A stretch of 64,000 bases of DNA from Isosphaeraceae bacterium (GTDB lineage Bacteria; Planctomycetota; Planctomycetia; Isosphaerales; Isosphaeraceae), in the NCBI GenBank assembly GCA_021324445.1, contig JAJPJC010000246.1, positions 1 to 64,000 of the forward strand. The letters run 5' to 3'. This document shows, in pieces, positions 1 to 64,000 of this stretch. A program made the position numbers and the translations under genes. Each line of letters begins with the position of its first letter. The stretch's first letter is position 1. Under the pieces are notes generated by a model. The model ran no database searches and was not told the DNA's origin. It saw nothing but the letters and a program-made list of their open reading frames with translations.

Positions 1-220
1 ACTTGGCGTTGAGGGTCTGGAACAAGGCGCTGGGGGTGCCGCCGATGCTGGTGCCGTCGGGCATGAAGCTGTAAGTGATCCGGCTGCCGTAGGTCCACTG
101 GCCGCCCTCCGTGGCGTAGAGCAGGATCCGGTCCTCCAGGCCCTCCAGGCTGGGTCGCATCGAACGCTCACGGGCCGTGAGGGAAGCCGAGCGAAGGAAC
201 GGAAGGCGAAGTCTACGCAT
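1..220 (-). CDS. LEPRxLL-type secreted protein, 5' end (matrixin-like), partial
   Basis: This is the start of a minus-strand gene that runs off the left edge; about 73 codons are visible. The ATG at 218-220 opens a basic leader (MRRLRLPFLRS...), followed by LEGLEDRILLYA, a variant of the planctomycete LEPRxLL sorting motif. The next residues, GGQWTYGSRITYSFMPDG, resemble the mature start of matrixin-like metalloproteases of planctomycetes. A second in-frame ATG lies at 158-160. The catalytic zinc site would lie outside the window, so the protease assignment is inference from the N-terminus only. Confidence 0.6.
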   Translation of the reverse strand, partial: MRRLRLPFLRSASLTARERSMRPSLEGLEDRILLYATEGGQWTYGSRITYSFMPDGTSIGGTPSALFQTLNAK

Positions 221-726
221 GGTCTGTCTGGCTCCGTTGCAGCTTCAAGAAAGTGAGCCGAGATCCGCGAGGTGCTGGGCCACGTCCAGCGGGTCGGTCG
301 AGCCTCGACGAGAACTCTCTGAGGACCCGTCAGCCGTCGGGATCGCCGCCACGGTGCGGGCCGCGAAGAGGGCCGGACCCCGCGCGCAGACCCTCCACGG
401 ATCGGCCTCCTTGCTGTTGGCAAGGAGGTCGTCAGGGAGAATCCAGCCTGGGGTGGGGACGCTCTTTTTCTTGGGCCCACACCCGCATGGCGACCCACCA
501 GCACCACTCGGGGGACCCCCAACATCGAGGGTCCGAAGCACCGACTCTGTGCATTGGGAGCCTGCGTCTCCGCAGGTTCGGGGGAGGTTAGCTTATCACG
601 ACGTCAAGATCAAGCCATCTCTGCAAGAATCCGATAGTCCCGGCTGTCTCTGATGCTTTTTTGCATCATGTGTTGCAATTCGGCAACACAGATCGCGAAA
701 CGTAGTCTGGAAGCAACAGATTGAGG
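221..726. other. intergenic, no convincing gene
   Basis: About 500 bases separate the LEPRxLL gene from the adaptor gene. Several open frames cross each other here on both strands (for example a 98-codon frame at 245-541, minus), but none has recognisable composition or a good ribosome binding site. The part around 640-700 is relatively AT-rich and could hold a promoter for the leftward gene. I see no clear RNA or repeat. Confidence 0.4.
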
Positions 727-1665
727 TCAAGGGTCGGCGGCCGGGGGGACCGTTTCGATCTCGACTTCGACGCGCTGGCCGAGGCGCAGGGGGTTGGGCT
801 CGCGGAAGGCGACTTTGACGAGCAGGACGCGGGTCTCGGCGGGGCGGCCGGGATCCTCGGGGCGGGTCAGGCGGGGGACGACGGCGTCGGCGATCTCCTC
901 GACCTCGCCGCGCCAGCGGTGGCCGCGGTAGCCTTCGGCGGTGAGCGTCGCCCGGGCGTGGAGGGTGACCCGGGGGATGTCGAACTCGTCGACCTCGGCC
1001 TCAACCCGCAGGCGCTTCAGATCGACGATCGTTAAGAGGGGTGAGGCGGGGCCGACGGTTTCACCGGGGTCGGCCTTGCGGTCGATGACCACGCCGTCGA
1101 TCGGGGCGAGGATGCGGTACTTGGCGGACTCGGCCTCGAGCTGGTCGACGGTGGCGCGCGCGGCGTCGCGGCGGGCGAGCACCGAGGCGAGGTTGTCCGG
1201 ACGCGGCTCGGCCGCCCGGGGCTCCCGGCCCGAGAGGGCGGGGAGGATCCGGTCGATTCCGGTGCGCACCCCCTCGATCCGCAGGGCGACCTCGGCTTCG
1301 GTCAGCCGCGCCCGCGCTGCACGGAGCGCGGCCTGCACCTCGTCGGCGCGGAGCTCGACCAGCAGGTCGCCTTTGTGCACGGCCGCCTTTTCGTGTACGG
1401 CCATGCGGACGATCGTCGCCAGGACTTCCGTACCGACGGTGACCTCCGCGCCGGGATAGGCCACCACCCGGCCTTCGGCGGTGACTCGCTCCGGCGCGGC
1501 GGTCGCGACCGGGGTGGCATCCGTGCGCGACGCGGCCAGCATCCCGGCTGGCCCGGTCCCGTACCGCACCGCCAGGCTCCGCAGCGAGTGCCAGACCAGG
1601 GCAAGTGCCAGCAGGACGGCCGCCGCCGGGAGCACGACCCGGCCCAGGAACATCGAGGTGGACAT
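727..1665 (-). CDS. HlyD/DevB-type periplasmic adaptor of an ABC exporter
   Basis: Membrane-fusion protein of 312 residues. A single N-terminal membrane segment (about residues 8-28) anchors it. It is followed by the first half of a lipoyl-like domain (RVTAEGRVVAYPGAEVTVG), a helical stretch (about 105-180) and the second lipoyl half (ILAPIDGVVIDRKADPGETV), then a beta-barrel region. This is the layout of DevB/MacA-like adaptors linking an inner-membrane ABC transporter to an outer-membrane exit. Its start is 3 bases downstream of the ATPase stop, so the two are co-translated. With the FtsX-like permease upstream it makes a DevBCA-type exporter. Confidence 0.85.
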   Translation of the reverse strand: MSTSMFLGRVVLPAAAVLLALALVWHSLRSLAVRYGTGPAGMLAASRTDATPVATAAPERVTAEGRVVAYPGAEVTVGTEVLATIVRMAVHEKAAVHKGDLLVELRADEVQAALRAARARLTEAEVALRIEGVRTGIDRILPALSGREPRAAEPRPDNLASVLARRDAARATVDQLEAESAKYRILAPIDGVVIDRKADPGETVGPASPLLTIVDLKRLRVEAEVDEFDIPRVTLHARATLTAEGYRGHRWRGEVEEIADAVVPRLTRPEDPGRPAETRVLLVKVAFREPNPLRLGQRVEVEIETVPPAADP

Positions 1666-1668
1666 CCT

Positions 1669-2379
1669 TCAAGACTCCCCGTGAAGGAGCTGGCCATCGC
1701 GGATGGTCACGACTCGATCAGCGATCGTGCGGACGCGCGGGTCATGGGTGACGATCACCAGCGCCCGGCCCTCGGACCGGGCCAGGTCGCGGAACAGGCC
1801 GAGCACGCGGTCGCCGCTGACGGAGTCCAGGTTGCCGGTGGGCTCGTCGGCCAGGAGCACGCGCGCCGGGCCGGCCAGCGCCCGCGCCACGGCGACCCGC
1901 TGCCGCTGGCCGCCGGAAAGGTCCCGGGGCAGAAAGTCCTTGCGATCCTCCAGCCCGACCGCCTCGAGCACCCGGTCGGCCTCCTGAACGGCCCTGGGCC
2001 CACTCCAACCCTTGAGGTTCAAGCCGTACTGGACGTTCTCGGCCGCCGTCAGCGATTCAAAGAGGTTGAATTGCTGGAACACAAAGCCGATCGAGCGCCG
2101 GCGCAAGTCGCGCAGGAGCCGGGGACGGTGCGCGTCGACTTCCCGGCCGTCGATCACAATGCGGCCGCTGGTGGGGGTCAGCAGGCAGCCCAGGATGCAC
2201 AAGAGCGTCGTCTTGCCCGAGCCCGAGGGCCCCTCGATCGCCAGGACTTCGCCCCGCGCCACCGTCAGCGACACGCCGCGGAGCGCGTGCACGACGTGCC
2301 CGCCGTCGCGGTAGGTCTTCGTCACGTCGCGGGCCTCGAGAACCGTCATGACCCCTGGACGGAGAGATCGGCCTCTCAT
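1669..2379 (-). CDS. ABC exporter ATPase, LolD/MacB/DevA type
   Basis: Cytoplasmic ATP-binding subunit of 236 residues. The Walker A (GPSGSGKTTLL), Q-loop region (FVFQQFNLF), signature (LSGGQRQRVAVARAL) and Walker B with D-loop (VLLADEPTGNLD) are all intact, so it should be active. The class is that of three-component exporters acting on lipids, lipoproteins or glycolipids. The start at 2379 has GGAGAG five bases upstream; an alternative ATG at 2349 begins closer to the usual family start. It pairs with the FtsX-like permease at 3959-5086, although a methyltransferase gene lies between them. Confidence 0.9.
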   Translation of the reverse strand: MRGRSLRPGVMTVLEARDVTKTYRDGGHVVHALRGVSLTVARGEVLAIEGPSGSGKTTLLCILGCLLTPTSGRIVIDGREVDAHRPRLLRDLRRRSIGFVFQQFNLFESLTAAENVQYGLNLKGWSGPRAVQEADRVLEAVGLEDRKDFLPRDLSGGQRQRVAVARALAGPARVLLADEPTGNLDSVSGDRVLGLFRDLARSEGRALVIVTHDPRVRTIADRVVTIRDGQLLHGES

Positions 2380-2397
2380 TCGCTCTCCAATGGCGGT

Positions 2398-3912
2398 TCA
2401 ACTTCGGCAAGGTTGCGGAATCACGGGTATTCTCCCGTTTTTTCCCGGCTCGAGGAGCAATCGCAACTGATCCCGCTTCCCCAGGGCATCGGCCAGCCGC
2501 CTCAGGTCCAACTTCCGGAGTAAATCCACCGTGATGGGTCGCTTGGCATCCCAGAATAGGAATGACTCGTAGAAATCAGAGGCCATGCTTGAACTCAACA
2601 GGTGTTCGATACAATCCGCTTCGCGCTCGGAATGGCACGAGACGAAATAGCAGGAGTCGTCGAAAACAATCGGCTTCCCCAGGTGCGGCCCGAGCTTTCG
2701 AAACCGGAGCCGCTTGGAGAGCCCGGAGATCGCCACTTTCCATGGCGAGAAGGAATAGTCGCCGACCCCGAAGATCGAAAACTGTGGCCGCCTCCGATAA
2801 ATGCGACTCTTCCGCCCGCTCAACATCTCCGCATAACTCTGGAGATATTTCCATGTCTTTGGGGCACGCTTCGCGATCTTGCCGGTGTCCTCGCCCACGA
2901 ACCGCTGCGGGACCACCATCCATCTCCTCGGCACAACCACCCGCCCGCTCGCGATGTCCGAGCTTTTTAGCATTGGATAAATGTATTCATCTTCCAACTG
3001 AACGAAGGCCCCCAGGCCGTTCCGGTAACGATCCCCCTCCTTTCTCAGCTCCATGATGGAAGAGCAATCATGCTTGATTCCAGATCTCCACTTATAGATT
3101 TCATCACCTTTGAGATGTTTCAATTCTTCATATTTCTTGATGCTTGCAATAACCATCCCATCTTGATAGCCGATCACCTCGGCCGGTTCCCTCATTTCCA
3201 AGCCGGTGTAGACCGGGCAGGTGCGATTGCCGCCCGAGCGGGAACCCTGACACGCCAGAAGACATGCGGAAACCGTCGCGCCGAAGTGAGCGGGCGCATC
3301 GATCGCATACAGAGAGGCATTCAACAGGGAAATCTCCGATTTCCACGCATGGGCGAGCACCTTGCGTGCGACGGAGGTCTTGCAGAGCATGGCGACGACC
3401 GCATCCCGGCCGTTAAGTAATTCTAAGATCTTCATTAGAATCCACTCAGAAATGTCGAAATTGCTTTTTCCCGTGAGGGCGTCGATGCCGTCGTGGTTCT
3501 GGAAATTGGTCTTCTCGGGCAGATTGGAGCTGCCGAGCACGCCGAGATCGGCATTGGTCACCCACGGGGGATTCCCGATGATGAGGATCGGCTCCGGGAG
3601 CCCGGCAAGGATGGTCCGCCAATCGGTGTCGAAGAAGTTGCCCTGCAGAATCTCAAATGCGGTCCCATGCGAGTAATTGTTGAGAGAGGACCGAACTTGC
3701 GCGATGTGTTCGGGATTGATATCGAGCGCGACGGCTTTCTGGATGCCCGGGAATTGGGCGAGCGCGGCGAAGAGAAAGTGACCCTTACCGCACGTCGGTT
3801 CGATGACCGAGCGGGCTGTGAGACCGCGTTTCGCGAGGAGACGGCAGACCGATCCCGCCAAGCTTGCCGGAGTTTGAAAGTCCCCGAATTCGATCGTTTT
3901 CCGAGTTTTCAT
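2398..3912 (-). CDS. N6-adenine-type DNA methyltransferase, orphan
   Basis: 504 residues from an ATG at 3912 that is preceded by a strong GGGGGAGGGG binding site; the frame continues upstream to 3945. Visible motifs are FGDFQTPA near the N-terminus (motif X-like), EPTCGKGHFL at 38-47 (motif I, SAM binding) and NPPW at 114-117 (motif IV, catalytic). The order X-I-IV followed by a long C-terminal half, likely target recognition, fits gamma-class N6-adenine methyltransferases. No restriction endonuclease or specificity subunit is adjacent. It lies inside a transporter operon with gaps of about 48 bases on either side, and looks richer in A and T than its neighbours, which suggests acquisition by transfer. 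Its role could be epigenetic regulation, or it could be a remnant of a defence system. Confidence 0.8.
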   Translation of the reverse strand: MKTRKTIEFGDFQTPASLAGSVCRLLAKRGLTARSVIEPTCGKGHFLFAALAQFPGIQKAVALDINPEHIAQVRSSLNNYSHGTAFEILQGNFFDTDWRTILAGLPEPILIIGNPPWVTNADLGVLGSSNLPEKTNFQNHDGIDALTGKSNFDISEWILMKILELLNGRDAVVAMLCKTSVARKVLAHAWKSEISLLNASLYAIDAPAHFGATVSACLLACQGSRSGGNRTCPVYTGLEMREPAEVIGYQDGMVIASIKKYEELKHLKGDEIYKWRSGIKHDCSSIMELRKEGDRYRNGLGAFVQLEDEYIYPMLKSSDIASGRVVVPRRWMVVPQRFVGEDTGKIAKRAPKTWKYLQSYAEMLSGRKSRIYRRRPQFSIFGVGDYSFSPWKVAISGLSKRLRFRKLGPHLGKPIVFDDSCYFVSCHSEREADCIEHLLSSSMASDFYESFLFWDAKRPITVDLLRKLDLRRLADALGKRDQLRLLLEPGKNGRIPVIPQPCRS

Positions 3913-3958
3913 GACGTCCCCCTCCCCCCGGTGATTATAACCCATCCGAGCCTCGTTC

Positions 3959-5086
3959 TCAGCGCCGAAAGACGATCGCCGGGTCGAGGGAGGCCACCTT
4001 GCGGAACGACAAGGACGCCGCCCCGAGGCAAAGCGCCTGCGTGCCCACGTAGACCAGCCCGGCCAGCATGGGCGAGACGATCAGCTTCATGTCGAGCCGG
4101 GCCAGGACCGGCGCCAGCGCGCAGGCCAGGGCCAGGGCCAGGCCGTAGCCCAGGGCTGCCGCATACGAGGCCTGCTCGGCGATGATCCCGTAGACCGTGA
4201 TGTTCCCCCCGCCGAGTGCCTTCACCGTGCCGAAGTCGGTCAGGTGTTCGGTGGTCGAGGCGTACAGCGTCTGGGCCACGATCACCACGCCGACCAGGGC
4301 GCCGAGGGCGACGGTCAGGAAGAGGGTCAGTCCCAGCCCGGTGCTCTCGATCCAGTAGCCGCGCGACCGTGCCGCCCACTCGTCCCGCGTGTAGACGTCG
4401 TTATAGGGGAGGCGGTCGCGAATCGCGCGCCGGACGGCGACCGCATCCGCGCCGGGCTGAAGGCGCACGACGATGAATGTCGTCCGACCGGCGAGGTCGT
4501 AGGGGGCCAGCGACTGCGCCAGATCGTAGTTCAGGAATGCGATCGGGCTGGTCGTGAACGACAAGGCCCCTCGGGTGCGGCCGATGATCTTGAGCCGTTG
4601 TCCGGAGAACTCGCGGTAGTCGCCGGCGCGGAACGGGCCGAACCGGCGCTCGGCCGAGGTATCGAGCATCACGTAACGGCCGCGGCGGAGGTCGGCCGGG
4701 TTGCCCGATTCGAGGTCCCAGGGGAAGCGCCAGGCGGGGAAGTCCTCTAGCCCGTAGTACACGACGGACTCCTTCGCCCCGGTCGGCAGGGCGACGATCG
4801 CATACCAGACGATCAGGTTGTCGGCGCGGGCCACGCCCGGGATGGAGCGGACCCGCTGTACGTAGCTCTCGGGGAACGGGTTGCCGAAATCGACGTTGGG
4901 CGTGTTCCGCGCCGTGATCCAGAGGTCGGCGTCGAGCCGCTCGATCGTGATGCTGGCGTTCTCCAGCAGGCCGAAGAACAAGCCCACCTGGATGAGGACC
5001 AGCGCGGCGGCGAAGCCGACGCCGAGCACAGTGGCCGCGAACCGCGCCTTCTCGTCGAGGAGCATCTTGAGGGCCAGGTCGATCAT
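3959..5086 (-). CDS. FtsX-like ABC exporter permease, DevC type
   Basis: 375 residues with an N-terminal membrane helix (about 17-40), a large periplasmic domain, then three helices in the last 130 residues, the FtsX/MacB arrangement. The segment after helix 1 (ERLDADLWITARNTPNVDFG) is typical of DevC, the permease that exports heterocyst glycolipids with DevA and DevB in cyanobacteria. The start codon overlaps the SDR stop by four bases (ATGA, 5083-5086), indicating translational coupling. The cognate ATPase and adaptor follow after the inserted methyltransferase gene. Substrate is unknown; the neighbours suggest a lipid-like molecule. Confidence 0.85.
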   Translation of the reverse strand: MIDLALKMLLDEKARFAATVLGVGFAAALVLIQVGLFFGLLENASITIERLDADLWITARNTPNVDFGNPFPESYVQRVRSIPGVARADNLIVWYAIVALPTGAKESVVYYGLEDFPAWRFPWDLESGNPADLRRGRYVMLDTSAERRFGPFRAGDYREFSGQRLKIIGRTRGALSFTTSPIAFLNYDLAQSLAPYDLAGRTTFIVVRLQPGADAVAVRRAIRDRLPYNDVYTRDEWAARSRGYWIESTGLGLTLFLTVALGALVGVVIVAQTLYASTTEHLTDFGTVKALGGGNITVYGIIAEQASYAAALGYGLALALACALAPVLARLDMKLIVSPMLAGLVYVGTQALCLGAASLSFRKVASLDPAIVFRR

Positions 5087-5931
5087 CGGGGGCGCTCCGC
5101 CTCGGCCGGGTGGGGGTCCGATTCGACCCGGACGAGCCGGGCGACGATCGCGTCGGGGAGCCGGGCGATCAGGGACATCAGCAGGGCCATCCTCCAGGGG
5201 AAACGGACGACGCCGCCCCGGCGGCGAGCGATCAGCCGGGCGATCCGGCGCGCGGCCGCATCGGCCGACATCACAAAAGGTGTCGCGGCCGCGTCCATCG
5301 GTGCCATCGGCGTCTGGACGAAGCCCGGACAGACGGTCGTCACCACCACGCCGCGGGATCGCAAGGCGATCCGCAGGCCCTCCAGGTAGACATTCACGGC
5401 GGCCTTGCTGGCGCAGTAGGCCGACTCACCGGGCAGGCCCTTGTCGGCCGCCAGGCTGGAGACACCCAGCACGTGCCCGCGCCGACGCTTCAGCATGCCC
5501 GGCAAGACGGCCTCGATGGAATAGATCACCCCCAGGAGGTTCACCCGGAAGGTCTCCTCGACCTCGGCCGTATTGAGCGGATTCAGCCGCGTCGGCGCGC
5601 CGTAACCGGCATTGGCCACCAGGACCTCGACCGGACCGAGCCAGGCTTCCAGCTCGGCGATGGCCGCGTGCAGCGCCGCGCGGTCGCCGACGTCGGAGAC
5701 CGCCGCGGCCGCCGTGCCACCGCCGCTGATGATCGCACCGGCCACGGCCTCGAGCAAGTCCCGGCGGCGAGCAATCAACCCCACGCGATAACCCTCGTCC
5801 CCCAGCCGCAGGGCCAGCGCGCGGCCGATCCCGCTGGACGCACCGGTCACGATCGCAACTTGTCCCTCACGACGAGTCGACGCCTCCAAGGCCGGTGTCT
5901 CCTGACGTGTCGCGGAGCCGCTCGCGAGCAT
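5083..5931 (-). CDS. short-chain dehydrogenase/reductase
   Basis: Classical SDR: the cofactor motif TGASSGIG, NAG(Y) and the catalytic S...YCASK set are all present, so the enzyme should reduce a keto group (or oxidise an alcohol) with NAD(P)H. The frame is open to 6042, but the first 37 residues are low-complexity and overlap the next gene; the ATG at 5931 gives a more usual length (282 residues). Its stop overlaps the permease start, tying it to the exporter. Given the ketosynthases and oxoamine synthase nearby, a role in reducing a 3-keto lipid intermediate is plausible but unproven. Confidence 0.85.
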   Translation of the reverse strand: MLASGSATRQETPALEASTRREGQVAIVTGASSGIGRALALRLGDEGYRVGLIARRRDLLEAVAGAIISGGGTAAAAVSDVGDRAALHAAIAELEAWLGPVEVLVANAGYGAPTRLNPLNTAEVEETFRVNLLGVIYSIEAVLPGMLKRRRGHVLGVSSLAADKGLPGESAYCASKAAVNVYLEGLRIALRSRGVVVTTVCPGFVQTPMAPMDAAATPFVMSADAAARRIARLIARRRGGVVRFPWRMALLMSLIARLPDAIVARLVRVESDPHPAEAERPR

Positions 5932-6026
5932 CCCCGGCCCGGAATTTGGGATTCCTCCGGCCCGAGCCGAGCGACTCGGCGAGGTTTGCTCGGACCTCGC
6001 GTGCGATGTGCTGGGCCGACATGAGC

Positions 6027-6455
6027 TCAGCCGTCGAGCCAATCATCCCACATGGGGTGGGACTTGGGATGGGTACTCCCCGGTTGCCCGGGCCGGGGTC
6101 TCCCTTCGGGCCGCGTCCGGGCCGAGGGCCGTCCGTGCGGCTCCCTCGAGCTGGCGTCACGCGGTGGCATTCCCGCCAGGATGATGCGCACGCCGATCTT
6201 TTGACGTTCCTCGACCCAGGCGCGGAATCGCCGGACCTCGGCGAGGACCTGGCTCGGAGGCCGCCGGCTCGAATCCGGGTCGCGCAGCTCCGCCAGGAGC
6301 CGGCGGGCGTACCCATCGGTCGGCTCGGGATCGTGCCAGCCTTCCGGGTCCGGGTCATAGTGCGTCGGCAGCTTGTCGAGCAGGCCCGATTCGATGGCCC
6401 ACTTCAGCCAAACACGCAACTGGCTGCGGTTTGCGCCGGACTCGGGTTTGGGCAT
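6027..6455 (-). CDS. hypothetical protein
   Basis: 142 residues from an ATG at 6455 with GAGGA upstream. I do not recognise a family. The N-terminal part (MPKPESGANRSQLRVWLKW...) looks folded and charged, with regularly spaced Trp residues; the last 40 residues are rich in Pro, Arg and Gly. It lies between the ketosynthase and the SDR gene on the same strand, so it is likely co-transcribed. The frame stays open to 6497. Confidence 0.5.
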   Translation of the reverse strand: MPKPESGANRSQLRVWLKWAIESGLLDKLPTHYDPDPEGWHDPEPTDGYARRLLAELRDPDSSRRPPSQVLAEVRRFRAWVEERQKIGVRIILAGMPPRDASSREPHGRPSARTRPEGRPRPGQPGSTHPKSHPMWDDWLDG

Positions 6456-6597
6456 TGTCTTGATCCTCGCGCACGAGGCCATGCGATGAGGGACCATTTT
6501 TCATTGAAGCAGCGCCGCCGTCGGTGTGCAATGTTCGAGTGCCCTGATCTGAGAGAACCTCCTCGTTGCCTCCATCAATCCTTCCTGCTGTCTTCAT

Positions 6598-7809
6598 CTA
6601 CACCGCGCGGAGGACCAGGCTGGTATTACTGCCGCCGAAGCCGAAGGAGTTGGACACGGCGACGCGCACCGGGTGGGGCCGGGCCTGGTGGGCGACCAGG
6701 CAGAGGTCGACGTCGGGCTCGTCGAGGTTGATGGTCGGCGGGATGATCTGGTGGCGCAAGGCGGTGAGGCAGGCCAGGGCCTCGAAGGCACCGGCGGCGG
6801 TGAGCAGGTGGCCGGTGAGGCTCTTGGTCGAGCAGATGGGAATCCGATCGGCCTGATCGCCGAAGACCAGGCGGAGCACGGTCGCCTCGGCGGCGTCACC
6901 GACGGGGGTCCCCGTGGCGTGGGCGTTGACGTGGTCGACCTGGTCGGGCTCGAGGCGGGCGTCGCGGAGAGCGCGGCGGACGGCGGCAACCGCCGGGGCC
7001 GGGTCGGGGCTGGGGATGACATGGTGGTGGGCGTCGCTGCTGGAGCCGCAGCCGACGACCTCGGCGTAGGCCGGGGCCGATCGCCGGCGGGCATCGCCGG
7101 CGCGCTCCAGGACGAACGCCACGCCCCCCTCCCCCAGGACGAAGCCGTCGCGGCCGCGGTCGAACGGGCGAGATGCGGCGGCCGGGTCGTCGTTGCGCCG
7201 CGACAGCGCGCGGAGGTTGCCGAAGGTCGCCAGGCCGATCGGCGTGACCGCCAGGTCGCAGGCCCCCGCCAGGCAGACGTCGACCAGCCCCAGCCGCAGC
7301 CATTGCCGCGCGACCTCCAGCGCGTGGTTGCCGCTGGCACAGGCCGCCGAGAGTCCCAGGACCGGACCCGAGAGCTCCAGCGCGCGGCGCGTCCGCTCGA
7401 TCGTCGAGTCCCGGTCCTGGTCCGGGTCGTAGAGCCGTGTCCCGCCCGCGAGCTGGTCGGTCTCCCAGAGGAACATCCACTCGGCCCCCAGGCCGAGCAC
7501 CAGCCCGACCCGCGCCGTGCGGTGCGGGCCCCACCAGCCCGCGTCGTGCAGGGCCGACCCGGCGCACCACTGCGCGAGCTGGTCCAGCGGGTTGCCACGG
7601 GCGAAGGCTCGAGGATCGCAGCCGGGAGGGCACGGGACCTGCCCGACCTGCGCCGCGATCTGGCTGGGATAGTCGGCGGTCGGGAACCGGGTCACTCGGG
7701 AGACGCCCGACCGCCCGGCCAGCAAGTTCGACTCGATCTCGGTCAGCCCACAGCCCAGCGGGGTCGCGGCCCCGACACCTGTGATCCAGATCGGTTCATG
7801 CGGATTCAT
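6598..7809 (-). CDS. beta-ketoacyl synthase, FabF-like
   Basis: 403 residues with a complete thiolase-fold condensing enzyme active site: Cys157 in SAACASG, His297 in NAHATGTPVGD and His334 in TGHLLTAAG. The C-terminal SNSFGFGGSN loop is also present. It should catalyse decarboxylative Claisen condensation of an acyl group with malonyl-ACP. It starts 6 bases after the stop of a ketosynthase homologue that lacks the catalytic Cys, giving a pair reminiscent of KS/chain-length-factor pairs in type II systems. No acyl carrier protein gene is visible nearby, so the carrier would have to come from elsewhere. Confidence 0.9.
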   Translation of the reverse strand: MNPHEPIWITGVGAATPLGCGLTEIESNLLAGRSGVSRVTRFPTADYPSQIAAQVGQVPCPPGCDPRAFARGNPLDQLAQWCAGSALHDAGWWGPHRTARVGLVLGLGAEWMFLWETDQLAGGTRLYDPDQDRDSTIERTRRALELSGPVLGLSAACASGNHALEVARQWLRLGLVDVCLAGACDLAVTPIGLATFGNLRALSRRNDDPAAASRPFDRGRDGFVLGEGGVAFVLERAGDARRRSAPAYAEVVGCGSSSDAHHHVIPSPDPAPAVAAVRRALRDARLEPDQVDHVNAHATGTPVGDAAEATVLRLVFGDQADRIPICSTKSLTGHLLTAAGAFEALACLTALRHQIIPPTINLDEPDVDLCLVAHQARPHPVRVAVSNSFGFGGSNTSLVLRAV

Positions 7810-7815
7810 CGTCGA

Positions 7816-8652
7816 TCACCCCGATCCTTCGGACCGCTCGAGGAGCTCGACGCGGAGCCGGCCGCCCACATCCGTCGCGATCATCCGCGGCCAGGGACCA
7901 CCCGGGGTGGCCAGGCTCTCGGCCAGGCCGATCAGGTCGATCGGGGCCGGCGCCATCGCGGGCTGCGCACCCGGGTCAACCACGATCCGGACCGCAGGGC
8001 GTCGCCGCGCGCCTTCCTCATCCACGGCGACCAGCGCCAGGGCGAGGGCCCGGCATTCTCCGGTCGCCACCGTGCGGCCGGCCGGGTCCGGGACCAACTC
8101 CGGCGACCAGCCGCTGAGGACCAGCCAGACGCCGGGCACCACCCCGGCGGCCAGCCAGGTCAAGGCCGCCAGGAACCCCTCGGCGGCCGCGTGCAGCCCG
8201 CCGCCGACACCCAGGTTCGGTCCATGCAGCCCCAGCGCCAAACTGATCGTCCCGGACGGCGAATGCAGCGCGAAGTGCGGGATCAAATGCGGGGACGTGC
8301 CCCAGACACCCTCGGCCAGGAAGCTCCGCAGGGCCGCGGCCAGACTCGTGCGACCGAGGTACCGCGAGGCGGCCACCACACCCCAGCCCGCGAACTCCTC
8401 CGGCACGCGACCCATGGTCTCCATCGCCGCGAAGACCGCCGCGGTCCCGGCCACGGTCTGCTCGTCCGAGTAACGCAGCAACGACGCCGGCGTCCGTGTC
8501 CAACCCTCCGGGATCGGCCCCGGCTTGCGGCGCAGAGCCGGCACCTCGCTGGCTGAGACTCGAACCAAACCAGATCCCTGGACGTTCCCGGCAAGGATCC
8601 GTCCGCCCTCGGACCAGACCCTCGGCGAAAGTCGCTCCCTCATGTGATCCAT
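7816..8652 (-). CDS. ketosynthase-like protein lacking the active-site Cys
   Basis: 278 residues from ATG 8652 (GGAAGG upstream). The middle of the protein (HFALHSPSGTISLALGLHGPNLG...GGGLHAAAEG) aligns by eye with the ketosynthase N-lobe, but the position of the catalytic Cys is Gly, and neither the NAHATG nor the GH motif of the second half is present. It is about 130 residues shorter than a full ketosynthase. It most likely acts as a structural or chain-length-setting partner of the downstream FabF-like enzyme, by analogy with chain-length factors; that role is inference. Confidence 0.7.
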   Translation of the reverse strand: MDHMRERLSPRVWSEGGRILAGNVQGSGLVRVSASEVPALRRKPGPIPEGWTRTPASLLRYSDEQTVAGTAAVFAAMETMGRVPEEFAGWGVVAASRYLGRTSLAAALRSFLAEGVWGTSPHLIPHFALHSPSGTISLALGLHGPNLGVGGGLHAAAEGFLAALTWLAAGVVPGVWLVLSGWSPELVPDPAGRTVATGECRALALALVAVDEEGARRRPAVRIVVDPGAQPAMAPAPIDLIGLAESLATPGGPWPRMIATDVGGRLRVELLERSEGSG

Positions 8653-8943
8653 CGCGTTGTGGGGCCTTCCTTCACTTCGGGCCAGAGTCCTGAGTCGTGT
8701 CGTCGGCGATGGGGCGCGATCGTCCCATGAGGTCGCGCACGGCCGGCAGACCCCGGGAACTGCCCCACCGGATCGATGGGATTGAGCTAGCTCGGAGTTC
8801 GCGTCTATCTTTACAATCGCTCCGACTTCAATCAATTGCACTCTCGGGACTTCGGTGAGACCATTCGCCGAATTCCTTTCCCGTTTTGCCCAGGCTACCG
8901 ACGCCAGCCCGAAACGGGCCGCGAACGGCGCCGGGAGATGTTC
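8653..8943. promoter_or_regulatory. divergent intergenic region between the KS operon and the oxoamine synthase gene
   Basis: This 291-base gap separates two divergent units that look functionally linked, so it should contain promoters for both. A rightward candidate is TTGAGC at 8782 with TATCTT at 8806 (18-base spacer). The stretch around 8795-8840 is the most AT-rich part. The promoter call is tentative since planctomycete promoter consensus is poorly defined. Confidence 0.3.
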
Positions 8944-10218
8944 ATGACCGCGACTTCCCCGATCGAGAAACTGGGGCAGGCCCTGCGCCAGCAGACGCTG
9001 GTCCGGATCATCGAGCAGTTCGGGGCGGAGCACCCGGATTCGCACTTGAAGGATCTGGTGATCGATGAGGCGGGTCCAGGGCGCGCGATCGTGGTCAACG
9101 GCCGGCGGGTCATCAACTTCGGCTCGGACAGCTTCCTCGGTCTGGACCAGGATCCCAGGGTTCAGGAGGCCGTTCGCCGGGGCCTCCAGCGGTGGGGGAC
9201 GCACAACGGCTCCTCGCGCGCCTTTGCCAGCGTGCGGGCCAATATCGAGGCGGAGCGGAAGCTGGCGGAGTGGCTGGGCGTGGAGTCGGTGTTGATCCTC
9301 CCCTCGGTGATGCTGGCGAACCTGGGTGCGATCCCCGGGTTGGTCGGCCGCCAGGACGCGATCGCGCTGGATGAGCAGGCGCACAGCTCGATGCAGGAGG
9401 CGGCCAAGATCGCCAGGGCCAATGGCACGAAGGTGGCGACCTTCGCGCACAGCGATCCGGGTGCGTTGGAGCGGACCCTCGCGGGTCTGCGGCCCTACCG
9501 CTGCGGCCTGGTCTGTCTCGACGGCGTCTACAGCATGAGCGGGCGGATCCCGCCGATGGTCGAGCTCAATACGGTGGCCCGGGCCGGCGATGCGGTGCTC
9601 TACATCGACGACGCCCATGGGACCGGCGTGCTGGGGAATCAGGGCCGGGGGACCGTGCTCGAGGCCCTGGGCAGCTACGACAACACGTTCGTCGTCGGCT
9701 CGCTCTCCAAGGCGTTCTCCTGCGCCGGGGGCTTCATCGGCTGCCCCGAACCGTTCCACCGGCTGCTCAAGATCCGCTGCGCCCCGTATGTCTTCGGCGG
9801 GCCGGTGGTCCCCTCCTACCTCGAGGCGGTTGGCACGGTCATCGACATCCTCCGCTCGGACGAATACCCGGCGCTCCGCGCGCGACTCGACGCCGCCATC
9901 GGCCGCCTGACCCGCGGCCTGACCGAGCTGGGCTTGGTCGTCATGGGAGGCGCGACGCCGATCGTCTCGGTCCTGGTCGGCGATGAGTCGAAGACCCTCG
10001 ACGCCGGCAAGTTCCTCTTCGATCGGGGCTATTACGTCCAGTCGGTCCTTTTCCCGGCCGTCCCTTATCATGCCGGGGTGCTCCGCATCCAGTGCAACGC
10101 GAACCACGACGCCGCGGCGATCGAGGGCCTGGTGCATGCGTTCTCGGCCCTGGCGCGAACCCTGGCTCTCCCCGGCCCAGCCGGGTCGTCGCCAGCGGCC
10201 GCCCTCGACCGGAGGTGA
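8944..10218 (+). CDS. alpha-oxoamine synthase (PLP), AONS/serine palmitoyltransferase-like
   Basis: 424 residues from ATG 8944 (GGGAG eight bases upstream; the frame is open from 8836). It is a fold-type I PLP enzyme. The PLP lysine is K256 in GSLSKAF, the cofactor-binding aspartate is in IDDAHGTG (221-228), and GTHNGSSRAF is the glycine-rich substrate loop typical of oxoamine synthases. These enzymes condense an acyl-CoA or acyl-ACP with an amino acid, releasing CO2; family members include BioF, KBL, CqsA and serine palmitoyltransferase. No other biotin genes are near, while ketosynthases, an SDR and a lipid-type exporter are, which favours a long-chain amino-ketone product over biotin synthesis. 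Confidence 0.85.
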   Translation: MTATSPIEKLGQALRQQTLVRIIEQFGAEHPDSHLKDLVIDEAGPGRAIVVNGRRVINFGSDSFLGLDQDPRVQEAVRRGLQRWGTHNGSSRAFASVRANIEAERKLAEWLGVESVLILPSVMLANLGAIPGLVGRQDAIALDEQAHSSMQEAAKIARANGTKVATFAHSDPGALERTLAGLRPYRCGLVCLDGVYSMSGRIPPMVELNTVARAGDAVLYIDDAHGTGVLGNQGRGTVLEALGSYDNTFVVGSLSKAFSCAGGFIGCPEPFHRLLKIRCAPYVFGGPVVPSYLEAVGTVIDILRSDEYPALRARLDAAIGRLTRGLTELGLVVMGGATPIVSVLVGDESKTLDAGKFLFDRGYYVQSVLFPAVPYHAGVLRIQCNANHDAAAIEGLVHAFSALARTLALPGPAGSSPAAALDRR

Positions 10219-10224
10219 ACCGTG

Positions 10225-10614
10225 ATGGGCCACTGCCGTGTCCAGGTTCTGGTGATCATGCTGGCGGCGGTGGTCGCGCTGGCCCTGGGAGAGACCGCAC
10301 TGGCCAAGGGGATGAAGCAAACCGTCCGCGTCGAAGGGTCCTGGGCCGAATTGGCCCTCGCCATCCTCGGCAACGGCTGGGTCCTGGCGGGGTCAACCCT
10401 CCTGGTCGTCCACCTGGGACTCTACCTGCTGGCCTTGCGCCGCGCCGACCTGAGCTTCGCCCTGCCGCTGACCGCGGCGTCGTATCCGCTCTCGGCACTC
10501 CTGGCCCGGTTCTACCTCCGCGAGGACGTGGGTACCGCGCGTTGGCTCGGGACACTCCTCATCACTGCGGGTGTGGCGATCGTGGTACTCGGCGACGCCA
10601 CCGGCGAACCTTAG
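10225..10614 (+). CDS. small multidrug-resistance/EamA-like membrane protein
   Basis: 129 residues with four predicted membrane helices, the size and layout of SMR (EmrE/ArnE-like) proteins. The last helix pair contains PLTAASYPLSALLARFYLRED, matching the conserved loop before helix 4 of SMR/EamA proteins. A near-ideal GGAGGTGA lies just upstream; GTG 10222 or ATG 10225 could both start, and the spacing favours the ATG. It follows the oxoamine synthase by a few bases, so it is probably co-transcribed and could move or flip the product or a lipid carrier. Confidence 0.7.
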   Translation: MGHCRVQVLVIMLAAVVALALGETALAKGMKQTVRVEGSWAELALAILGNGWVLAGSTLLVVHLGLYLLALRRADLSFALPLTAASYPLSALLARFYLREDVGTARWLGTLLITAGVAIVVLGDATGEP

Positions 10615-10623
10615 GATCCCGCA

Positions 10624-10672
10624 GGTCAGGCTTGAGCCTGACGATCCGATCCTGTCAGGCTCAAGCCTGACC
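10624..10672. repeat. REP pair, loop TTGA
   Basis: Two inverted copies of an 18-base palindrome, GTCAGGCTTGAGCCTGAC (10625-10642) and its complement (10654-10671), separated by 11 bases. The 7-base stem GTCAGGC encloses the loop TTGA. The outer GTAG foot seen at other loci is degraded here. It lies just after the SMR-like gene stop and could also end transcription. Confidence 0.85.
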
Positions 10673-10757
10673 GACGTTCTTGCCGGCGTAATACAATAGA
10701 GCGCGCGCTGGGTCCCCAGCGTCGGCGGCGGTGGTCCCGGGAGGAAGGAGACGACTC

Positions 10758-11639
10758 TTGACGACGGACATCGAATCCTCGATCGAATCGCTCGATCACC
10801 CGGTGGACAACGCTCCGGTACGCACGCTCCAGCACCAGAACCTGACCATCGAGGGCTACTCGCGGGCGGCGGTGCAGTCGTACTGGCGGGTGCCGGAGCT
10901 GAAGCTGGGGTTCGACCTGGGGGCTCAGCCCTGGTCGTTCATGACCACGCCCACCTGGTTCGTCACCCATACGCACCTGGACCACATCGCGGCGTTGCCG
11001 GTGCTGGTCGCCCGGCGGCGGATGATGAAGATGGAGCCGCCGACCATCTATCTGCCGGCCGAGGCCGTCGAGGGGGTCGAGCTCTTGTTGCGTGCCATGC
11101 AGCGCCTCGACCGGGGGCGACTGCCGGCGAAGCTGATCGGGCTGGCTCCCGGCGCGGAGGTCGAACTCTCGCGGGAGCTGGTCGTGACGGCGTTCGCCAC
11201 CAAGCACACGCTCCCCTCGCTGGGGTATCTCGTCTGGGAGCGCCGCAAGAAGCTCAAGCCGGAGTACCAGAGCCTCACCGGCGAGCAGATCCGCGACCTG
11301 AGACTCTCGGGAGTCGAGGTCTCGGCCGAGCTCCGCCTGCCCAAGATCGCCTACCTGGGTGATACGGCCCCGCCGGGCCTCGACGCGTTCCCCGAGACTT
11401 ATCGCGCCCAGATCCTGATCGTCGAGATGACGTTCGTCGCGCCCAACGAGCGCGCGGCCTTGATTCATAAGTTTGGCCACACTCATCTCGACGACCTGCT
11501 GGCCCGGGCTGACCGGTTTGAAAACGAGGTCATCATCGCCTCGCACTTCAGCACCCGGCTGCACCCCGACCAGATCCAGCGCATCGTCGAGAAGCGGCTC
11601 CCCGAGTCGCTCAAGGGGCGGCTGAAGATCTGGCTCTGA
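10758..11639 (+). CDS. metallo-beta-lactamase-fold hydrolase, RNase Z-like
   Basis: 293 residues from a TTG at 10758, chosen because AAGGAG lies upstream at good spacing; there is no ATG nearby. The zinc motif HTHLDH is at 71-76, the GD aspartate at LGDTAPP and a C-terminal histidine in [15 protein letters not shown] gives a further His-rich loop. The arrangement resembles the RNase Z/ElaC branch, but the substrate could be another phosphodiester. It stands alone between a REP pair and a broken DUF433 gene. Confidence 0.75.
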
Positions 11640-11707
11640 ACCGGTTCTCTCCACGATCGGTCTGGTGCGATGATCGTCGAGGTTCCTATCGAGGAAGGGA
11701 GATCGAC

Positions 11708-11954
11708 ATGCCCTCAGAGGACGCCTTGAGAGAACGAATTACCCTCGATCCCGCCGTGCTTGCCGGGAAACCCGTGATTGGCGGCTTGCGGATCAGTGTC
11801 GAGCAAATCCTGCGCGCTCGCCGCGGAGATCCCGCCTGACGAGATCTTGCGGGATTATCCCGAATTGCAGCGCGAAGACCTGCGGGCGTGCCTGGTGTAT
11901 GCCGCGGAGACGATCGCCGCGGAGCGGGTTTACCCGGTCGGCACGGGAGTCTGA
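11708..11954 (+). pseudogene. DUF433 antitoxin-like gene, frameshifted
   Basis: The ATG at 11708 (GGGAGATCGAC upstream) encodes RITLDPAVLAGKPVIGGLRISVEQILRA, the N-terminal DUF433 signature, then reaches a TGA at 11837. Shifting frame near 11813 restores the expected continuation LAAEIPPDEILRDYPELQREDLRACLVYAAE and a natural stop at 11952. Loss of two bases in a GC-rich CGCGC tract explains this. DUF433 proteins are often antitoxins paired with a PIN-like toxin; none is seen next to it. It is either a recent pseudogene or an assembly error. Confidence 0.8.
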
Positions 11955-11987
11955 TCTGCGAGTCAAGGCTTGTCAGTCTGAACCATC

Positions 11988-12008
11988 GGTGGGTTTCACC
12001 CACCCTAC
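11988..12008. repeat. single GTAG-footed palindrome of a second family
   Basis: The hairpin GGTGGGTTTCACCCACC (11988-12004) is followed by CTAC, so on the minus strand it reads GTAG then the palindrome, the same foot-plus-hairpin layout as the REP units elsewhere in the window, but with an unrelated stem. Confidence 0.55.
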
Positions 12009-12048
12009 CAAGACTCAAGATCTGGCTGTAATGAAACGGAGGCGACGG

Positions 12049-12594
12049 ATGTCTGCTCGAGCATCCGCGATGCGTGTCATCCGCAAACCGCTGCTCTGGA
12101 CGATCGTGTGCTGGCAATCGATCTGTCTTGCATTGACGGTGGTTTACCCATCAACGATTCAACAGGCGGTCACAGCGAGCTACTCGGCGAGGTTCGGCGA
12201 CATCCAATCCAGCTACGGAACCTTTGAGCGGATGTCCGTCTATCTCTATCTGCTGATCATCACGACTCTTGCAACCTTGGTGAGCCTTCGAGTGTATGAC
12301 CTCTCCGGCCGAAGATCGTGGTCCCGGAGGGCGTGGTCTCTGGTGGCCGTCGCCTGGCAGATCCTGGTCCTGGCGATGCTCATCGAATCGTACGAGACAG
12401 GTCTTGCGTACAAGATCCACCGATTGGACTGGGCGATCTTCGGGCCGCCCGACGACCTCTATAGCTTCCGCAATCTCGTTCTGCCCCAACTCGTCGCCTG
12501 GCTGGTGTGCACGATCCCCGCCTCCTTAGCTGCACTCTGGATGTATTCGCGAGTCGGGAGGAAGAGGGACACCGAGAACCCAGGGGGAATCTAA
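12049..12594 (+). CDS. membrane protein of unknown function
   Basis: 181 residues from ATG 12049, preceded by GGAGG at seven bases; an in-frame ATG at 12031 is also possible. Four hydrophobic segments (about residues 12-32, 62-82, 95-115 and 152-172) indicate an integral membrane protein with short loops. I do not recognise the family. It is convergent with the S53 peptidase gene. Confidence 0.65.
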   Translation: MSARASAMRVIRKPLLWTIVCWQSICLALTVVYPSTIQQAVTASYSARFGDIQSSYGTFERMSVYLYLLIITTLATLVSLRVYDLSGRRSWSRRAWSLVAVAWQILVLAMLIESYETGLAYKIHRLDWAIFGPPDDLYSFRNLVLPQLVAWLVCTIPASLAALWMYSRVGRKRDTENPGGI

Positions 12595-12635
12595 CGTCGG
12601 GGGGATCTTCCCAACCTCCTCCCGCTCACTCCGCC

Positions 12636-14708
12636 TCAGTGGTTCGGAACCCCGAACGGTCGTCGCCCAAAGCGATCGGCTTGCGTTCGACCGGGGATCC
12701 ATCGCCCCCGGAAGCGATCCGACGGGCGGAGAACCAGATGATATCCGCCCGCGGCCAGGGCCGCCGCGCCGAAGATCGTCGAGAGGCCGCAGGACAGACG
12801 GACCTCCGCCGGACGATCCGCCTCTTGCCACGAGTCCGCGAGGGACCCGCCGAAGAGATCCGCGACGGAGAGATCCAGCACAGCCTTGAGACCTTGCCCG
12901 GAAAGGTCCGGCACCGCCCGGCTCCGCGCGGCGCGCTGCGGTGCCGCCGGCTGACCAGCCTCCGGTACTTCCGGCGCGACCGGCTGGAACGGCTCGATCA
13001 CGTCGATGGTCGTGGGCCACGTGGCCGGCCGCGCGACCGGCTGCACCAGGTTCGAGTCATCCGGTTGGTTGGTCGCAGGTTGCCCGAAGTGGGTCGCGAT
13101 CGTGGGCTGCTCCTCGTTGGTCACGACCGACAGGATCGCTTGCGTCGTGACCGGCGCCGAACTCGGCCCTAACGGCACGACGAGGGGCTGGGGCACCACG
13201 ATCACAATGATGGGCGACCGGTTGTTGGAGCCCGCCAGAATGACCGGGGTCAGCGGGGCAATCGCGGTGCTCGAGCTCGAGCTCGAGCCGGTCGAGGATG
13301 TGCCCCCACTGCCGCTACCACTGCTGCTGCCGCTGCCGCTTCCACTGCCACTTCCCCCGGTCGGGAACGTTGGGGGTGCCGTGATGATGACGACGATGTC
13401 GGAGGGCGAGAGCGAAATTGAGATGCTGGAGTGCTGGTTCGGAGTCGCGATGAGGGCGGAGCTGCCGCCATTGGCCGCCACCAGGGCGGGGACCAAGAGA
13501 TTGGCCTTGGGACTGCCCAGGCCGGTGACCAGGTCATAACCGGGCCCGGCGCTATGATAGGGGGTCGACCCCGAGGTGATGTCGTTGAAGTCGGCACTCG
13601 GCAATTTGTAGAGGCTCGTCTGGGCGTTGGACAGCGTGCCCTGGTGGGCCAGGGCCAGGCCCTGGTCGGCGATCGCGATCAGGCCGGCCCAGGAGGGCGC
13701 CCCGACGCTGGTGCCGCCGACTTCCACCCAGCCATAACGACCGACCGAACTATAAACCGCCACCCCCGTGCTGGGATTGGCGTCCCAGGCGACGTCCGGC
13801 GTGGTGCGCGCGGTGGTGCTCAGCCCGCTGGCCTGGAGTGCCGCGGTTTGCCAGGATTGTCCCGGCTCGTCAGCGCTGTAGCCGCCGCCGCTGTCGCTCC
13901 ATCCCGTCTCGGAGCCATATGTCCCATTGCTGTTCAGATTCAGGGTCGTGCCACCGACGGCCAGCACGTTGGGCGAGGACGAGGGATACTCGACCGTCGC
14001 CGAGTCGCCCGAAGCGGCCACGAACGTGATGCCCGTGTGACCCAACGGCGTGGTCAGGACGCTGTCGTACGAGCTCTCTCCCGAGAACTCGCCGGCTCCC
14101 CAGCTCATCGACACCACCGAAACCCCCGACAGACTGCTGGCGAAACTGACCGCGCTGAAGAGGTCGCTGAGATCGGGGTAAGCTTCGACCAGGACGATGT
14201 TCGCGGCGGGCGCAATCGCGTGCGCCCATTCGACATCCAGCGCGGTCTCCAGGGCCCAGCCCGCGTTGTCGTACCGGAGCCCCGACTCGACGTATTGCGT
14301 GAACGACGGCGGGGCGGCCAGACCGTACTGGGAGTCGAACTTGCTCAGGTCCGACTGGATGCTCGGGTCATAATACGCATCAATGATTGCGATCGTTTGA
14401 CCCGAGCCGTTGCCCACGACGTTCCCCTTGAACGCGATCTGGTTCACACCATAGGCCGTCGCGAGCTGGGCGGGCGAGAGCCCCGTGGGGCTGCCCGATG
14501 ACATCAACGGAGTGAGGGAGAGACTGGGTTGGATCGTGGCCGGCTGGGTGCCCTCGCCTGAGGCGATGGCCGCCGGAAAGACCGCGGTCGCGAGGAGCTG
14601 ACGAGTCTCCAGCGGTTCCCAGACCAGGGCGAACCATCGGATTCGTCGCGATCGCCGAAGCGAGCGGGCGCCACGATGCGCCCCATGAGAGCGGCTCCAG
14701 GTGCTCAT
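12636..14708 (-). CDS. S53 (sedolisin) family serine-carboxyl peptidase with LEPRxLL leader
   Basis: 690 residues from ATG 14708 (GAGG upstream). After a basic leader comes WEPLETRQLLATAVF, an LEPRxLL motif typical of large planctomycete secreted proteins. The peptidase core has the ExxxD pair in ETALD, the serine motif GGTSVGAPSWAG and the C-terminal calcium-site region DFNDITSGSTPYHS...GYDLVTGLGSP. A Ser/Gly-rich linker (about residues 450-480) leads to a tail with a hydrophobic stretch near the C-terminus that could anchor it. The usual long inhibitory propeptide of sedolisins is absent or very short. Predicted to be an exported acid-type protease. Confidence 0.85.
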   Translation of the reverse strand: MSTWSRSHGAHRGARSLRRSRRIRWFALVWEPLETRQLLATAVFPAAIASGEGTQPATIQPSLSLTPLMSSGSPTGLSPAQLATAYGVNQIAFKGNVVGNGSGQTIAIIDAYYDPSIQSDLSKFDSQYGLAAPPSFTQYVESGLRYDNAGWALETALDVEWAHAIAPAANIVLVEAYPDLSDLFSAVSFASSLSGVSVVSMSWGAGEFSGESSYDSVLTTPLGHTGITFVAASGDSATVEYPSSSPNVLAVGGTTLNLNSNGTYGSETGWSDSGGGYSADEPGQSWQTAALQASGLSTTARTTPDVAWDANPSTGVAVYSSVGRYGWVEVGGTSVGAPSWAGLIAIADQGLALAHQGTLSNAQTSLYKLPSADFNDITSGSTPYHSAGPGYDLVTGLGSPKANLLVPALVAANGGSSALIATPNQHSSISISLSPSDIVVIITAPPTFPTGGSGSGSGSGSSSGSGSGGTSSTGSSSSSSTAIAPLTPVILAGSNNRSPIIVIVVPQPLVVPLGPSSAPVTTQAILSVVTNEEQPTIATHFGQPATNQPDDSNLVQPVARPATWPTTIDVIEPFQPVAPEVPEAGQPAAPQRAARSRAVPDLSGQGLKAVLDLSVADLFGGSLADSWQEADRPAEVRLSCGLSTIFGAAALAAGGYHLVLRPSDRFRGRWIPGRTQADRFGRRPFGVPNH

Positions 14709-14927
14709 GCTCAACCTCATCGTAGGTGCGGCGTCTACAGAAGAAGGGCGGACAATTGCAAGGACAGTCTATCCGTGCTGGGCGGCTGTCCTCTACAATC
14801 CCCGGTCGCAAACCGGTCTTACTCTACGACAACACTTGCAATCAATCAAGCTCGTTTTTCCGGCCGGGGACTGTCCCGGCAGGCTCCGCCCCCTTTCCAG
14901 AAACCCGAACTCGAACGAGTGGGAGTC

Positions 14928-15470
14928 ATGATCCACCCTTGGCACGACGTAACCCCTGGTGAGAATTTACCCTCGGAATTCAACGCCCTCGTCGAGATCC
15001 CGATGGGATCGAGCGTCAAGTACGAGCTGGACAAGCGCACGGGCCTCTTGAAGCTCGACCGGGTGCTCTATTCCGCGGTGTTTTACCCGGCGAATTACGG
15101 GTTCATCCCCCAGACGCTGGCGGAGGACGACGATCCCCTGGACGTGCTGGTCCTCTGCCAGGAGCCGCTGTCTCCCTTGACCTTGGTGTCGGCGCGGGCG
15201 ATCGGGCTGATGACGATGATCGACGCCGGCAAGCGCGACCATAAGATCCTGGCGGTGGCGGTCAACGACCCCGAGTTCAATAGCTTTCAGGAGGCGTCGG
15301 AGCTGCCCCCCCATCGCCTGATGATGCTGCGCCGCTTCTTCCAGGACTATAAGCTGCTGGAAGGCAAGTCGGTCGAGGTCGACGAGATCCAGGCCGCCGC
15401 CCTGGCCCTGCCGATCATCGAAGACGCGCTCCAGCACTACAGCCAGCACCGGCGGCGGGGGTTCCATTGA
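14928..15470 (+). CDS. ppa: family I inorganic pyrophosphatase
   Basis: 180 residues from ATG 14928 (GGGAG just upstream); the open frame extends further left but the start fits the family. It hydrolyses pyrophosphate to drive biosynthesis. The metal-binding signature EDDDPLDVLVL and the upstream EIPMGSSVKYELDK and YPANYGFIPQT segments are those of soluble family I enzymes. Its end is followed directly by a REP pair and a convergent small gene. Confidence 0.93.
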   Translation: MIHPWHDVTPGENLPSEFNALVEIPMGSSVKYELDKRTGLLKLDRVLYSAVFYPANYGFIPQTLAEDDDPLDVLVLCQEPLSPLTLVSARAIGLMTMIDAGKRDHKILAVAVNDPEFNSFQEASELPPHRLMMLRRFFQDYKLLEGKSVEVDEIQAAALALPIIEDALQHYSQHRRRGFH

Positions 15471-15475
15471 TTGTC

Positions 15476-15530
15476 GTAGGTCAGGCGTTAGCCTGACAGA
15501 ATCGGAATGTCAGGCTAACGCCTGACCTAC
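15476..15530. repeat. REP pair with GTAG feet, loop GTTA
   Basis: An inverted pair: GTAG then GTCAGGCGTTAGCCTGAC (15480-15497), an 11-base spacer, and the complement (15509-15526) followed by CTAC. The whole unit is itself a palindrome with arms of about 23 bases. It sits between convergent genes and may act as a two-way terminator. Confidence 0.9.
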
Positions 15531-15548
15531 TGCGGAGCTGGGTTGCGG

Positions 15549-15752
15549 TCAACGGCTCGTGGCCAGCGCGGCCGCGCGCAGCGGGGTGACCTCGTCTTCC
15601 AAGCGGAAGCATCGCCAGCCGTTGGCTTGCTCGATCAGGAGGATGACCGGCTGTCGCCGCTCGGCGATCCGCTGAATCACCTTCCCCTGGCTTTCTTGAC
15701 CGGTGTTCATGGTGAACGCGACGGTTTCGCCGACGGGAATCGATCGTTTCAT
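15549..15752 (-). CDS. small hypothetical protein
   Basis: 67 residues from ATG 15752 (GGAAGGTG upstream; an ATG at 15761 is in frame). Sequence MKRSIPVGETVAFTMNTGQESQGKVIQRIAERRQPVILLIE... looks like a compact beta-rich protein. I do not recognise the family. It stands alone, convergent with ppa. Confidence 0.5.
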   Translation of the reverse strand: MKRSIPVGETVAFTMNTGQESQGKVIQRIAERRQPVILLIEQANGWRCFRLEDEVTPLRAAALATSR

Positions 15753-16034
15753 CGAGGACACCTTCCCTCCCTAGAAGACTTGCTCCGGCGTGCGAGGCCA
15801 GCCACGCCCCGATGGCCTGGAACCTTATAATTCTTACGGAAAAAAGTCAGGGGCAGTTTTCGGGACCGCACGGGACGTGGGGGCCAGCCGCCCTCGGCTG
15901 GCCCAGCTTCCCGTTTGCGAGGTGCCCTTGAGAAAATCTCCTTCCCGAGAAGACTCCTGGAGGTTAAACTGATCTGTTCCTCCTGGGAGGCGGTCGGCCG
16001 TACCCGGGTGAGACCCTTGAGGGGCCCGGCCCGC

Positions 16035-17087
16035 ATGATCATTGTCCTGAAGCCGCATCCGGCGCCCGAGGTCGTCGAGCACGTTCTGGAACGGATCGCT
16101 GCGCTGGGCTTGACGCCCCATCTCAGCCAGGGTGTCTCACGGACGATCATCGGGGTCATCGGCGATGAGGCCAAGCTCCAAGTCCAGCCGTTGCAGGCGA
16201 TTCCGGGCGTCGAACAGGTCGTGCCGATCCTCAAGCCATTCAAGCTGGCCAGCCGGGAATTTCACCCCGAGGACTCGGTCTTCACCGTCAAAGGGGTCCA
16301 GGTCGGCGGCGGCCGCCTCGCGGTGATCGCCGGACCGTGCGCCATCGAGAGCGAGTCCTTGCTCTTCGAAGTCGCGGAGCGCGTGCGCCGGGCGGGGGCG
16401 AACCTCCTCCGGGGCGGTGCGTTCAAACCCCGGACCAGCCCCTATAGCTTCCAGGGCCTGGGCCAGGACGGACTGAAGATCCTCCGGGCGGCCGGGGACC
16501 ACTTCGGCATGGCCGTCGTGACCGAAGTCATGGACCCGCGTCAGGTTGAGGTCGTCGACCGCTATGCCGACATCCTCCAGGTCGGGGCGCGGAACATGCA
16601 GAACTTCGACCTATTGAAGGAGTGCGGCCGGACGCGGATGCCCGTGCTGCTGAAGCGTGGTCTCAGCGCCACGGTCCGGGACCTGCTCATGTCGGCCGAG
16701 TACATCCTCTCGGAAGGGAACCGGCAGGTCATCCTGTGCGAGCGCGGGATTCGCACGTTCGAAGACTCGACGCGGAACACGCTCGACTTGTCGGTCGTGC
16801 CCAACATTCAGGGTCAGAGTCATTTGCCGATCGTGGTGGATCCCAGCCATGCGACGGGCCGGCCCGACCTGATCCCGGCGATGGCGCGGGCGGCCATCGC
16901 CGCGGGCGCCGACGGCATCCATGTCGAGGTCCATAGCTGCCCCGAGAAGGCCCTCTCCGACGGCCCCCAGGCCCTGGTCCCCGACCAGTTCGACCGGCTC
17001 ATGGATGAGATCCGCCCGCTCGCCGAGCTGCTGGGGAGGTCCATCGACGTCTGTGCAGGAGAGCCGGCCGCATGCGCACCTTGCTGA
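16035..17087 (+). CDS. aroF: 3-deoxy-7-phosphoheptulonate synthase, type I beta
   Basis: 350 residues from ATG 16035. It makes DAHP from PEP and erythrose 4-phosphate, the first step of the shikimate pathway. An N-terminal ferredoxin-like domain (about 1-90; MIIVLKPHP...) is typical of the beta group. The catalytic barrel shows [38 protein letters not shown] and the metal ligands in VDPSHATG and DGIHVEVH. The frame is open upstream of 16035, but the domain start matches the family. Its last 16 bases overlap tpiA. Confidence 0.95.
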
Positions 17088-17851
17088 TCGCGGGCAACTG
17101 GAAGATGAACCCGTCCACCCGGTCGGAGGCCGTGGCCCTGGCCGAGGCCGTCAAAGCGGGGGTCGGTCCGGCCGCCGACGTCCACGTCGTGCTCTGTCCG
17201 CCCGCCGTCTTTCTCGGGGCGGTCGACTCCGTCCTCGAGGGCTCGCCCATCGGACTGGGCGGTCAGAACATGCACTGGGAGCCAGCAGGCGCCTATACCG
17301 GGGAGCTCTCCGGCGCCATGCTCGTCGACGTGGGGTGCACCCACACGATCCTGGGACACAGCGAACGGCGGCACGGGCTGGGTGAGACCGACTCTCAGGT
17401 CAACGCCAAGCTGAAGGCGGCCCTGGCCGCCCGGCTGATCCCGATCGTCTGCCTGGGCGAGACCCAGGAACAACGGCTGCGCGAGCAGACCGAAGCTGTC
17501 CTCACCACCCAGTTGTCCGGCTCGCTCGCCGGGATCACCCCCGAGGAAATGGCCGGCACCGTCCTGGCCTACGAGCCGGTCTGGGCCATCGGCACCGGCC
17601 TGACCGCGACCCCGGACCAGGCCCAGTCGGCCCAGGCGTTCATCCGCGGTTGGCTGGCCCAGCAGTTCGGTGAAGCGACCGCGGCCCGCGTCGTTGTCCA
17701 GTACGGAGGGAGCGTCAAGCCGGAGAACGCCGCCGAGTTGCTGGCCTGCCCCGACATCGATGGCGCGCTCGTGGGGGGCGCCAGCCTCAAGGCCAACGAC
17801 TTCCTGGCTATCGTCGGCGCGGCGCGGGACGTGACTACTCGTGGTGGCTAA
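17072..17851 (+). CDS. tpiA: triosephosphate isomerase
   Basis: 259 residues. It interconverts dihydroxyacetone phosphate and glyceraldehyde 3-phosphate. The catalytic residues are visible as N9/K11 in GNWKMN, H96 in LGHSERR and E168 in [11 protein letters not shown]; the phosphate loop [10 protein letters not shown] is present. The start overlaps aroF. The tpiA-secG order that follows is found in many bacteria. Confidence 0.97.
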
Positions 17852-17936
17852 TGGCCGGTGGCTCGTGGCTGACGAAGACCGGTCGTTTTTTCGGCACTAC
17901 CCACCAGTTAGTAGCCATCAGCCACTCCATAGGGGG
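17852..17936. repeat. short-word inverted repeat before secG
   Basis: The stretch GTGGCTAATGGCCGGTGGCTCGTGGCTGAC just past tpiA is mirrored by the complement of AGTTAGTAGCCATCAGCCAC about 40 bases on, giving a loose hairpin of short repeated words. It resembles other intergenic word repeats in this window, such as those at 20386 and 43109. Confidence 0.4.
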
Positions 17937-17945
17937 GACATTCTC

Positions 17946-18431
17946 GTGGGTTTCCTCATCGGCATCCTCAATGCCCTGATCGTCCTGGGCTCGCTGTTCA
18001 TGATCTGCATCATCCTGATCCAGCGCGGCAAGGGGGGTGGGCTCGCCGGCGCCTTCGGCGGGGTCGGCGGCTCCAGTGCCTTCGGCACCAAGGCCGGCGA
18101 CGTCTTCACCAAGATCACCATCGGGGTCGCCATTGGATGGATCCTGTCGTTGATGCTGCTGGTCGTCCTGACCAATCGCCGGAACGAATCGGCATGGGGA
18201 AATGACGCGACCTCCTTCACCAAGGAACTGGCGCCGTCGTCGGGCCCGTCGAAATCCAAGTCGCCACTCGGTGGGACGGGGACGGGGACGGGAACCGGCG
18301 CGGTCCCGCCGCCGCTGCCGACACCGGCGGCGGGCTCGTCGAAACCCGCGCCGGCCTCGACTCCGGCTCCGCAACCCTCCTCGCTGCCGGGCAGCCCACC
18401 GAGTCCGCCCAGCAACTCGCCACCTCGGTAG
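17946..18431 (+). CDS. secG: preprotein translocase subunit SecG
   Basis: 161 residues from GTG 17946, with AGGGGGGA ten bases upstream. SecG assists SecYE in protein export. Two membrane helices (about 1-24 and 57-77) flank the conserved cytoplasmic loop IQRGKGGGLAGAFGGVGGSSAFGTKAGD. The C-terminal 85 residues form a Ser/Pro/Gly/Thr-rich tail, making the protein nearly twice the usual length. It follows tpiA. Confidence 0.9.
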   Translation: MGFLIGILNALIVLGSLFMICIILIQRGKGGGLAGAFGGVGGSSAFGTKAGDVFTKITIGVAIGWILSLMLLVVLTNRRNESAWGNDATSFTKELAPSSGPSKSKSPLGGTGTGTGTGAVPPPLPTPAAGSSKPAPASTPAPQPSSLPGSPPSPPSNSPPR

Positions 18432-18557
18432 GCGCGCGTTGCGAGTGGCCGGGTGTGCCCCGCAACGGACTGGTTCGGGCAGCCCGAGGGTCGCGCCCAT
18501 CACAAGGCGCCACGGCCCGAGCCGAAAACCCATCCCCCACGAACCAGCGAGGCTGTC

Positions 18558-19442
18558 TTGCTCCTGAGCATGACTGGATTTGGAGAGGCCCGGCAACAGG
18601 ACCAGCGCTGGGCGATCCGCGTCGAGATCCGGACGGTCAACAACCGGCATTTCAAGCTCAGCGCCAAGATCAGCGACGAGTTTGCGGCGATGGAGACCGC
18701 GCTGGAGCAATTGATCCGGGAGCGGGTGAGGCGCGGGACGGTCCAGGTCCTCTTGAGAATTCAACGGCCGCGGCGGCCGGAGGATTACCGGCTGAACCTG
18801 GTGGCGCTGGCCAGTTATCGCGATCAGGTGCAGAGTTTGCAAGAATCCGGCGCGGGCGTGCCGCCGCTGGACGTGTCTCAGCTCCTGCTGCTGCCGGGTG
18901 TGGTGGAGGAGGTGCGGGCGCCCGATCTGGCGCCCCAGGAGGATTGGCCCGAGATCGCCCAGGTGGTCCGCCGGGCCCTGGATGCTCTCGAGGCCGCGCG
19001 GGCCCAGGAGGGTCGGGCGATGGCCCAGGAGCTGGTGGCGTTGGGCCAATCGATCGGCGATCACCTGGGACGGATCGCCGATCGCGCGCCGATGGTCGTT
19101 CAGGAGTATCACCAGCGGCTCACCGAGCGGATCCAGGCGCTGGTGCTGGAGCAGGGGGTGACGGTCGAGTCCAAGGACCTGATCCGCGAGGTCGCGATCC
19201 TCGCCGAGCGCTGCGACATCAGCGAAGAAGTCGTCCGGCTGCGGGCCCACCTGGAGCAGTACGGCTCGATCCTCGAGGAGCCCGAGAGCTCGGGCCGAAA
19301 GCTGGAATTCCTCGTGCAGGAGATGGGTCGGGAGATCAACACGATCGGCGCGAAGGCCGGTGACATCGCGATCAGCCGGTCGGTGGTGGAGGTCAAGGCG
19401 ATCCTCGAAAAGATCCGCGAGCTGGTCCAAAATGTGGAATGA
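18558..19442 (+). CDS. yicC: YicC/YloC family endoribonuclease-like protein
   Basis: 294 residues. I chose the TTG at 18558 because it gives MLLSMTGFGEA, matching the MIRSMTGFG start of YicC homologues, and has GAGG five bases upstream; ATG 18570 would trim the conserved start. The C-terminal block EEVVRLRAHLEQY...GRKLEFLVQEMGREINTIGAKAGD is the DUF1732 signature. Homologues have been linked to RNA decay. The end overlaps gmk, reproducing the yloC-gmk-rpoZ order of other bacteria. Confidence 0.9.
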   Translation: MLLSMTGFGEARQQDQRWAIRVEIRTVNNRHFKLSAKISDEFAAMETALEQLIRERVRRGTVQVLLRIQRPRRPEDYRLNLVALASYRDQVQSLQESGAGVPPLDVSQLLLLPGVVEEVRAPDLAPQEDWPEIAQVVRRALDALEAARAQEGRAMAQELVALGQSIGDHLGRIADRAPMVVQEYHQRLTERIQALVLEQGVTVESKDLIREVAILAERCDISEEVVRLRAHLEQYGSILEEPESSGRKLEFLVQEMGREINTIGAKAGDIAISRSVVEVKAILEKIRELVQNVE

Positions 19443-20049
19443 GCGGGACGAGGCGCAGGCCGGGACTGCGGCAACCGCCGGCCGGCTGGTCGTCATCAGC
19501 GGGCCATCGGGTTCCGGGAAGAGCACCTTGGTGCGGCGGCTGCTGGCGCGCCCCGAGCTGCGGCTGACCGTCTCGGTCTCCGCCACCACCCGCAGCCCCC
19601 GGCCCGGTGAGGTGCCCGGCCGCGATTACCTCTTCCTCACCCAGGAAGAGTTCGCACGCATCCGGCAGGACCTGCTCGAGTCGGCGGTCGTTCACGGCGC
19701 GCTGTACGGCACGCCGGCCGAACCGGTCCGCCGGGCGTTGGCTCAGGGTTTGTGTGTGGTCCTGGTCATCGATGTCCAGGGAGGCTTCCAGGTCCGTGAG
19801 CAGGTCCCCGACGCCTTGCTGGTCTTCATCCAGGTTCCCAGCCTCGAGGTCCTGGAGACCCGCCTGCGGGTGCGAGGGACCGACGATGAGGCCACGATCG
19901 CCAGGCGACTGACCGCCGCCCGCCGCGAGATCGCCCTGGCCGACCATTATGATATACAAGTGATCAATGACAACCTGGATCGGGCCGTCGAGGAACTCGC
20001 CTCGATCCTGATCCAGAACGGCTGTGGAGCGAGCAAGAGCCATGATTGA
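19432..20049 (+). CDS. gmk: guanylate kinase
   Basis: 205 residues from ATG 19432, inside the yicC stop region. It phosphorylates GMP to GDP. The P-loop GPSGSGKST, the GMP-binding [13 protein letters not shown] and [12 protein letters not shown] segments, and the lid region [17 protein letters not shown] are present. It is coupled to yicC upstream and rpoZ downstream by overlapping reading frames. Confidence 0.95.
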
Positions 20050-20314
20050 TGAGCTGAAGGAAGAGGAGATCGTCAACAAGGTCGGGGGCCGCTTCAAGCT
20101 CTCGACCCTGATCCAGAAGCGGATGATCGCGCTGAACCAGGGGGCGCGGCCGCTGGTGGACATGCGTGGCAGTGACAAGATGTCGATCGTGATCCAGGAG
20201 ATCATGAACGACAAGATCTACCTGGACATGTCGGGCAAGCTCCAGACGGTCGAGCCGACCGAGGAGCTGGAGATGGGAGGTGAGACGATCGATCTTACGC
20301 AACCGCGAGAATGA
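20042..20314 (+). CDS. rpoZ: RNA polymerase omega subunit
   Basis: 90 residues from ATG 20042; an in-frame ATG lies at 20024. The segment [29 protein letters not shown] corresponds to the conserved omega core that binds the beta-prime C-terminus. Its position directly after gmk, overlapping it by eight bases, supports the call. The C-terminal acidic tail is variable as in the family. Confidence 0.88.
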
Positions 20315-20385
20315 CTAGGTCCCGCCGCGCGCGCGGATGACTCGCCGGGGGAATTCGCAAGCCCTCGAACGTCCGGGCCGATCTT

Positions 20386-20560
20386 CGTGGTGCGTGGTGC
20401 GTGGTGCGTGGGGAGATCGGATCCGGTCGGATCACCTGGCACCAGGGGGTCCGCGCCCAACGCACCACGATCTTCGAATGGATGTGTGGCGCAGCATGCG
20501 TGAGGCTTCTTCGTCCTTCGCACCACGCACCACGCACCCCGAAGGAGGCCACGCACCACG
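20386..20560. repeat. GTGGTGCGTGG word repeat, inverted
   Basis: Three tandem GTGGTGCGTG-type words (about 20388-20412) are mirrored by CGCACCACG words at 20459-20468, 20519-20540 and 20552-20560. The element fills most of the gap between rpoZ and ftsK and can fold into a long imperfect hairpin. No gene is evident in 20315-20589. Confidence 0.55.
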
Positions 20561-20589
20561 AGATCGGCTCCGCGCTGCGAGGGGGATTC

Positions 20590-22917
20590 ATGTCGTTGCG
20601 CCAGCGAGCGTTGCGCTCCGCTCCGCTGATCGCCTTTGGTCTGGCGATTGTGTTCCTGGGATTGAGTCTGCTCGGCTATGACCCGGCGGACCCGCCCGGC
20701 CGGGCCGCCGAGCCGGTCAACCAGCCTCCGTCCAATCCCTGCGGGCCGGTGGGTGCCGCGTTGGCCTTCGGGCTGTTCACGACGCTGGGTTGGTCCTGCT
20801 GGCTGCTGCCGCCTGCGCTTGTGGTGCTCCTCCTGCTGCGGATCCGCCGCCGACCGGTCCCCGACCGGCTCGGGCCGACGGTGGGATTGGGCCTGGTCGT
20901 GGTTGTGGTCGCGGCGTTCCTCCACAAGCTGGCGCCGACCCTCGAGCCCAGCGCTCCCGTCGGCAGCGGTGGTTATCTCGGCGCCCTCGTGACGATCGTT
21001 GTGGAGCGGCATTTCGGTCCCGTCGGACTGATCCTCATCCTGGCCGCGACGGGTCTCTTCGGACTGGCGCTGTGCCATGAGGTCTTGATCGGCTGGCCGG
21101 TCCAGGAGGCGCGCGCCTGGGTGCGGGGCCGGCTGGGCCGCGGCCGCCTGGGCCGGCTCCGCGGGGTTCCCGACGGCGCGGCCATGATGGCTCGGCCCCC
21201 GGGAGGCGACTGGGATCATCCCCTGCTCCTGCCCGAGGCGGTGGCTCCCGCACGGGTGCAAGTCCATCCCCCGATCCCGGTGACCGGGGCCGCGAGCTCC
21301 CCGGCGCCGGTGGCCACCCCGGCGCCGGTGACGGGGTTGGCCGGTCCAGGCGCCGCCGCCGCGACCCGCGACCTGGTCCCGGCGGCTCCGGTCCCGGCCG
21401 GGGCGCTCTTCCAACTGCCCCCTCTGGAGCTGCTCGAGCCGCCGGCCGAGTTCCCCGTCCAGGAGCACGAGGCCAAGATCCACGCGCGGGCCATGCTGCT
21501 GGAGCGGACCCTCCTGGATTTCGGCTACCAGGTCCGGGTCGTGCAGATCGATACCGGCCCGGTCATCACCCAGTTCGAGATCGAGCTCGAGGCGGGGTTG
21601 CGCGTCTCGCGGATCATCAGTCTAGCCGACGACCTGGCGATTGCTCTGGCCGTCCCGAGCGTGCGGGTCGTCGCGCCGATCCCCGGCAGGACGACGGTTG
21701 GCATCGAGGTACCCAACGACCACCGTCACATGGTCCGCCTGATCGACGTGATGACCGGCGTGGGGGGGCGATTCCAGGAATGCCGCGTTCCGCTCTTCCT
21801 GGGCAAGGATGCCAAGGGCGTTCCGCTGGTCTTCGACCTCGCCGACATGCCGCACCTCTTGATGGCCGGCCGCACCGGCACCGGCAAGTCGGTTTGCATC
21901 AACGCCATGATCCTCTCGATCCTCATGACTCGGCGGCCCGACGAGGTCAAGATGATCTTGATCGATCCCAAGAAGGTGGAGCTCACTCTGTACAAGCGGA
22001 TCCCCCACCTGATGCATCCGGTGGTCCTCGACATGAAGAAGGCGGAATCCCTCCTGGCCTGGGCTTGCGAGAAGATGGACGAGCGCTACGAGTTCCTGCG
22101 TCGGGCCGAGGTCCGGAACATCCAGGATTACAACCGGCTGGGCGCGGAGGAGATCTATGCGCGGCTGGCCCCCGAGGATGACCTGGAGCGTCAGCGGATC
22201 CCGACTCACATGCCGTATATCGTGATCGTGATCGACGAGCTGGCCGACATGCTGATGACCGCCGAGAACAGCAAGGAGCTCGAGCAGCACATCGTGCGGT
22301 TGGCCCAGCTTGCGCGTGCGGTCGGCATGCATTTGATCCTGGCCACGCAGCGACCCACCGTGGATGTGGTCACGGGGTTGATCAAGGCCAATCTGCCGGC
22401 GCGGATCGCCTTCCAGGTGACCAACCGGGGCGATTCCCGCGTCGTACTCGACGAAATGGGCGCGGAGCGACTGCTGGGCAACGGCGACATGCTGTTCTTG
22501 ATCCCGGGAACTTCCCAGATCATTCGCGCCCAGGGAACGTATGTCTCCGAAAACGAGGTCAAGGGGCTTTGCAAATACCTGGAGCGCTACCCGGTCGAGT
22601 TCAGTCGGGAGCTGCTCCAGCTCCAGGTCAGCGGCGGCCCTGGGGGCAAGGATCGGGGCGCCGCCTTGAAGCAGCGCGACGAGCTGTACGAGCCGGCCAT
22701 CGAGATCGTGGTCCGCGAGGGCCGCGGCTCCTGCTCGCTGCTCCAGCGCGCCCTGGGGATCGGCTACGGCCGCGCCGCGCGCCTGATCGACTTCATGGCC
22801 GAAGATGGCATCGTCGGCGAATTCAAGAAGGGCGAGCCGCGTGAAGTGCTCTACACCTGGGAAGAGTGGGAAGCCCTCAAGAACGGCGGCACGGCCAACG
22901 ACGATGCAGCCGCGTGA
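20590..22917 (+). CDS. ftsK: DNA translocase FtsK/SpoIIIE
   Basis: 775 residues from ATG 20590 (GAGGGGG upstream). It pumps DNA during chromosome segregation at the division site. Membrane helices occupy about the first 170 residues, followed by a Pro/Ala-rich linker. The motor has Walker A GRTGTGKSV (about 426-434) and Walker B VIVIDELADML (about 545-555). The C-terminal winged-helix gamma domain (YEPAIEIVVREGRGSCSLLQRALGIGYGRAARLIDFMAEDGIVG) should read orienting DNA motifs. The linker is short compared with E. coli FtsK. Confidence 0.96.
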   Translation: MSLRQRALRSAPLIAFGLAIVFLGLSLLGYDPADPPGRAAEPVNQPPSNPCGPVGAALAFGLFTTLGWSCWLLPPALVVLLLLRIRRRPVPDRLGPTVGLGLVVVVVAAFLHKLAPTLEPSAPVGSGGYLGALVTIVVERHFGPVGLILILAATGLFGLALCHEVLIGWPVQEARAWVRGRLGRGRLGRLRGVPDGAAMMARPPGGDWDHPLLLPEAVAPARVQVHPPIPVTGAASSPAPVATPAPVTGLAGPGAAAATRDLVPAAPVPAGALFQLPPLELLEPPAEFPVQEHEAKIHARAMLLERTLLDFGYQVRVVQIDTGPVITQFEIELEAGLRVSRIISLADDLAIALAVPSVRVVAPIPGRTTVGIEVPNDHRHMVRLIDVMTGVGGRFQECRVPLFLGKDAKGVPLVFDLADMPHLLMAGRTGTGKSVCINAMILSILMTRRPDEVKMILIDPKKVELTLYKRIPHLMHPVVLDMKKAESLLAWACEKMDERYEFLRRAEVRNIQDYNRLGAEEIYARLAPEDDLERQRIPTHMPYIVIVIDELADMLMTAENSKELEQHIVRLAQLARAVGMHLILATQRPTVDVVTGLIKANLPARIAFQVTNRGDSRVVLDEMGAERLLGNGDMLFLIPGTSQIIRAQGTYVSENEVKGLCKYLERYPVEFSRELLQLQVSGGPGGKDRGAALKQRDELYEPAIEIVVREGRGSCSLLQRALGIGYGRAARLIDFMAEDGIVGEFKKGEPREVLYTWEEWEALKNGGTANDDAAA

Positions 22918-22923
22918 GCGGCC

Positions 22924-22947
22924 GGCCCGGCTGCGACCAGCCGGGCC
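22924..22947. terminator. hairpin between convergent genes
   Basis: A perfect 9-bp stem, GGCCCGGCT with AGCCGGGCC around a GCGACC loop, lies between the ftsK stop and the histidine phosphatase stop. There is no T-tract, so it would be a weak intrinsic or a Rho-assisted two-way terminator. Confidence 0.55.
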
Positions 22948-22952
22948 GAACC

Positions 22953-23594
22953 TCACGCCACCGGGCGGGAGTCCGACGCGGCGACGACTTGGTTGAGCGC
23001 GCGGGCCATCCAGGAGTTGCCCTCGAACCACAGGTCGTTGACCGAGGCGAAGTCGATTGCGATCCGATCGAAGTCGGCCGGCGTGAATTCCTTCAGCAAG
23101 CTGGTCAGCGCCACGCGGATCACCACGCCGTGGGCCACAACAAGGATCGTTTCCCCGCGATGGCGCCGGGCGAGCTCCTCGAAGACGGGGCAGACCCGGC
23201 GGCGGATGTCGGCGAACGACTCGCCACCCGGGTGGGAGAATTCCAGGTCGCCCGCGATCCAGTGCGCCTTGGATTCGGCATAGGTCGCCCAGCCGTCTTC
23301 GCGCGACATCCCGCTCAAGGGGCCGATGCGCCGCTCGTGCAGGGCTTCGATGATGACGGGCTCCAACCCGCAGGCGCGCCCGAGGGGAATCGCGGTCTCC
23401 ACGGCCCGGCGGAGGGCCGAACAGTACAGCGCGGCCGCACTCGCATCCCGCAGCGCCTGGCCCAGCCGCTCGGCCTGGAGGGTTCCCCAGGCGCTCAGGC
23501 CGACGTCGGACTCGGCTCCGTGGAACCGATCCGGCGCGGACGTCTCGGCGTGGCGTGCCAGCAGCAGCCGTGTTCCCGGCTCGGTCGCGCTCAT
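22953..23594 (-). CDS. histidine phosphatase family protein
   Basis: 213 residues from ATG 23594, chosen for the GAGGA seven bases upstream; the frame is open to 23738. The catalytic histidine lies in LLARHAETS, a variant of the RHG motif. The second histidine is in VVAHGVVIRV, and the acid and phosphate-binding residues lie in SALRRAVETA and HERRIGPLSG. The family includes phosphoglycerate mutases and broad phosphatases such as CobC; substrate cannot be told. It is convergent with ftsK. Confidence 0.85.
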   Translation of the reverse strand: MSATEPGTRLLLARHAETSAPDRFHGAESDVGLSAWGTLQAERLGQALRDASAAALYCSALRRAVETAIPLGRACGLEPVIIEALHERRIGPLSGMSREDGWATYAESKAHWIAGDLEFSHPGGESFADIRRRVCPVFEELARRHRGETILVVAHGVVIRVALTSLLKEFTPADFDRIAIDFASVNDLWFEGNSWMARALNQVVAASDSRPVA

Positions 23595-23640
23595 CGGGTG
23601 ATCCTCGTCCCAGGGAGCCGCCAGGGCCGCCGCCCGGATC

Positions 23641-23675
23641 GGAGAACAGCCCTGAGACTCAGGGCTGTTGTCTCC
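23641..23675. repeat. long perfect palindrome upstream of the histidine phosphatase gene
   Basis: AACAGCCCTGAG and CTCAGGGCTGTT flank a single base (23644-23668), and GGAG/CTCC extends it with one bulge. It lies in the leader of the leftward gene. It could be a REP-type element of a third family, an operator or an attenuator. Confidence 0.6.
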
Positions 23676-23827
23676 GTGATCCTCTTGCAATGCCGCGCCC
23701 CGGCCGGGTATTGTATTTCCACAATGTGTCGACGGCATGGCTGATTCCTATCGGCATTTCAGGACACCGGGTTCGAGACCGGCGTTCGCGAGCAGGGGAT
23801 CTCCCACTCGGCGACGGCGAGGTTGCG

Positions 23828-24265
23828 ATGAGGTTCATTCGCTGCGAGCGACTGAAGCGGTGGGGGATCGGGGCGCTCGTGCTGCTCCTGCTCCACGGCT
23901 TAGGAGCGGCTCGCTCCGCATGGGCTGGGTGCAACCATCTCGTCGTCTCGAAGTCCGACCGCCTGGTCGATTTCCACGGGCTCGATGCACTGGTCGCTGG
24001 CGATGCATCCTCGTTCGTTCCCGACAACCCGGCTCGGGACCAGATTCCCCACCGCCCCACGCCCTGCTCGGGCCCGGGTTGCTCGAGCCGAGTCCCCATG
24101 CCCTCTCCGACAGCCGTCCCCGACTCCGACCGCTCCGATCAATGGGTCGTTCTGAACGCCCTCGCGCGCCTGCCACTGCCGTCACCACCCCATCGTGTCA
24201 TCGATGAACCGGCCGCGCGCCCGACCGGAGAAACACCTTCGATTTTCCACCCTCCCCCCGCCTGA
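23828..24265 (+). CDS. exported hypothetical protein
   Basis: 145 residues from ATG 23828 (GAGG upstream). An N-terminal signal peptide is clear: [19 protein letters not shown] then a small-residue cleavage region (AARSAWAG). The mature part has Cys residues in GCNHLV and PCSGPGCSS and a Pro-rich tail. I do not recognise the family. Confidence 0.55.
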
Positions 24266-24554
24266 GTCCACACCCGTGCGGGCGTCCCGCGCCCGCCTTC
24301 GCTCCAAAGAGAGCGAGCCGGCTCCATCCCGCGCTGACGGAGTGGAACCGCGCCGTACGCATGCGCCAAGTGACGCGTGCCGTCGCGGGCGCCGTGATGC
24401 CGTGACCATCTGCGGGCTCCAGGCTGATCGGGCCGCTCCAGGACCACTGGGGCCGAAACGAAAGCGCGCGGGCGGAGCCAGGCCCGTGCGGTTCATCGGT
24501 CATTCGATCCATTTCTTCTCAAGCCTTCGCCTCTTGAGCATGGGAGGACGTTCC
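24266..24554. other. intergenic, nothing recognised
   Basis: About 290 GC-rich bases between the exported protein and DUF1559. Overlapping open frames exist on both strands without coding character. A promoter for the DUF1559 gene should lie near its right end, but I cannot pick one out. Confidence 0.3.
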
Positions 24555-25628
24555 ATGAGCCGTCGTCACTCAGGATTCACCCTGATCGAGCTGCTGGTCG
24601 TCATCGCGATTATCTCCGTGTTGATCGCCTTGCTCTTGCCCGCCGTGCAGTCGGCGCGGGAGGCGGCTCGGCGGATGCAGTGCGTCAATAATCTCAAGCA
24701 GTTCGGGCTGGCCTTGCACAACTACGTCGAGGCGCTTCAGTCTCTCCCCTTCGGCAAGGGGGACAACTACGAGGATGAGCTCCCCATGGCCCCGGTCTAC
24801 GCCCGCTGGTCGACCCACAGCCAGATCCTCGGGTTCTTCGAGCAGTTGCCGCTGTTCAACGCCATCAACTTCAACCTGCCGCCGGAGACGCCGTTCCTGG
24901 ACTCGTACAATATGGGGTTCTATCCGGCCTATCAGGATCCCAACCGGGAGAACGCCACGGTCTGCCGGATCGCGATCGCGGCGTTCTTGTGCCCGTCGGA
25001 CACGGCGGGGGCGGGCGGGCCGCCGGGCTGGGACGGCGGCAACAACTACTTCGGCAACGAGGGCTCGTGGCTCTGCGACGCCTGCCAGCAGACCCCCAGC
25101 ACGATCGCGCCGGGGTATCTCCCCCAGGGGCCGCTCTACAATCGAAGCTGCGTCAACCTGGCGAGCATGACCGATGGGACCAGCAACACCGCCTTCTTCA
25201 GCGAGCGGCGGCGCGGGCAGGGAACGCCCGACCTCAAGAATGATATGTACATGATGAACAATGCCCTGACGATCGATCAGACCTGGCAGATGTGCAACAC
25301 CCTGGACATGACCATGGCCATGCCCCTGACGAGCTGGATGGGGGCCACCTGGGCCATCGGCGACATGACCTGCTCGACCTACAACCATGTCTCCACGCCG
25401 AATACCCGCACCTGCGCCGGCATGCCCGGTGGTATGATCATGATGCCGACCAGCTCGATGGCGAACATGACCGTGCAGCTCCCGCCGTCGAGCTACCACC
25501 CCGGCGGCGTCAACCTGCTGCTGGGCGATGGTTCGGTGCGGTTCATCAAGGAGAGCGTCGCCTTGACCGTCTGGCGCGCCTTGAGTACCCGCAACGGCGG
25601 CGAGGTCATCAGCAGTTCGGATTATTGA
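24555..25628 (+). CDS. DUF1559 pseudopilin-like protein
   Basis: 357 residues from ATG 24555 with GGGAGGACG upstream. A type IV prepilin leader ([36 protein letters not shown]) with Glu at +5 precedes a mature domain ending in the H-x9-DG motif ([18 protein letters not shown]). This is the DUF1559 (SBP_bac_10) family, strongly expanded in planctomycetes. Met-rich patches ([12 protein letters not shown]..., MPGGMIMMP) are unusual and might bind metal. Probably processed by prepilin peptidase and cell-surface associated. Confidence 0.92.
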
Positions 25629-25659
25629 GACAAGGGTCCATCCTCCAGAGGCGAAGACG

Positions 25660-27036
25660 ATGATCCATCCTCAACGGACGACCGGCATGACGGGCTCCTT
25701 CTGCTCCCGGCCTGGGCGAGTCCTGCTCGCCGTCGCGATCCTCACCCTCGCGCCGGCCGGAGCGGTCCGGGCGAAGAAGGCCGGGCCGGGTGCGGGCGAC
25801 GGTCCGCCACCGGCCCGGGCCAAGAGCCTGAGCGAGCGCGTGGCCGACCAATTCGTGCAGGAGTTCCAGGCTGTCTGGCCCCATCATCCGGAATGGGTAG
25901 CGATGCTCGTGGACATCCTTCAGGGGCGTCAGCTCGGCCCGGGCGATGGCTGGTTCCGGACGGCCCTGGGAAAGACGCGATACGACTGGAACGCGACGCG
26001 ACAACGACTCGATCGCGACGGCGACGGCCGGATCGCCCGCGCGGAGTTCGCCGGCTCGGATGCCGACTTCGCCCGGCTTGACCGCGACCACGACGGCTCG
26101 CTGGGCGCGCCCGACTTCGACCTCTCGGCGCACGCGCTGACCCCGTCCCCAGGCGCCATGGTCTTCTACGCCGTCGACCGCGACGGCAACGGCAAGCTGA
26201 CCCGTGAGGAGCTCGACGCCTTCTTCCGATCGGCGGATTCCGGCGGCACCGGGTTCCTCGCGCTGGCCGACCTCCAGGAGGCGCTGACGCCGCCACCGCG
26301 CGGCAAGGGCTCCTCGGGTGGCCCGCAGGGACCGAGCCGGCTCACCCTGGTCAGGGGATTGTTCCGCCAGGAGATCGGCTCACTCCAGCCCGGCCCGGCC
26401 CTGGGTGCACCCGCGCCCGACTTCACCCTCAAGACGGTCGACGGCAAGCGCGAAATCACGCTCTCGAAGCAGGTCGGCCCCAAGCCGGTCGTCCTGGTCT
26501 TCGGCAACTTCACCTGCGGCCCATTCCGCAGCCAGGCCGGTAATCTCGAGAAGCTGTACCGCCGATACCAGGACCGCGCCACGTTCCTCATGGTGTATGT
26601 CCGCGAAGCCCACCCGACCGATGGCTGGCGCATGGAGAGCAACGACCGGGTCGAGGTCTCGCTCCCTCAGCCTCAGAGCGACGCCGAGCGGATCCAGGTC
26701 GCCCAGGCGTGCAGCCGTCGACTCGAGCTGGGCATGCCCATGCTGGTCGACACCATCCACGACGTCGTCGGCGCCCGCTACAGCGGCATGCCCAGCCGCC
26801 TCTATCTCCTCGACCATCGCGGCCGGATCGCCTACAAGAGCGGACGCGGCCCGTTCGGATTCAAGCCGGCGGAGCTGGAGCATTCGCTGATCCTCCTGTT
26901 GCAGGATGAGTTTGCCGATTTGAAGGGGAAGGACACATCGGCGGCGTCCGCTCAGAAACCCCAGGGTCGGCTCTCGGCGCAATCGGATCGGCCTGCCTCG
27001 GCGGTCCGGTCGGCTCGAGCGGAGAGCCTGCCCTGA
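25660..27036 (+). CDS. EF-hand protein fused to an iodothyronine-deiodinase-like thioredoxin fold
   Basis: 458 residues with an N-terminal signal peptide (about 1-38). The middle holds EF-hand loops DRDGDGRIARAEF, DRDHDGSLGAPDF, DRDGNGKLTREEL and a weaker DSGGTGFLALADL (about residues 117-210). The C-terminal half is a redoxin: APAPDFTLKTVDG, then FGNFTCGPFRSQ with Cys286, and VYVREAHPTDGW. The last two blocks match the deiodinase family, in which the Cys position is selenocysteine in animals. It is probably an exported calcium-binding thiol oxidoreductase. Deiodination itself is not implied. Confidence 0.8.
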   Translation: MIHPQRTTGMTGSFCSRPGRVLLAVAILTLAPAGAVRAKKAGPGAGDGPPPARAKSLSERVADQFVQEFQAVWPHHPEWVAMLVDILQGRQLGPGDGWFRTALGKTRYDWNATRQRLDRDGDGRIARAEFAGSDADFARLDRDHDGSLGAPDFDLSAHALTPSPGAMVFYAVDRDGNGKLTREELDAFFRSADSGGTGFLALADLQEALTPPPRGKGSSGGPQGPSRLTLVRGLFRQEIGSLQPGPALGAPAPDFTLKTVDGKREITLSKQVGPKPVVLVFGNFTCGPFRSQAGNLEKLYRRYQDRATFLMVYVREAHPTDGWRMESNDRVEVSLPQPQSDAERIQVAQACSRRLELGMPMLVDTIHDVVGARYSGMPSRLYLLDHRGRIAYKSGRGPFGFKPAELEHSLILLLQDEFADLKGKDTSAASAQKPQGRLSAQSDRPASAVRSARAESLP

Positions 27037-27070
27037 TCGGCCTGATTAACTTTGAGGATCCAAGAGCAAC

Positions 27071-28486
27071 GTGCTGGGCGACACGAACCAGGCGAACGAA
27101 CCCGGCCTCGCGCGCCGGCTGGGGCTGGCGACGGCCACGGCGCTGGTCGTCGGCGAAGTGATCGGGGTGGGCATCTTCCTCACCCCGGCCGAAATGGCGC
27201 GGACGCTGGGCTCACCCTTCTGGCTGCTCGCCGTCTGGCTGACGATGGGCGCCAGCGCGATCGGCGGGGCCCTCTGCTTCGGCGCGCTGGCGGCCCGGTA
27301 TCCGGAAGCTGGGGGGCTCTACGTCTACCTGAGGGAGGCTTATGGGCCGCGGGCCGCCTTCCTTTATGGCTGGCTCTCGCTGCTGGTGACCGACCCGGGC
27401 CTCACGGCGATGCTCGCGGTCGGCCTGGCCAATTACGCGGCGCACCTGGCACCGCTGTCCGTCTGGCAGATGAGAGGGGTCGCCGTCGCGGCCATCGTTG
27501 CCCTGGCCGCGGTGAACATGGTGGGCATAGCGATCGGCGCGGGGGTGCTCCGCGTGCTGGCCGCCCTGAAGCTGGGCCTGCTGGGCTTCCTCGTCGTCTG
27601 GGGCTTCGCCATGGGTCGCGGCGACTGGTCGAACCTCACGCCGTTCTGGGCGCAGCGGCCGGGTTCCGAGCCGCTGGCGAAGGCCCTGGCTGGCGGCCTG
27701 ATCATGGCGTTTGTCTCGTTCGGGGGTTGGTGGGACGCCAGCAAGATCGCGGGGGAAGTCCGGGACCCGCGGCGCACGTTGCCGCGCGCGCTGATGCTGG
27801 GCGTGTCGATCGTCACGGTGGTTTACATCGCCGTCAGCCTGGTGTTCCTCTACCTGGTGCCGGCGGAGCGGATCGCCTCGGACAAGGCGTTCGCGGCGCT
27901 GGCGGGCCAGGCCCTCTTTGGACGGACCGGGGAGGTCGTCTTCGCGTCGCTCGTCATCCTGTCGGTGGCGGGGAGCTTGGCGGCGGTGTTCCTGGCCTTC
28001 CCACGCGTGTATTACGCCATGGCGCGGGATGGGTTGTTCTTCGCCAGCATCGCGGCGGTCACCCCGCGCCGGGGCACGCCCACCCGCGCGATCGCGATCC
28101 AGGCACTCCTCGCCGCCTCCCTGGCGATGACCGGCACGTTCGAGGAGATCCTCTCCTATTTCATGGCCCCGACCCTGGTCTTCCTGGCACTGACCCTCAC
28201 CGCGGTCTTCCCGCTCCGCAGCCGCTGGCGCCGGGGGGCCGAGCCCACGGACTGGGAGATCCCGGGATATCCGATCTCTCCCTGGCTGTTCCTGGTCCCG
28301 GTCCTGGCGGTGATCGCCTTGCAGATCCTGCGCAATCCCGTGCGCGCCTCGATCGGCCTGTCCGTCGTCGCGCTGGGAGTGCCGGTCTCCGCCTGGGTGC
28401 TGGCGCACCGACACACGGCCGAGACTGCTCCGCCGCTGGATCTCGCCGATCGCGAATCCGTCTCGACGATCGGCACGAACTCATGA
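27071..28486 (+). CDS. APC family amino-acid permease
   Basis: 471 residues from GTG 27071; there is no earlier in-frame ATG with a binding site. About twelve hydrophobic helices are seen. Helix 1 has the APC glycine motif VVGEVIGVGIFLTPAEMA, and helix 6 reads MAFVSFGGWWDASKIAGEVRDPRR, the conserved APC region. The substrate (amino acid or polyamine) cannot be told. The AhpD-like gene follows after about 20 bases. Confidence 0.88.
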   Translation: MLGDTNQANEPGLARRLGLATATALVVGEVIGVGIFLTPAEMARTLGSPFWLLAVWLTMGASAIGGALCFGALAARYPEAGGLYVYLREAYGPRAAFLYGWLSLLVTDPGLTAMLAVGLANYAAHLAPLSVWQMRGVAVAAIVALAAVNMVGIAIGAGVLRVLAALKLGLLGFLVVWGFAMGRGDWSNLTPFWAQRPGSEPLAKALAGGLIMAFVSFGGWWDASKIAGEVRDPRRTLPRALMLGVSIVTVVYIAVSLVFLYLVPAERIASDKAFAALAGQALFGRTGEVVFASLVILSVAGSLAAVFLAFPRVYYAMARDGLFFASIAAVTPRRGTPTRAIAIQALLAASLAMTGTFEEILSYFMAPTLVFLALTLTAVFPLRSRWRRGAEPTDWEIPGYPISPWLFLVPVLAVIALQILRNPVRASIGLSVVALGVPVSAWVLAHRHTAETAPPLDLADRESVSTIGTNS

Positions 28487-28507
28487 ACTCGAAACAAGGA
28501 GCCCTCC

Positions 28508-29074
28508 ATGGCCTGGATTCGAACGACTCCTCTCGAAGGCGAGGCTGATGCGGTACACAAGGCGATGACCGACCAGAAAAAGCTGTATCCTCGGGAATAC
28601 GAGCAGCCGGTCCAGGAGCTCGATCACGGCGTGCCCGGGATCGTCGCCTCCCACGCGCTGATCCCCCAGGCGCTCTATCATGCGTTCGGCACCTTCGGTT
28701 CCTTGATGCAACCCGAGTTGCCGCTGGAGCGCCGCCAGCACGAGATGATCGCCTTGATGGTCTCGCACACCAACCGGTGCCATTACTGAATTGTCTCGCA
28801 CGCAGAGTTTCTGCGTCGGGTCACCCTGGATGAGGCCCTCATCCAGGCGTTGCGTGAAGATTACACGACGGCTCCGATCAGCAATCAGGACCGGGTGATG
28901 ATCGATTACGTGATCAAGCTCACCAAGGACGCCACCAAGGTCTCGCCCGCCGACCACGAGCGGCTGCGCGGCGCCGGCTTCGACGACCGCGCCATCCTCC
29001 AGATCACCCTGATCGCAGCCTGGTTCAATTACATCAACCGCGTCGCCGACGCGCTGGGCGTCGGGCGGTCATGA
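28508..29074 (+). CDS. AhpD-like/CMD peroxidase-related protein with in-frame TGA (candidate selenoprotein)
   Basis: Reading from ATG 28508 (AAGGAG upstream), one frame is open to 29074 except for a single TGA at 28787-28789. Read through, it gives 188 residues of the carboxymuconolactone decarboxylase/AhpD-like peroxidase-related family on both sides of the stop. The TGA falls at residue 94 in TNRC-HY-(TGA)-IVSH, exactly where the second Cys of the family CxxC redox motif sits. This suggests selenocysteine in a CxxU centre. A hairpin suitable for SECIS follows at once. The alternative is a TGC/TGT to TGA mutation or a base-call error; the undamaged downstream half argues against an old pseudogene. 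Confidence 0.75.
28795..28820 (+). promoter_or_regulatory. bacterial SECIS-like hairpin after the in-frame TGA
   Basis: Stem of 7 bp (ACGCAGA with TCTGCGT, loop GTT) extended by 4 bp (CTCG with CGGG, one G-U) across a single bulged C at 28799. The apical loop begins 18 bases after the TGA and its first base is G. Known bacterial SECIS elements sit just downstream of UGA, with the loop about 16-37 bases away and a G in the first two loop positions. The match is structural and by eye. Confidence 0.55.
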
Positions 29075-29351
29075 GCCGTGGGGCGCCCGCTGCGCGGGCT
29101 CCAGTGGTCAGTGGTCAGGAAGGCTCAGAGGAACCCGACTGCTTGACCCCTTCAAACGAAACTGCGGAATATGACGGCCATGACGGTTGGCGGTTCCGTC
29201 CCCGGCTTCCGATCAGCGAAAAGCCTTCGGTCAGCGCGGCCGAATGGACGATCAAAGAAAACCGATTGACTGCCTGCCTCCCGTGGTGATACTATACTGG
29301 TATTCACATTGTCGGTGGGATTGCGTACGGCCTTTTCGGGAGGAGCAGGCG
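29075..29351 (+). promoter_or_regulatory. intergenic with candidate promoter
   Basis: Contains short repeated words (CAGTGGTCAGTGGTCAG near 29101) and, at its right end, TTGACT (29267-29272) with TACTAT (29291-29296) at an 18-base spacing, a good sigma-70-like promoter for the following two-gene unit. The surrounding TGATACTATACTGGTATTC is unusually AT-rich for the window. Confidence 0.5.
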
Positions 29352-29648
29352 ATGGATGAAGTCACCTACTATCCTGAGGTTCGCTGTGAAGTCCAAGAGG
29401 TCGTGCCTCCCCTGGACCGGATCGCAGAACTCAGAGACGTCGATGGTCGTTTGCATCAGATCAATGTTCCCAGGAGCATGATCCGGCGGCATGGGTCTGA
29501 GCCTTATCTTCCCGTGGGAATCGTCAAGATCGATCGGCGCAAGCGGCTCGCGCTCATCGAGTTCCCCGTCGAGTCCGGTCAAGGCACCAACCGGGCTTGG
29601 GTGGGATTCGGCGCGCTCTGGCATGAGATCGAACCGGTGACGGCATGA
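29352..29648 (+). CDS. hypothetical protein upstream of the deaminase gene
   Basis: 98 residues from ATG 29352 with GGAGGAGC upstream. The sequence (MDEVTYYPEVRCEVQEVVPPLDRIAELRDVDGRLHQINVPRSMIRR...) looks like a small beta-rich protein; I do not recognise it. It overlaps the deaminase start by four bases (ATGA), so the two were probably translated together. Confidence 0.65.
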   Translation: MDEVTYYPEVRCEVQEVVPPLDRIAELRDVDGRLHQINVPRSMIRRHGSEPYLPVGIVKIDRRKRLALIEFPVESGQGTNRAWVGFGALWHEIEPVTA

Positions 29649-30253
29649 TCCTCAGCGACCGAGAAATCAGGGCTGCGATCGAGCAGGGCCAGATCGTGAT
29701 CCGGCCCAATCCAGACCCGCGACACTGGACATCGACAGCCATTGATTTAACCTTGGATAGTAACATCAGAAAATAGAAATTCTTAAGGAGCTTGCCGACC
29801 GGTCAACCCGGGTCGATCCGCCCGCACGCCGACGGGTTCGACATCAAGGAGCTGATTTATAGCGATAACTACACGGAGAGGGTGCTGATCGGCCCGCAGG
29901 GCTACGACCTACCACCGAAGTCCTTCATCCTAGGCTTCACGGAGCAGCGCGTCTATTTGCCCCTGCGCTCTCGGGTTGCGGCGCGAGTCGAGGGAAAGAG
30001 CAGCCTGGCACGACTGGGAATAGGCATCCATGTGACGGCGCCCACGATCCATGCCGGGTTCGGCCGGATCGGCGAGAACGAGGCAGAGGAGCAAGGCTCT
30101 CCGATCCAGCTCGAGATCTTCAATCTTGGCGATCTGACGGTGACTCTTGACCAAGGGATGGCGATCTGTCAGTTGATTCTCGAGGAGGTTCGCGAGACGC
30201 CTGACAAAGGTTATATTGGTAAATTCTCAGATCAACTTAAATTTGCATCTTGA
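29645..30253 (+). pseudogene. dCTP deaminase family gene with an in-frame TAG
   Basis: ATG 29645 starts MILSDREIRAAIEQGQIVI, the standard dCTP deaminase N-terminus, and a TAG stops it at 29774-29776. The same frame continues to 30253 with the rest of the family fold: PKSFILGFTEQRVYLP, RVEGKSSLARLGI, the HVTAPTIHAGF region and IQLEIFN, which holds the expected catalytic Glu. TGG to TAG is a one-base explanation. Apart from the stop the gene looks intact (202 codons). It is a fresh pseudogene, a sequencing error, or a gene needing amber readthrough; the first two are more likely. Confidence 0.75.
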
Positions 30254-30774
30254 GAATCATTCGGAATGTTCCCGGCGGTCCCGTCGCTCCGAGCCTTGAA
30301 ACCGCGCCGGGCAAGAGAAACCCCAGCCCAGTGGCCGGGGTTTGGTGGAACCCATTGAAGGGTTCATTTCCTAGGGCTTTTTCACGCCTCTGGAAATGCC
30401 GCAACGGGCAAAGCCCGCTTCAGGGGCCGCCGGACTTACACCGGGTTCTAGCCCGGCCGCCGAGTATCCCCGACGCTTCTGCCGCCGAAACGGCGCGACG
30501 TTCCGCGAAAGTGAACGTGTGCTCTGACGTCGTTCCTGGCTCGCGCTAGGCCCGACGGGAGCCTATGCAACTACCTTAAGAAGCTGCCAGAGCAGCTTCA
30601 TCGGACACCTCCTTTCACCGGGCCGGACACAATCGCCCGACAGGATGCATTCGTCGTACCCGGCACTTTATTGAGAAAGAACGCGAACATAACGACCGGA
30701 GGAACCGAGTCGCTTGACCGTCGTTGATCTGCGCAGGAGACTGACCACTAACCACTGGATCTAGGAGCCCACCC
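30254..30774. other. non-coding stretch with a row of hairpins
   Basis: No gene is convincing here. Strong hairpins follow each other: 30318-30343 (AAACCCC with GGGGTTT), 30348-30365 (GAACCC with GGGTTC), 30405-30417 (CGGGC with GCCCG), 30441-30456 (CCGGG with CCCGG, 6-base loop) and 30580-30599 (GAAGCTG with CAGCTTC). A CTTTTT tract at 30377-30382 follows the second one, so the first part may terminate the deaminase transcript. The rest could be a structured RNA or a leader for the lipoprotein gene. Confidence 0.4.
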
Positions 30775-31041
30775 ATGACGATCAAGTTGAAGAGCCTGCT
30801 GGCATCGCTGGTACTTGTCGCCGGCTGCGGCACGGAGGAATTGGCACCGACCTCGGCCCCGACGAGCCCGTTGCCCAACGCCGGACCCTCCCGGCCGGCG
30901 CCGCCGCCACCGCAGCCAAACAAGGAGGAAACCGGGACGACCTCCCAGGTCGAGACGGACCTGAAGAAGGACCTGGGCTCCCCGGTCATCAAGCCAGATG
31001 CGGTCTCCCCACCTGCCGCCGAACCGAAGAAACAACCGTAG
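30775..31041 (+). CDS. small lipoprotein
   Basis: 88 residues from ATG 30775 (TAGGAG upstream). MTIKLKSLLASLVLVAGCG is a lipoprotein signal with the lipobox LVAGC; Cys18 would be lipidated. The mature part is Pro-rich and unstructured with a charged C-terminus. Function unknown; it may link membrane and envelope components. Confidence 0.7.
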   Translation: MTIKLKSLLASLVLVAGCGTEELAPTSAPTSPLPNAGPSRPAPPPPQPNKEETGTTSQVETDLKKDLGSPVIKPDAVSPPAAEPKKQP

Positions 31042-31055
31042 CGGCTGGGTCTACG

Positions 31056-31070
31056 GACGCCTCAGGCGTC
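31056..31070. terminator. hairpin between convergent lipoprotein and VOC genes
   Basis: GACGCC and GGCGTC around TCA, overlapping the end of the VOC gene. It has no T-tract, so terminator function is tentative. Confidence 0.35.
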
Positions 31071-31454
31071 GGTCCTCGGCTCGTGATGGTCGTCTTCGAC
31101 GACTTCGAAGACGTATCCGTTGGGATCGCGGAAGAAGAACCGCTGGAACGGCGTGTCGCGCAGGGGGTCGATGAGCGTGGCGCCCCGGGCCTGCAACCGG
31201 GTCTTGAGCCCGGGGAACTCGGCGCGGGGGAACGTGACGGCGATATGCCGGCCGAACTCCTGTTCGAACGGCGAGGGCTCGAACTCGGGATCCTCGACCA
31301 GGTGCAGCTCGACCCCCGGCGCGATCGTCAGCCAGGCCGCCGGCCGGCCGATGTTGCCGGGCCGGGCCACCGGGAGCCAGCCCATCGCCTCCTCGAAGAA
31401 CGCCGATGACCGCCGCACGTCGCGGGTCGCCAGCGTGATGTGTGCCAGTGCCAT
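31062..31454 (-). CDS. VOC/glyoxalase-fold protein
   Basis: 130 residues from ATG 31454; the frame extends to 31568 but the fold starts at MALAHITLATRDVRRSSAFFEEAMGW. Two beta-alpha-beta-beta-beta units are visible, with HIAVTFPRAEF and the closing FFFRDPNGYVFEVVED typical of glyoxalase/dioxygenase-like VOC proteins. Candidate metal ligands are His6 and the Glu near the end. The substrate is unknown. It is divergent from the DUF1553 gene. Confidence 0.8.
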   Translation of the reverse strand: MALAHITLATRDVRRSSAFFEEAMGWLPVARPGNIGRPAAWLTIAPGVELHLVEDPEFEPSPFEQEFGRHIAVTFPRAEFPGLKTRLQARGATLIDPLRDTPFQRFFFRDPNGYVFEVVEDDHHEPRTDA

Positions 31455-31566
31455 CGAACCGACCCTCACCCCTGGACCACTCGGGTTGTGAACTCGCCCG
31501 GAATCCCCCCATAATATCCGAGAGATGCGATGAGATGGCAGCGCGTCGCGGGGAGTGATCACCATC

Positions 31567-34056
31567 ATGATCCGGATCCTGGTGAGCGTCGGAGGGAAGC
31601 AGGGACTCGGTCCGACCCTGGCGGCCGCGGTCCTGCTGGTGGCCAGCCTGGCGGCGACCGTCCGGGCGCGCGATGCGGAGCCCGATCCGGCTCAGCCGAC
31701 CCTGGAGCGCGACGTCCTGCCGCTGCTGAAGGCGCGGTGTGTCAAGTGTCATGGGCCGATCAAGCCCAAGGGGAAGCTCAACCTGAGCAACGCGCGGTCG
31801 ATGGCGCGGGGCGGGTCGAGCGGGCCAATCCTCGAACCGGGCAAGCCCGAGGAGTCCACGCTCTGGGACCTGGTCTCCAGCGATGAGATGCCGCCGAAGC
31901 CGGAGGATCCGCTCTCGGCCGGTGAGAAACAGACCCTGCGCCGATGGATCGAGCAGGGGGCCGCGGGCTTGCCCAGTCCCGCTCAGGTTGCGAGCAATCG
32001 GCCCGAGGCCGACCACTGGGCATTCGCGCCGTCGGCTCGCCCGGCGCCTCCCCCGGTGCGCGACGCGCGACCGATTCGCACACCCGTCGATCGCTTCATC
32101 CAGCAGGCACTCGAAGGCCGGGGGTTGACTCTCGGCCCCGTCGCCGATCGCGCGACCCTGATCCGCCGTCTCAGCTTCGACCTCACCGGCCTTCCCCCGA
32201 CACCTGGCGAGATCGTGGCCTTCCTCGACGATGACCGCCCGGATGCCTATGTCCACCTGGTCGATCGCCTGCTGGCCTCGCCCCGGTATGGCGAGCGTTG
32301 GGGGAAGCACTGGCTCGACGCCTCGGGATACGCCGACTCCAACGGATACTTCAGCGCGGATACCGACCGTCCGCTGGCTTATCGCTATCGCGACTACGTC
32401 ATCCGGGCGTTCAACCTCGACCGGCCGCTGGACCAGATCGTCCGCGAGCAGCTCGCTGGCGATGAGCTGGCCGGACCTCGTCGCGGACCGGGCACGCCGC
32501 CGGCGGTGATCGAGCAACTGGTCGCGACCCACTTCTTGCGCAACAGCCAGGACGGCACGGGTGAAAGCGACGGCAACCCGGATGAGGTCCGCGCCGACAA
32601 GTACGCCGTCCTCGAGGGGACGATCCAGATCATCGGCTCGTCGCTGCTGGGGCTGACGCTCCAGTGTGCCAGGTGCCATGACCACAAGTTCGAGCCGATC
32701 ACGCAGAAAGAATACTACCAGCTTCAGGCGATCCTCTATCCGGCGTTCAACCTGGAGCACTGGCTCAAGCCGAACGACCGGTTCGTGGTCGCCGGGCCGC
32801 GCGACGAGCTGTTGCGCTGGGAAGCGCACGACAAGGCGATCGACGCGGAGATCGCGGCGCTGAAGCGGACATTCGCCTCTGGTCCGGAGGCGGTGAGGAA
32901 GCAGAAGGAAGCGGCGCTCGAGCCGGTGATCAAAGCCATCGAAGGCCCGCGGCGGCCGAACCCGGGGCGGATCGCGTGGGTCGGCGACGTGTCGGGGGAG
33001 CCGGCGGAGGTCCCCCTGTTGCTCCGGGGCAACCCCGCGACCCCCGGGCCGAAGATCGGGCCGGGCGTGCCGGCGTTCTTGACCGACCCGGACAACCGCT
33101 ACCAGCCGGAGCCGCCCTGGGCCGGCTCGAGCTCGACCGGGCGGCGCCTGGCCCTGGCACGCTGGTTGACCCGGCCGGGCTCGCGGCCGGCGGCCCTGCT
33201 GGCGCGGGTGCTGGCCAACCGGATCTGGCAGCACCATTTCGGCACGGGCCTGGCGGCCACCTCCGACAACCTGGGCTATACCGGCACGCCGCCGACGCAC
33301 CCCGGGCTCCTCGAGTTCCTGGCCGACGAGCTGGTCCGATCGGGCTGGAGCGCCAAGGCGCTGCACCGCCTGATCGTCACATCGACGGTTTATTGCCAGT
33401 CGAGCGCACCGCGCCCAGAGGCCGCGCGCCTGGATCCCGACAACCGGCTGCTGGCCCGCTACCCGCTCCGCCGGCTCGACGCCGAATCGATCCGCGATGC
33501 GATGCTCGCCGCTGCCGGCGAGCTGGAGGACCGTCCGGGCGGGCCGTACATTCCGACCGAGCACGCCGATTCGGGCGAGGTCGTCGTCCCGGAATCGACC
33601 CCCGGCGCGCACCGACGCTCGGTCTATCTCCAGCAGCGCCGCACTCAAATCGCCAGCCTCCTCGATGTCTTCGACGCGCCCTCGATCGTCACCACCTGCA
33701 CGCGGCGGCTCCCCTCCACCATCCCTCTCCAGTCGCTGAGCCTGCTCAACTCCGACTTCGTCGTGGCCCGCGCCCGGATGCTCGCCCAGCGGATCGAGCG
33801 CGATTGCCAGGGCCCGGGGACCGCCGAGTGCTGCACCGGCGGTCAAACGGACGACGGCGACGCCCGCGTCGCGCGGGCCTTCCTCCTGGTCACCGGGCGC
33901 GCGCCCAGCCGGGAAGAGCGCGACGCGACCCGGCGTTTCCTCGAGACCCAGCCCAGCCGATACCCCACCCTGCCCTACGCCGAATCCCGCCGCCGCGCCT
34001 GGGCCGACTTCTGCCAGATGCTGCTGGCCAGCGATGCCTTCCTCTATGTCGAGTAA
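31567..34056 (+). CDS. PSCyt1-DUF1549-DUF1553 protein
   Basis: 829 residues from ATG 31567 (31555 also possible). After a signal peptide comes a cytochrome-c-like PSCyt1 domain with the haem motif CVKCH, then DUF1549 (RLSFDLTGLPPTP...RYGERWGKHWLDASGYADSNGY) and DUF1553 (LARVLANRIWQHHFGTGL...LHRLIVTSTVYCQSSA). A second Cys pair (CARCHDH) resembles another haem or metal site. Such proteins are hallmarks of planctomycetes and usually sit immediately upstream of a DUF1501 gene. Here a RAYT with REPs lies between them. Its last codons are part of a 44-base tandem duplication. Confidence 0.92.
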   Translation: MIRILVSVGGKQGLGPTLAAAVLLVASLAATVRARDAEPDPAQPTLERDVLPLLKARCVKCHGPIKPKGKLNLSNARSMARGGSSGPILEPGKPEESTLWDLVSSDEMPPKPEDPLSAGEKQTLRRWIEQGAAGLPSPAQVASNRPEADHWAFAPSARPAPPPVRDARPIRTPVDRFIQQALEGRGLTLGPVADRATLIRRLSFDLTGLPPTPGEIVAFLDDDRPDAYVHLVDRLLASPRYGERWGKHWLDASGYADSNGYFSADTDRPLAYRYRDYVIRAFNLDRPLDQIVREQLAGDELAGPRRGPGTPPAVIEQLVATHFLRNSQDGTGESDGNPDEVRADKYAVLEGTIQIIGSSLLGLTLQCARCHDHKFEPITQKEYYQLQAILYPAFNLEHWLKPNDRFVVAGPRDELLRWEAHDKAIDAEIAALKRTFASGPEAVRKQKEAALEPVIKAIEGPRRPNPGRIAWVGDVSGEPAEVPLLLRGNPATPGPKIGPGVPAFLTDPDNRYQPEPPWAGSSSTGRRLALARWLTRPGSRPAALLARVLANRIWQHHFGTGLAATSDNLGYTGTPPTHPGLLEFLADELVRSGWSAKALHRLIVTSTVYCQSSAPRPEAARLDPDNRLLARYPLRRLDAESIRDAMLAAAGELEDRPGGPYIPTEHADSGEVVVPESTPGAHRRSVYLQQRRTQIASLLDVFDAPSIVTTCTRRLPSTIPLQSLSLLNSDFVVARARMLAQRIERDCQGPGTAECCTGGQTDDGDARVARAFLLVTGRAPSREERDATRRFLETQPSRYPTLPYAESRRRAWADFCQMLLASDAFLYVE

Positions 34057-34129
34057 CGTAGGTCAGGCTTTAGCCTGACGGTTCTCTCTATGTCGAGTAA
34101 CGTAGGTCAGGCTTTAGCCTGACGGTTCT
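34042..34129. repeat. 44-base tandem duplication containing a REP (loop TTTA)
   Basis: Bases 34042-34085 are repeated exactly at 34086-34129. Each unit contains the last codons and stop of the DUF1553 gene, then GTAG and the palindrome GTCAGGCTTTAGCCTGAC (34062-34079 and 34106-34123). The upstream gene end has thus been copied together with the REP. The RAYT start codon follows two bases after the second unit. Confidence 0.95.
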
Positions 34130-34130
34130 T

Positions 34131-34826
34131 ATGTCTGACGCAAACTCGAACAAAAGCGAGTGGTTCATGACCATCAGGCCGAGTTACACGCGACATCTTC
34201 CCCACCAGATCCCGGAGGGTTTTCCCCTCTTCCTGACCTGGAATCTCAAGGGGGCGATGCCTCGGGCGGTGATCGCGCAATTGGTGCAGGAGCGGCAACG
34301 CCTGGAGAAGCAAGCACCTCGCCCGGGAGAGACGATCGCGCAACGGCGAGCTCGCGAGTACAAGATCGTCTTTGCGATGGCCGACCGATTCCTCGACCAA
34401 GCGACTGATGGGCCCATGCACCTGAAGGATCCGGGGGCGGCCAGGATCGTCGAGAACGCGATACTCTCAGGGGCTGGAGCCAAGTATGATTTGTTCGCCT
34501 GGTGTGTCATGCCCAGCCACGTGCATGTCTTGCTCACGCCCCACGGGGAGCTATCGAAGGTGACTCAGCAAATCAAAGGTTCGACCGCCTACCAGATCAA
34601 TGCGCTCCAGCATGCCCGGGGCCGAGTCTTCTGGCCGGATGAATCGTATGACCACTGGTCCCGCGACGAGACGGAGATGCACCGCATCATCGACGACATC
34701 GAGAACAACCCGGTTGCTGCTGAACTCTGCCAACGCCCCGAGGAGTGGCCGTGGTCGTCGGCGCGCTACCGATTCGACTGGCCACTCGGAGAAGCGTATA
34801 AGCCCGTAGGTCAGGCTTCAGCCTGA
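34131..34826 (+). CDS. REP-associated tyrosine transposase (RAYT, TnpA-REP)
   Basis: 231 residues; Y1 family HUH nuclease. The HUH motif is H130-V-H132 in MPSHVHVLLTP, and the likely catalytic tyrosine is Y173 in FWPDESYDHW; helix QIKGSTAYQINALQ leads into it. The tail NNPVAAELCQRPEEWPWSSA is characteristic of RAYTs. Start ATG 34131 is two bases from a REP; ATG 34167 is an alternative. The stop TGA (34824-34826) lies inside the 3' arm of the first right-hand REP, so the last residues (VGQASA) are encoded by the palindrome. It should nick single-stranded REP hairpins at the GTAG foot. Confidence 0.9.
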   Translation: MSDANSNKSEWFMTIRPSYTRHLPHQIPEGFPLFLTWNLKGAMPRAVIAQLVQERQRLEKQAPRPGETIAQRRAREYKIVFAMADRFLDQATDGPMHLKDPGAARIVENAILSGAGAKYDLFAWCVMPSHVHVLLTPHGELSKVTQQIKGSTAYQINALQHARGRVFWPDESYDHWSRDETEMHRIIDDIENNPVAAELCQRPEEWPWSSARYRFDWPLGEAYKPVGQASA

Positions 34827-34894
34827 CGTTCCTTGTCACATGACCGTCAGGCTGAAGCCTGACCTACGAACCGTCAGGCTGAAGCCCGACCTAC
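34806..34894. repeat. three REP units, loop TTCA
   Basis: GTAG plus GTCAGGCTTCAGCCTGAC (34810-34827), then two inverted units with complementary loop TGAA (34846-34863 and 34873-34890), each followed by CTAC. The third has one stem mismatch (GCCCGAC). The first overlaps the RAYT stop codon. Confidence 0.95.
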
Positions 34895-34907
34895 TTGAGC
34901 GACTCCA

Positions 34908-36377
34908 ATGACGATCCCCATTCGACCAAACGATCCCTCGCTCTTCGCATCCAACCGCCGCGCGTTCCTGGGACGGTATGCCGGGGCGATCGGCACGCTG
35001 GCCCTGTCCTGCCTGCTCGAGCAAGAGCAGGCCCGCGCCGGAGGGCTCGGGGGACCGACCGGGGCGGGCCTCGTCCCGTCGCGCGCTGAGCCGACTCGGA
35101 CGCGCCTGGCGAAGCCGCGTGCCAGGTCGGTGATCTGCCTGTTCCAGCATGGCGGCCCGAGCCAGATGGACCTGTTCGACCCCAAGCCGGTGCTGACCAA
35201 GTACCACGGCAAGCCGTATCCCGGCGCCAAGCTCGAGATCCATTTCGACAAGCAGGCGGGCAACTTGCTGGCCTCGCCGTTCCGGTTCCACCCCCACGGC
35301 CAGTCCGGGATGGTCCTCAGCGAGCTGGTCCCGCATCTCTCGGAGATCGTCGACGACTTGACCCTGGTGCGGTCGATGGCGACCGACTCGGTGGATCACG
35401 AGACCGCCTTGCGGTTGATCCACACGGGGAAGATCCTGGCGGGCCGGCCGACGTGGGGCTCCTGGGTCGTCTACGCGCTGGGGACGGAGAACCAGAACCT
35501 GCCGGCCTACGTGGTGCTCTCGGACCCCGGCGGCCTGCCGGTCGACGGCATCCGCAACTGGTCCAGCGGCTGGCTGCCGGCGATCTACCAGGGGACGCCG
35601 TTCCGCTCGGGCGACGCGCCGGTGCTCAACCTGAAGACGCCGCGGGGCGTGACGCCGCAGGCCCGCGCCGGCCAGCTCCACTTCCTCGACGAGTTGAACC
35701 GCGCGCACCTGAAGCGGCACCCGGGCGAGGGCGAGCTGGAGGCGCGGATCGCCAACTTCGAGATCGCCGCGGCGATGCAGACGGCCGTCCCCGAGGCGCT
35801 CGACCTGTCGCGGGAGTCGGCGGCCACGCGGCGGATGTACGGCCTGGACAACCCGGTCACGCGCGAGTACGGCACCCGCTGCTTGCTCGCCCGCCGCCTG
35901 GTCGAGCGGGGCGTCCGCTTCGTCCAACTGTTCCTGAGCCACCAGCCCTGGGACACGCACAGCAAGAACGCCGAGACGCTCAAGTCGCTCTGTGCGCGCA
36001 CCGACCAGCCCAGCGCCGCGCTGGTCCGCGACCTGAAGCAGCGCGGGCTCCTGGACGAGACGATCGTGCTCTGGACGGGCGAGTTCGGCCGGCTGCCGGT
36101 CTCCCAGGGGACCGACGGCCGCGACCACAACCGCCATGGCTTCTCCCTCTGGCTGGCCGGCGGCGGGTTCAAGCCCGGTTATACCCACGGCGCCACCGAC
36201 GACTTCGGCTACAAGTCGGTCGACCGGGTCGTGACCGTCTACGACCTCCAGGCCACGCTCCTCCAGGCTCTGGGACTCGACCACCGCAAGCTGACCTACC
36301 CCCACGAAGGCCGGCTGGATAGCTTGACCGATGCCGAGGTCACCAAGGCGCGGGTTGTCCCGGAGCTACTGGCCTGA
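34908..36377 (+). CDS. DUF1501 protein, Tat-exported
   Basis: 489 residues from ATG 34908. The leader SNRRAFLGRYAGAIGTLALSCLL is a twin-arginine signal, so the protein is exported folded. The DUF1501 body shows FQHGGPSQMDLFDPKPVL, the central SRESAATRRMYGLDNP and GRDHNRHGFSLWLAGGGFKPGYTHGATDDFGY near the end, typical of this sulfatase-like planctomycete family. It normally partners the DUF1553 protein; the RAYT element now separates the two by about 850 bases. Confidence 0.93.
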   Translation: MTIPIRPNDPSLFASNRRAFLGRYAGAIGTLALSCLLEQEQARAGGLGGPTGAGLVPSRAEPTRTRLAKPRARSVICLFQHGGPSQMDLFDPKPVLTKYHGKPYPGAKLEIHFDKQAGNLLASPFRFHPHGQSGMVLSELVPHLSEIVDDLTLVRSMATDSVDHETALRLIHTGKILAGRPTWGSWVVYALGTENQNLPAYVVLSDPGGLPVDGIRNWSSGWLPAIYQGTPFRSGDAPVLNLKTPRGVTPQARAGQLHFLDELNRAHLKRHPGEGELEARIANFEIAAAMQTAVPEALDLSRESAATRRMYGLDNPVTREYGTRCLLARRLVERGVRFVQLFLSHQPWDTHSKNAETLKSLCARTDQPSAALVRDLKQRGLLDETIVLWTGEFGRLPVSQGTDGRDHNRHGFSLWLAGGGFKPGYTHGATDDFGYKSVDRVVTVYDLQATLLQALGLDHRKLTYPHEGRLDSLTDAEVTKARVVPELLA

Positions 36378-36488
36378 GGGGCCCGATGGGCAGCGATCGG
36401 GAGTCCGAAAAAGGACGGCATCGGTCTCCCAGATCTCCAGTGTCCAACGATGTCGCGACGGCTGTTCCCCACGTACAGGGAGCGGGTC

Positions 36489-37565
36489 ATGTATTCGAGA
36501 ATTTGCATCAAGAACTTTCGCGGGATCGAGTCGCTTGACGCCGACAAACTGCGCCCCATCAACTTGATCATGGGCCGTAACAACTCTGGCAAGACGACTT
36601 TTCTCGAGGCCTTGTTACTTCTCGGCGGGGCGACGAATCCCCAGTTTGCGACGACCCTCGGGCTCTTGCGCGGCCAGCGATTGGTCGGAGGTTATCCCGA
36701 TCCGGTCTGGAGACCCCTGTTCCACAATCTCAATCCGGGAACCCCCGTGGAGATCCGAGGGTACTGGTCGGAACAACGGCGTGAGAGAGAATTGCAGATC
36801 TTTGGACAGGAAGCCTCGGCCTACGCGGATTCGCCGGGATCGTCGCCGGCAGGTGAGGAGGGAGTTGCCGCCACGGCCCAAGACCTCGTTATCGGCGGAC
36901 TGCAACTTCGCTCCAAGGACGCTGCGGGGAATCCGATTAGCGCGAATGCGACTTTCAATCCCGGCTCCGGAAATATCGAGATAAGAGGCGTTTTCAGGCC
37001 CGACGTCGTTGGAACGAGGCTCTTATCGGCCCGAGCCACTCCCACTCCGGCTCATGACGCTCAGCACTTCAGCTCTCTACTCAAGAAGAAACAGGATAGG
37101 GATGTCATCGAAGCTCTGCGGATCATCGAGCCAAGCGTGCAGAGAATCGAGGTTCTATCTGAATCGAGCGGCCCATCGATCTACCTGGACATCGGGCTAG
37201 ACGCCCTCGTGCCCCTCGCCGTTTGCGGCGAGGGTATGGTCCGCTTGTTCTCGATCATCCTGGAGCTGATCGCGTCGAGGGGCGGCGTGCTCCTCGTCGA
37301 CGAGATCGAGAACGGTCTCCACTACACGGTAATGCCAGACCTGTGGAAACTCTTGAGTGGACTCGTCGATAGGCACGAGGTCCAGGTGTTCGCAACCACG
37401 CACAACGATGACATCATTCGATCCGCGCTCGAGTTGTTCGCTGGCAGGGAGGGCGTTTTCGGACTGTTCCGAATCGACAAACGCGGCGATCGTCACGTCA
37501 TGGTCGGCTATAGCGAGGAGGCGATGGAGGGTGTCCGCGAGGTCCACTTCGAGGTGCGCGGATGA
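36489..37565 (+). CDS. AAA15/OLD-type ATPase of a two-gene system
   Basis: 358 residues from ATG 36489 (GGGAG upstream; 36450 also in frame). The N-terminus YSRICIKNFRGIESLDADKLRPINLIMGRNNSGKTTFLEAL is typical of AAA15/OLD/RecF-like ATPases, with Walker A at about 28-36. Walker B is GGVLLVDEIENGLHY (about 265-279), and the sensor-like TTHNDD follows. The stop overlaps the next start by four bases (ATGA). ATPases of this type paired with a TOPRIM protein occur in anti-phage systems such as PARIS and OLD-like systems. Confidence 0.85.
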   Translation: MYSRICIKNFRGIESLDADKLRPINLIMGRNNSGKTTFLEALLLLGGATNPQFATTLGLLRGQRLVGGYPDPVWRPLFHNLNPGTPVEIRGYWSEQRRERELQIFGQEASAYADSPGSSPAGEEGVAATAQDLVIGGLQLRSKDAAGNPISANATFNPGSGNIEIRGVFRPDVVGTRLLSARATPTPAHDAQHFSSLLKKKQDRDVIEALRIIEPSVQRIEVLSESSGPSIYLDIGLDALVPLAVCGEGMVRLFSIILELIASRGGVLLVDEIENGLHYTVMPDLWKLLSGLVDRHEVQVFATTHNDDIIRSALELFAGREGVFGLFRIDKRGDRHVMVGYSEEAMEGVREVHFEVRG

Positions 37566-38203
37566 ACCCCAAGATCAACAAACCGAAGCTGCTGATCGTC
37601 GAGGGACGTGACGAGGAGTTGTTTTTCGACGCCGCGCTGTCCAATCACCTCGGGCTCACGGACATCCAGGTGATGCCTATCGGCGGCAAGACATTGTTGA
37701 CCAACAGTCTCGCGGCCCTGGTGACTCTTGCTCAGTTTCCGATCGTGCAGACCATCGGAGTCCTCCGGGACGCCGACTCACCGATCGGCGGCGGTCCGAT
37801 CACCGGTGCTGTGATCTCCGAGGCTGCAAAAGCGTTTCAATCTGTTTGTACCTCCCTGAGACATGTCGGCCTTTCCTGTCCGGCCGCGCATGGCCAGTTC
37901 GCCGTCGGCCCGCCGCGCGTCGGCGTCTTCATCGTCCCGAATGGCATCGATGACGGAATGCTCGAAACGCTCTGCGTGCTGTCCGTCTCGGCGTTGCCTG
38001 AGTTCCCATGCGTTGACGCCTACTTCCAATGCCTCCAGGGGCACCAGATCGTCCCGAACAATCTGCAAAAGGCGCGCGCCCATGCCTGGCTCGCGTCACG
38101 TCTGGAGCCCGACAAGCGCGTCGGCGAAGCCGCGCAAGCCGGGTACTGGCCCTGGGATGCCGATGCGTTCCAAGATCTTTGGTCGTTCATCCGGTCCTTG
38201 TAG
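37562..38203 (+). CDS. TOPRIM-like protein (DUF3226-type)
   Basis: 213 residues. The first strand and acidic motif LLIVEGRDEELFF and the later VLRDADSP match the glutamate and DxD elements of a TOPRIM fold, as in DUF3226/DUF4435 proteins. A C-terminal region (NLQKARAHAWLASRLEPDKRVGEAAQAGYWPWDADAF) is typical of DUF3226. Coupled translation with the ATPase implies one complex: the ATPase as sensor/regulator and this subunit as metal-dependent nuclease or effector. The defence role is inference. Confidence 0.75.
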   Translation: MNPKINKPKLLIVEGRDEELFFDAALSNHLGLTDIQVMPIGGKTLLTNSLAALVTLAQFPIVQTIGVLRDADSPIGGGPITGAVISEAAKAFQSVCTSLRHVGLSCPAAHGQFAVGPPRVGVFIVPNGIDDGMLETLCVLSVSALPEFPCVDAYFQCLQGHQIVPNNLQKARAHAWLASRLEPDKRVGEAAQAGYWPWDADAFQDLWSFIRSL

Positions 38204-38394
38204 CCGCGATCACGGAGGTTACGGCAGGATCGCGCCGGAGAGCCAGGGATGGAATTCGGTGCCGGCCGATCCAAGATGGGCTCGGGTCGAACCACGACGG
38301 CAGCCTCCCGGTGCCGGGAATCTCGGAAAATCGTGCAATAACACGGCGTCCTCGTGGCACTACAAGAAACGGCATCGCGAAGGGAGCCTGATGG

Positions 38395-41300
38395 ATGGCA
38401 CGCAGGTCGGTTGACGCCGTCGGCTCGAGGCACTTCCGCACCCTGTATGGTCTGGGGGTGGTCGGGGACCTGACGGACGGGCAGCTCCTGGAACGGTTCG
38501 TCGCCGGGCGCGACGAGGCGGCCGAGGCCGGGTTTGCAGCCCTGGTCGAGCGGCACGGGCCGATGGTGCTCCGCGTCTGCCGGCAGATCCTCCGCGACGC
38601 GCACGATGCCGAGGATGCGTTCCAGGCCACGTTCCTGGTCCTGGCCCGCCGGGCCGGGTCGGTCCGCCAGCGCGACTCGGTGGCCAGTTGGCTGTACGGG
38701 ATCGCCCAACGCCTGGCCATGCGGTCCAGGGCCGACACTGCCAGGAGGCGGGCGCACGAACGACGGCGGGCGGAGCGGATGGCCATGACAGCCGGATACT
38801 CGGCCAGCCACGACGGCGGCGAAGCGGAGTGCTGGCCGGAACTCCACGAGGAGGTCGCCCGGCTGCCGGAGAAGTACCGGGAGTCGGTCGTGCTCTGCTA
38901 CCTCGAGGGCTTGACCACAGAGGCGGCGGCCCGCCGGCTCGGGTGCGCCCATGGGACTGTCCTCTCCAGGCTGTCGCGGGCGCGAGCACGTCTGCGCCGG
39001 CAGCTCACCCGCCGCGGGCTGCCCCTGCCGGCCGGACTGCTGGCCGCTGGCCTGTCTCCGGAGGCGGCCAAGGCCGTGGTGCCGGGTGCGCTGGCTCATT
39101 CCGTGGTTCAGGCGGCGATGCGGATCGCGGCAGGCATGACGGTGGCCGGGGTGGTCTCGGCCTCGGTCGCCGCCCTCACCCAAGGAGTGCTGACGATGAT
39201 GTTCCTGGCCAGGCTGAGAGGATTCGTGGGGGCCGTCCTGGTGGTCGGGATCCTCACCGTTGGCCTGGCGGTGCTGGTCCATCGCACGGCCGGGGCCCGG
39301 CCACAAGATCCACCCGCGAGCAAGTCCGTCACGGCGGCGTCCTCCGTGCCGCGAGCCGATGACCCGGCGCGCACCCAGGACGGACGAGCCGCGGAGATCA
39401 TCGTCCAGGCCGCCGATCTGTCGCGCAGGGGCGAGGACGATCAGTTCATCGGCATGGCGGCGATCGACCCGGTGACCGCGAAATGGCGGACGATCTCCAA
39501 GGGATCCGACGTCGGCCCGGGGCAGGTCTCCCCTGATGGCCGCTTCATCGTGTATTCGAGTTTCGGAAGGAACCTCGACCCGGAGCAGGTCGGCATCTGG
39601 GTCTACGACATGACGGGTGAAGCGCGTCCGCGGCGCATCTTCGAGCGGAAGGGAGAACCCTTCTGGGTGAACGACGGCCGCCAGGTCATCATCGGCACGC
39701 CGGTCGGCGAGGGCTGGAAGACATTCGAGACCTGGCGCGTCAACGCCGACGGCACGGGTCGGACCAAGCTGCCGATCCCCGAAACCGACCTCGTCCTCGA
39801 CTGCTCTCGTGATGGGACGTGGCTGGCGACGCGGACCATCGTCGGGGGCGAACCCGCCCATAAAGGGCGGCTCACCCTGGTCCACCCGGACGGGACCGGC
39901 GCCCGGTACCTGACCGCAGGATCGGCGAACGACGACCTCTTCTCCACCTTCAAGATCTCCCCGGATGGCCGGAGTATTGCCTACATCGAGATCAAGATCG
40001 GGGACGACGACGAGGTCCGGAGCTCCCGGCTCTTCGTCGTGGACATCGAGGGTCGTCACCGGCGCGAGATCCCGATCCCGTTCGAGCCCGGCACGGTGGC
40101 CAGCGTCTCCTGGTCGCCCGACGGTTCGCGGCTGGCACTGAACCCGTTGAGCGGCCGAACCAAGGAGGGATCGATCTTCCTGGTCGATCTCGACGGCTCG
40201 AACTTCCGGAAGCTTCCTCTGCCCCCCGGCCGCTGGAATCTCCACGTCTGCGCCTGGACAGCGATCACGCCGCGGCTCCGGGTCGGAGCCTCCGACGAGA
40301 CCCCCGACGTGAGCACGCCTCGGGGCCGCTACCAGGCGCTGCTCCAGGAGTACAAGACGGCGTTCCGGGACTACGACGAGGCGCGCAAGAAGGCCAAGAC
40401 CGATGAGGAGCGGAAACGGGTCGCCGCGGAGAAATACCCCCAGCCTCGGTCGTACCTCGGCCGTTTCCTCCAGCTCGCCGAGTCGGCCCCCAACGACCCG
40501 GCGGCCATCGACGCGCTGTTCTGGATCGTCCAGCGCGGATTCGACGGGCCCGAGTTCTCCCGCGCCATCGACCGGCTCGCCGACCACGCCGAGAGCCGAT
40601 ATGTGGGTCGCGATGCCCTGAGCCTGGCCAATTCGGTCTCACCGTCCGTGGAGAAGCTCCTCCGGGCGGTCATCGAGAAGGCCCCCGACCAATACACCAA
40701 GGGGCTCGCCTGCCTGGCGCTGGGCCGGTACTTCAAGCACTCGTCCGAGCGGGTCCGTGAGATCCGCGAGGATCCCCGATCGGCCAGGTGGTGGGAGACG
40801 ATGTTCGTCGAGGAAGGCGCCGGCAAGGAGCGCTTCGCGCGATTCCACAGCCGGGACCCCAACGCCCTGATGAAGCAGGCCGAATTGGTGCTCGACCGGG
40901 CCGCCGGCGAGTTCGGCAAACTGTCGGGCGCCGAGGACCGCCTGACCAGGAAAGCCCTCACCAAGCTGGCCGAGGACGCCCGCGCCGAGCTGGACGAGAT
41001 CCGCAACCTCTGCCCGGGCAAGGCGGCGCCCGAGATCGCCGGCGCGGATGTCGACGACCGGCCGTTCACGCTGAGCGAATACCGCGGTAAGGTGGTCCTC
41101 ATCTCCTTCTGGGCGGATTGGTGCGGGTCCTGCCGCGACCTGTACGCGCTCGAGCGGTCGCTGGTGGACCGGATGCGCGGCCGACCGTTCGTCCTGCTGG
41201 GCGTCAACAGCGACGGTGACAGGGACAAGCTCAAGGAGCGGATGAAGGTCGAGCACATCACTTCGCGGTCGTGGTGGGACGGCGGCGGCAGCGCCAACAC

Positions 41301-41475
41301 TCCCGGGCCGATCGCTCGCCGGTTCAACATCCACGGCTGGCCGACGCTCTACCTCCTCGATCACCGCGGCGTCATCCGCCACAAGTTCCCCGGCACCCCC
41401 AGCACTCCACGGTTGATCACGGCGATTGACGCGCTGGTCAAGGCCGCCGAGGAGGCCGACGCCCCAAGGAAATAG
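38395..41475 (+). CDS. ECF sigma factor fused to a membrane helix, beta-propeller and TlpA-like redoxin
   Basis: 1026 residues. Region 25-205 is a sigma-70 family ECF factor: sigma2 (HGPMVLRVCRQILRDAHDAEDAFQATFLVLARR) and sigma4 (LPEKYRESVVLCYLEGLTTEAAARRLGCAHGTVLSRLSRAR). A membrane helix follows at about 277-297. Beyond it, outside the membrane, come PD40/WD40-like repeats (VSPDGRFIVYSS, ISPDGRSIAYIE, SWSPDGSRLALNP), a helical region and a thioredoxin fold with C910-G-S-C913. So a cytoplasmic transcription factor is tethered to a periplasmic sensor with redox chemistry. Start ATG 38395 has GGAG upstream. Such fusions appear to be planctomycete-specific. Confidence 0.85.
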   Translation: MARRSVDAVGSRHFRTLYGLGVVGDLTDGQLLERFVAGRDEAAEAGFAALVERHGPMVLRVCRQILRDAHDAEDAFQATFLVLARRAGSVRQRDSVASWLYGIAQRLAMRSRADTARRRAHERRRAERMAMTAGYSASHDGGEAECWPELHEEVARLPEKYRESVVLCYLEGLTTEAAARRLGCAHGTVLSRLSRARARLRRQLTRRGLPLPAGLLAAGLSPEAAKAVVPGALAHSVVQAAMRIAAGMTVAGVVSASVAALTQGVLTMMFLARLRGFVGAVLVVGILTVGLAVLVHRTAGARPQDPPASKSVTAASSVPRADDPARTQDGRAAEIIVQAADLSRRGEDDQFIGMAAIDPVTAKWRTISKGSDVGPGQVSPDGRFIVYSSFGRNLDPEQVGIWVYDMTGEARPRRIFERKGEPFWVNDGRQVIIGTPVGEGWKTFETWRVNADGTGRTKLPIPETDLVLDCSRDGTWLATRTIVGGEPAHKGRLTLVHPDGTGARYLTAGSANDDLFSTFKISPDGRSIAYIEIKIGDDDEVRSSRLFVVDIEGRHRREIPIPFEPGTVASVSWSPDGSRLALNPLSGRTKEGSIFLVDLDGSNFRKLPLPPGRWNLHVCAWTAITPRLRVGASDETPDVSTPRGRYQALLQEYKTAFRDYDEARKKAKTDEERKRVAAEKYPQPRSYLGRFLQLAESAPNDPAAIDALFWIVQRGFDGPEFSRAIDRLADHAESRYVGRDALSLANSVSPSVEKLLRAVIEKAPDQYTKGLACLALGRYFKHSSERVREIREDPRSARWWETMFVEEGAGKERFARFHSRDPNALMKQAELVLDRAAGEFGKLSGAEDRLTRKALTKLAEDARAELDEIRNLCPGKAAPEIAGADVDDRPFTLSEYRGKVVLISFWADWCGSCRDLYALERSLVDRMRGRPFVLLGVNSDGDRDKLKERMKVEHITSRSWWDGGGSANTPGPIARRFNIHGWPTLYLLDHRGVIRHKFPGTPSTPRLITAIDALVKAAEEADAPRK

Positions 41476-41549
41476 CGGCAGGCAGGCGGGGGCGGCTGGC
41501 TCATATCCCCCAGGGAGAGCTGCGATTTTCGCGCACCTCAGGCGCGGCC

Positions 41550-41567
41550 GTGGGAGAGAGGTCCCAC
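41550..41567. terminator. hairpin between convergent genes
   Basis: GTGGGA and TCCCAC around GAGAGG, in the 110 bases between the sigma fusion stop and the leftward phosphatase-like gene stop. Tentative, as no T-tract is present. Confidence 0.3.
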
Positions 41568-41584
41568 ACCCGCGCGACGCCACT

Positions 41585-43051
41585 TCAGCCGATGTACCCC
41601 AGCCCGCTGAGGCGGTCGCGGATGATCGTCTCGTCGTCCGGGTCATAGCCGGCATCATCCGGCGATGCCCCGCGCGCGCCGGCGGCCAGCGACCGGCCTT
41701 GCATCGTCTCGGGGACTTCGTAGCCTGCCAGGTCCATCAGGGTCGGCGCGATGTCCAGGAGATGGGCCCCGGTCACCTCGCCGTGGAGCGGGCTCTGCGA
41801 CGCCGCCAGGATGAATGCGCCGAACTGCGCGTGGTTGCAGTCGTCCGGGCCGGTGTCGTTCTCCAGCACGTGGATGGTCGGATAGCCCACGCCGCCGATC
41901 GATCGCCAGTACAGCCCGCCGAAGTGGACGATCAGGTCGGGGGCCACGTTCTTGACCCGGTGATAGACCTCCTCGGGTTTGAAGACCAGGGTCCCCATCG
42001 GCTTGCCATCGCGGTCGGTCGTCGCCTCGAACTTCGCCTGGATCTCGTCGCGGAACCGCGCATACTCGGCCGGATCAATCGTTCCCTGCGGCTCCCGTCC
42101 CTTGACGTTGAAGAACACCCGGGCGTAATAGCCCCCCTCGCTCCAGACCCGGGTCTTCGCCCAGTCGACGTCGAGCTGGGCGAACGGGGTCACGGCCTTC
42201 GGGTAACATTTCAGGACTAGCAGGCCCTCGCGGACCAGCCACTCGTTGACGCAGAAGCCCCCGTCCAGCCGCTGCGCGCCGTGGTCCGAGACCAGGAGGA
42301 CAATCGTGTCGTCGGCCAGCAGCTCCAGCACCCGGCCGATCTCCTCGTCGAGGTGGCGATAGTAGTCGTGAACCGTCTCGGCGAACGGGGAACCCGGCTC
42401 ATGCAGGACGTGCTGGGGATCGTGGTACTTCCAGAAGCCGTGGTGGACCCGGTCCAGCCCGATATCGACGAAGTGGAAGTAGTCCCACTCCCTGGTCTGG
42501 AGCAGGTGGCGCACCACCTGGAACTGGGTGCGGCTCATGGCGAAGATCGCATCGCGGAGCCAGGCCTTGTCCTCGGTGCGGAAGCCCTGAACGTCGACCG
42601 GGTAGTGGCCCACCAGCCGGCGGATCTCCTCCGACAGCTCGGGCGGGTGGGTGAAGACGTTCTTATCGGTATCCGGCGTGAGGAAGCAGCTCACGGCCAG
42701 GCCATTGATCCGGCGCGGGGGATAACCCGGCGGGACCCCGACGATGATCGACCGCTTCCCTTCGCGGGCGAGGTGGTCCCAGATGGCTGGCTCGGTGATC
42801 GACCGTGAGGAGGCGATCCCCAGCCCGCTGTAGGAGTGGTCGGTCCGGTTCCGGAACCCATAGACGCCCAGCGAGCCGGGGTCCTGGCTGGTCGCCAGGC
42901 ACATCCAGGCGGGGACCGTGATCGGCGGAATCACGCTCTCCAGCCGCCCGTAGCAGCCCACGTCCATCAGCCGGCGAATGTGGGGCAGGTCCTCATAGCC
43001 GAGGAGCAGTTCCGGAGCGGCACAGTCGAGGCCCAGGACGAGGATCTTCAT
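41585..43051 (-). CDS. alkaline phosphatase superfamily protein (phosphodiesterase/phosphotransferase type), 1
   Basis: 488 residues from ATG 43051 (GAGGGAA upstream). Metal-site motifs of the type I phosphodiesterase/nucleotide pyrophosphatase family are present: VLGLDCAAPELL at the start, VPAWMCLATSQDPGSLGVYGF with the nucleophile region, HFVDIGLDRVHHGFW, LLVSDHGAQ and the late DIAPTLMDLAGYE. No signal peptide is seen, so it is probably cytoplasmic or at the inner membrane. It follows a paralogue, and the pair may act on phospho-lipids or nucleotides; the substrate is unknown. Confidence 0.85.
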   Translation of the reverse strand: MKILVLGLDCAAPELLLGYEDLPHIRRLMDVGCYGRLESVIPPITVPAWMCLATSQDPGSLGVYGFRNRTDHSYSGLGIASSRSITEPAIWDHLAREGKRSIIVGVPPGYPPRRINGLAVSCFLTPDTDKNVFTHPPELSEEIRRLVGHYPVDVQGFRTEDKAWLRDAIFAMSRTQFQVVRHLLQTREWDYFHFVDIGLDRVHHGFWKYHDPQHVLHEPGSPFAETVHDYYRHLDEEIGRVLELLADDTIVLLVSDHGAQRLDGGFCVNEWLVREGLLVLKCYPKAVTPFAQLDVDWAKTRVWSEGGYYARVFFNVKGREPQGTIDPAEYARFRDEIQAKFEATTDRDGKPMGTLVFKPEEVYHRVKNVAPDLIVHFGGLYWRSIGGVGYPTIHVLENDTGPDDCNHAQFGAFILAASQSPLHGEVTGAHLLDIAPTLMDLAGYEVPETMQGRSLAAGARGASPDDAGYDPDDETIIRDRLSGLGYIG

Positions 43052-43108
43052 GACATTCCCTCGACTACCAAGATTCTCACCGCGCCGACGGATCAAGGGT
43101 AAAGAGGG

Positions 43109-43205
43109 AACCACGGAAGGCGCGGAAAAACACGGAAGGGAAACCGAGACAGTCTCGATTCGTTCTGGTCCTTCTTCCGTGTCCTTCCGTGTCTTCCGTG
43201 GTTCA
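43109..43205. repeat. ACGGAAGG word inverted repeat
   Basis: AACCACGGAAGG...AACACGGAAGG at the left end (43109-43140) is mirrored by CTTCCGTGTCCTTCCGTGTCTTCCGTGGTT at the right end (43173-43204), forming a large imperfect hairpin between the two phosphatase-like genes. It belongs to the class of short-word inverted repeats found elsewhere in this window. Confidence 0.7.
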
Positions 43206-43297
43206 AGATTCTCTCCGTGCTCGCTGCGGAATCGCTCCGGAAGCCGGAGTGAGCGACCGCGAAGACGGTTCTTGTGTGGGGATGCCTCTTGCCAGAG

Positions 43298-45184
43298 TCA
43301 TAGGAGCGATTCCCCCTCCATGACCGCTCCCTTGGGGACGCCCAGTGCGGCCAGGATCGTCGGGGCGAGGTCCATCAGCCGCGCGGCCGCGCCGCGGAAC
43401 GGCCGGTTCAGGAACAGGACGCCGGGGACCCGATCCGGGTCGATGATATGATCGCCGCTCCACTTCTTGACGTTATCCTCGAACTGGCCCTCGGCGACGC
43501 CGCCCATCGAGGAGGACCAACTGACGCGATACCCTTCGGCGAAGTCGACCAGGAGGTCGGGCGCCTCGGCCAGGTAGGGGCCGTGGTAGACCTCCTCGCG
43601 GGGCAGGACGCGGCGGATGGCCAGGGCACCCTGCCGCTGCGGGTCGGCCAGGCCGGTCAGACCGCGGGCCAGGGCGGCTTTCATCGCCTCGGCCTCCTCG
43701 GGCGGGACGATCCCCTGTTCCTCCCGGCCCTGGAGGTTGAGATACAGCCCGCTGAGGCCCACGGCGTAGGCCCGGGTCCGGCTCCAGTCCACCTGCCGCA
43801 GCAGGTCGCCGGCCTCCTCGCCCGGCCGGATCCCCGGCTGGAGCGCCAGCAAGCCCTGGTCGAGCAGCCAGGAGTTGAGATGGACGCCGCGCCGGAAGCT
43901 GTTGAACCCGTGGTCGGACATCGCGATGACGAGCGTCTGGTCGTCGGCGTACTCCAGTGCCCCGCCGACGATCGCGTCGCAGCGGCGATACGTCTCCGCG
44001 ATGACGGAGACGAACTCGGGGTCCGGGGCCTGGCCGCGGTTGGCCGGATGATCGACCTCGCGGAACCGCCAGAAGAGGTGCTGGATCCGGTCGGGCGTGT
44101 CGAACAGGCAGTAGAACAGTCCGTCGTGGAACGACTCCAGCTCGTGGTGCATCATGGCCTCGCGCTCGCGCCAGGCGATCTCGCACTGGTCGAGGAAGGC
44201 CGCCTCGGAGATCCGTTCGTTGTTCAACCCCGTATGATCTTCGACCATGCCGGTCGTGTAGTACAGGCCGATCTCCCGGGCGAGGTCGGCGGCATACTCG
44301 GGCGGCTCGCTGATCGGGAAGAAGGGGGAATCGGGATCGAAGTTGATCGGCGAGGCATAAAGGGCCAGCTCCGGCTCGCAGGCGATCAGGTAGAACCGCA
44401 CCATGCCCCGGACCGACTGGAGCAGCCCGAGCTTGAACTTGACCCGCAGCCAGTCGCTCCAGGCTCCCTGGCGGACTTCCAGCTCCCTGGGAGTGCCGTC
44501 GGACCGGAGCAGCACCCGGCGCCCCGGTCGATCGACCCGGATCGTGACCTCGACGCGGAGGTCGCCGCCGGCCCGGGGATTGCGGGGGCCGATCAGGTGG
44601 GTGGCGAAGACACCGTCACTGCCGGCGACCGGCTGGGGCCGGAGCACCTGCTCGCTCTCGCGGGGCCTTGCCGATTCCTCGGTGGTGTAGAACGTGGCGG
44701 TCCCCAGCCCGCCGCGCAGGTCGGGGACGCCCATGCCCGAGAGCATGCGGCCCCGGACCGGGTCGGGCGGATACGTGCAGGGGCAGCGCAGAACGGTCGC
44801 GCCGCGGCCGGCGGCCTTGAGCAGGTCCCAGACGGGCGTCCCGCGCCGGAGGTTGACGGCCTTCGGCGGCAGGAACGCGTTCTTCTGCTCATAACGGTTC
44901 AAAGCCAGGTCGGGCAGGTACGTCCTGGGACTGCGGCGGAGGAAGTCGAAGATCCCGTGTCCGCCCGGGTTGGTCCCCGTGGCGAAGCTGGACCAGGCAA
45001 CTGGCGTCTGGGCCGGGCGCGTGGTGGCGACCCGCGCGAAGCCGCCTTGCTCCCGCAGCCGGGCCAGGTTGGGAAGCCGCCCCGCCTCGAGCAACCCCGC
45101 CGTGATGCCGGGGTCCAGACCGTCCAGACCGATGACGATGACCTTCTTGATGGCTCCGTCCTCGTTTCTATCCAGCACTCTCAC
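43298..45184 (-). CDS. alkaline phosphatase superfamily protein, 2
   Basis: 628 residues from GTG 45184, whose GTGA overlaps the stop of the small upstream gene. Motifs: VIVIGLDGLDPGIT, TPVAWSSFATGTNPGGHGIFDF, LFDTPDRIQHLFWRF, IAMSDHGFNSF and MDLAPTILAALG. It is a paralogue of the next gene but 140 residues longer, mostly from an insertion between the first metal motifs (about residues 110-330). No signal peptide is visible. Confidence 0.85.
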   Translation of the reverse strand: MRVLDRNEDGAIKKVIVIGLDGLDPGITAGLLEAGRLPNLARLREQGGFARVATTRPAQTPVAWSSFATGTNPGGHGIFDFLRRSPRTYLPDLALNRYEQKNAFLPPKAVNLRRGTPVWDLLKAAGRGATVLRCPCTYPPDPVRGRMLSGMGVPDLRGGLGTATFYTTEESARPRESEQVLRPQPVAGSDGVFATHLIGPRNPRAGGDLRVEVTIRVDRPGRRVLLRSDGTPRELEVRQGAWSDWLRVKFKLGLLQSVRGMVRFYLIACEPELALYASPINFDPDSPFFPISEPPEYAADLAREIGLYYTTGMVEDHTGLNNERISEAAFLDQCEIAWREREAMMHHELESFHDGLFYCLFDTPDRIQHLFWRFREVDHPANRGQAPDPEFVSVIAETYRRCDAIVGGALEYADDQTLVIAMSDHGFNSFRRGVHLNSWLLDQGLLALQPGIRPGEEAGDLLRQVDWSRTRAYAVGLSGLYLNLQGREEQGIVPPEEAEAMKAALARGLTGLADPQRQGALAIRRVLPREEVYHGPYLAEAPDLLVDFAEGYRVSWSSSMGGVAEGQFEDNVKKWSGDHIIDPDRVPGVLFLNRPFRGAAARLMDLAPTILAALGVPKGAVMEGESLL

Positions 45185-45351
45185 AGATCCTTGTCCAGGA
45201 CCTTCGGCTTGGACTTGGGCCAGATGCCTCGGAACACATTGCGGCCGACCTGGACCACGCTGCGACCGAACATCAGCACGACGCCTGTCACCGCGGCGAT
45301 CACCGAGGCCACCGGCATCATCGTCTCGGGGCCGATATACGCGAAGAGCAT
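45181..45351 (-). CDS. 56-residue membrane protein
   Basis: MLFAYIGPETMMPVASVIAA begins a protein with one hydrophobic helix (about residues 10-31) and a basic tail ending KPKVLDKDL. ATG 45351 has AGAGG nine bases upstream, and the stop overlaps the GTG of the phosphatase-like gene by four bases. The coupling and clean composition indicate a real gene; it may anchor or regulate the two phosphatase-like proteins. Confidence 0.75.
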   Translation of the reverse strand: MLFAYIGPETMMPVASVIAAVTGVVLMFGRSVVQVGRNVFRGIWPKSKPKVLDKDL

Positions 45352-45394
45352 GCGAAGAACCTCTGGTTGAATCAGCCTACCGGGATCTCATGAA

Positions 45395-45420
45395 GACGAT
45401 CCGCGCCAGGGCGGATCGTC
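45395..45420. terminator. strong perfect hairpin upstream of the small membrane gene
   Basis: GACGATCCGC and GCGGATCGTC form a perfect 10-bp stem around GCCAGG, followed by CCGTATTTTG on the plus strand. It could stop rightward transcripts or be an operator in the leader of the leftward operon. Confidence 0.45.
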
Positions 45421-45600
45421 CCGTATTTTGCCACAAGACGGCGATCGAGTACACTGCACCTCGCCTCGGAACCTCGCAATCGCGGCGCCGGCGGGGATGG
45501 GCTGGTGCCTTGGGAATGCCGGATGGCCGGCAGGGACGGGCTTTGTCTGGCATGACCCGTAGTCCGGCCCGGCTGGGTTTCGGGGTCAGCGGAGCACAAA

Positions 45601-45801
45601 GCCAGCGGGTACCGATGGACCCGCAACGAGATCGAGCTGAAGGTCCGGCTCATCCTCGCCGAGAGCCTGGGGCTTTCTCTCGAGGGCGTCCGCCCCGAGT
45701 GCAGCCTGAATGAGCTGGACGCGATGGGCCAGGCATGGCCATTCGGCGGGCCGGCCTCGAGCGCCGGTCGACCCGTTCGGCCTGCGGCGCGAGCCAGATG
45801 A
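45601..45801 (+). pseudogene. acyl-carrier-protein-like remnant
   Basis: This frame reads TRNEIELKVRLILAESLGLSLEGVRPECSLNELDA, which resembles the first two helices of acyl carrier proteins. It then loses the DSL serine motif and ends in low-complexity sequence at a TGA (45799-45801). No start codon exists back to the preceding stop at 45553. It is best seen as a decayed fragment; chance resemblance cannot be excluded. Confidence 0.35.
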
Positions 45802-46124
45802 GCGCGGCCGGCCAGGCGGTGCTTGAAATCCACATCGAAGACCCGTACTGGTGATTTAGGGCGACTCGGGTCTTGACACACAGCCTGGCGATTCCTATCG
45901 TGCAGGCAAGCTACCTGATCGAGGCGAGCAGGTAGAGATCGGCCCGCGTGGGTCCTCCGTGCGCATCGTCGCGTGGCCAAACCCCGTTTGCGGTGAGGAT
46001 TGCCGCGCCCACGGCCGAGCGTCCGTGCGGCCCCTCGGCCGCGGGACAACTTTGGGGGATTGCTGTGCGTACGGACGGCAATGCGTTGCCCGAGCATGCC
46101 AGGAGTCGCGATGGGAGAGCCGCC
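45802..46124. other. intergenic, nothing recognised
   Basis: Between the ACP-like remnant and the zinc-ribbon gene I see no convincing gene. The strand carries several shadow frames. A promoter for the zinc-ribbon gene probably lies around 45840-45900 (TTGACA at 45873 with TATCGT at 45895), spacing 16. Confidence 0.3.
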
Positions 46125-47105
46125 ATGCCGCTCTTGACGTCGTTGAAATGTCCCGACTGTGGGGAGATCACGCAGACGCCCAGGGCCGTCCGGCCGGGTG
46201 AGACGATCCCCTGCGACCACTGCGGAGGCGACATCCCCATCCGTCCTGCCCGGAAGGGGTCGGTCGAGGACGCCCCCGTCGGCGCGTCCCTGGAACCCGA
46301 CCTGCTGCGCGAGCTGCTGGATGGGGAAGACGCCCCACCGCTTGCGCGGACGGGTAAACCCCCGAAGACCTCCTATCACAGCGTGACCAATGAGCGCCTT
46401 CCTGCGGCTGCGGGGACCGATCAGCCGTTCGTGCGCAATCCCCTGGCCCCGGCGGCAGCGAGTTCGAAGGAGCGGCTGATCGGCGGCAAGGGAGTCCGGT
46501 TCGTCGGCCCGCGCGAATTCATGGCGGCCGTCCTGATCGCGGCCGTCGCGGGGGTGGTCTACTTCTGCTTCTGGGGACTCCATGATGTGGTCAAGGAGAC
46601 CGAGAAGGCCGGCGACCGCTTCGCCAAGCAGAAGGAGGAGGCGATTCACTCCGGATCCGGCTCCCCCGGCAAGAAGTCGGCGAAAGGCAAGGCCTCGGCC
46701 CCGGCCCCGATCGTGAGCCAGTCCCGCGCCGAGGCCGGGACGCCGGTACGCATCGGCGTCACCGAGGTAACCATCGTCCGTGCGACGCGCCCGGGACTGA
46801 CTGCGCTCCCCGGATCGGGAGGCCTCACCATCACGCTGCGAATCCAGAATTACGACGCCAAACCCATCACCTATTACAAGAAGCAACTGGTCCTCCGCGA
46901 TCGCTCGGACCCCACCAAGGCTCACCCCTTGCTCGGACCTCCGGCGGAGAACCTGACGCTGGCCGGAAAGCAAATCTATGACGACGTACTGGAGTTCGGA
47001 CCGACGTCGATGATGTCGACCCTGGAACTGGATCTGCCTGCCTCGGGGAGCGACGAGAAGTTCCAGTTCTCCATCCCGAACAAGTTCATCCAGACAAGCC
47101 AATGA
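46125..47105 (+). CDS. zinc-ribbon membrane protein
   Basis: 326 residues from ATG 46125 (GGGAG eight bases upstream). The N-terminus holds a zinc ribbon with CPDCGE and CDHCGG Cys pairs (about residues 9-35). A disordered linker leads to a membrane helix (about 141-162) and then an external domain (from about 210) of beta-rich sequence (GGLTITLRIQNYDAKPITYYKK...). The layout suggests a membrane-tethered protein with a cytoplasmic zinc knuckle. I do not recognise a family. Confidence 0.7.
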   Translation: MPLLTSLKCPDCGEITQTPRAVRPGETIPCDHCGGDIPIRPARKGSVEDAPVGASLEPDLLRELLDGEDAPPLARTGKPPKTSYHSVTNERLPAAAGTDQPFVRNPLAPAAASSKERLIGGKGVRFVGPREFMAAVLIAAVAGVVYFCFWGLHDVVKETEKAGDRFAKQKEEAIHSGSGSPGKKSAKGKASAPAPIVSQSRAEAGTPVRIGVTEVTIVRATRPGLTALPGSGGLTITLRIQNYDAKPITYYKKQLVLRDRSDPTKAHPLLGPPAENLTLAGKQIYDDVLEFGPTSMMSTLELDLPASGSDEKFQFSIPNKFIQTSQ

Positions 47106-47510
47106 GGGGCCGGCTGCCCCATCGTCCGTCCCCAACAACTCCCTCCGAGGTTATCACAAAGAGACTGCCCGGACGAAGGTCCCTCGGCGGGACCTCTCCG
47201 GGCGGTGTCGGAACCAGGGCATTCGGCTCGTGGTCGTGCCGGCTCGACCCCATCGGCCGAAGCCGGCGCGGACGGCCGGAACCCGTCAGCTCACTCTCAA
47301 CAGAAAGGAATGCGCGAAAACCCCACGAGTTCGGCGCGGGTCTCCTCTCCTGACCCCGCCGCGGGGGCGACCGAAGGTCTCCCGGGATCGCGTGCCTGAA
47401 CTTCCGGAGAAGCTCGAGCCGCCAGCCACTCGGATGGCTGGACAGCCCGACTGACTCGAGAGACCGCACCGACCGGGACCCGGTGTCGGATCCCGGCCGG
47501 GTCACGGCGA
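47106..47510. other. intergenic between convergent genes
   Basis: About 400 GC-rich bases. A small hairpin GGTCCC-TCGGC-GGGACC lies at 47177-47193, and CCGGGACCCGG-type inverted sequence lies near 47473-47505; either could end transcription. No gene is supported. Confidence 0.35.
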
Positions 47511-48830
47511 TCAGCCACCGGTGAAGGCATCCTGGTTGACCGGGAGCTGCTTGTAGGGCACGGGCAGCTTGCTGCCGGCCGGCGTGATGATCTTGGAATA
47601 CACGGCCCCGTCGATCGTGTTGGTGAGGAAGCGGACCGCGCCGTCGCAGAAGCCGAAGTTGCAGCCGCCCGGATGGCCGCTGGTCACGTAGGGGAAGGTC
47701 CCCTTGAGCGTGAGGTTCTGGCCATAGCTGATATTCGCAAAGGTCCCAATCTTGTTGGTATAGGACCAGGCCGGCAGGTCGTTGATGCCGCCGCCGGTGT
47801 TGGTCGAATAGTTCGCCGCTCCCCCGAACGCCGTGTTGCAGTTGCCCGCACCGCCGTTGGCGGTGCAGATGGCATCCGCGCCGGTGAACATGCAGAAGTT
47901 GGGCAGCGGGGTGGCCCAGTTGGTGGCGATGCCACCGGACCAGTTCGACCCCGTTGAGTAGCCCACCAGGGTGTTCTCACCCAGCAGGAGGGTCGCGCTG
48001 GAGCCATCGACGATCCCGGCCAGGGTCATCTTGACGCCGCCCCACGGCGGCGAGGTGTTGTTCAGCGAGGTCGGGACCGTGTTCCCCGTGCCGGCGGCGG
48101 TCTCATAGTCCTGGCTGTAAATAGAGTTGGTGAACATCACGCCCAGCCGCGAGCCGACGGACTGGGCGAAGGTCGAGGTGAACGTCCCGCTGAGGTCCCA
48201 GATCAGCGGCGAGGTCTGCGGGCCCCCCGTCCCGCTCGGCGTGACGCCATCGAACTGGAACGGGTTCCACCAGAGGGGATAGGCGGGGAAGCGCGTGAAC
48301 CCGCCGTTGACGACGTAGCTCAAGTTGCCCTCGTTGACCGTGTAGTTGTTGTCGTCGGGGCAGCGGAGGATCCCCAGCGAGGTCGAGGACAGCTTGATGT
48401 TCGGCGGCTGGGTGGGGTCGAGCGAGCCGGTGGCCCAGTAGGTGAACGGGATCGTCCAGGCATTATAGAGGTCCTGCTGATCCAGCTCGGGGAGGATGTC
48501 GTAGACCCAGCTATGGCCGGCCCGGTTCAGGGCGGTCGCGGCAATCCCGGTCGACGTGCCCAGGGCCTGGGCCAGGATGGACGTCTGCGGGGTGGTGGCG
48601 GCCGGATTCTCGAAGAAGACCCCGGCGGGCGGGAAGGCGTTCCTCTTGTTGGCGTAGCCGAGCAGGCCCAGGACGACGTTGCGCATGTTGTTCTGGCACT
48701 GGGCGCGGCGGCCCGCCTCGCGGGCCTGGTTGACGGCGGGCAAGAGCAGCCCGACCAGAATGCCGATGATGCTGATCACCACCAGCAGCTCGATCAGCGT
48801 GAAACCTCGACGACGGCGGCGGGAGTTCAT
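47511..48830 (-). CDS. DUF1559 pseudopilin-like protein
   Basis: 439 residues from ATG 48830 (AAAGGA upstream; the frame is open to 48977). The prepilin leader [38 protein letters not shown] is followed by the DUF1559 domain, ending in [18 protein letters not shown] (H-x9-DG). Cys residues in this motif and in CTANGGAGNCN may form disulfides. It lies downstream of the giant pseudopilin-like gene on the same strand and is probably part of the same export system. Confidence 0.92.
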
Positions 48831-49116
48831 GAGCGGTCCTTTCCGAAGTATGAGAGTGAGCCTAGTCTGAATTCTATCCCCGCCGGCCAGCCCTCGACAA
48901 GGTGAACCGGCCGGCGCGGTGGTCGTTGCTATCGATCGGGCTGTCCAGCCTGACACCGTGTTCACGGCGCCTGCCAAGTCAGGCGAGAACGCCCGACCGA
49001 TGATCAGACCGGTTGACAGTTCATGGGCGCGGGGCCGGACCGGCCGGCCCGCGGCGACGGTGCTTGCATTCAGGATACGATCCGATCAGGCCTCCTCGCC
49101 GAAGCAATCTGAATGA

Positions 49117-52100
49117 TTACTGGATGACCTTGCGGTACACGACCGCTGCACGGAAGCTGGCGATGTTCCCGGGGTCGAACCCGGTGACCTTGAGCCGATC
49201 CACCAGGAAGAAGCCGCGGAACCGCGTGTTCTTGCCGCTGAGCGCGCCGACCTCCGGCCCCATGACGTCGAAGGCCAACTGCGGGTTGCCCTGAGCCAGC
49301 ATGGCGATGTCACCCTGCCGCTTGATCTCGAAGAAGCCGATCGTGATCCAGACCGCGTACTGGTGGGTCCGGACCGTGGTCAGGTTCATCGCCTTCTGCA
49401 TCAGCTCCGACCGCCAGAACGGATGCTGCCGGTCGTCGGTGTTGCCGCCCGAACTATTCGCGCCGAGGTACTCGCCGCTCGCGGCAGTGGGGAAAAACGC
49501 CGAGGCGTTGGTCGCCGTCGTCGGCGGCACAGGACCGTTCGCCCCCAAGGGTAGGACCGTCGTCGGCGGCAGCGCACCGGGTGCGGGGATCGGCGCATAC
49601 CCGGGGGTCGCGCCGCCCAGATACTCGACCCCACCCGACCAGGCGAGGCTGTTGAACCCATTGTTCAGCGAGTAGACTCCGTTGAAGGCCGTGTTCACTG
49701 GCTGCGTCGGGGTCGGCGCTGGGGTCGGTAGGTTCGTGTTGTAGATGTAAGGGATCTGGCTGTTGATGTAGGGGTCGCCCGTATCGCCGGCATTGCTCAT
49801 CGACGGGGGGATGTTGTTCTCCGAGTAGCCAGCGGCCAAGGTCGAACCCTGGCCGTAAGCATCGGGGACCTGGAACAACCGCAGGCTCGGGATGGGCGGG
49901 GGCAGGACCACTAGATCTGGTGTGGGTGTGTTAGGGGCAGGGAACTCGACGCCGATCGGTGCGGGATACGCCGAGCCGGTCACATAGCCTTGACTCAGCA
50001 ACGGGTTGCGGACGCCGGGGTCGCCCGTGTAAACGACCGGAACGGTCTGGGCATTGCCGGGACCGGGGGTGAAGGGAGCATTGTTGTTGGGCGTGACGTA
50101 GGGCGCGTAACACTGGTAGGTCGCGCCGTTGATGGTCCCCGGCATCGTGATGCTGGCGGCATTCTGGAGGACCGGCGGATTGGTGTACTGGGATGGCGGC
50201 AAAGCCGCCGGGCGCATGATCGTGAAATCGATGTCCGGGTAGGACAGCGAGTGGAAGGGCCGCTCGGCGGGGATTGGTTGATTGTTGACCTGGCCGGGTT
50301 GCGTCACCACCGCCGTATTCTGGCCGGTATTGCCCTGGCCGAACCCGAACAGATACCCCGATCCGCCGTGGCGCAGCCACAGGAACTGCGCGAAGGCCGC
50401 CTTGATCCGGTTGTCGACCGGCGGTTGAATCATCCCACTGGGTGTCGTAGTCGCATTGGCGGCGTAGATCGACGCCAGGATCGGATCGTTGTCGACGATC
50501 CCTCCCTGGTAGTTTCCCGGGGTCTGGTCGGTGATCGGGTAGACATAATTCGGGGCCCCGTTGGCCTGGAGCGCGCTGACAACCAGCGGGACCGGCGGGT
50601 ATTCGTAGGAGATGGGGGGGGCGGGTTGCGCGCCGCCGTTGGTGAACGTCGACAAGGGAAGCGTGTAGGGTAGCGAACTGGTATTCGAGTTCCACAAATA
50701 CGGAAGCTGGGTGGAATTCAGCCGGGTCTGGTAGGAGGTCGGATACAGGGTCCCGCTGCCCGGCGGGACCTGGACCGTCGGCAGGTTGAAGGACCCACTC
50801 TGCTCGCCGAAGACGCTGAAGAAGACCTCCTCGTCGATGATCAGGTTGAGGTTCAACAGGCCGGGCTTGGTATCCTGCCGCGCCCAGTCGAAGTTGGTCC
50901 CCGACGCAACCGGACCGATCGCACCGATCGATTGGCTGGGAACCTCGAAGAAGTCGAACATCTTGAACCAGCCGTCGCTGGCCGGCCCGCCCACGATACC
51001 CCCCGGGTCGGTACTGCCCTGGGTCGGCGGATAATAGAAATTCGATGCCCCGGTGTAGAAGAACTTATCCACCAGGTAGGGGAAGCTGTGGGGCTGGACC
51101 GGCGTCGAGATGCCCGTCGTCGGCTGGGCCAGGGTGAGCGCAGACGTTGTTCCTGTTGAAGTTGTTGGGAAGCCGGGAACCGTCGTCTGGCCCGACGTCA
51201 TCGCCGCGGTGGCGTTCGAGATCGAGAGGAACGGCAGGGACGCCGTGACGGTCACCGGAGTCGCCGTGTTGAATGGCACAGTCCCTCCCGTGGTCACCGC
51301 GACGATGGCAGGAACGAGGGGGGTCTGGCTCGGCAGATTCCCTCCCTGGGCGCCTGGCGCAACGGGATTCGGCGCCGCATTGGAGCCGCCGTTGGTGGAT
51401 ATGGGCGTGATGACCGGCGTGACCGCCGAGAAGATATTGGCCGCGTTGATCATCGAGGGCGCGTACTCGACGAACTGCTTGGTGAACAGCCCCGGCGGGC
51501 AGCCCGGCACGAGCATCAGCTCGGCCACGCTGGTGAAGTCGCGGTCGTTGAACACCAGGTAATCCCAGTTCTCGGCCGAGTCATTGGGCAGGCCCAGGGT
51601 GTTCATGATGACATTCGTTGCGGGGTTCTTGCCGTTGCCGTTCAGGTAGTAAATCCCGTAATTCATGGTGTTATTGTACGGCGTCGACGGGATAGTCATC
51701 CCGGCCAAGGGGGGGCTCTGGGGGACGGCGATCTGCTCGGAGTAGCCGTAGCGGGGGTCGGGCGTGCTCACGGGCGTGGTCGTGGCCGTGGTCGTGATCA
51801 TGCCGTTGGCGTTGGCCGCGCCCGTCGTCACACCCGCAACGGGGACGGCGTGCCCGCCGCGATACGGCTGGAGCCGCTGGGCGGAGAAGATCGTGTTGTA
51901 GGGGCCGGTCGTGGCGGGGTTCCCCGCGCTGTCGGTTACGGTGGTGGTGTAACCCGTCCCGTCAATATAGGGGAACCGCATGGCGTCGACCACGCACATC
52001 GGGTTGGACAGCGAGACCGGGGCGAAGGGATTGGCGGGACGCCGCAGGCAGACCCAGTAATACGCGGCCCCCGGATGGCCTCCGACCGGAGGAGTCCCGG

Positions 52101-55100
52101 TGGCTCCATACACCGTCGGGACGGAGATCTGCGACGCATAGTTGGCCGGTGGATTGGCCGGGGGCGGCACTTGAGCCCCGATCTGAGAGGGCGCGAGGGG
52201 AAGGATCCCCGGGCGCCAGGAGGTGAACCCCACGGTGTTCGTGGTGCTCGGGGCGGTCGTGTTCGACAGCGGATTATAGCCCGTCGCCAGGGTCCGAGTC
52301 AGGCTGTAATAGTACGTGTTGTTGAGATTACCCGTCTGGCCTGTCGAAGCGGTGCTCGCGGTCGTCGACGGTGGATTGCTCTCGGAATTGGCGACGGTCT
52401 GCGGGTTGCCGATGACGTAGTAGTAGCTGGGGGGTATAGTCAGACCACCCGGCAACGTTTGGGGTACAGGCAGCATCGGCGTCGCCGGGGTGTTCCCCGG
52501 TGGGTTGGGATTCATGGGGAGGAGGGTCACGTCTCCCTGGTTCGGTGCCGTGGTTGTTGCACCGCCGAAGGCATCCCGAGTCAGCGGGATCAGGCCGTAA
52601 TAGCTGGTCACGCCCGGGGCGTTGTTGTAGAGCAGCTCGCCACGGTAGGGATCGGGACGGCTCTGGGGGGTATCCGGCGTGAAGACGAGGTCCCAGCATC
52701 CGCCCGAGTACGGATCGCCTGTGACGTAGTTGGCGGAATTGAACCCGCCCAGGTTGAGCACGCTGGCGTTGCCGTAGTAATTGTTGACCGGGTTGGTCGC
52801 CGGCGGGTTGCCGTAGTCATAATTGGGGTTGTAGGCGGCGGTCAGGGTATTGACCAGCTCGATGAAGAACCGGCTGTTGTAGGCGAGGGTCCCCGAGACC
52901 CGGGTCTGGAACGTGTAAGCCAGCACCTCGTTGATCGCGACCGGGTTGTACTCCATGCCGTACTGATCGAGGGGAATACTGGCGTCGATCGTCTGGGTGG
53001 CGGGGGTCGCCGAGCCGATGGACAGCGTGGGAGGAGCGTTCACGTTCTGGCTGGGCGTGATAAAGACGTCCGGGTTGACCCAGTGGGTCATCGTGGCATC
53101 CGGGTCGCGGAAGTCGATGATGTTGATCAAAAACTGGCTGAGCTGCGCCAGCTCCTCGGGCGTGTCGACCGCCTTGGGCGGAAGGACGACCTTCAGGAGC
53201 TGATAGGCGTCGCTGATCCACTTGTGCCGGACCGGCTCATTGGGGTCGTTGGAGACCGGCAGCGGGTAATTCAGGTTGATCTTCTTGTCGCGCTGGGCCA
53301 GCGAGGGCGTCACGAACACGGAGTTCGTGTTCAGGCTTGCCTGGACCATGCTGGCATTCTGTCCCACGGCGAAGCGGCTGTTATTCGGGAACACATTGCC
53401 GGGGTTGTCATTCGCCCAGACGAAGTTGTTCAACTCCCAGCTATCGATCGCGTAGAGCCGCCGTCGCCGCTGGCCGTCGATCGTGTTGGTGAAGCTGATG
53501 GGGGCGAGCTGGGCCAGCCGGCTGGTCAAGGTCGCTCCGTCCACATCCTGCTGGCGGTAGAGCCATTCCAGGTCGCTCGGTCCGAACGGCGAATCGAGCA
53601 GCGGATTCTGCACGTAGAGGTTCATCTCGTCGGCGTCATTCATGCCGTCCGAGCGGTCCGTGGAATTGACAGCGACATCGTAGGTCGGGAACGTGGCGGG
53701 GACCGCGGGGGAGGCGGGTGGACCCGTGAAACCGGCGGGGACAGTCGGGTTGCCGGCGGTATTGTTCGTGCTCAACGCACCCTGGTCGATCGGCATGCCG
53801 CCCATGTTCTGGGGAAAATAGGGCTGTGTCACATAACCTGGGGTATTGCCCGGGTTCTGGAAGAGGTTGGGGATCTTGTACGACTCGAAGCCGTGGAGCG
53901 GGTTGTTGGTCAGGTCGGGTAAGTAGTTCGTGGCAGTCGTCGCCGGCGGGCTCGGGGTGCCGGAAGCCCCAACGATCGGATTGATGGGGTTGGGTACAGC
54001 GCCGGAGTAGTATGGAGCGTCCGAAGGGTAGTAGATCTGCCCGAGATTCGCCTGCGCAGGCACTGGCGAAGCCGTCGGCGGCGTGGTCACCGAGTTACCG
54101 TTGTAAACCACGTTGTTGTACTCGATGCTGATCAGCCCCGGGGCGCCGGGCGGGCGGAAATAGCTGGAGAACTGGACCCGGCCGTAGTTGTCGGGGCCCA
54201 CGTTGTTGCGGTTGGGTCGAGTCATGCCGCCGCCAAAGTTGACGGTGAACTGCGCCACGCGGCCGGTGCCGTTGATGTCGGCCGGCGTCACCCAGCGCCG
54301 CATCCGATCGACGGGCAGCAGCAGGCCGCCGGAGGCGTCGTAGTAGTCCTGATCGTTGATCTCACCGATGCGTGTGGGGAGGACGGTGTAGGGGTCGAAC
54401 GTGTTGAAATTGTCGTCGGCCGCGTCGCGCGCGAAGATCGGGGAACCGCTGTACAACAGGTTCTTGAGGAGGTCGGTGATGTCGAACGAATAGCCGGCTC
54501 GAACGGGATTGGTGTAATCGTTGTACTGAAGCCAGTTGAAAGCCGGCGGGGTGGCGCCGGGACCATTGGGGTTGGGAATCGGCGGGCCCGGGATCGACTG
54601 GGACTCGCCCCAGCGCCCGGCGACCGGCGTGGTCGTGCGCTGGACGTAGGGATTACCGTTGGCGTCCGTGTAGATGGGGATATCGCTGAAGTCCGCGATC
54701 GAGTTGGGCATGAAATAGGGAGGAGCCTGGTTCCCCGTGCCGACGGAGGAGACTCCGGGGAACGCCCCGTAGACGAAATTATCGTCGCCGTTGACCGCCC
54801 CCGTGGGATCGGCGTTGGCAGGATACTGCGCAGCCGTGAGGGGAAGCGGGATATTTTGGGGTCGCGTGCCGGCCAGGAGGTTGCGGAGCTGGGTCAGGCG
54901 AACGTCAGTCGGCTGATAGGCGGGTCCGTTGGGGGTGATGGACGTGCTGTATACGGTCGTGTTGTCCACCTGGCTGTTGTAGGTACCGCTGCTCGGACCC
55001 CAGGTGACTGTGCCTCCGCTTTGGTTGTAGTTGCCTGGGGCGAGGCCGTTGCCAAGCTGGTTGAACGGATCGAAGTCGCCGCGGAAGGCATTCTGCAAGC

Positions 55101-56481
55101 CGTAGGTCGGATCGACCTCGCTGACCGAGTTCCCCAGGTGCTCGGCCTGCGAGTAGAGGGGGGTTCCGAGGTTGGTCGCGTTGCCGCTCTGGGCCGCGAG
55201 GTTGCCGGCGGTGTTGAGCGGGATCCGCCCGTTCAGGCCGATCACCAGGAAGGCGAACAGCGGCTTGTAGAGTTGGCCCCGCGAGTCGCGCCGGGCCGGA
55301 TAGCCCAGGTCCAGCCAGACGGAGTCGGTGATGCCGTCGCCATCGTTGTCGACGTCGTAGGTGATCTTGCCGTTGGGACCGGGGACCAGGTCGGGGAAGG
55401 TCGCAGGGTCATTGCCGTCGAACCTGCGCGGGCGGAGGATCCGGGCCATCGAATCCGGTGTGGCGCTCGTCCAATCGCTGACGTTGTTCGCGGGGTCATA
55501 CCGGAGGATCCCCGGCCGGTGGAACGAGGGAATGATCACGTTGCCATCGGCACTCTGGATCGCCAGGAACCAGTTCTCCAGGTCGCACGCATCGTAATCC
55601 TCGTCCATGCCGACGGCGCCCGGGGCGCCGGGGGTCGCGAAGTTGGGATTCCCCGCGATCAGGCTGCCGTTGAACCGGAAATTCCCCCACACCGCGTTGG
55701 CGCCCATCCCGGCCCCGTTGAACGCGCGGAGCCAGCGGCCGTCGAGGGTGAACACCGAGCCGGCGACGCCGGGCTGCACCAGGGGGGTCGACGTTTGCGA
55801 CCAGTTGTTCAGCGCCGCGGCGGTGAGGTTGGTCAACGTGGTCCCGTTGGGATCAGTGGGCACGACCCGGAAGACGTGGAAACCCTGGCCGCTGAACTGG
55901 GTCGCGTTGCTGTTGGGCTGATTGTCGTCGAAGAGGATCTCGAACGTCTGGTCGACCGGGTGGGGCAGGCCCGCGGCCACGTACGTGAGTCGCAGAATCC
56001 ACCGGGTGAAGTTATAGCCGTAGAACGTGGAATCGTACAACGTGTTGTTGGAACCCGGCGGCCAGGTGAAGGCCGCGCCGGGAATGGGGATGTTGGTCAG
56101 GATATCATAGTAGTTGGAATTGCCAGACTCTTGCATGAAGTTCTGGATCAGAAACGTGGGGCCGGTCTTCGAGGGATTGCTGTTGAAAAAACCGTTGAAG
56201 TTGGCGTCGTTGCCGTACATGTCGCGCGCCAGGCTGTGGCCGCGGATCACCGAGCGGACGTCCCCCGTGTCCTGGATCAGTTGCGACAGCGCGAAGTCCA
56301 TCAGCTCGTCATCTTGCGCCTGGATGACCGACAGGTAGGTGTTCCGCGCATTGATCTTCGCCTGTCCGCTGAAGGTGGCGAAGGTGACGCCGATCAGGGC
56401 CAGCAGGCCGAGCATCGCGAGGACCAGGACCAGGACGATGCCGCGGCGCACGTGCGTGTGGTGTCGTGAATGGGCCAGCAT
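49117..56481 (-). CDS. giant GspK/PilX-like pseudopilin protein
   Basis: About 2454 residues from ATG 56481 (AGGGAGAC upstream; the frame is open to 56595). An N-terminal helix (VRRGIVLVLVLAMLGLLALIGVTFATFSGQAKINA) resembles the start of GspK/PilX proteins, with no classical cleavable prepilin site. The ectodomain is rich in Asn, Pro, Thr, Tyr and Gly. It has one calcium-type loop, VDNDGDGITDSVWLDLG (about 375-391), and a conserved-looking end (HQYAVWITIGFFEIKRQGD). It follows H-, I- and J-like pseudopilins, so it occupies the GspK position, but it is several times longer than known GspK (about 330 residues). Confidence 0.75.
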   Translation of the reverse strand: MLAHSRHHTHVRRGIVLVLVLAMLGLLALIGVTFATFSGQAKINARNTYLSVIQAQDDELMDFALSQLIQDTGDVRSVIRGHSLARDMYGNDANFNGFFNSNPSKTGPTFLIQNFMQESGNSNYYDILTNIPIPGAAFTWPPGSNNTLYDSTFYGYNFTRWILRLTYVAAGLPHPVDQTFEILFDDNQPNSNATQFSGQGFHVFRVVPTDPNGTTLTNLTAAALNNWSQTSTPLVQPGVAGSVFTLDGRWLRAFNGAGMGANAVWGNFRFNGSLIAGNPNFATPGAPGAVGMDEDYDACDLENWFLAIQSADGNVIIPSFHRPGILRYDPANNVSDWTSATPDSMARILRPRRFDGNDPATFPDLVPGPNGKITYDVDNDGDGITDSVWLDLGYPARRDSRGQLYKPLFAFLVIGLNGRIPLNTAGNLAAQSGNATNLGTPLYSQAEHLGNSVSEVDPTYGLQNAFRGDFDPFNQLGNGLAPGNYNQSGGTVTWGPSSGTYNSQVDNTTVYSTSITPNGPAYQPTDVRLTQLRNLLAGTRPQNIPLPLTAAQYPANADPTGAVNGDDNFVYGAFPGVSSVGTGNQAPPYFMPNSIADFSDIPIYTDANGNPYVQRTTTPVAGRWGESQSIPGPPIPNPNGPGATPPAFNWLQYNDYTNPVRAGYSFDITDLLKNLLYSGSPIFARDAADDNFNTFDPYTVLPTRIGEINDQDYYDASGGLLLPVDRMRRWVTPADINGTGRVAQFTVNFGGGMTRPNRNNVGPDNYGRVQFSSYFRPPGAPGLISIEYNNVVYNGNSVTTPPTASPVPAQANLGQIYYPSDAPYYSGAVPNPINPIVGASGTPSPPATTATNYLPDLTNNPLHGFESYKIPNLFQNPGNTPGYVTQPYFPQNMGGMPIDQGALSTNNTAGNPTVPAGFTGPPASPAVPATFPTYDVAVNSTDRSDGMNDADEMNLYVQNPLLDSPFGPSDLEWLYRQQDVDGATLTSRLAQLAPISFTNTIDGQRRRRLYAIDSWELNNFVWANDNPGNVFPNNSRFAVGQNASMVQASLNTNSVFVTPSLAQRDKKINLNYPLPVSNDPNEPVRHKWISDAYQLLKVVLPPKAVDTPEELAQLSQFLINIIDFRDPDATMTHWVNPDVFITPSQNVNAPPTLSIGSATPATQTIDASIPLDQYGMEYNPVAINEVLAYTFQTRVSGTLAYNSRFFIELVNTLTAAYNPNYDYGNPPATNPVNNYYGNASVLNLGGFNSANYVTGDPYSGGCWDLVFTPDTPQSRPDPYRGELLYNNAPGVTSYYGLIPLTRDAFGGATTTAPNQGDVTLLPMNPNPPGNTPATPMLPVPQTLPGGLTIPPSYYYVIGNPQTVANSESNPPSTTASTASTGQTGNLNNTYYYSLTRTLATGYNPLSNTTAPSTTNTVGFTSWRPGILPLAPSQIGAQVPPPANPPANYASQISVPTVYGATGTPPVGGHPGAAYYWVCLRRPANPFAPVSLSNPMCVVDAMRFPYIDGTGYTTTVTDSAGNPATTGPYNTIFSAQRLQPYRGGHAVPVAGVTTGAANANGMITTTATTTPVSTPDPRYGYSEQIAVPQSPPLAGMTIPSTPYNNTMNYGIYYLNGNGKNPATNVIMNTLGLPNDSAENWDYLVFNDRDFTSVAELMLVPGCPPGLFTKQFVEYAPSMINAANIFSAVTPVITPISTNGGSNAAPNPVAPGAQGGNLPSQTPLVPAIVAVTTGGTVPFNTATPVTVTASLPFLSISNATAAMTSGQTTVPGFPTTSTGTTSALTLAQPTTGISTPVQPHSFPYLVDKFFYTGASNFYYPPTQGSTDPGGIVGGPASDGWFKMFDFFEVPSQSIGAIGPVASGTNFDWARQDTKPGLLNLNLIIDEEVFFSVFGEQSGSFNLPTVQVPPGSGTLYPTSYQTRLNSTQLPYLWNSNTSSLPYTLPLSTFTNGGAQPAPPISYEYPPVPLVVSALQANGAPNYVYPITDQTPGNYQGGIVDNDPILASIYAANATTTPSGMIQPPVDNRIKAAFAQFLWLRHGGSGYLFGFGQGNTGQNTAVVTQPGQVNNQPIPAERPFHSLSYPDIDFTIMRPAALPPSQYTNPPVLQNAASITMPGTINGATYQCYAPYVTPNNNAPFTPGPGNAQTVPVVYTGDPGVRNPLLSQGYVTGSAYPAPIGVEFPAPNTPTPDLVVLPPPIPSLRLFQVPDAYGQGSTLAAGYSENNIPPSMSNAGDTGDPYINSQIPYIYNTNLPTPAPTPTQPVNTAFNGVYSLNNGFNSLAWSGGVEYLGGATPGYAPIPAPGALPPTTVLPLGANGPVPPTTATNASAFFPTAASGEYLGANSSGGNTDDRQHPFWRSELMQKAMNLTTVRTHQYAVWITIGFFEIKRQGDIAMLAQGNPQLAFDVMGPEVGALSGKNTRFRGFFLVDRLKVTGFDPGNIASFRAAVVYRKVIQ

Positions 56482-56540
56482 GGGACAAGTCTCCCTGTAT
56501 TCCTCGCGGTTGAGGCGATCAACGCGGCCTGAGGCTCGCG

Positions 56541-56690
56541 CCGGGTCTTGGTCTCGTTCCCCTTGGTGCTCGCAGAGCACCCGATTCAATTGCAAATTCC
56601 AGATTTCAAGGTTCAGGCATCCGGGTCTTGGTCTCGTTCCCTTTGACGCTCACGGAGCACTCGACGGTTGACTCCTGGAATTCCAGATTT
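56541..56690. repeat. two-copy 80-base imperfect direct repeat
   Basis: The words CGGGTCTTGGTCTCGTTCCC, then a GTGCTC-GCA-GAGCAC hairpin, and later AATTCCAGATTT start at 56541 and again at 56621. The first 20 bases are identical and the rest diverged. The repeat fills the gap between the giant gene and the first Uma2 gene (56482-56717); nothing else was seen there. Confidence 0.65.
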
Positions 56691-56717
56691 TCCGCTTGCC
56701 ATCGCAACCCGGTCTCC

Positions 56718-57491
56718 TTACTTCGCTTCCCCGCGCCGCCGCGCGGCTCGGGCCAACCGTCTCGCTTTCTTTTTCATCTCTGCCTGCAAGCGCCGGATCC
56801 AAGCCGATTCGTCGGTGAAATCCTCCTCCGCAATCCAATGCCAGATTTCCTCGGCCCGGACCGGTAGGAAGCCGCTCGACTCGACCTCAGCATAAGTCCC
56901 CGCGGGCGTCAGCCGCTCGATGATGATCCGCTCACGCTCGAAGCGCCAAACTTCAGTGACTTTCAGCGCGGCGTAGATGCTGGCCCGGTCGACCTCCGGC
57001 CGGGAGAGATCGACCTCGATCGCCAGGTCAGGGTTGGGATAGTGGGCGACGTCTGGTGAACGACGCAAGCGCGCCACCTCAGCCAGTTTCTCCGACTGGA
57101 AGTAATAGCACTGGTCGGCCTCCAGGCCTCTCGCAATCTCTGGCCGTTTCCAGGTCGTCGAGCCCAAACCTCTATGGGGGATCTCCATCACGGCCGCGAC
57201 CAGACTGACGAACAGGCCCAGGTAATACGTCACATCGTCGTGGTCCGGACCGATCGCCATGACTTCCAAATCCTTCCCATCGTAATCGACGTGAATGTGG
57301 CTCGATGCCGGGATGGAATCCACCAATTCCTCGTAGAACGCCCAATCCACGTTGCGATACACGACCCGGCGGTCAGGGATCTCCGTCAGCCGGCGAAGCT
57401 CGTCGAGGGAAGGGACGCGCGTCACGGGGCCCGGCACCTCGAACGGGGAAAGGTCTGGCATGGTGATGGGGGTCGTCGCCGTGCTCATCAT
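56718..57491 (-). CDS. Uma2 family (DUF820) PD-(D/E)xK protein, copy 1
   Basis: 257 residues. The Uma2 core shows VDYDGKDLEVMAIGPDH, then YPNPDLAIEVDLSRPEVDRASIYAALKVTEVWRF, in which D and E-x-D lie where the nuclease-fold catalytic residues are expected, and IIIERL. A basic KKKARRLARAARRR tail could bind nucleic acid. A paralogue lies 30 bases upstream. Uma2 genes are expanded in planctomycetes and cyanobacteria; their function is unclear. This one sits inside a pseudopilin gene set. Confidence 0.88.
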   Translation of the reverse strand: MMSTATTPITMPDLSPFEVPGPVTRVPSLDELRRLTEIPDRRVVYRNVDWAFYEELVDSIPASSHIHVDYDGKDLEVMAIGPDHDDVTYYLGLFVSLVAAVMEIPHRGLGSTTWKRPEIARGLEADQCYYFQSEKLAEVARLRRSPDVAHYPNPDLAIEVDLSRPEVDRASIYAALKVTEVWRFERERIIIERLTPAGTYAEVESSGFLPVRAEEIWHWIAEEDFTDESAWIRRLQAEMKKKARRLARAARRRGEAK

Positions 57492-57521
57492 CCGTCTCCC
57501 GGACCTTCTGGCCCGCTCTTC

Positions 57522-58298
57522 CTACTTCGCTGCCCCGCGCCGCCGCGCGGCTCGGGCCAACCGCCTCGCTTTCTTTTTCATCTCCGCACGCAATCGCTCC
57601 ATCCAGGCCGTCCGATCACTCGTGGCCAGCTCGATGACCCATCGCCGAACCTCGACTGCCTGAACCGGGAGGAAGCCGCTGGACTCGACGGCGGCATACG
57701 TCCCCGCGGGCGTGAGCCGTTCGATGACCACCTGACCGCCTTCGAATCGCCAGATCTCCGTAACCTTGAGGGCGGAATAAATCCCCGCTCGGTCGACCGC
57801 GGGGCGGGAGATGTCGACCTCAATCGCCAGGTCCGGATCGGGATAGTCGGCGAGATCATCGGAATCGCGCTCGGAGGCCGCGGCGCTTTGCACCAGCTTC
57901 TCGGGCAGGAAATAGAAACAATCGTCGGCCTCCACGCCACGCGCGATTTTGGGCCGTTCCCACGTTGTCCGCGACATTGACTCGCAAGGGATTCCCAACG
58001 CGGCCGCGACGACCTTGACGAAGTCGCCGAGCAAACCCTTCAGTCTTTCGTGCCGCGGCCCGTTGGGCATGACCTCCAGATCCTTCCCGTCGTAATCGAC
58101 GTGGATGTTGCTCCCCTCCGGGATGGAATCCACCAATTGCTCGTAGAAAGCCCAATCCACGTTGCGGTACACGACCCGGCGGTCAGGGATCTCCGTCAGC
58201 CGGCGAAGTTCGTCGAGGGAAGGGACGCGCGTCACGGGGCCCGGCACCTCGAACGGGGTCAGGTCCGCCGGGGTTGTGGGAGTCGTCGCCATGCTCAT
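57522..58298 (-). CDS. Uma2 family (DUF820) PD-(D/E)xK protein, copy 2
   Basis: 258 residues from ATG 58298 (AGGTGG upstream; the frame is open to 58337). It is a tandem copy of the downstream gene: residues 12-60 (PFEVPGPVTRVPSLDELRRLTEIPDRRVV...) and the basic C-terminal tail are almost identical, while the middle has diverged. The catalytic-region DYPDPDLAIEVDISRPAVDRAGIY is conserved. Identical ends with a divergent middle suggest gene conversion or selection on the central domain. Confidence 0.88.
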   Translation of the reverse strand: MSMATTPTTPADLTPFEVPGPVTRVPSLDELRRLTEIPDRRVVYRNVDWAFYEQLVDSIPEGSNIHVDYDGKDLEVMPNGPRHERLKGLLGDFVKVVAAALGIPCESMSRTTWERPKIARGVEADDCFYFLPEKLVQSAAASERDSDDLADYPDPDLAIEVDISRPAVDRAGIYSALKVTEIWRFEGGQVVIERLTPAGTYAAVESSGFLPVQAVEVRRWVIELATSDRTAWMERLRAEMKKKARRLARAARRRGAAK

Positions 58299-58315
58299 AC
58301 GCTGTCCACCTCTTG

Positions 58316-58343
58316 CCGAACACCGAAAACCGAACACCGAAAA
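58316..58343. repeat. 14-base perfect tandem repeat
   Basis: CCGAACACCGAAAA occurs twice in direct succession between the Uma2 copy 2 start and the J-like gene stop, in a 49-base gap. Probably slippage-type repeat; it may affect spacing in the leader of the Uma2 genes. Confidence 0.8.
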
Positions 58344-58347
58344 CCAT

Positions 58348-60603
58348 TCAAAGCTTATCCGTGAAGTCCTGCCGGATCGTCAGCGACTTGATGCGCTGGC
58401 TGGTGGGATCCACGACCCGGAGCTGGATCTGGATGCCCCGCAGCGGCGCCGGGTAAGGGGGCGGATACGACGGATAGATCGGCGGCGAGAACGGCGGACC
58501 CCACGGGAAGCCATTCAGGGGATCGGGGGTGTTGCTGCCGGGTGGATTGTTGGGGTTGTTGTAGATCCCCGTGGCCGGCGCGCGGGTGTACTCGGTCGAC
58601 CACGAGTCCCAGACCCGCCGCAACCGCACGATCCCGGGATTGTCGTCGCCGATGTTGCTCGTGTAGTTTGAGAAATTGAAATTTCCGGCAACCGGGTCTG
58701 AGATATTCGCGTACTGCTGTGCCGGCTGGATGTCGTAACGGAGGTAGGAGGGGTTGGGATACTGGGCGTCCAGCCGGTTGTCCTCGACCAGCGGCGGCAT
58801 CCGCCCTTCGTGCGCGAACGTCTGGTTGATGTAATCCCAGAAGCCGCCCTGGATGGCCACGAGTGGGGGATACACAGGCGTATTATTTCCAGAGTAGTCC
58901 GGATTGCCCGCCAGGAAGGGCGTGCCGGTGTAGCCGGATGTCCGCACGTCGTCTCCCCAGCCGAGGTCGGCGTAGCCGGCCAGGGCGTTGTCGTAGGCCT
59001 TGACATCGAAGCTCCGCACGCCCGTCATGATCAGGTCGTCTTCCCAGCTCTGGGTCCAGAGCAGGGGATTGGGGGCCCCCGCGGAAGTGAGCAGGAAGGC
59101 TGAGCCGGTCCCCGCTCCGTCGCTGAACTGGTTGTCGTTGAACATCGACCCCAGAGCCCGCAACGGGATGACTGTCCCGTTCCCATACGTGAAACTGGAG
59201 AGCATGGGGGGAAGCAGGTTGGGATTGGGAGGCGCGGTCTCCATGCTGCCGTTGGTGAGTAGTGCCGCAGTGGGTGGGACCAGCCCTCTGGGCTGAGCGC
59301 CGGCCACGTTGACCGCGATGGTCGGATCCGTCCAGTTGGGGGAAAGCGTCTCGCGCCAGGTGGGGAAGCCCCACCAGGTCTGTTTGCCCGCCGCATTCCC
59401 CGTCGACAGGGGCGTTGGCAGGTTGTCTCCCAGGTCCAGGGGATTATGGTTCATGTTCTGGAGGTAACCCAGAGGATTCGTATCGAACTGGTAGACATTC
59501 CCGCTGAAGTTCCTGGCCGCCGGCGTGGGCGAATGAATCCAGCCGAGAGCGTAATTGTTCAAGGTTTGTGGCCGGGAGTAGGCGCCGGGGAAGACCCAGG
59601 GGAACGCCATGAAGGCATCGCCGGCCTGGTTGGGGAAGATGCTCGGCTCGAAGATGAGCTGCCAGGTGCCAGAGATCGGATTCAGTGGGTTGTAGACCCC
59701 CGAATACAGGGATGGATACAGGTCGGGCACGTTATCGCCATTGACGTCATCCGGGAACCCGTCGGGCAGTCCGGCAGGAGGGTAGCCGCTGGCGTTGTTC
59801 GTGAAGTCATTGGAGAACCGAGGCGAGAACGCCCGGTTCTCGCGGTTGGTCAGATCGCCCAGACTGTTCAGGACGATGGTCTGCCGGGCCTGGGTCAGCC
59901 CCTGTTGCGCGGCAGGTAGCTGGTTGATTGCGACCATGTTCGGCCCGGTGGCCGCTGGCCGAGCCGACAGGTCATTGACGCCCTGCCAGCTCAGGATTGA
60001 CCCGTTGGCGAGGTACGACGACAGGAAGTTGTAGGTGCCACCAGCGGGGTTATACCCAAGGTTGTTGAGCGCCGGCACGATTGTCGATTGGAGCTGGGGG
60101 TTGACCAGCAGCACGCGGCGATAGAGGTTGCCGGATCGGACGAAGTAGATGATCTCGGCATACTCGCTGGTGACCGTGACTGGTTGGACAGTTCCGTTGT
60201 AGAAACCCATTGCGGTTCCCGGGGCCGCGATCCACATTCGTCCGGTGAACGACCGGCCCTCGGGAGCCTTGGCGGTGAATCGAATGTAGTCGTCACTGTC
60301 TTCACCCTGGCTATCGGCGAACTCATTCTCGCCGTACTCGAAGTAGCCGAGGTTCTGGGACGGGTCCAGGGGCGGAGTCAACTTCGCCGTGACCCCCTCG
60401 AGATCGGCGCGGATGATGCCGTCGATGCGGCGGAGCTGATCGTCCAGTTGCTGGTACGCCTGCGCCGCGGAGACCGAGCCGGTCGCCGCCTGGAAGATCT
60501 GCACCAGGATCGTCATCAGGATCACCAGCACGGCCACGGTGACCAGCATCTCGACGAGGGTCACGCCGCGCCTCGTCCTCGGTCCTCGATCGCGAATGAA
60601 CAT
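58348..60603 (-). CDS. GspJ/PilW-like pseudopilin
   Basis: 751 residues from ATG 60603 (GGAG upstream). The prepilin leader RTRRG/VTLVEMLVTVAVLVILMTILVQIFQAA with Glu at +5 starts it, followed by a coiled region (VSAAQAYQQLDDQLRRIDGIIRADLEG) typical of GspJ/PilW. The large ectodomain is Asn/Pro/Tyr-rich with a D-x-N-x-D loop (DDVNGDNVPD). It is more than three times the usual GspJ length. The gene lies after I- and H-like genes and is separated from the I-like gene by a REP pair. Confidence 0.85.
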   Translation of the reverse strand: MFIRDRGPRTRRGVTLVEMLVTVAVLVILMTILVQIFQAATGSVSAAQAYQQLDDQLRRIDGIIRADLEGVTAKLTPPLDPSQNLGYFEYGENEFADSQGEDSDDYIRFTAKAPEGRSFTGRMWIAAPGTAMGFYNGTVQPVTVTSEYAEIIYFVRSGNLYRRVLLVNPQLQSTIVPALNNLGYNPAGGTYNFLSSYLANGSILSWQGVNDLSARPAATGPNMVAINQLPAAQQGLTQARQTIVLNSLGDLTNRENRAFSPRFSNDFTNNASGYPPAGLPDGFPDDVNGDNVPDLYPSLYSGVYNPLNPISGTWQLIFEPSIFPNQAGDAFMAFPWVFPGAYSRPQTLNNYALGWIHSPTPAARNFSGNVYQFDTNPLGYLQNMNHNPLDLGDNLPTPLSTGNAAGKQTWWGFPTWRETLSPNWTDPTIAVNVAGAQPRGLVPPTAALLTNGSMETAPPNPNLLPPMLSSFTYGNGTVIPLRALGSMFNDNQFSDGAGTGSAFLLTSAGAPNPLLWTQSWEDDLIMTGVRSFDVKAYDNALAGYADLGWGDDVRTSGYTGTPFLAGNPDYSGNNTPVYPPLVAIQGGFWDYINQTFAHEGRMPPLVEDNRLDAQYPNPSYLRYDIQPAQQYANISDPVAGNFNFSNYTSNIGDDNPGIVRLRRVWDSWSTEYTRAPATGIYNNPNNPPGSNTPDPLNGFPWGPPFSPPIYPSYPPPYPAPLRGIQIQLRVVDPTSQRIKSLTIRQDFTDKL

Positions 60604-60623
60604 GGCTCCGCTCCGCCTCTTAC

Positions 60624-60678
60624 GTAGGTCAGGCTTCAGCCTGACATTCAGGTTCTGTCAGGCTGAAGCCTGACCTAC
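60624..60678. repeat. REP pair with GTAG feet, loop TTCA
   Basis: GTAG plus GTCAGGCTTCAGCCTGAC (60628-60645), 11 bases, then the inverted copy (60657-60674) and CTAC. The same loop is found at the right flank of the RAYT 26 kb away. It lies between two genes of the pseudopilin set, where it could influence mRNA processing. Confidence 0.92.
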
Positions 60679-60684
60679 GGAGGA

Positions 60685-62262
60685 CTAACGCACAAAGATC
60701 GTCTGGGGGATCACGTTGACGACGTTGGGCGCGATCAGGGCCGCGTTCACGACCGCCGGCTGGACCACGCCATTGGCACTCGTCAAGAGGGTCCGCGACT
60801 GCAAGGACTGATTGACGTAAACGAACATGTAACGGTAGGTGCCGCCGTCGGTGGAGAATTGCATGCTCGGGTTCCCGGCCGAGCTGGCCACGGGCGTGAC
60901 CTTCTGGACCTGGTACCAGTAGCAGCGCACCGGCGGCAGGTTGTCCCACTCGAAATTATTGGTTGGGTTGGGGGTCCCGGTGGGCAGCGGATTGCCATTG
61001 GCGTCCGTGTTGCCGCCCCACCACCGCGAGTCGATCACCGCCTGGCTCCGCTCGTAGGTGACGTCGGCGATCCAGTCGCCGGCGTGGACGACCGGGTCGG
61101 CCATGGTGATCGGCCATCGCAGCAGCACGGTCCGGTCGGCCCCGGCACCGTACCCGGTGGTCGCTCCCGGGACGCCGAAGTTGGTGCTGTAGCCGTAGAC
61201 CGCCTCGACGACCGTCTCACCCCCGACCTGATACCCCAGGCCGGGGACACCGGGCGGGAACGGCACGTTGGCGGGGATCGCGATCGTGAACTGCCGGTTC
61301 TCGAAGATCACGATGTTGCCGTCGTAGGTCGACTTGTTGCTGGCGCTGCTCAACTGGCCGGTGAACATCCACGAGTAGCGCCAATCCGTCATCTGTTGAT
61401 AAGTGGGCGTTCTGACCCCGTTGGCATTCACGGTGTAACTGAGATTCAAGTCCGGAACAACCGGGCTGGGACTGCCGACCGTGGCCGACGGGTTGAACGC
61501 GACGGTATAGTTCTGGTTGTTCGCCTCCTGCCAGACCACGTCCTCGGGCGAGACGAAGATGCTCGGGACGAATTGAGAGGCCGGCATGAGCGGGACCCCC
61601 GCGTTGGTCAGCCGGCCATTGAAATTCGTCAGCCGCTGCAAGCCGTGCGCGCTGGGGAGGCCTCCATTGGGGTCGGGGCGGATGAAGCCGATCCCAGAGC
61701 CGAAGCGGGCTTCGAGCGTGGTCTGGCCGACCGGATCGACGTAGAGCCCCATCACGTACCGCCAGAGCGGGTCGTACGCGAAGGGTAGCCCCGGGCCGCC
61801 GGTGGCGCTGGGCTGCGAGATGGTCACGCCAAAATTTGGATTGGGCTGCACCCCCACTGACGTGACGCCGGGGTTCGCCACGTTGTAGGGGGCGTAGGTC
61901 GCCGTATCGTCGGTGATCGGATCGTAGCCGAAGGGAGAGTAGGTCTGCTGGGGACCGACCCCGGTGACCGCCGTCAGGCTCGGGTACCAGACAGTGAACC
62001 CGGCCTGAAGGTTGAGGTAATCCGCAAAGGCGAATGACTGGCTGTTGAGCAGCCCGCGCGCCGTCGCATCACCGGCGGCCGACTGGAGCAACAGCGCCGA
62101 GCGCGTGTATCGGGTGGCGTCACGGAGCCGGAGCAGCCCGATCGGGAACAAGGTCGCCAGCGAGACCAGGCCCACTCCCAGGATCATGATGGCAATCAGG
62201 ATCTCGGTCAGCGTGATCCCCGACCGGCGGCGGGATCGGCCGGCAGGCGCGGACGTGGTCAT
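60685..62262 (-). CDS. GspI/PilV-like pseudopilin
   Basis: 525 residues from ATG 62262 with GGGAGGAG six bases upstream; the start overlaps the H-like gene stop by four bases (ATGA). The prepilin leader RRRSG/ITLTEILIAIMILGVGLVSLATLFPIGLLRLRDATRYTRSALLLQSAA is typical of GspI/PilV (PulG family, Glu at +5). The ectodomain is Asn/Thr/Pro-rich and much longer than in known GspI (about 120 residues). It would join H-, J- and K-like partners at the tip of a pseudopilus. Confidence 0.87.
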   Translation of the reverse strand: MTTSAPAGRSRRRSGITLTEILIAIMILGVGLVSLATLFPIGLLRLRDATRYTRSALLLQSAAGDATARGLLNSQSFAFADYLNLQAGFTVWYPSLTAVTGVGPQQTYSPFGYDPITDDTATYAPYNVANPGVTSVGVQPNPNFGVTISQPSATGGPGLPFAYDPLWRYVMGLYVDPVGQTTLEARFGSGIGFIRPDPNGGLPSAHGLQRLTNFNGRLTNAGVPLMPASQFVPSIFVSPEDVVWQEANNQNYTVAFNPSATVGSPSPVVPDLNLSYTVNANGVRTPTYQQMTDWRYSWMFTGQLSSASNKSTYDGNIVIFENRQFTIAIPANVPFPPGVPGLGYQVGGETVVEAVYGYSTNFGVPGATTGYGAGADRTVLLRWPITMADPVVHAGDWIADVTYERSQAVIDSRWWGGNTDANGNPLPTGTPNPTNNFEWDNLPPVRCYWYQVQKVTPVASSAGNPSMQFSTDGGTYRYMFVYVNQSLQSRTLLTSANGVVQPAVVNAALIAPNVVNVIPQTIFVR

Positions 62263-63989
62263 TGGCTCCTCCCTTGCACACCCTGCTGGGCCTGGATGTA
62301 GGGATTGTTGGGGTTGTAATTGCCGTAGGAATCCAGGAACGACACATTATCCGTGGTCGCGATTTCTCCGGTGCGCGCGAACAAGGTCACCAGGCGGAAT
62401 TCCCCCTTGAGCACGGCGCCGTTGGGATACAATGCGGCGCCCCTGTTGGCAGGCCGCAAACCGGCCCAGTTTGCCACCGCCGCCGCGCTGACATCCGAGG
62501 TCACGGGGAGCGCGGGCGCGATCGTCCCCGAGGGGGGATAAAGGTCGCCGCGCTCGGCCAGCCAGAAGTGGTAGAACGCTCCCCCCAGCCCGGCCGACGA
62601 CGGTGACGAATAGATCGTGGTGGGCAACACGGTGCCGTCGGGGTTGATCATGATGTCCACGTAACCCGTGAACGGGTTGAGCGCGCCGGCCGGGATCCGC
62701 GACCGCTCCAGGGTCGAGCCCCAGGTCGTCAGGTCGACCACGACGCCCGACGGCAGGGCGATCTCGCGCGCGCCCGCGACCGGCACCGGGCGGCGGCGGA
62801 TCGTGTAGGGCAGGTTGGTCGGAGGGGTGCTTGTGGCGAACACGGCATTGTTGCTCGTGGCGAGCGTGCCCAACCATTGCTCGGTCTCCTGCCATTCGCC
62901 GACGCCGGGGAACAGCGTGCAGTTCTGCTCGTCGATCAGGCCGTCGCCATCGTTGTCCACACCATCCCAGCCCTCATCGACCCAGCCATTCCGGTTGTCG
63001 TCCTGCCCATTGACGACGAAGAGGAAGTCGGGCATCGACGTGAAATTGCCGTTGATGCGAACAAGCGGAGAGGTGCCCGTGACACCCGCATTGCCCGCCG
63101 TGAAGGTCACCCCCGGCGGCCCGACGTTCACGAACATCTCGGGGTTGGCGTAGAACACTCCGCCCAGCGTGACACCACCCGGCGGAATGGCCATCGGCCC
63201 GACCACCGTGTACCAGGGACCGGCATTGTTGATCTGGATCTGGTCGCCGATCCGGATGTTCCAGTACCAGGAGGTGGGGGGGTTGGGCTGCCCGGCCGGA
63301 CCCGGTACGTAATAGCTCTGCTCCACCATCCGAACGTTGAGGATCGGGTAATTCGGGTAATTCGGGTCCGAGACCCAGGTGGTCCCATTGAAATACCAGT
63401 AGGCCAGCGGATTGGGTGAACCCCGGGATGTCCCGCTGAACGCGCCGGCCGCCACCTGGCTATTCACGGTCACGTATCCCTCGGAGTACTCCGGAGCCGG
63501 CTCGATCGGGATGAGCCGGTTGGCCGCGAGGATCTGCGTGGCATCGACCTGGCCGAAGACGGCGCTGCCCGTGGTGGCGATGGTGCTGAAGTAGGTCGGG
63601 TCGGGAAGTAGCCGGATCCCCGAGGGCACGTTGTTGTGGATGGCCGAGTCTCGGGCGCCGACCAGGGCCCCCTGGAGGATCCGGGCGGCCTCGCTCACCT
63701 GGCGGTGGTTGATCGCCGGCAGCACCGTGGGCAGGGCCACCGCCGAGACGATCAGGATGATGGTGATGACCACCAGGAGCTCGATGAGGGTGAATCCTCT
63801 CCTGGTCCTACAGCGGTTTCCGAGCGGGTTGCGCCCGCGACGGCCAGCGAAGAACCCTCCCAGGCCCCCCCTGATCAAGGGGGGGAAAGGGAAGGGGCGA
63901 GTGGCCCTCGGTTTCCCCCCCTTGATCAGGGGGGGTAGGGGGGGGGTGGATGCGCCAACCCTGCCGGGATCAGCAACCCGGGATGCCAT
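62259..63989 (-). CDS. GspH-like pseudopilin with a repeat-encoded leader
   Basis: 576 residues if ATG 63989 is the start. The prepilin motif [58 protein letters not shown] begins only at about residue 62, matching GspH/FimT. The 61 residues before it translate an intergenic repeat (PPLIKGG...PPLIRGG), so the real start may be nearer the motif at a non-ATG codon I cannot identify. The ectodomain has calcium-like loops (VDNDGDGLIDEQ; NRNGWVDEGWDG). It is the first gene of an H-I-J-(Uma2)2-K unit. Confidence 0.82.
   Translation of the reverse strand: MASRVADPGRVGASTPPLPPLIKGGKPRATRPFPFPPLIRGGLGGFFAGRRGRNPLGNRCRTRRGFTLIELLVVITIILIVSAVALPTVLPAINHRQVSEAARILQGALVGARDSAIHNNVPSGIRLLPDPTYFSTIATTGSAVFGQVDATQILAANRLIPIEPAPEYSEGYVTVNSQVAAGAFSGTSRGSPNPLAYWYFNGTTWVSDPNYPNYPILNVRMVEQSYYVPGPAGQPNPPTSWYWNIRIGDQIQINNAGPWYTVVGPMAIPPGGVTLGGVFYANPEMFVNVGPPGVTFTAGNAGVTGTSPLVRINGNFTSMPDFLFVVNGQDDNRNGWVDEGWDGVDNDGDGLIDEQNCTLFPGVGEWQETEQWLGTLATSNNAVFATSTPPTNLPYTIRRRPVPVAGAREIALPSGVVVDLTTWGSTLERSRIPAGALNPFTGYVDIMINPDGTVLPTTIYSSPSSAGLGGAFYHFWLAERGDLYPPSGTIAPALPVTSDVSAAAVANWAGLRPANRGAALYPNGAVLKGEFRLVTLFARTGEIATTDNVSFLDSYGNYNPNNPYIQAQQGVQGRSQ
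63864..63942. repeat. CCCCCCTTGATCAGGGGGG-type palindrome pair
   Basis: Two palindromes, centred on TGATCA at 63873-63878 and 63922-63927 and flanked by runs of C and G, are separated by about 30 bases. In frame they encode PPLIKGG and PPLIRGG. Similar palindromes occur widely in cyanobacteria and planctomycetes as intergenic repeats, so coding here may be fortuitous. Confidence 0.75.
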
Positions 63990-64000
63990 CCGTTCGTAAC

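What the first reader, a model, noticed from the sequence alone, without database searches (positions are those of the whole stretch)
28508..29074. Candidate selenoprotein: AhpD-like gene with TGA at the second position of a CxxC redox motif and a SECIS-like hairpin
One frame codes an entire AhpD-like/CMD peroxidase-related protein except for a single TGA, and that TGA falls exactly on the redox-active second Cys (C-H-Y-TGA). Immediately downstream an 11-bp hairpin with one bulge and a GTT loop starts its loop 18 bases after the TGA, which meets the published rules for bacterial SECIS elements. The downstream half shows no decay. AhpD-like families are among the groups in which bacterial selenoproteins have been reported. 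The linked APC permease and the deiodinase-like redox protein (with Cys) are neighbours.
Basis: partly seen in the sequence, partly recalled or inferred. Interest (0 to 1): 0.88.

Follow-up and report, generated by a model that had tools for sequence, protein, structure and literature searches.

The report
AhpD-like bacterial selenoprotein with SECIS
This planctomycete gene almost certainly reads one "stop" codon as the rare amino acid selenocysteine at the active site of an AhpD-type redox enzyme; genomes from several bacterial phyla share the gene, so it is a strongly supported example of an already known kind of selenoprotein.

Summary
The finding stands. Window 28508-29074 is one gene with a single internal TGA (28787-28789, codon 94) at the second position of an AhpD CxxC motif (CHYU). 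The genome holds tRNA-Sec (UCA), selA, selB and selD. All 80 orthologues kept from a named-genome scan, whose search peptides did not cover the TGA, carry TGA in this column, under titles of five phyla. The 18-base hairpin after the TGA is identical in 78 of 88 orthologues; its codons show a tenth of the synonymous variation of other conserved codons (0.13 against 1.30 bits). Where relatives have Cys, the peptide is largely kept but the hairpin is lost. The protein is TIGR01926 (AhpD-like) and keeps the proton-relay residues E79, C91, Y93, U94, H98. An APC permease lies directly upstream in 24 orthologue loci.

AhpD-like CxxU selenoproteins have been known since 2005, so this is a new member of a known kind. 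Less expected are the near-frozen SECIS across phyla and, in the wider family, several SECIS positions behind one fixed Sec column. Sec incorporation and enzyme activity are inferred, not measured.

The parts
28508..29074 (+). Selenoprotein gene, 188 aa, AhpD-like / peroxidase-related (TIGR01926; CMD domain PF02627)
28787..28789 (+). UGA codon 94, read as selenocysteine; second position of the C91-H-Y-U94 motif
   Evidence: TGA in 84/84 distinct orthologues; Cys in three orthologues of one related genus
28799..28816 (+). Bacterial SECIS hairpin: stem ACGCAGA/TCTGCGT (28800-28816), loop GTT, 17 nt between UGA and loop
   Evidence: identical in 78 of 88 orthologues (84 distinct); synonymous entropy 0.13 against 1.30 bits; geometry; the only copy in the genome
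28742..28744 (+). Glu79 codon, first residue of the AhpD proton relay (E79, C91, Y93, U94, H98)
   Evidence: invariant; spacing matches PA0269 E36/C48/Y50/C51/H55 (PMC3141380)
28496..28501 (+). Probable ribosome-binding site AAGGAG before the ATG at 28508
   Evidence: read from the sequence; inference
27071..28486 (+). APC-family amino-acid permease, ends 21 nt upstream on the same strand; probable operon partner
   Evidence: PF13520; same arrangement in 24 orthologue loci of four phyla

Best explanation
The gene encodes a SelB-dependent selenoprotein of the AhpD-like, peroxidase-related family. SelB carrying Sec-tRNA(UCA) binds the hairpin just after the UGA and places selenocysteine at residue 94. 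Sec94 takes the place of the second cysteine of the AhpD CxxC site: the selenol is activated by the relay Glu79-Tyr93-His98, reacts with a peroxide or disulfide, and is resolved by Cys91. Without selenium, translation should stop after 93 residues. Shown by sequence: the intact frame, the conserved UGA, a SECIS hairpin held by selection on synonymous sites, the complete Sec machinery, Sec/Cys exchange, and the family and active-site residues (the fold by prediction). Inferred: Sec insertion in the cell, thiol-dependent peroxidase or disulfide-reductase activity, the substrate, and cotranscription with the permease.
For: tRNA-Sec with anticodon TCA, selB 380 bits, selD 377 bits and selA 499 bits in the same assembly. 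In the relative G023 the TGA gene, tRNA-Sec, selB and selD all lie on one 10.4-Mb contig, which answers the worry about contamination of G000. Of 40 related genomes, 17 carry a TGA orthologue or homologue and all 17 have selB over its cut-off; none of the 16 without selB do (Fisher p = 7e-6). TGA stands at this column in 80 of 80 named loci; of 18 orthologues in the family, 15 have TGA and 3 Cys. The SECIS codons are almost frozen and drift once Sec becomes Cys, for example TTT to TTC. The three Cys forms nest inside a well-supported Sec clade. TIGR01926 scores 115 bits over a cut-off of 82. The predicted fold matches 2pfx, 3c1l and 2prr. Residues E79, C91, Y93, U94 and H98 match the relay of PA0269 exactly, and that of Mtb AhpD in spacing.
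Against: There are no protein, ribosome-profiling or read data. The assembly has 8.5% contamination and 567 contigs, and the Sec genes lie on other contigs than the window. No Rfam family matches the hairpin, although Rfam's coverage of bacterial SECIS elements is thin (own knowledge). Whether this subfamily acts as a peroxidase, a disulfide reductase or something else was not tested.
Confidence: 0.97

Rival explanations
1. Pseudogene or sequencing error: the TGA is a true stop or a miscall in a Cys gene.
For: A fragmented assembly with 8.5% contamination; a single premature stop is the usual signature.
Against: The same TGA recurs in 84 distinct orthologues from independent assemblies, including a named strain, Aquisphaera insulae JC669 (L114). 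The downstream half is more constrained than the upstream half. Codons next to the TGA are frozen at synonymous sites.
Confidence: 0.01
2. UGA is decoded as another residue without SelB (for example by a Cys-inserting suppressor tRNA or a changed code).
For: Such tRNAs exist in some bacteria (own knowledge). The anticodons of all 105 tRNA hits in this genome were not listed.
Against: This gene itself ends in TGA. A dedicated tRNA-Sec, SelA, SelB and SelD are present, TGA-bearing homologues occur only in genomes with selB, and a SECIS sits at the required place.
Confidence: 0.01
3. The 93-residue product ending at the UGA is the working protein and the rest is read only occasionally, so the UGA is mainly a selenium-dependent switch.
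For: Selenium-limited cells are expected to terminate at Sec UGAs (general knowledge).
Against: The 93-residue product lacks the second active-site residue, H98 and half the fold; purifying selection is stronger after the UGA.
Confidence: 0.01

Closest known systems
AhpD-like selenoproteins, CxxU (COG2128 / TIGR01926; Sargasso Sea 'AhpD-like protein', GOS 'AhpD-like 1')
   Same: Same family label, same CxxU motif with Sec at the second position, SECIS just downstream (PMC1088965, PMC2398784; TIGR01926 CxxU entry in review PMC13188914).
   Different: The founding members come from marine metagenomes. The passages read here do not describe this orthologue group of Planctomycetota, Acidobacteriota and Gemmatimonadota, its near-invariant SECIS or its permease linkage. 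Whether the review's listed representative falls in this group was not tested.
NCBIfam NF041238 alkylhydroperoxidase-related (seleno)protein (AhpD_rel_CFYUT)
   Same: Related AhpD-like (seleno)protein with Sec at the same motif position.
   Different: The window protein scores 59.5 bits, far below the 175-bit cut-off; the model is longer (357 positions).
NCBIfam NF053654 YciW-related (seleno)protein
   Same: Related (seleno)protein by sequence over residues 76-185.
   Different: 36 bits against a cut-off of 310.
Mycobacterium tuberculosis AhpD and Pseudomonas aeruginosa PA0269
   Same: Proton-relay residues E, C, (H or Y), C, H with identical spacing (PMC3141380); PA0269 structures match the predicted fold.
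   Different: Both are Cys enzymes; Mtb AhpD has a different chain arrangement (1gu9 TM about 0.5).

Membership tests
Bacterial selenoprotein (SelB/SECIS-dependent) | In-frame UGA with intact coding on both sides | tested here: met
Bacterial selenoprotein (SelB/SECIS-dependent) | Sec machinery in the genome (tRNA-Sec, SelA, SelB, SelD) | tested here: met
[quoted passage not shown]
   loop GTT, 7-bp stem, 17 nt; MFE -16.2 for the 45 nt after the UGA
Bacterial selenoprotein (SelB/SECIS-dependent) | Cys/Sec exchange at the UGA column in homologues | tested here: met
Bacterial selenoprotein (SelB/SECIS-dependent) | Selenium or Sec detected in the protein | not testable with these tools
   needs mass spectrometry or 75Se labelling
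TIGR01926 peroxidase-related enzyme (AhpD-like) | Score over the curated cut-off | tested here: met
   115.3 bits against 81.8; all 30 aligned orthologues match at E <= 0.001
TIGR01926 peroxidase-related enzyme (AhpD-like) | AhpD relay residues E-x11-C-x-[HY]-C/U-x3-H | tested here: met
   E79, C91, Y93, U94 and H98 invariant; spacing as
TIGR01926 peroxidase-related enzyme (AhpD-like) | Peroxidase activity | not testable with these tools
   assay needed
NF041238 AhpD-related (seleno)protein | Score over the equivalog cut-off | tested here: not met
   59.5 against 175 bits

The most novel reading that the evidence does not exclude
Within one family the Sec column stays fixed while the SECIS sits at several different places and in different stems (loop starting after 17, 19, 24, 25 or 28-29 nt), yet inside the window's orthologue group the SECIS is almost frozen in sequence across several phyla. 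This could mean that Sec was gained, or the SECIS rebuilt, several times independently, and that the SECIS of this group is held by sequence-specific SelB recognition or spread by horizontal transfer with its gene, the APC permease being part of the same selenium-linked redox unit.
Probability: 0.3. Interest if true: 0.55.

Novelty: new member of a known kind. Interest (0 to 1): 0.42.

Why it matters
Standard annotation would cut this protein at 93 residues or call it a pseudogene, and no NCBIfam model named as a selenoprotein reaches its cut-off on it, so a widespread redox enzyme of Planctomycetota and Acidobacteriota is probably often misannotated. The set (TGA in all 80 named loci, Cys exchange within one bacterial family, SECIS decay after exchange, several SECIS positions behind one Sec column) is a good natural experiment on how SECIS elements arise, move and decay. 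The conserved permease partner gives a first lead to the substrate.

Tried and rejected
1) An apparent TAA inside the G076 homologue, which could have been Sec on UAA, lies upstream of the start; the protein is CxxC. 2) Two TGAs in G004 and G022: the second is the ordinary terminal stop. 3) Rfam on the hairpin gave only chance matches. 5) The hairpin alone as evidence: rejected as weak, since stems of at least 7 bp follow 13 of 145 readable TGAs in the window. 6) Minus-strand loci from the genome search are not turned; my first translation of them was wrong and was redone. 7) A second copy of the same SECIS in the genome: none within 3 mismatches.

Full report
OBSERVATION. The frame 28508-29074 on the + strand codes 188 residues, open except for TGA at 28787-28789, codon 94, in T-N-R-C-H-Y-U-I-V-S-H. 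The hairpin ACGCAGA-GTT-TCTGCGT follows, with 17 bases between UGA and loop. Taken alone the hairpin is not rare (13 of 145 readable TGAs in the window have a stem of at least 7 bp by the same rule); what is rare is its combination with a CxxU site and its conservation.

MACHINERY. The window's genome (10.8 Mb, 567 contigs, 8.5% contamination) holds a tRNA-Sec with anticodon TCA (76.7 bits), selB (380 bits), selD (377 bits) and selA (499 bits). They lie on other contigs, so contamination was considered. In the relative G023, a 3-contig genome, the TGA orthologue, tRNA-Sec, selB and selD are all on one chromosome-sized contig. Across 40 related genomes, all 17 that carry a TGA orthologue or homologue have selB over its cut-off, and none of the 16 genomes without selB has one (p = 7e-6; the genomes are related, so the events are not all independent). 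The own genome also shows a formate dehydrogenase-like frame with one TGA (G000:C249:47423-48160), possibly a second selenoprotein.

CONSERVATION. Within the family (Isosphaeraceae, inferred from record titles of close relatives) 18 orthologues were found: 15 with TGA and 3 with Cys, the three Cys forms all in one genus. A scan of named genomes with two peptides that do not touch the TGA or the hairpin kept the best 80 loci; all 80 have TGA there (79 by motif, L112 read by eye), under titles of Planctomycetota, Acidobacteriota, Gemmatimonadota, Latescibacterota and KSB1. MAG titles may misplace some records. In 84 distinct sequences the codons of the hairpin (98-103) carry 0.13 bits of synonymous entropy against 1.30 for 85 other conserved codons: Phe101 is TTT in 84 of 84 while Phe over these genes is more often TTC, and Arg103 is CGT in 81. 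The changes seen keep pairing by G-U wobble except three CGC at the base of the stem. In the Cys orthologues L016, L066 and L068 the peptide is largely kept but the hairpin codons drift, and on the tree these Cys forms sit inside a well-supported Sec clade (FastTree, weak at deep forks). Selection after the TGA is stronger than before it (mean pN/pS 0.26 against 0.43).

PROTEIN. The product is TIGR01926, peroxidase-related (115 bits, cut-off 82), with a CMD domain. Solved relatives by sequence are 2pfx, 3c1l, 6k40, 2oyo and 2prr, and the predicted fold (mean pLDDT 80) matches the same entries (TM 0.72-0.77). Mtb AhpD uses Glu118, Cys130, His132, Cys133, His137 and PA0269 Glu36, Cys48, Tyr50, Cys51, His55 (PMC3141380). 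The window has Glu79, Cys91, Tyr93, Sec94, His98 with identical spacing, all invariant in 30 orthologues. Sec therefore replaces the second CxxC cysteine.

CONTEXT. The APC permease gene ends 21 nt upstream. A homologue lies directly upstream on the same strand in 24 orthologue loci, of Planctomycetota, Acidobacteriota, Gemmatimonadota and Latescibacterota (26 loci hold a match; in one, of KSB1, it lies about 1 kb away and in one it lies downstream). An acyl-CoA synthetase-like gene is common downstream in Acidobacteriota. The deiodinase-like gene two genes upstream has Cys here, but homologues in the fetched loci L132 and L129 have Sec.

THE WIDER FAMILY. In 392 genomes of the phylum most of the hits to this family carry one TGA. 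Of 175 homologous stretches read, 148 have TGA at the column, 24 Cys, and 3 Gly or Leu; the set was gathered from related loci and some genomes occur twice. The hairpin after TGA sits at several registers: loop after 17 nt (102 sequences), 25 (24), 19 (9), 24 (5) and 28-29 (3). The Sec column is fixed while the SECIS is not, which suggests SECIS rebuilding or repeated Sec gain; this was not resolved.

KNOWN KIND. CxxU AhpD-like selenoproteins (COG2128, later TIGR01926) were reported from the Sargasso Sea and GOS data (PMC1088965, PMC2398784) and are listed in a 2026 review (PMC13188914). The bSECIS rules used are from that review. This is a new member, or orthologue group, of that kind.

MECHANISM. 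Step by step: SelB with Sec-tRNA bound at the hairpin (inferred from machinery and conserved SECIS); Sec at residue 94 (inferred, strongly); selenol activated by the E79/Y93/H98 relay and resolved by C91 (inferred from the PA0269 and Mtb AhpD mechanism, PMC3141380); electron donor, substrate and the role of the permease unknown.

NOT SHOWN. Sec in the protein, enzyme activity, substrate, operon transcription, and the share of transfer against inheritance.

Noticed in passing
window 25660-27036 (+): Deiodinase-like redox protein (PF00837, 103 bits) with EF-hands, Cys in FGNFTCGPF; homologues in L132 and L129 have Sec at that place, so this neighbour also exchanges Sec and Cys.
   Followed up: partly
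L192 (G104:C173:6099-6440): AhpD-like paralogue with Gly (GGG) in the Sec column while the SECIS-type hairpin CCTGCAGTTGCAGG is still there: looks like a recent loss of Sec.
   Followed up: partly
L185 (G127:C155:92887-93931): Tandem pair of AhpD-like genes, one with UGA and one with Leu (TTG) in the Sec column.
   Followed up: partly
L075 (G268:C3:308220-308786): Orthologue outside the family with Cys in the Sec column but Thr in place of the first Cys of the motif.
   Followed up: no
G000:C249:47423-48160: Formate dehydrogenase-like frame with one TGA in the window's own genome, possibly a second selenoprotein.
   Followed up: no
L081-L102, L193-L202 (various Planctomycetota): The same Sec column is served by SECIS hairpins at 17, 19, 24, 25 and 28-29 nt from the UGA, with unrelated stems.
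   Followed up: partly
window 29646-30253 (+): dCTP deaminase-like ORF (29792-30253, PF22769) that matches only the later part of the profile (from position 52); the missing first part may lie in another frame just upstream, so the gene may be frameshifted or broken.
   Followed up: no
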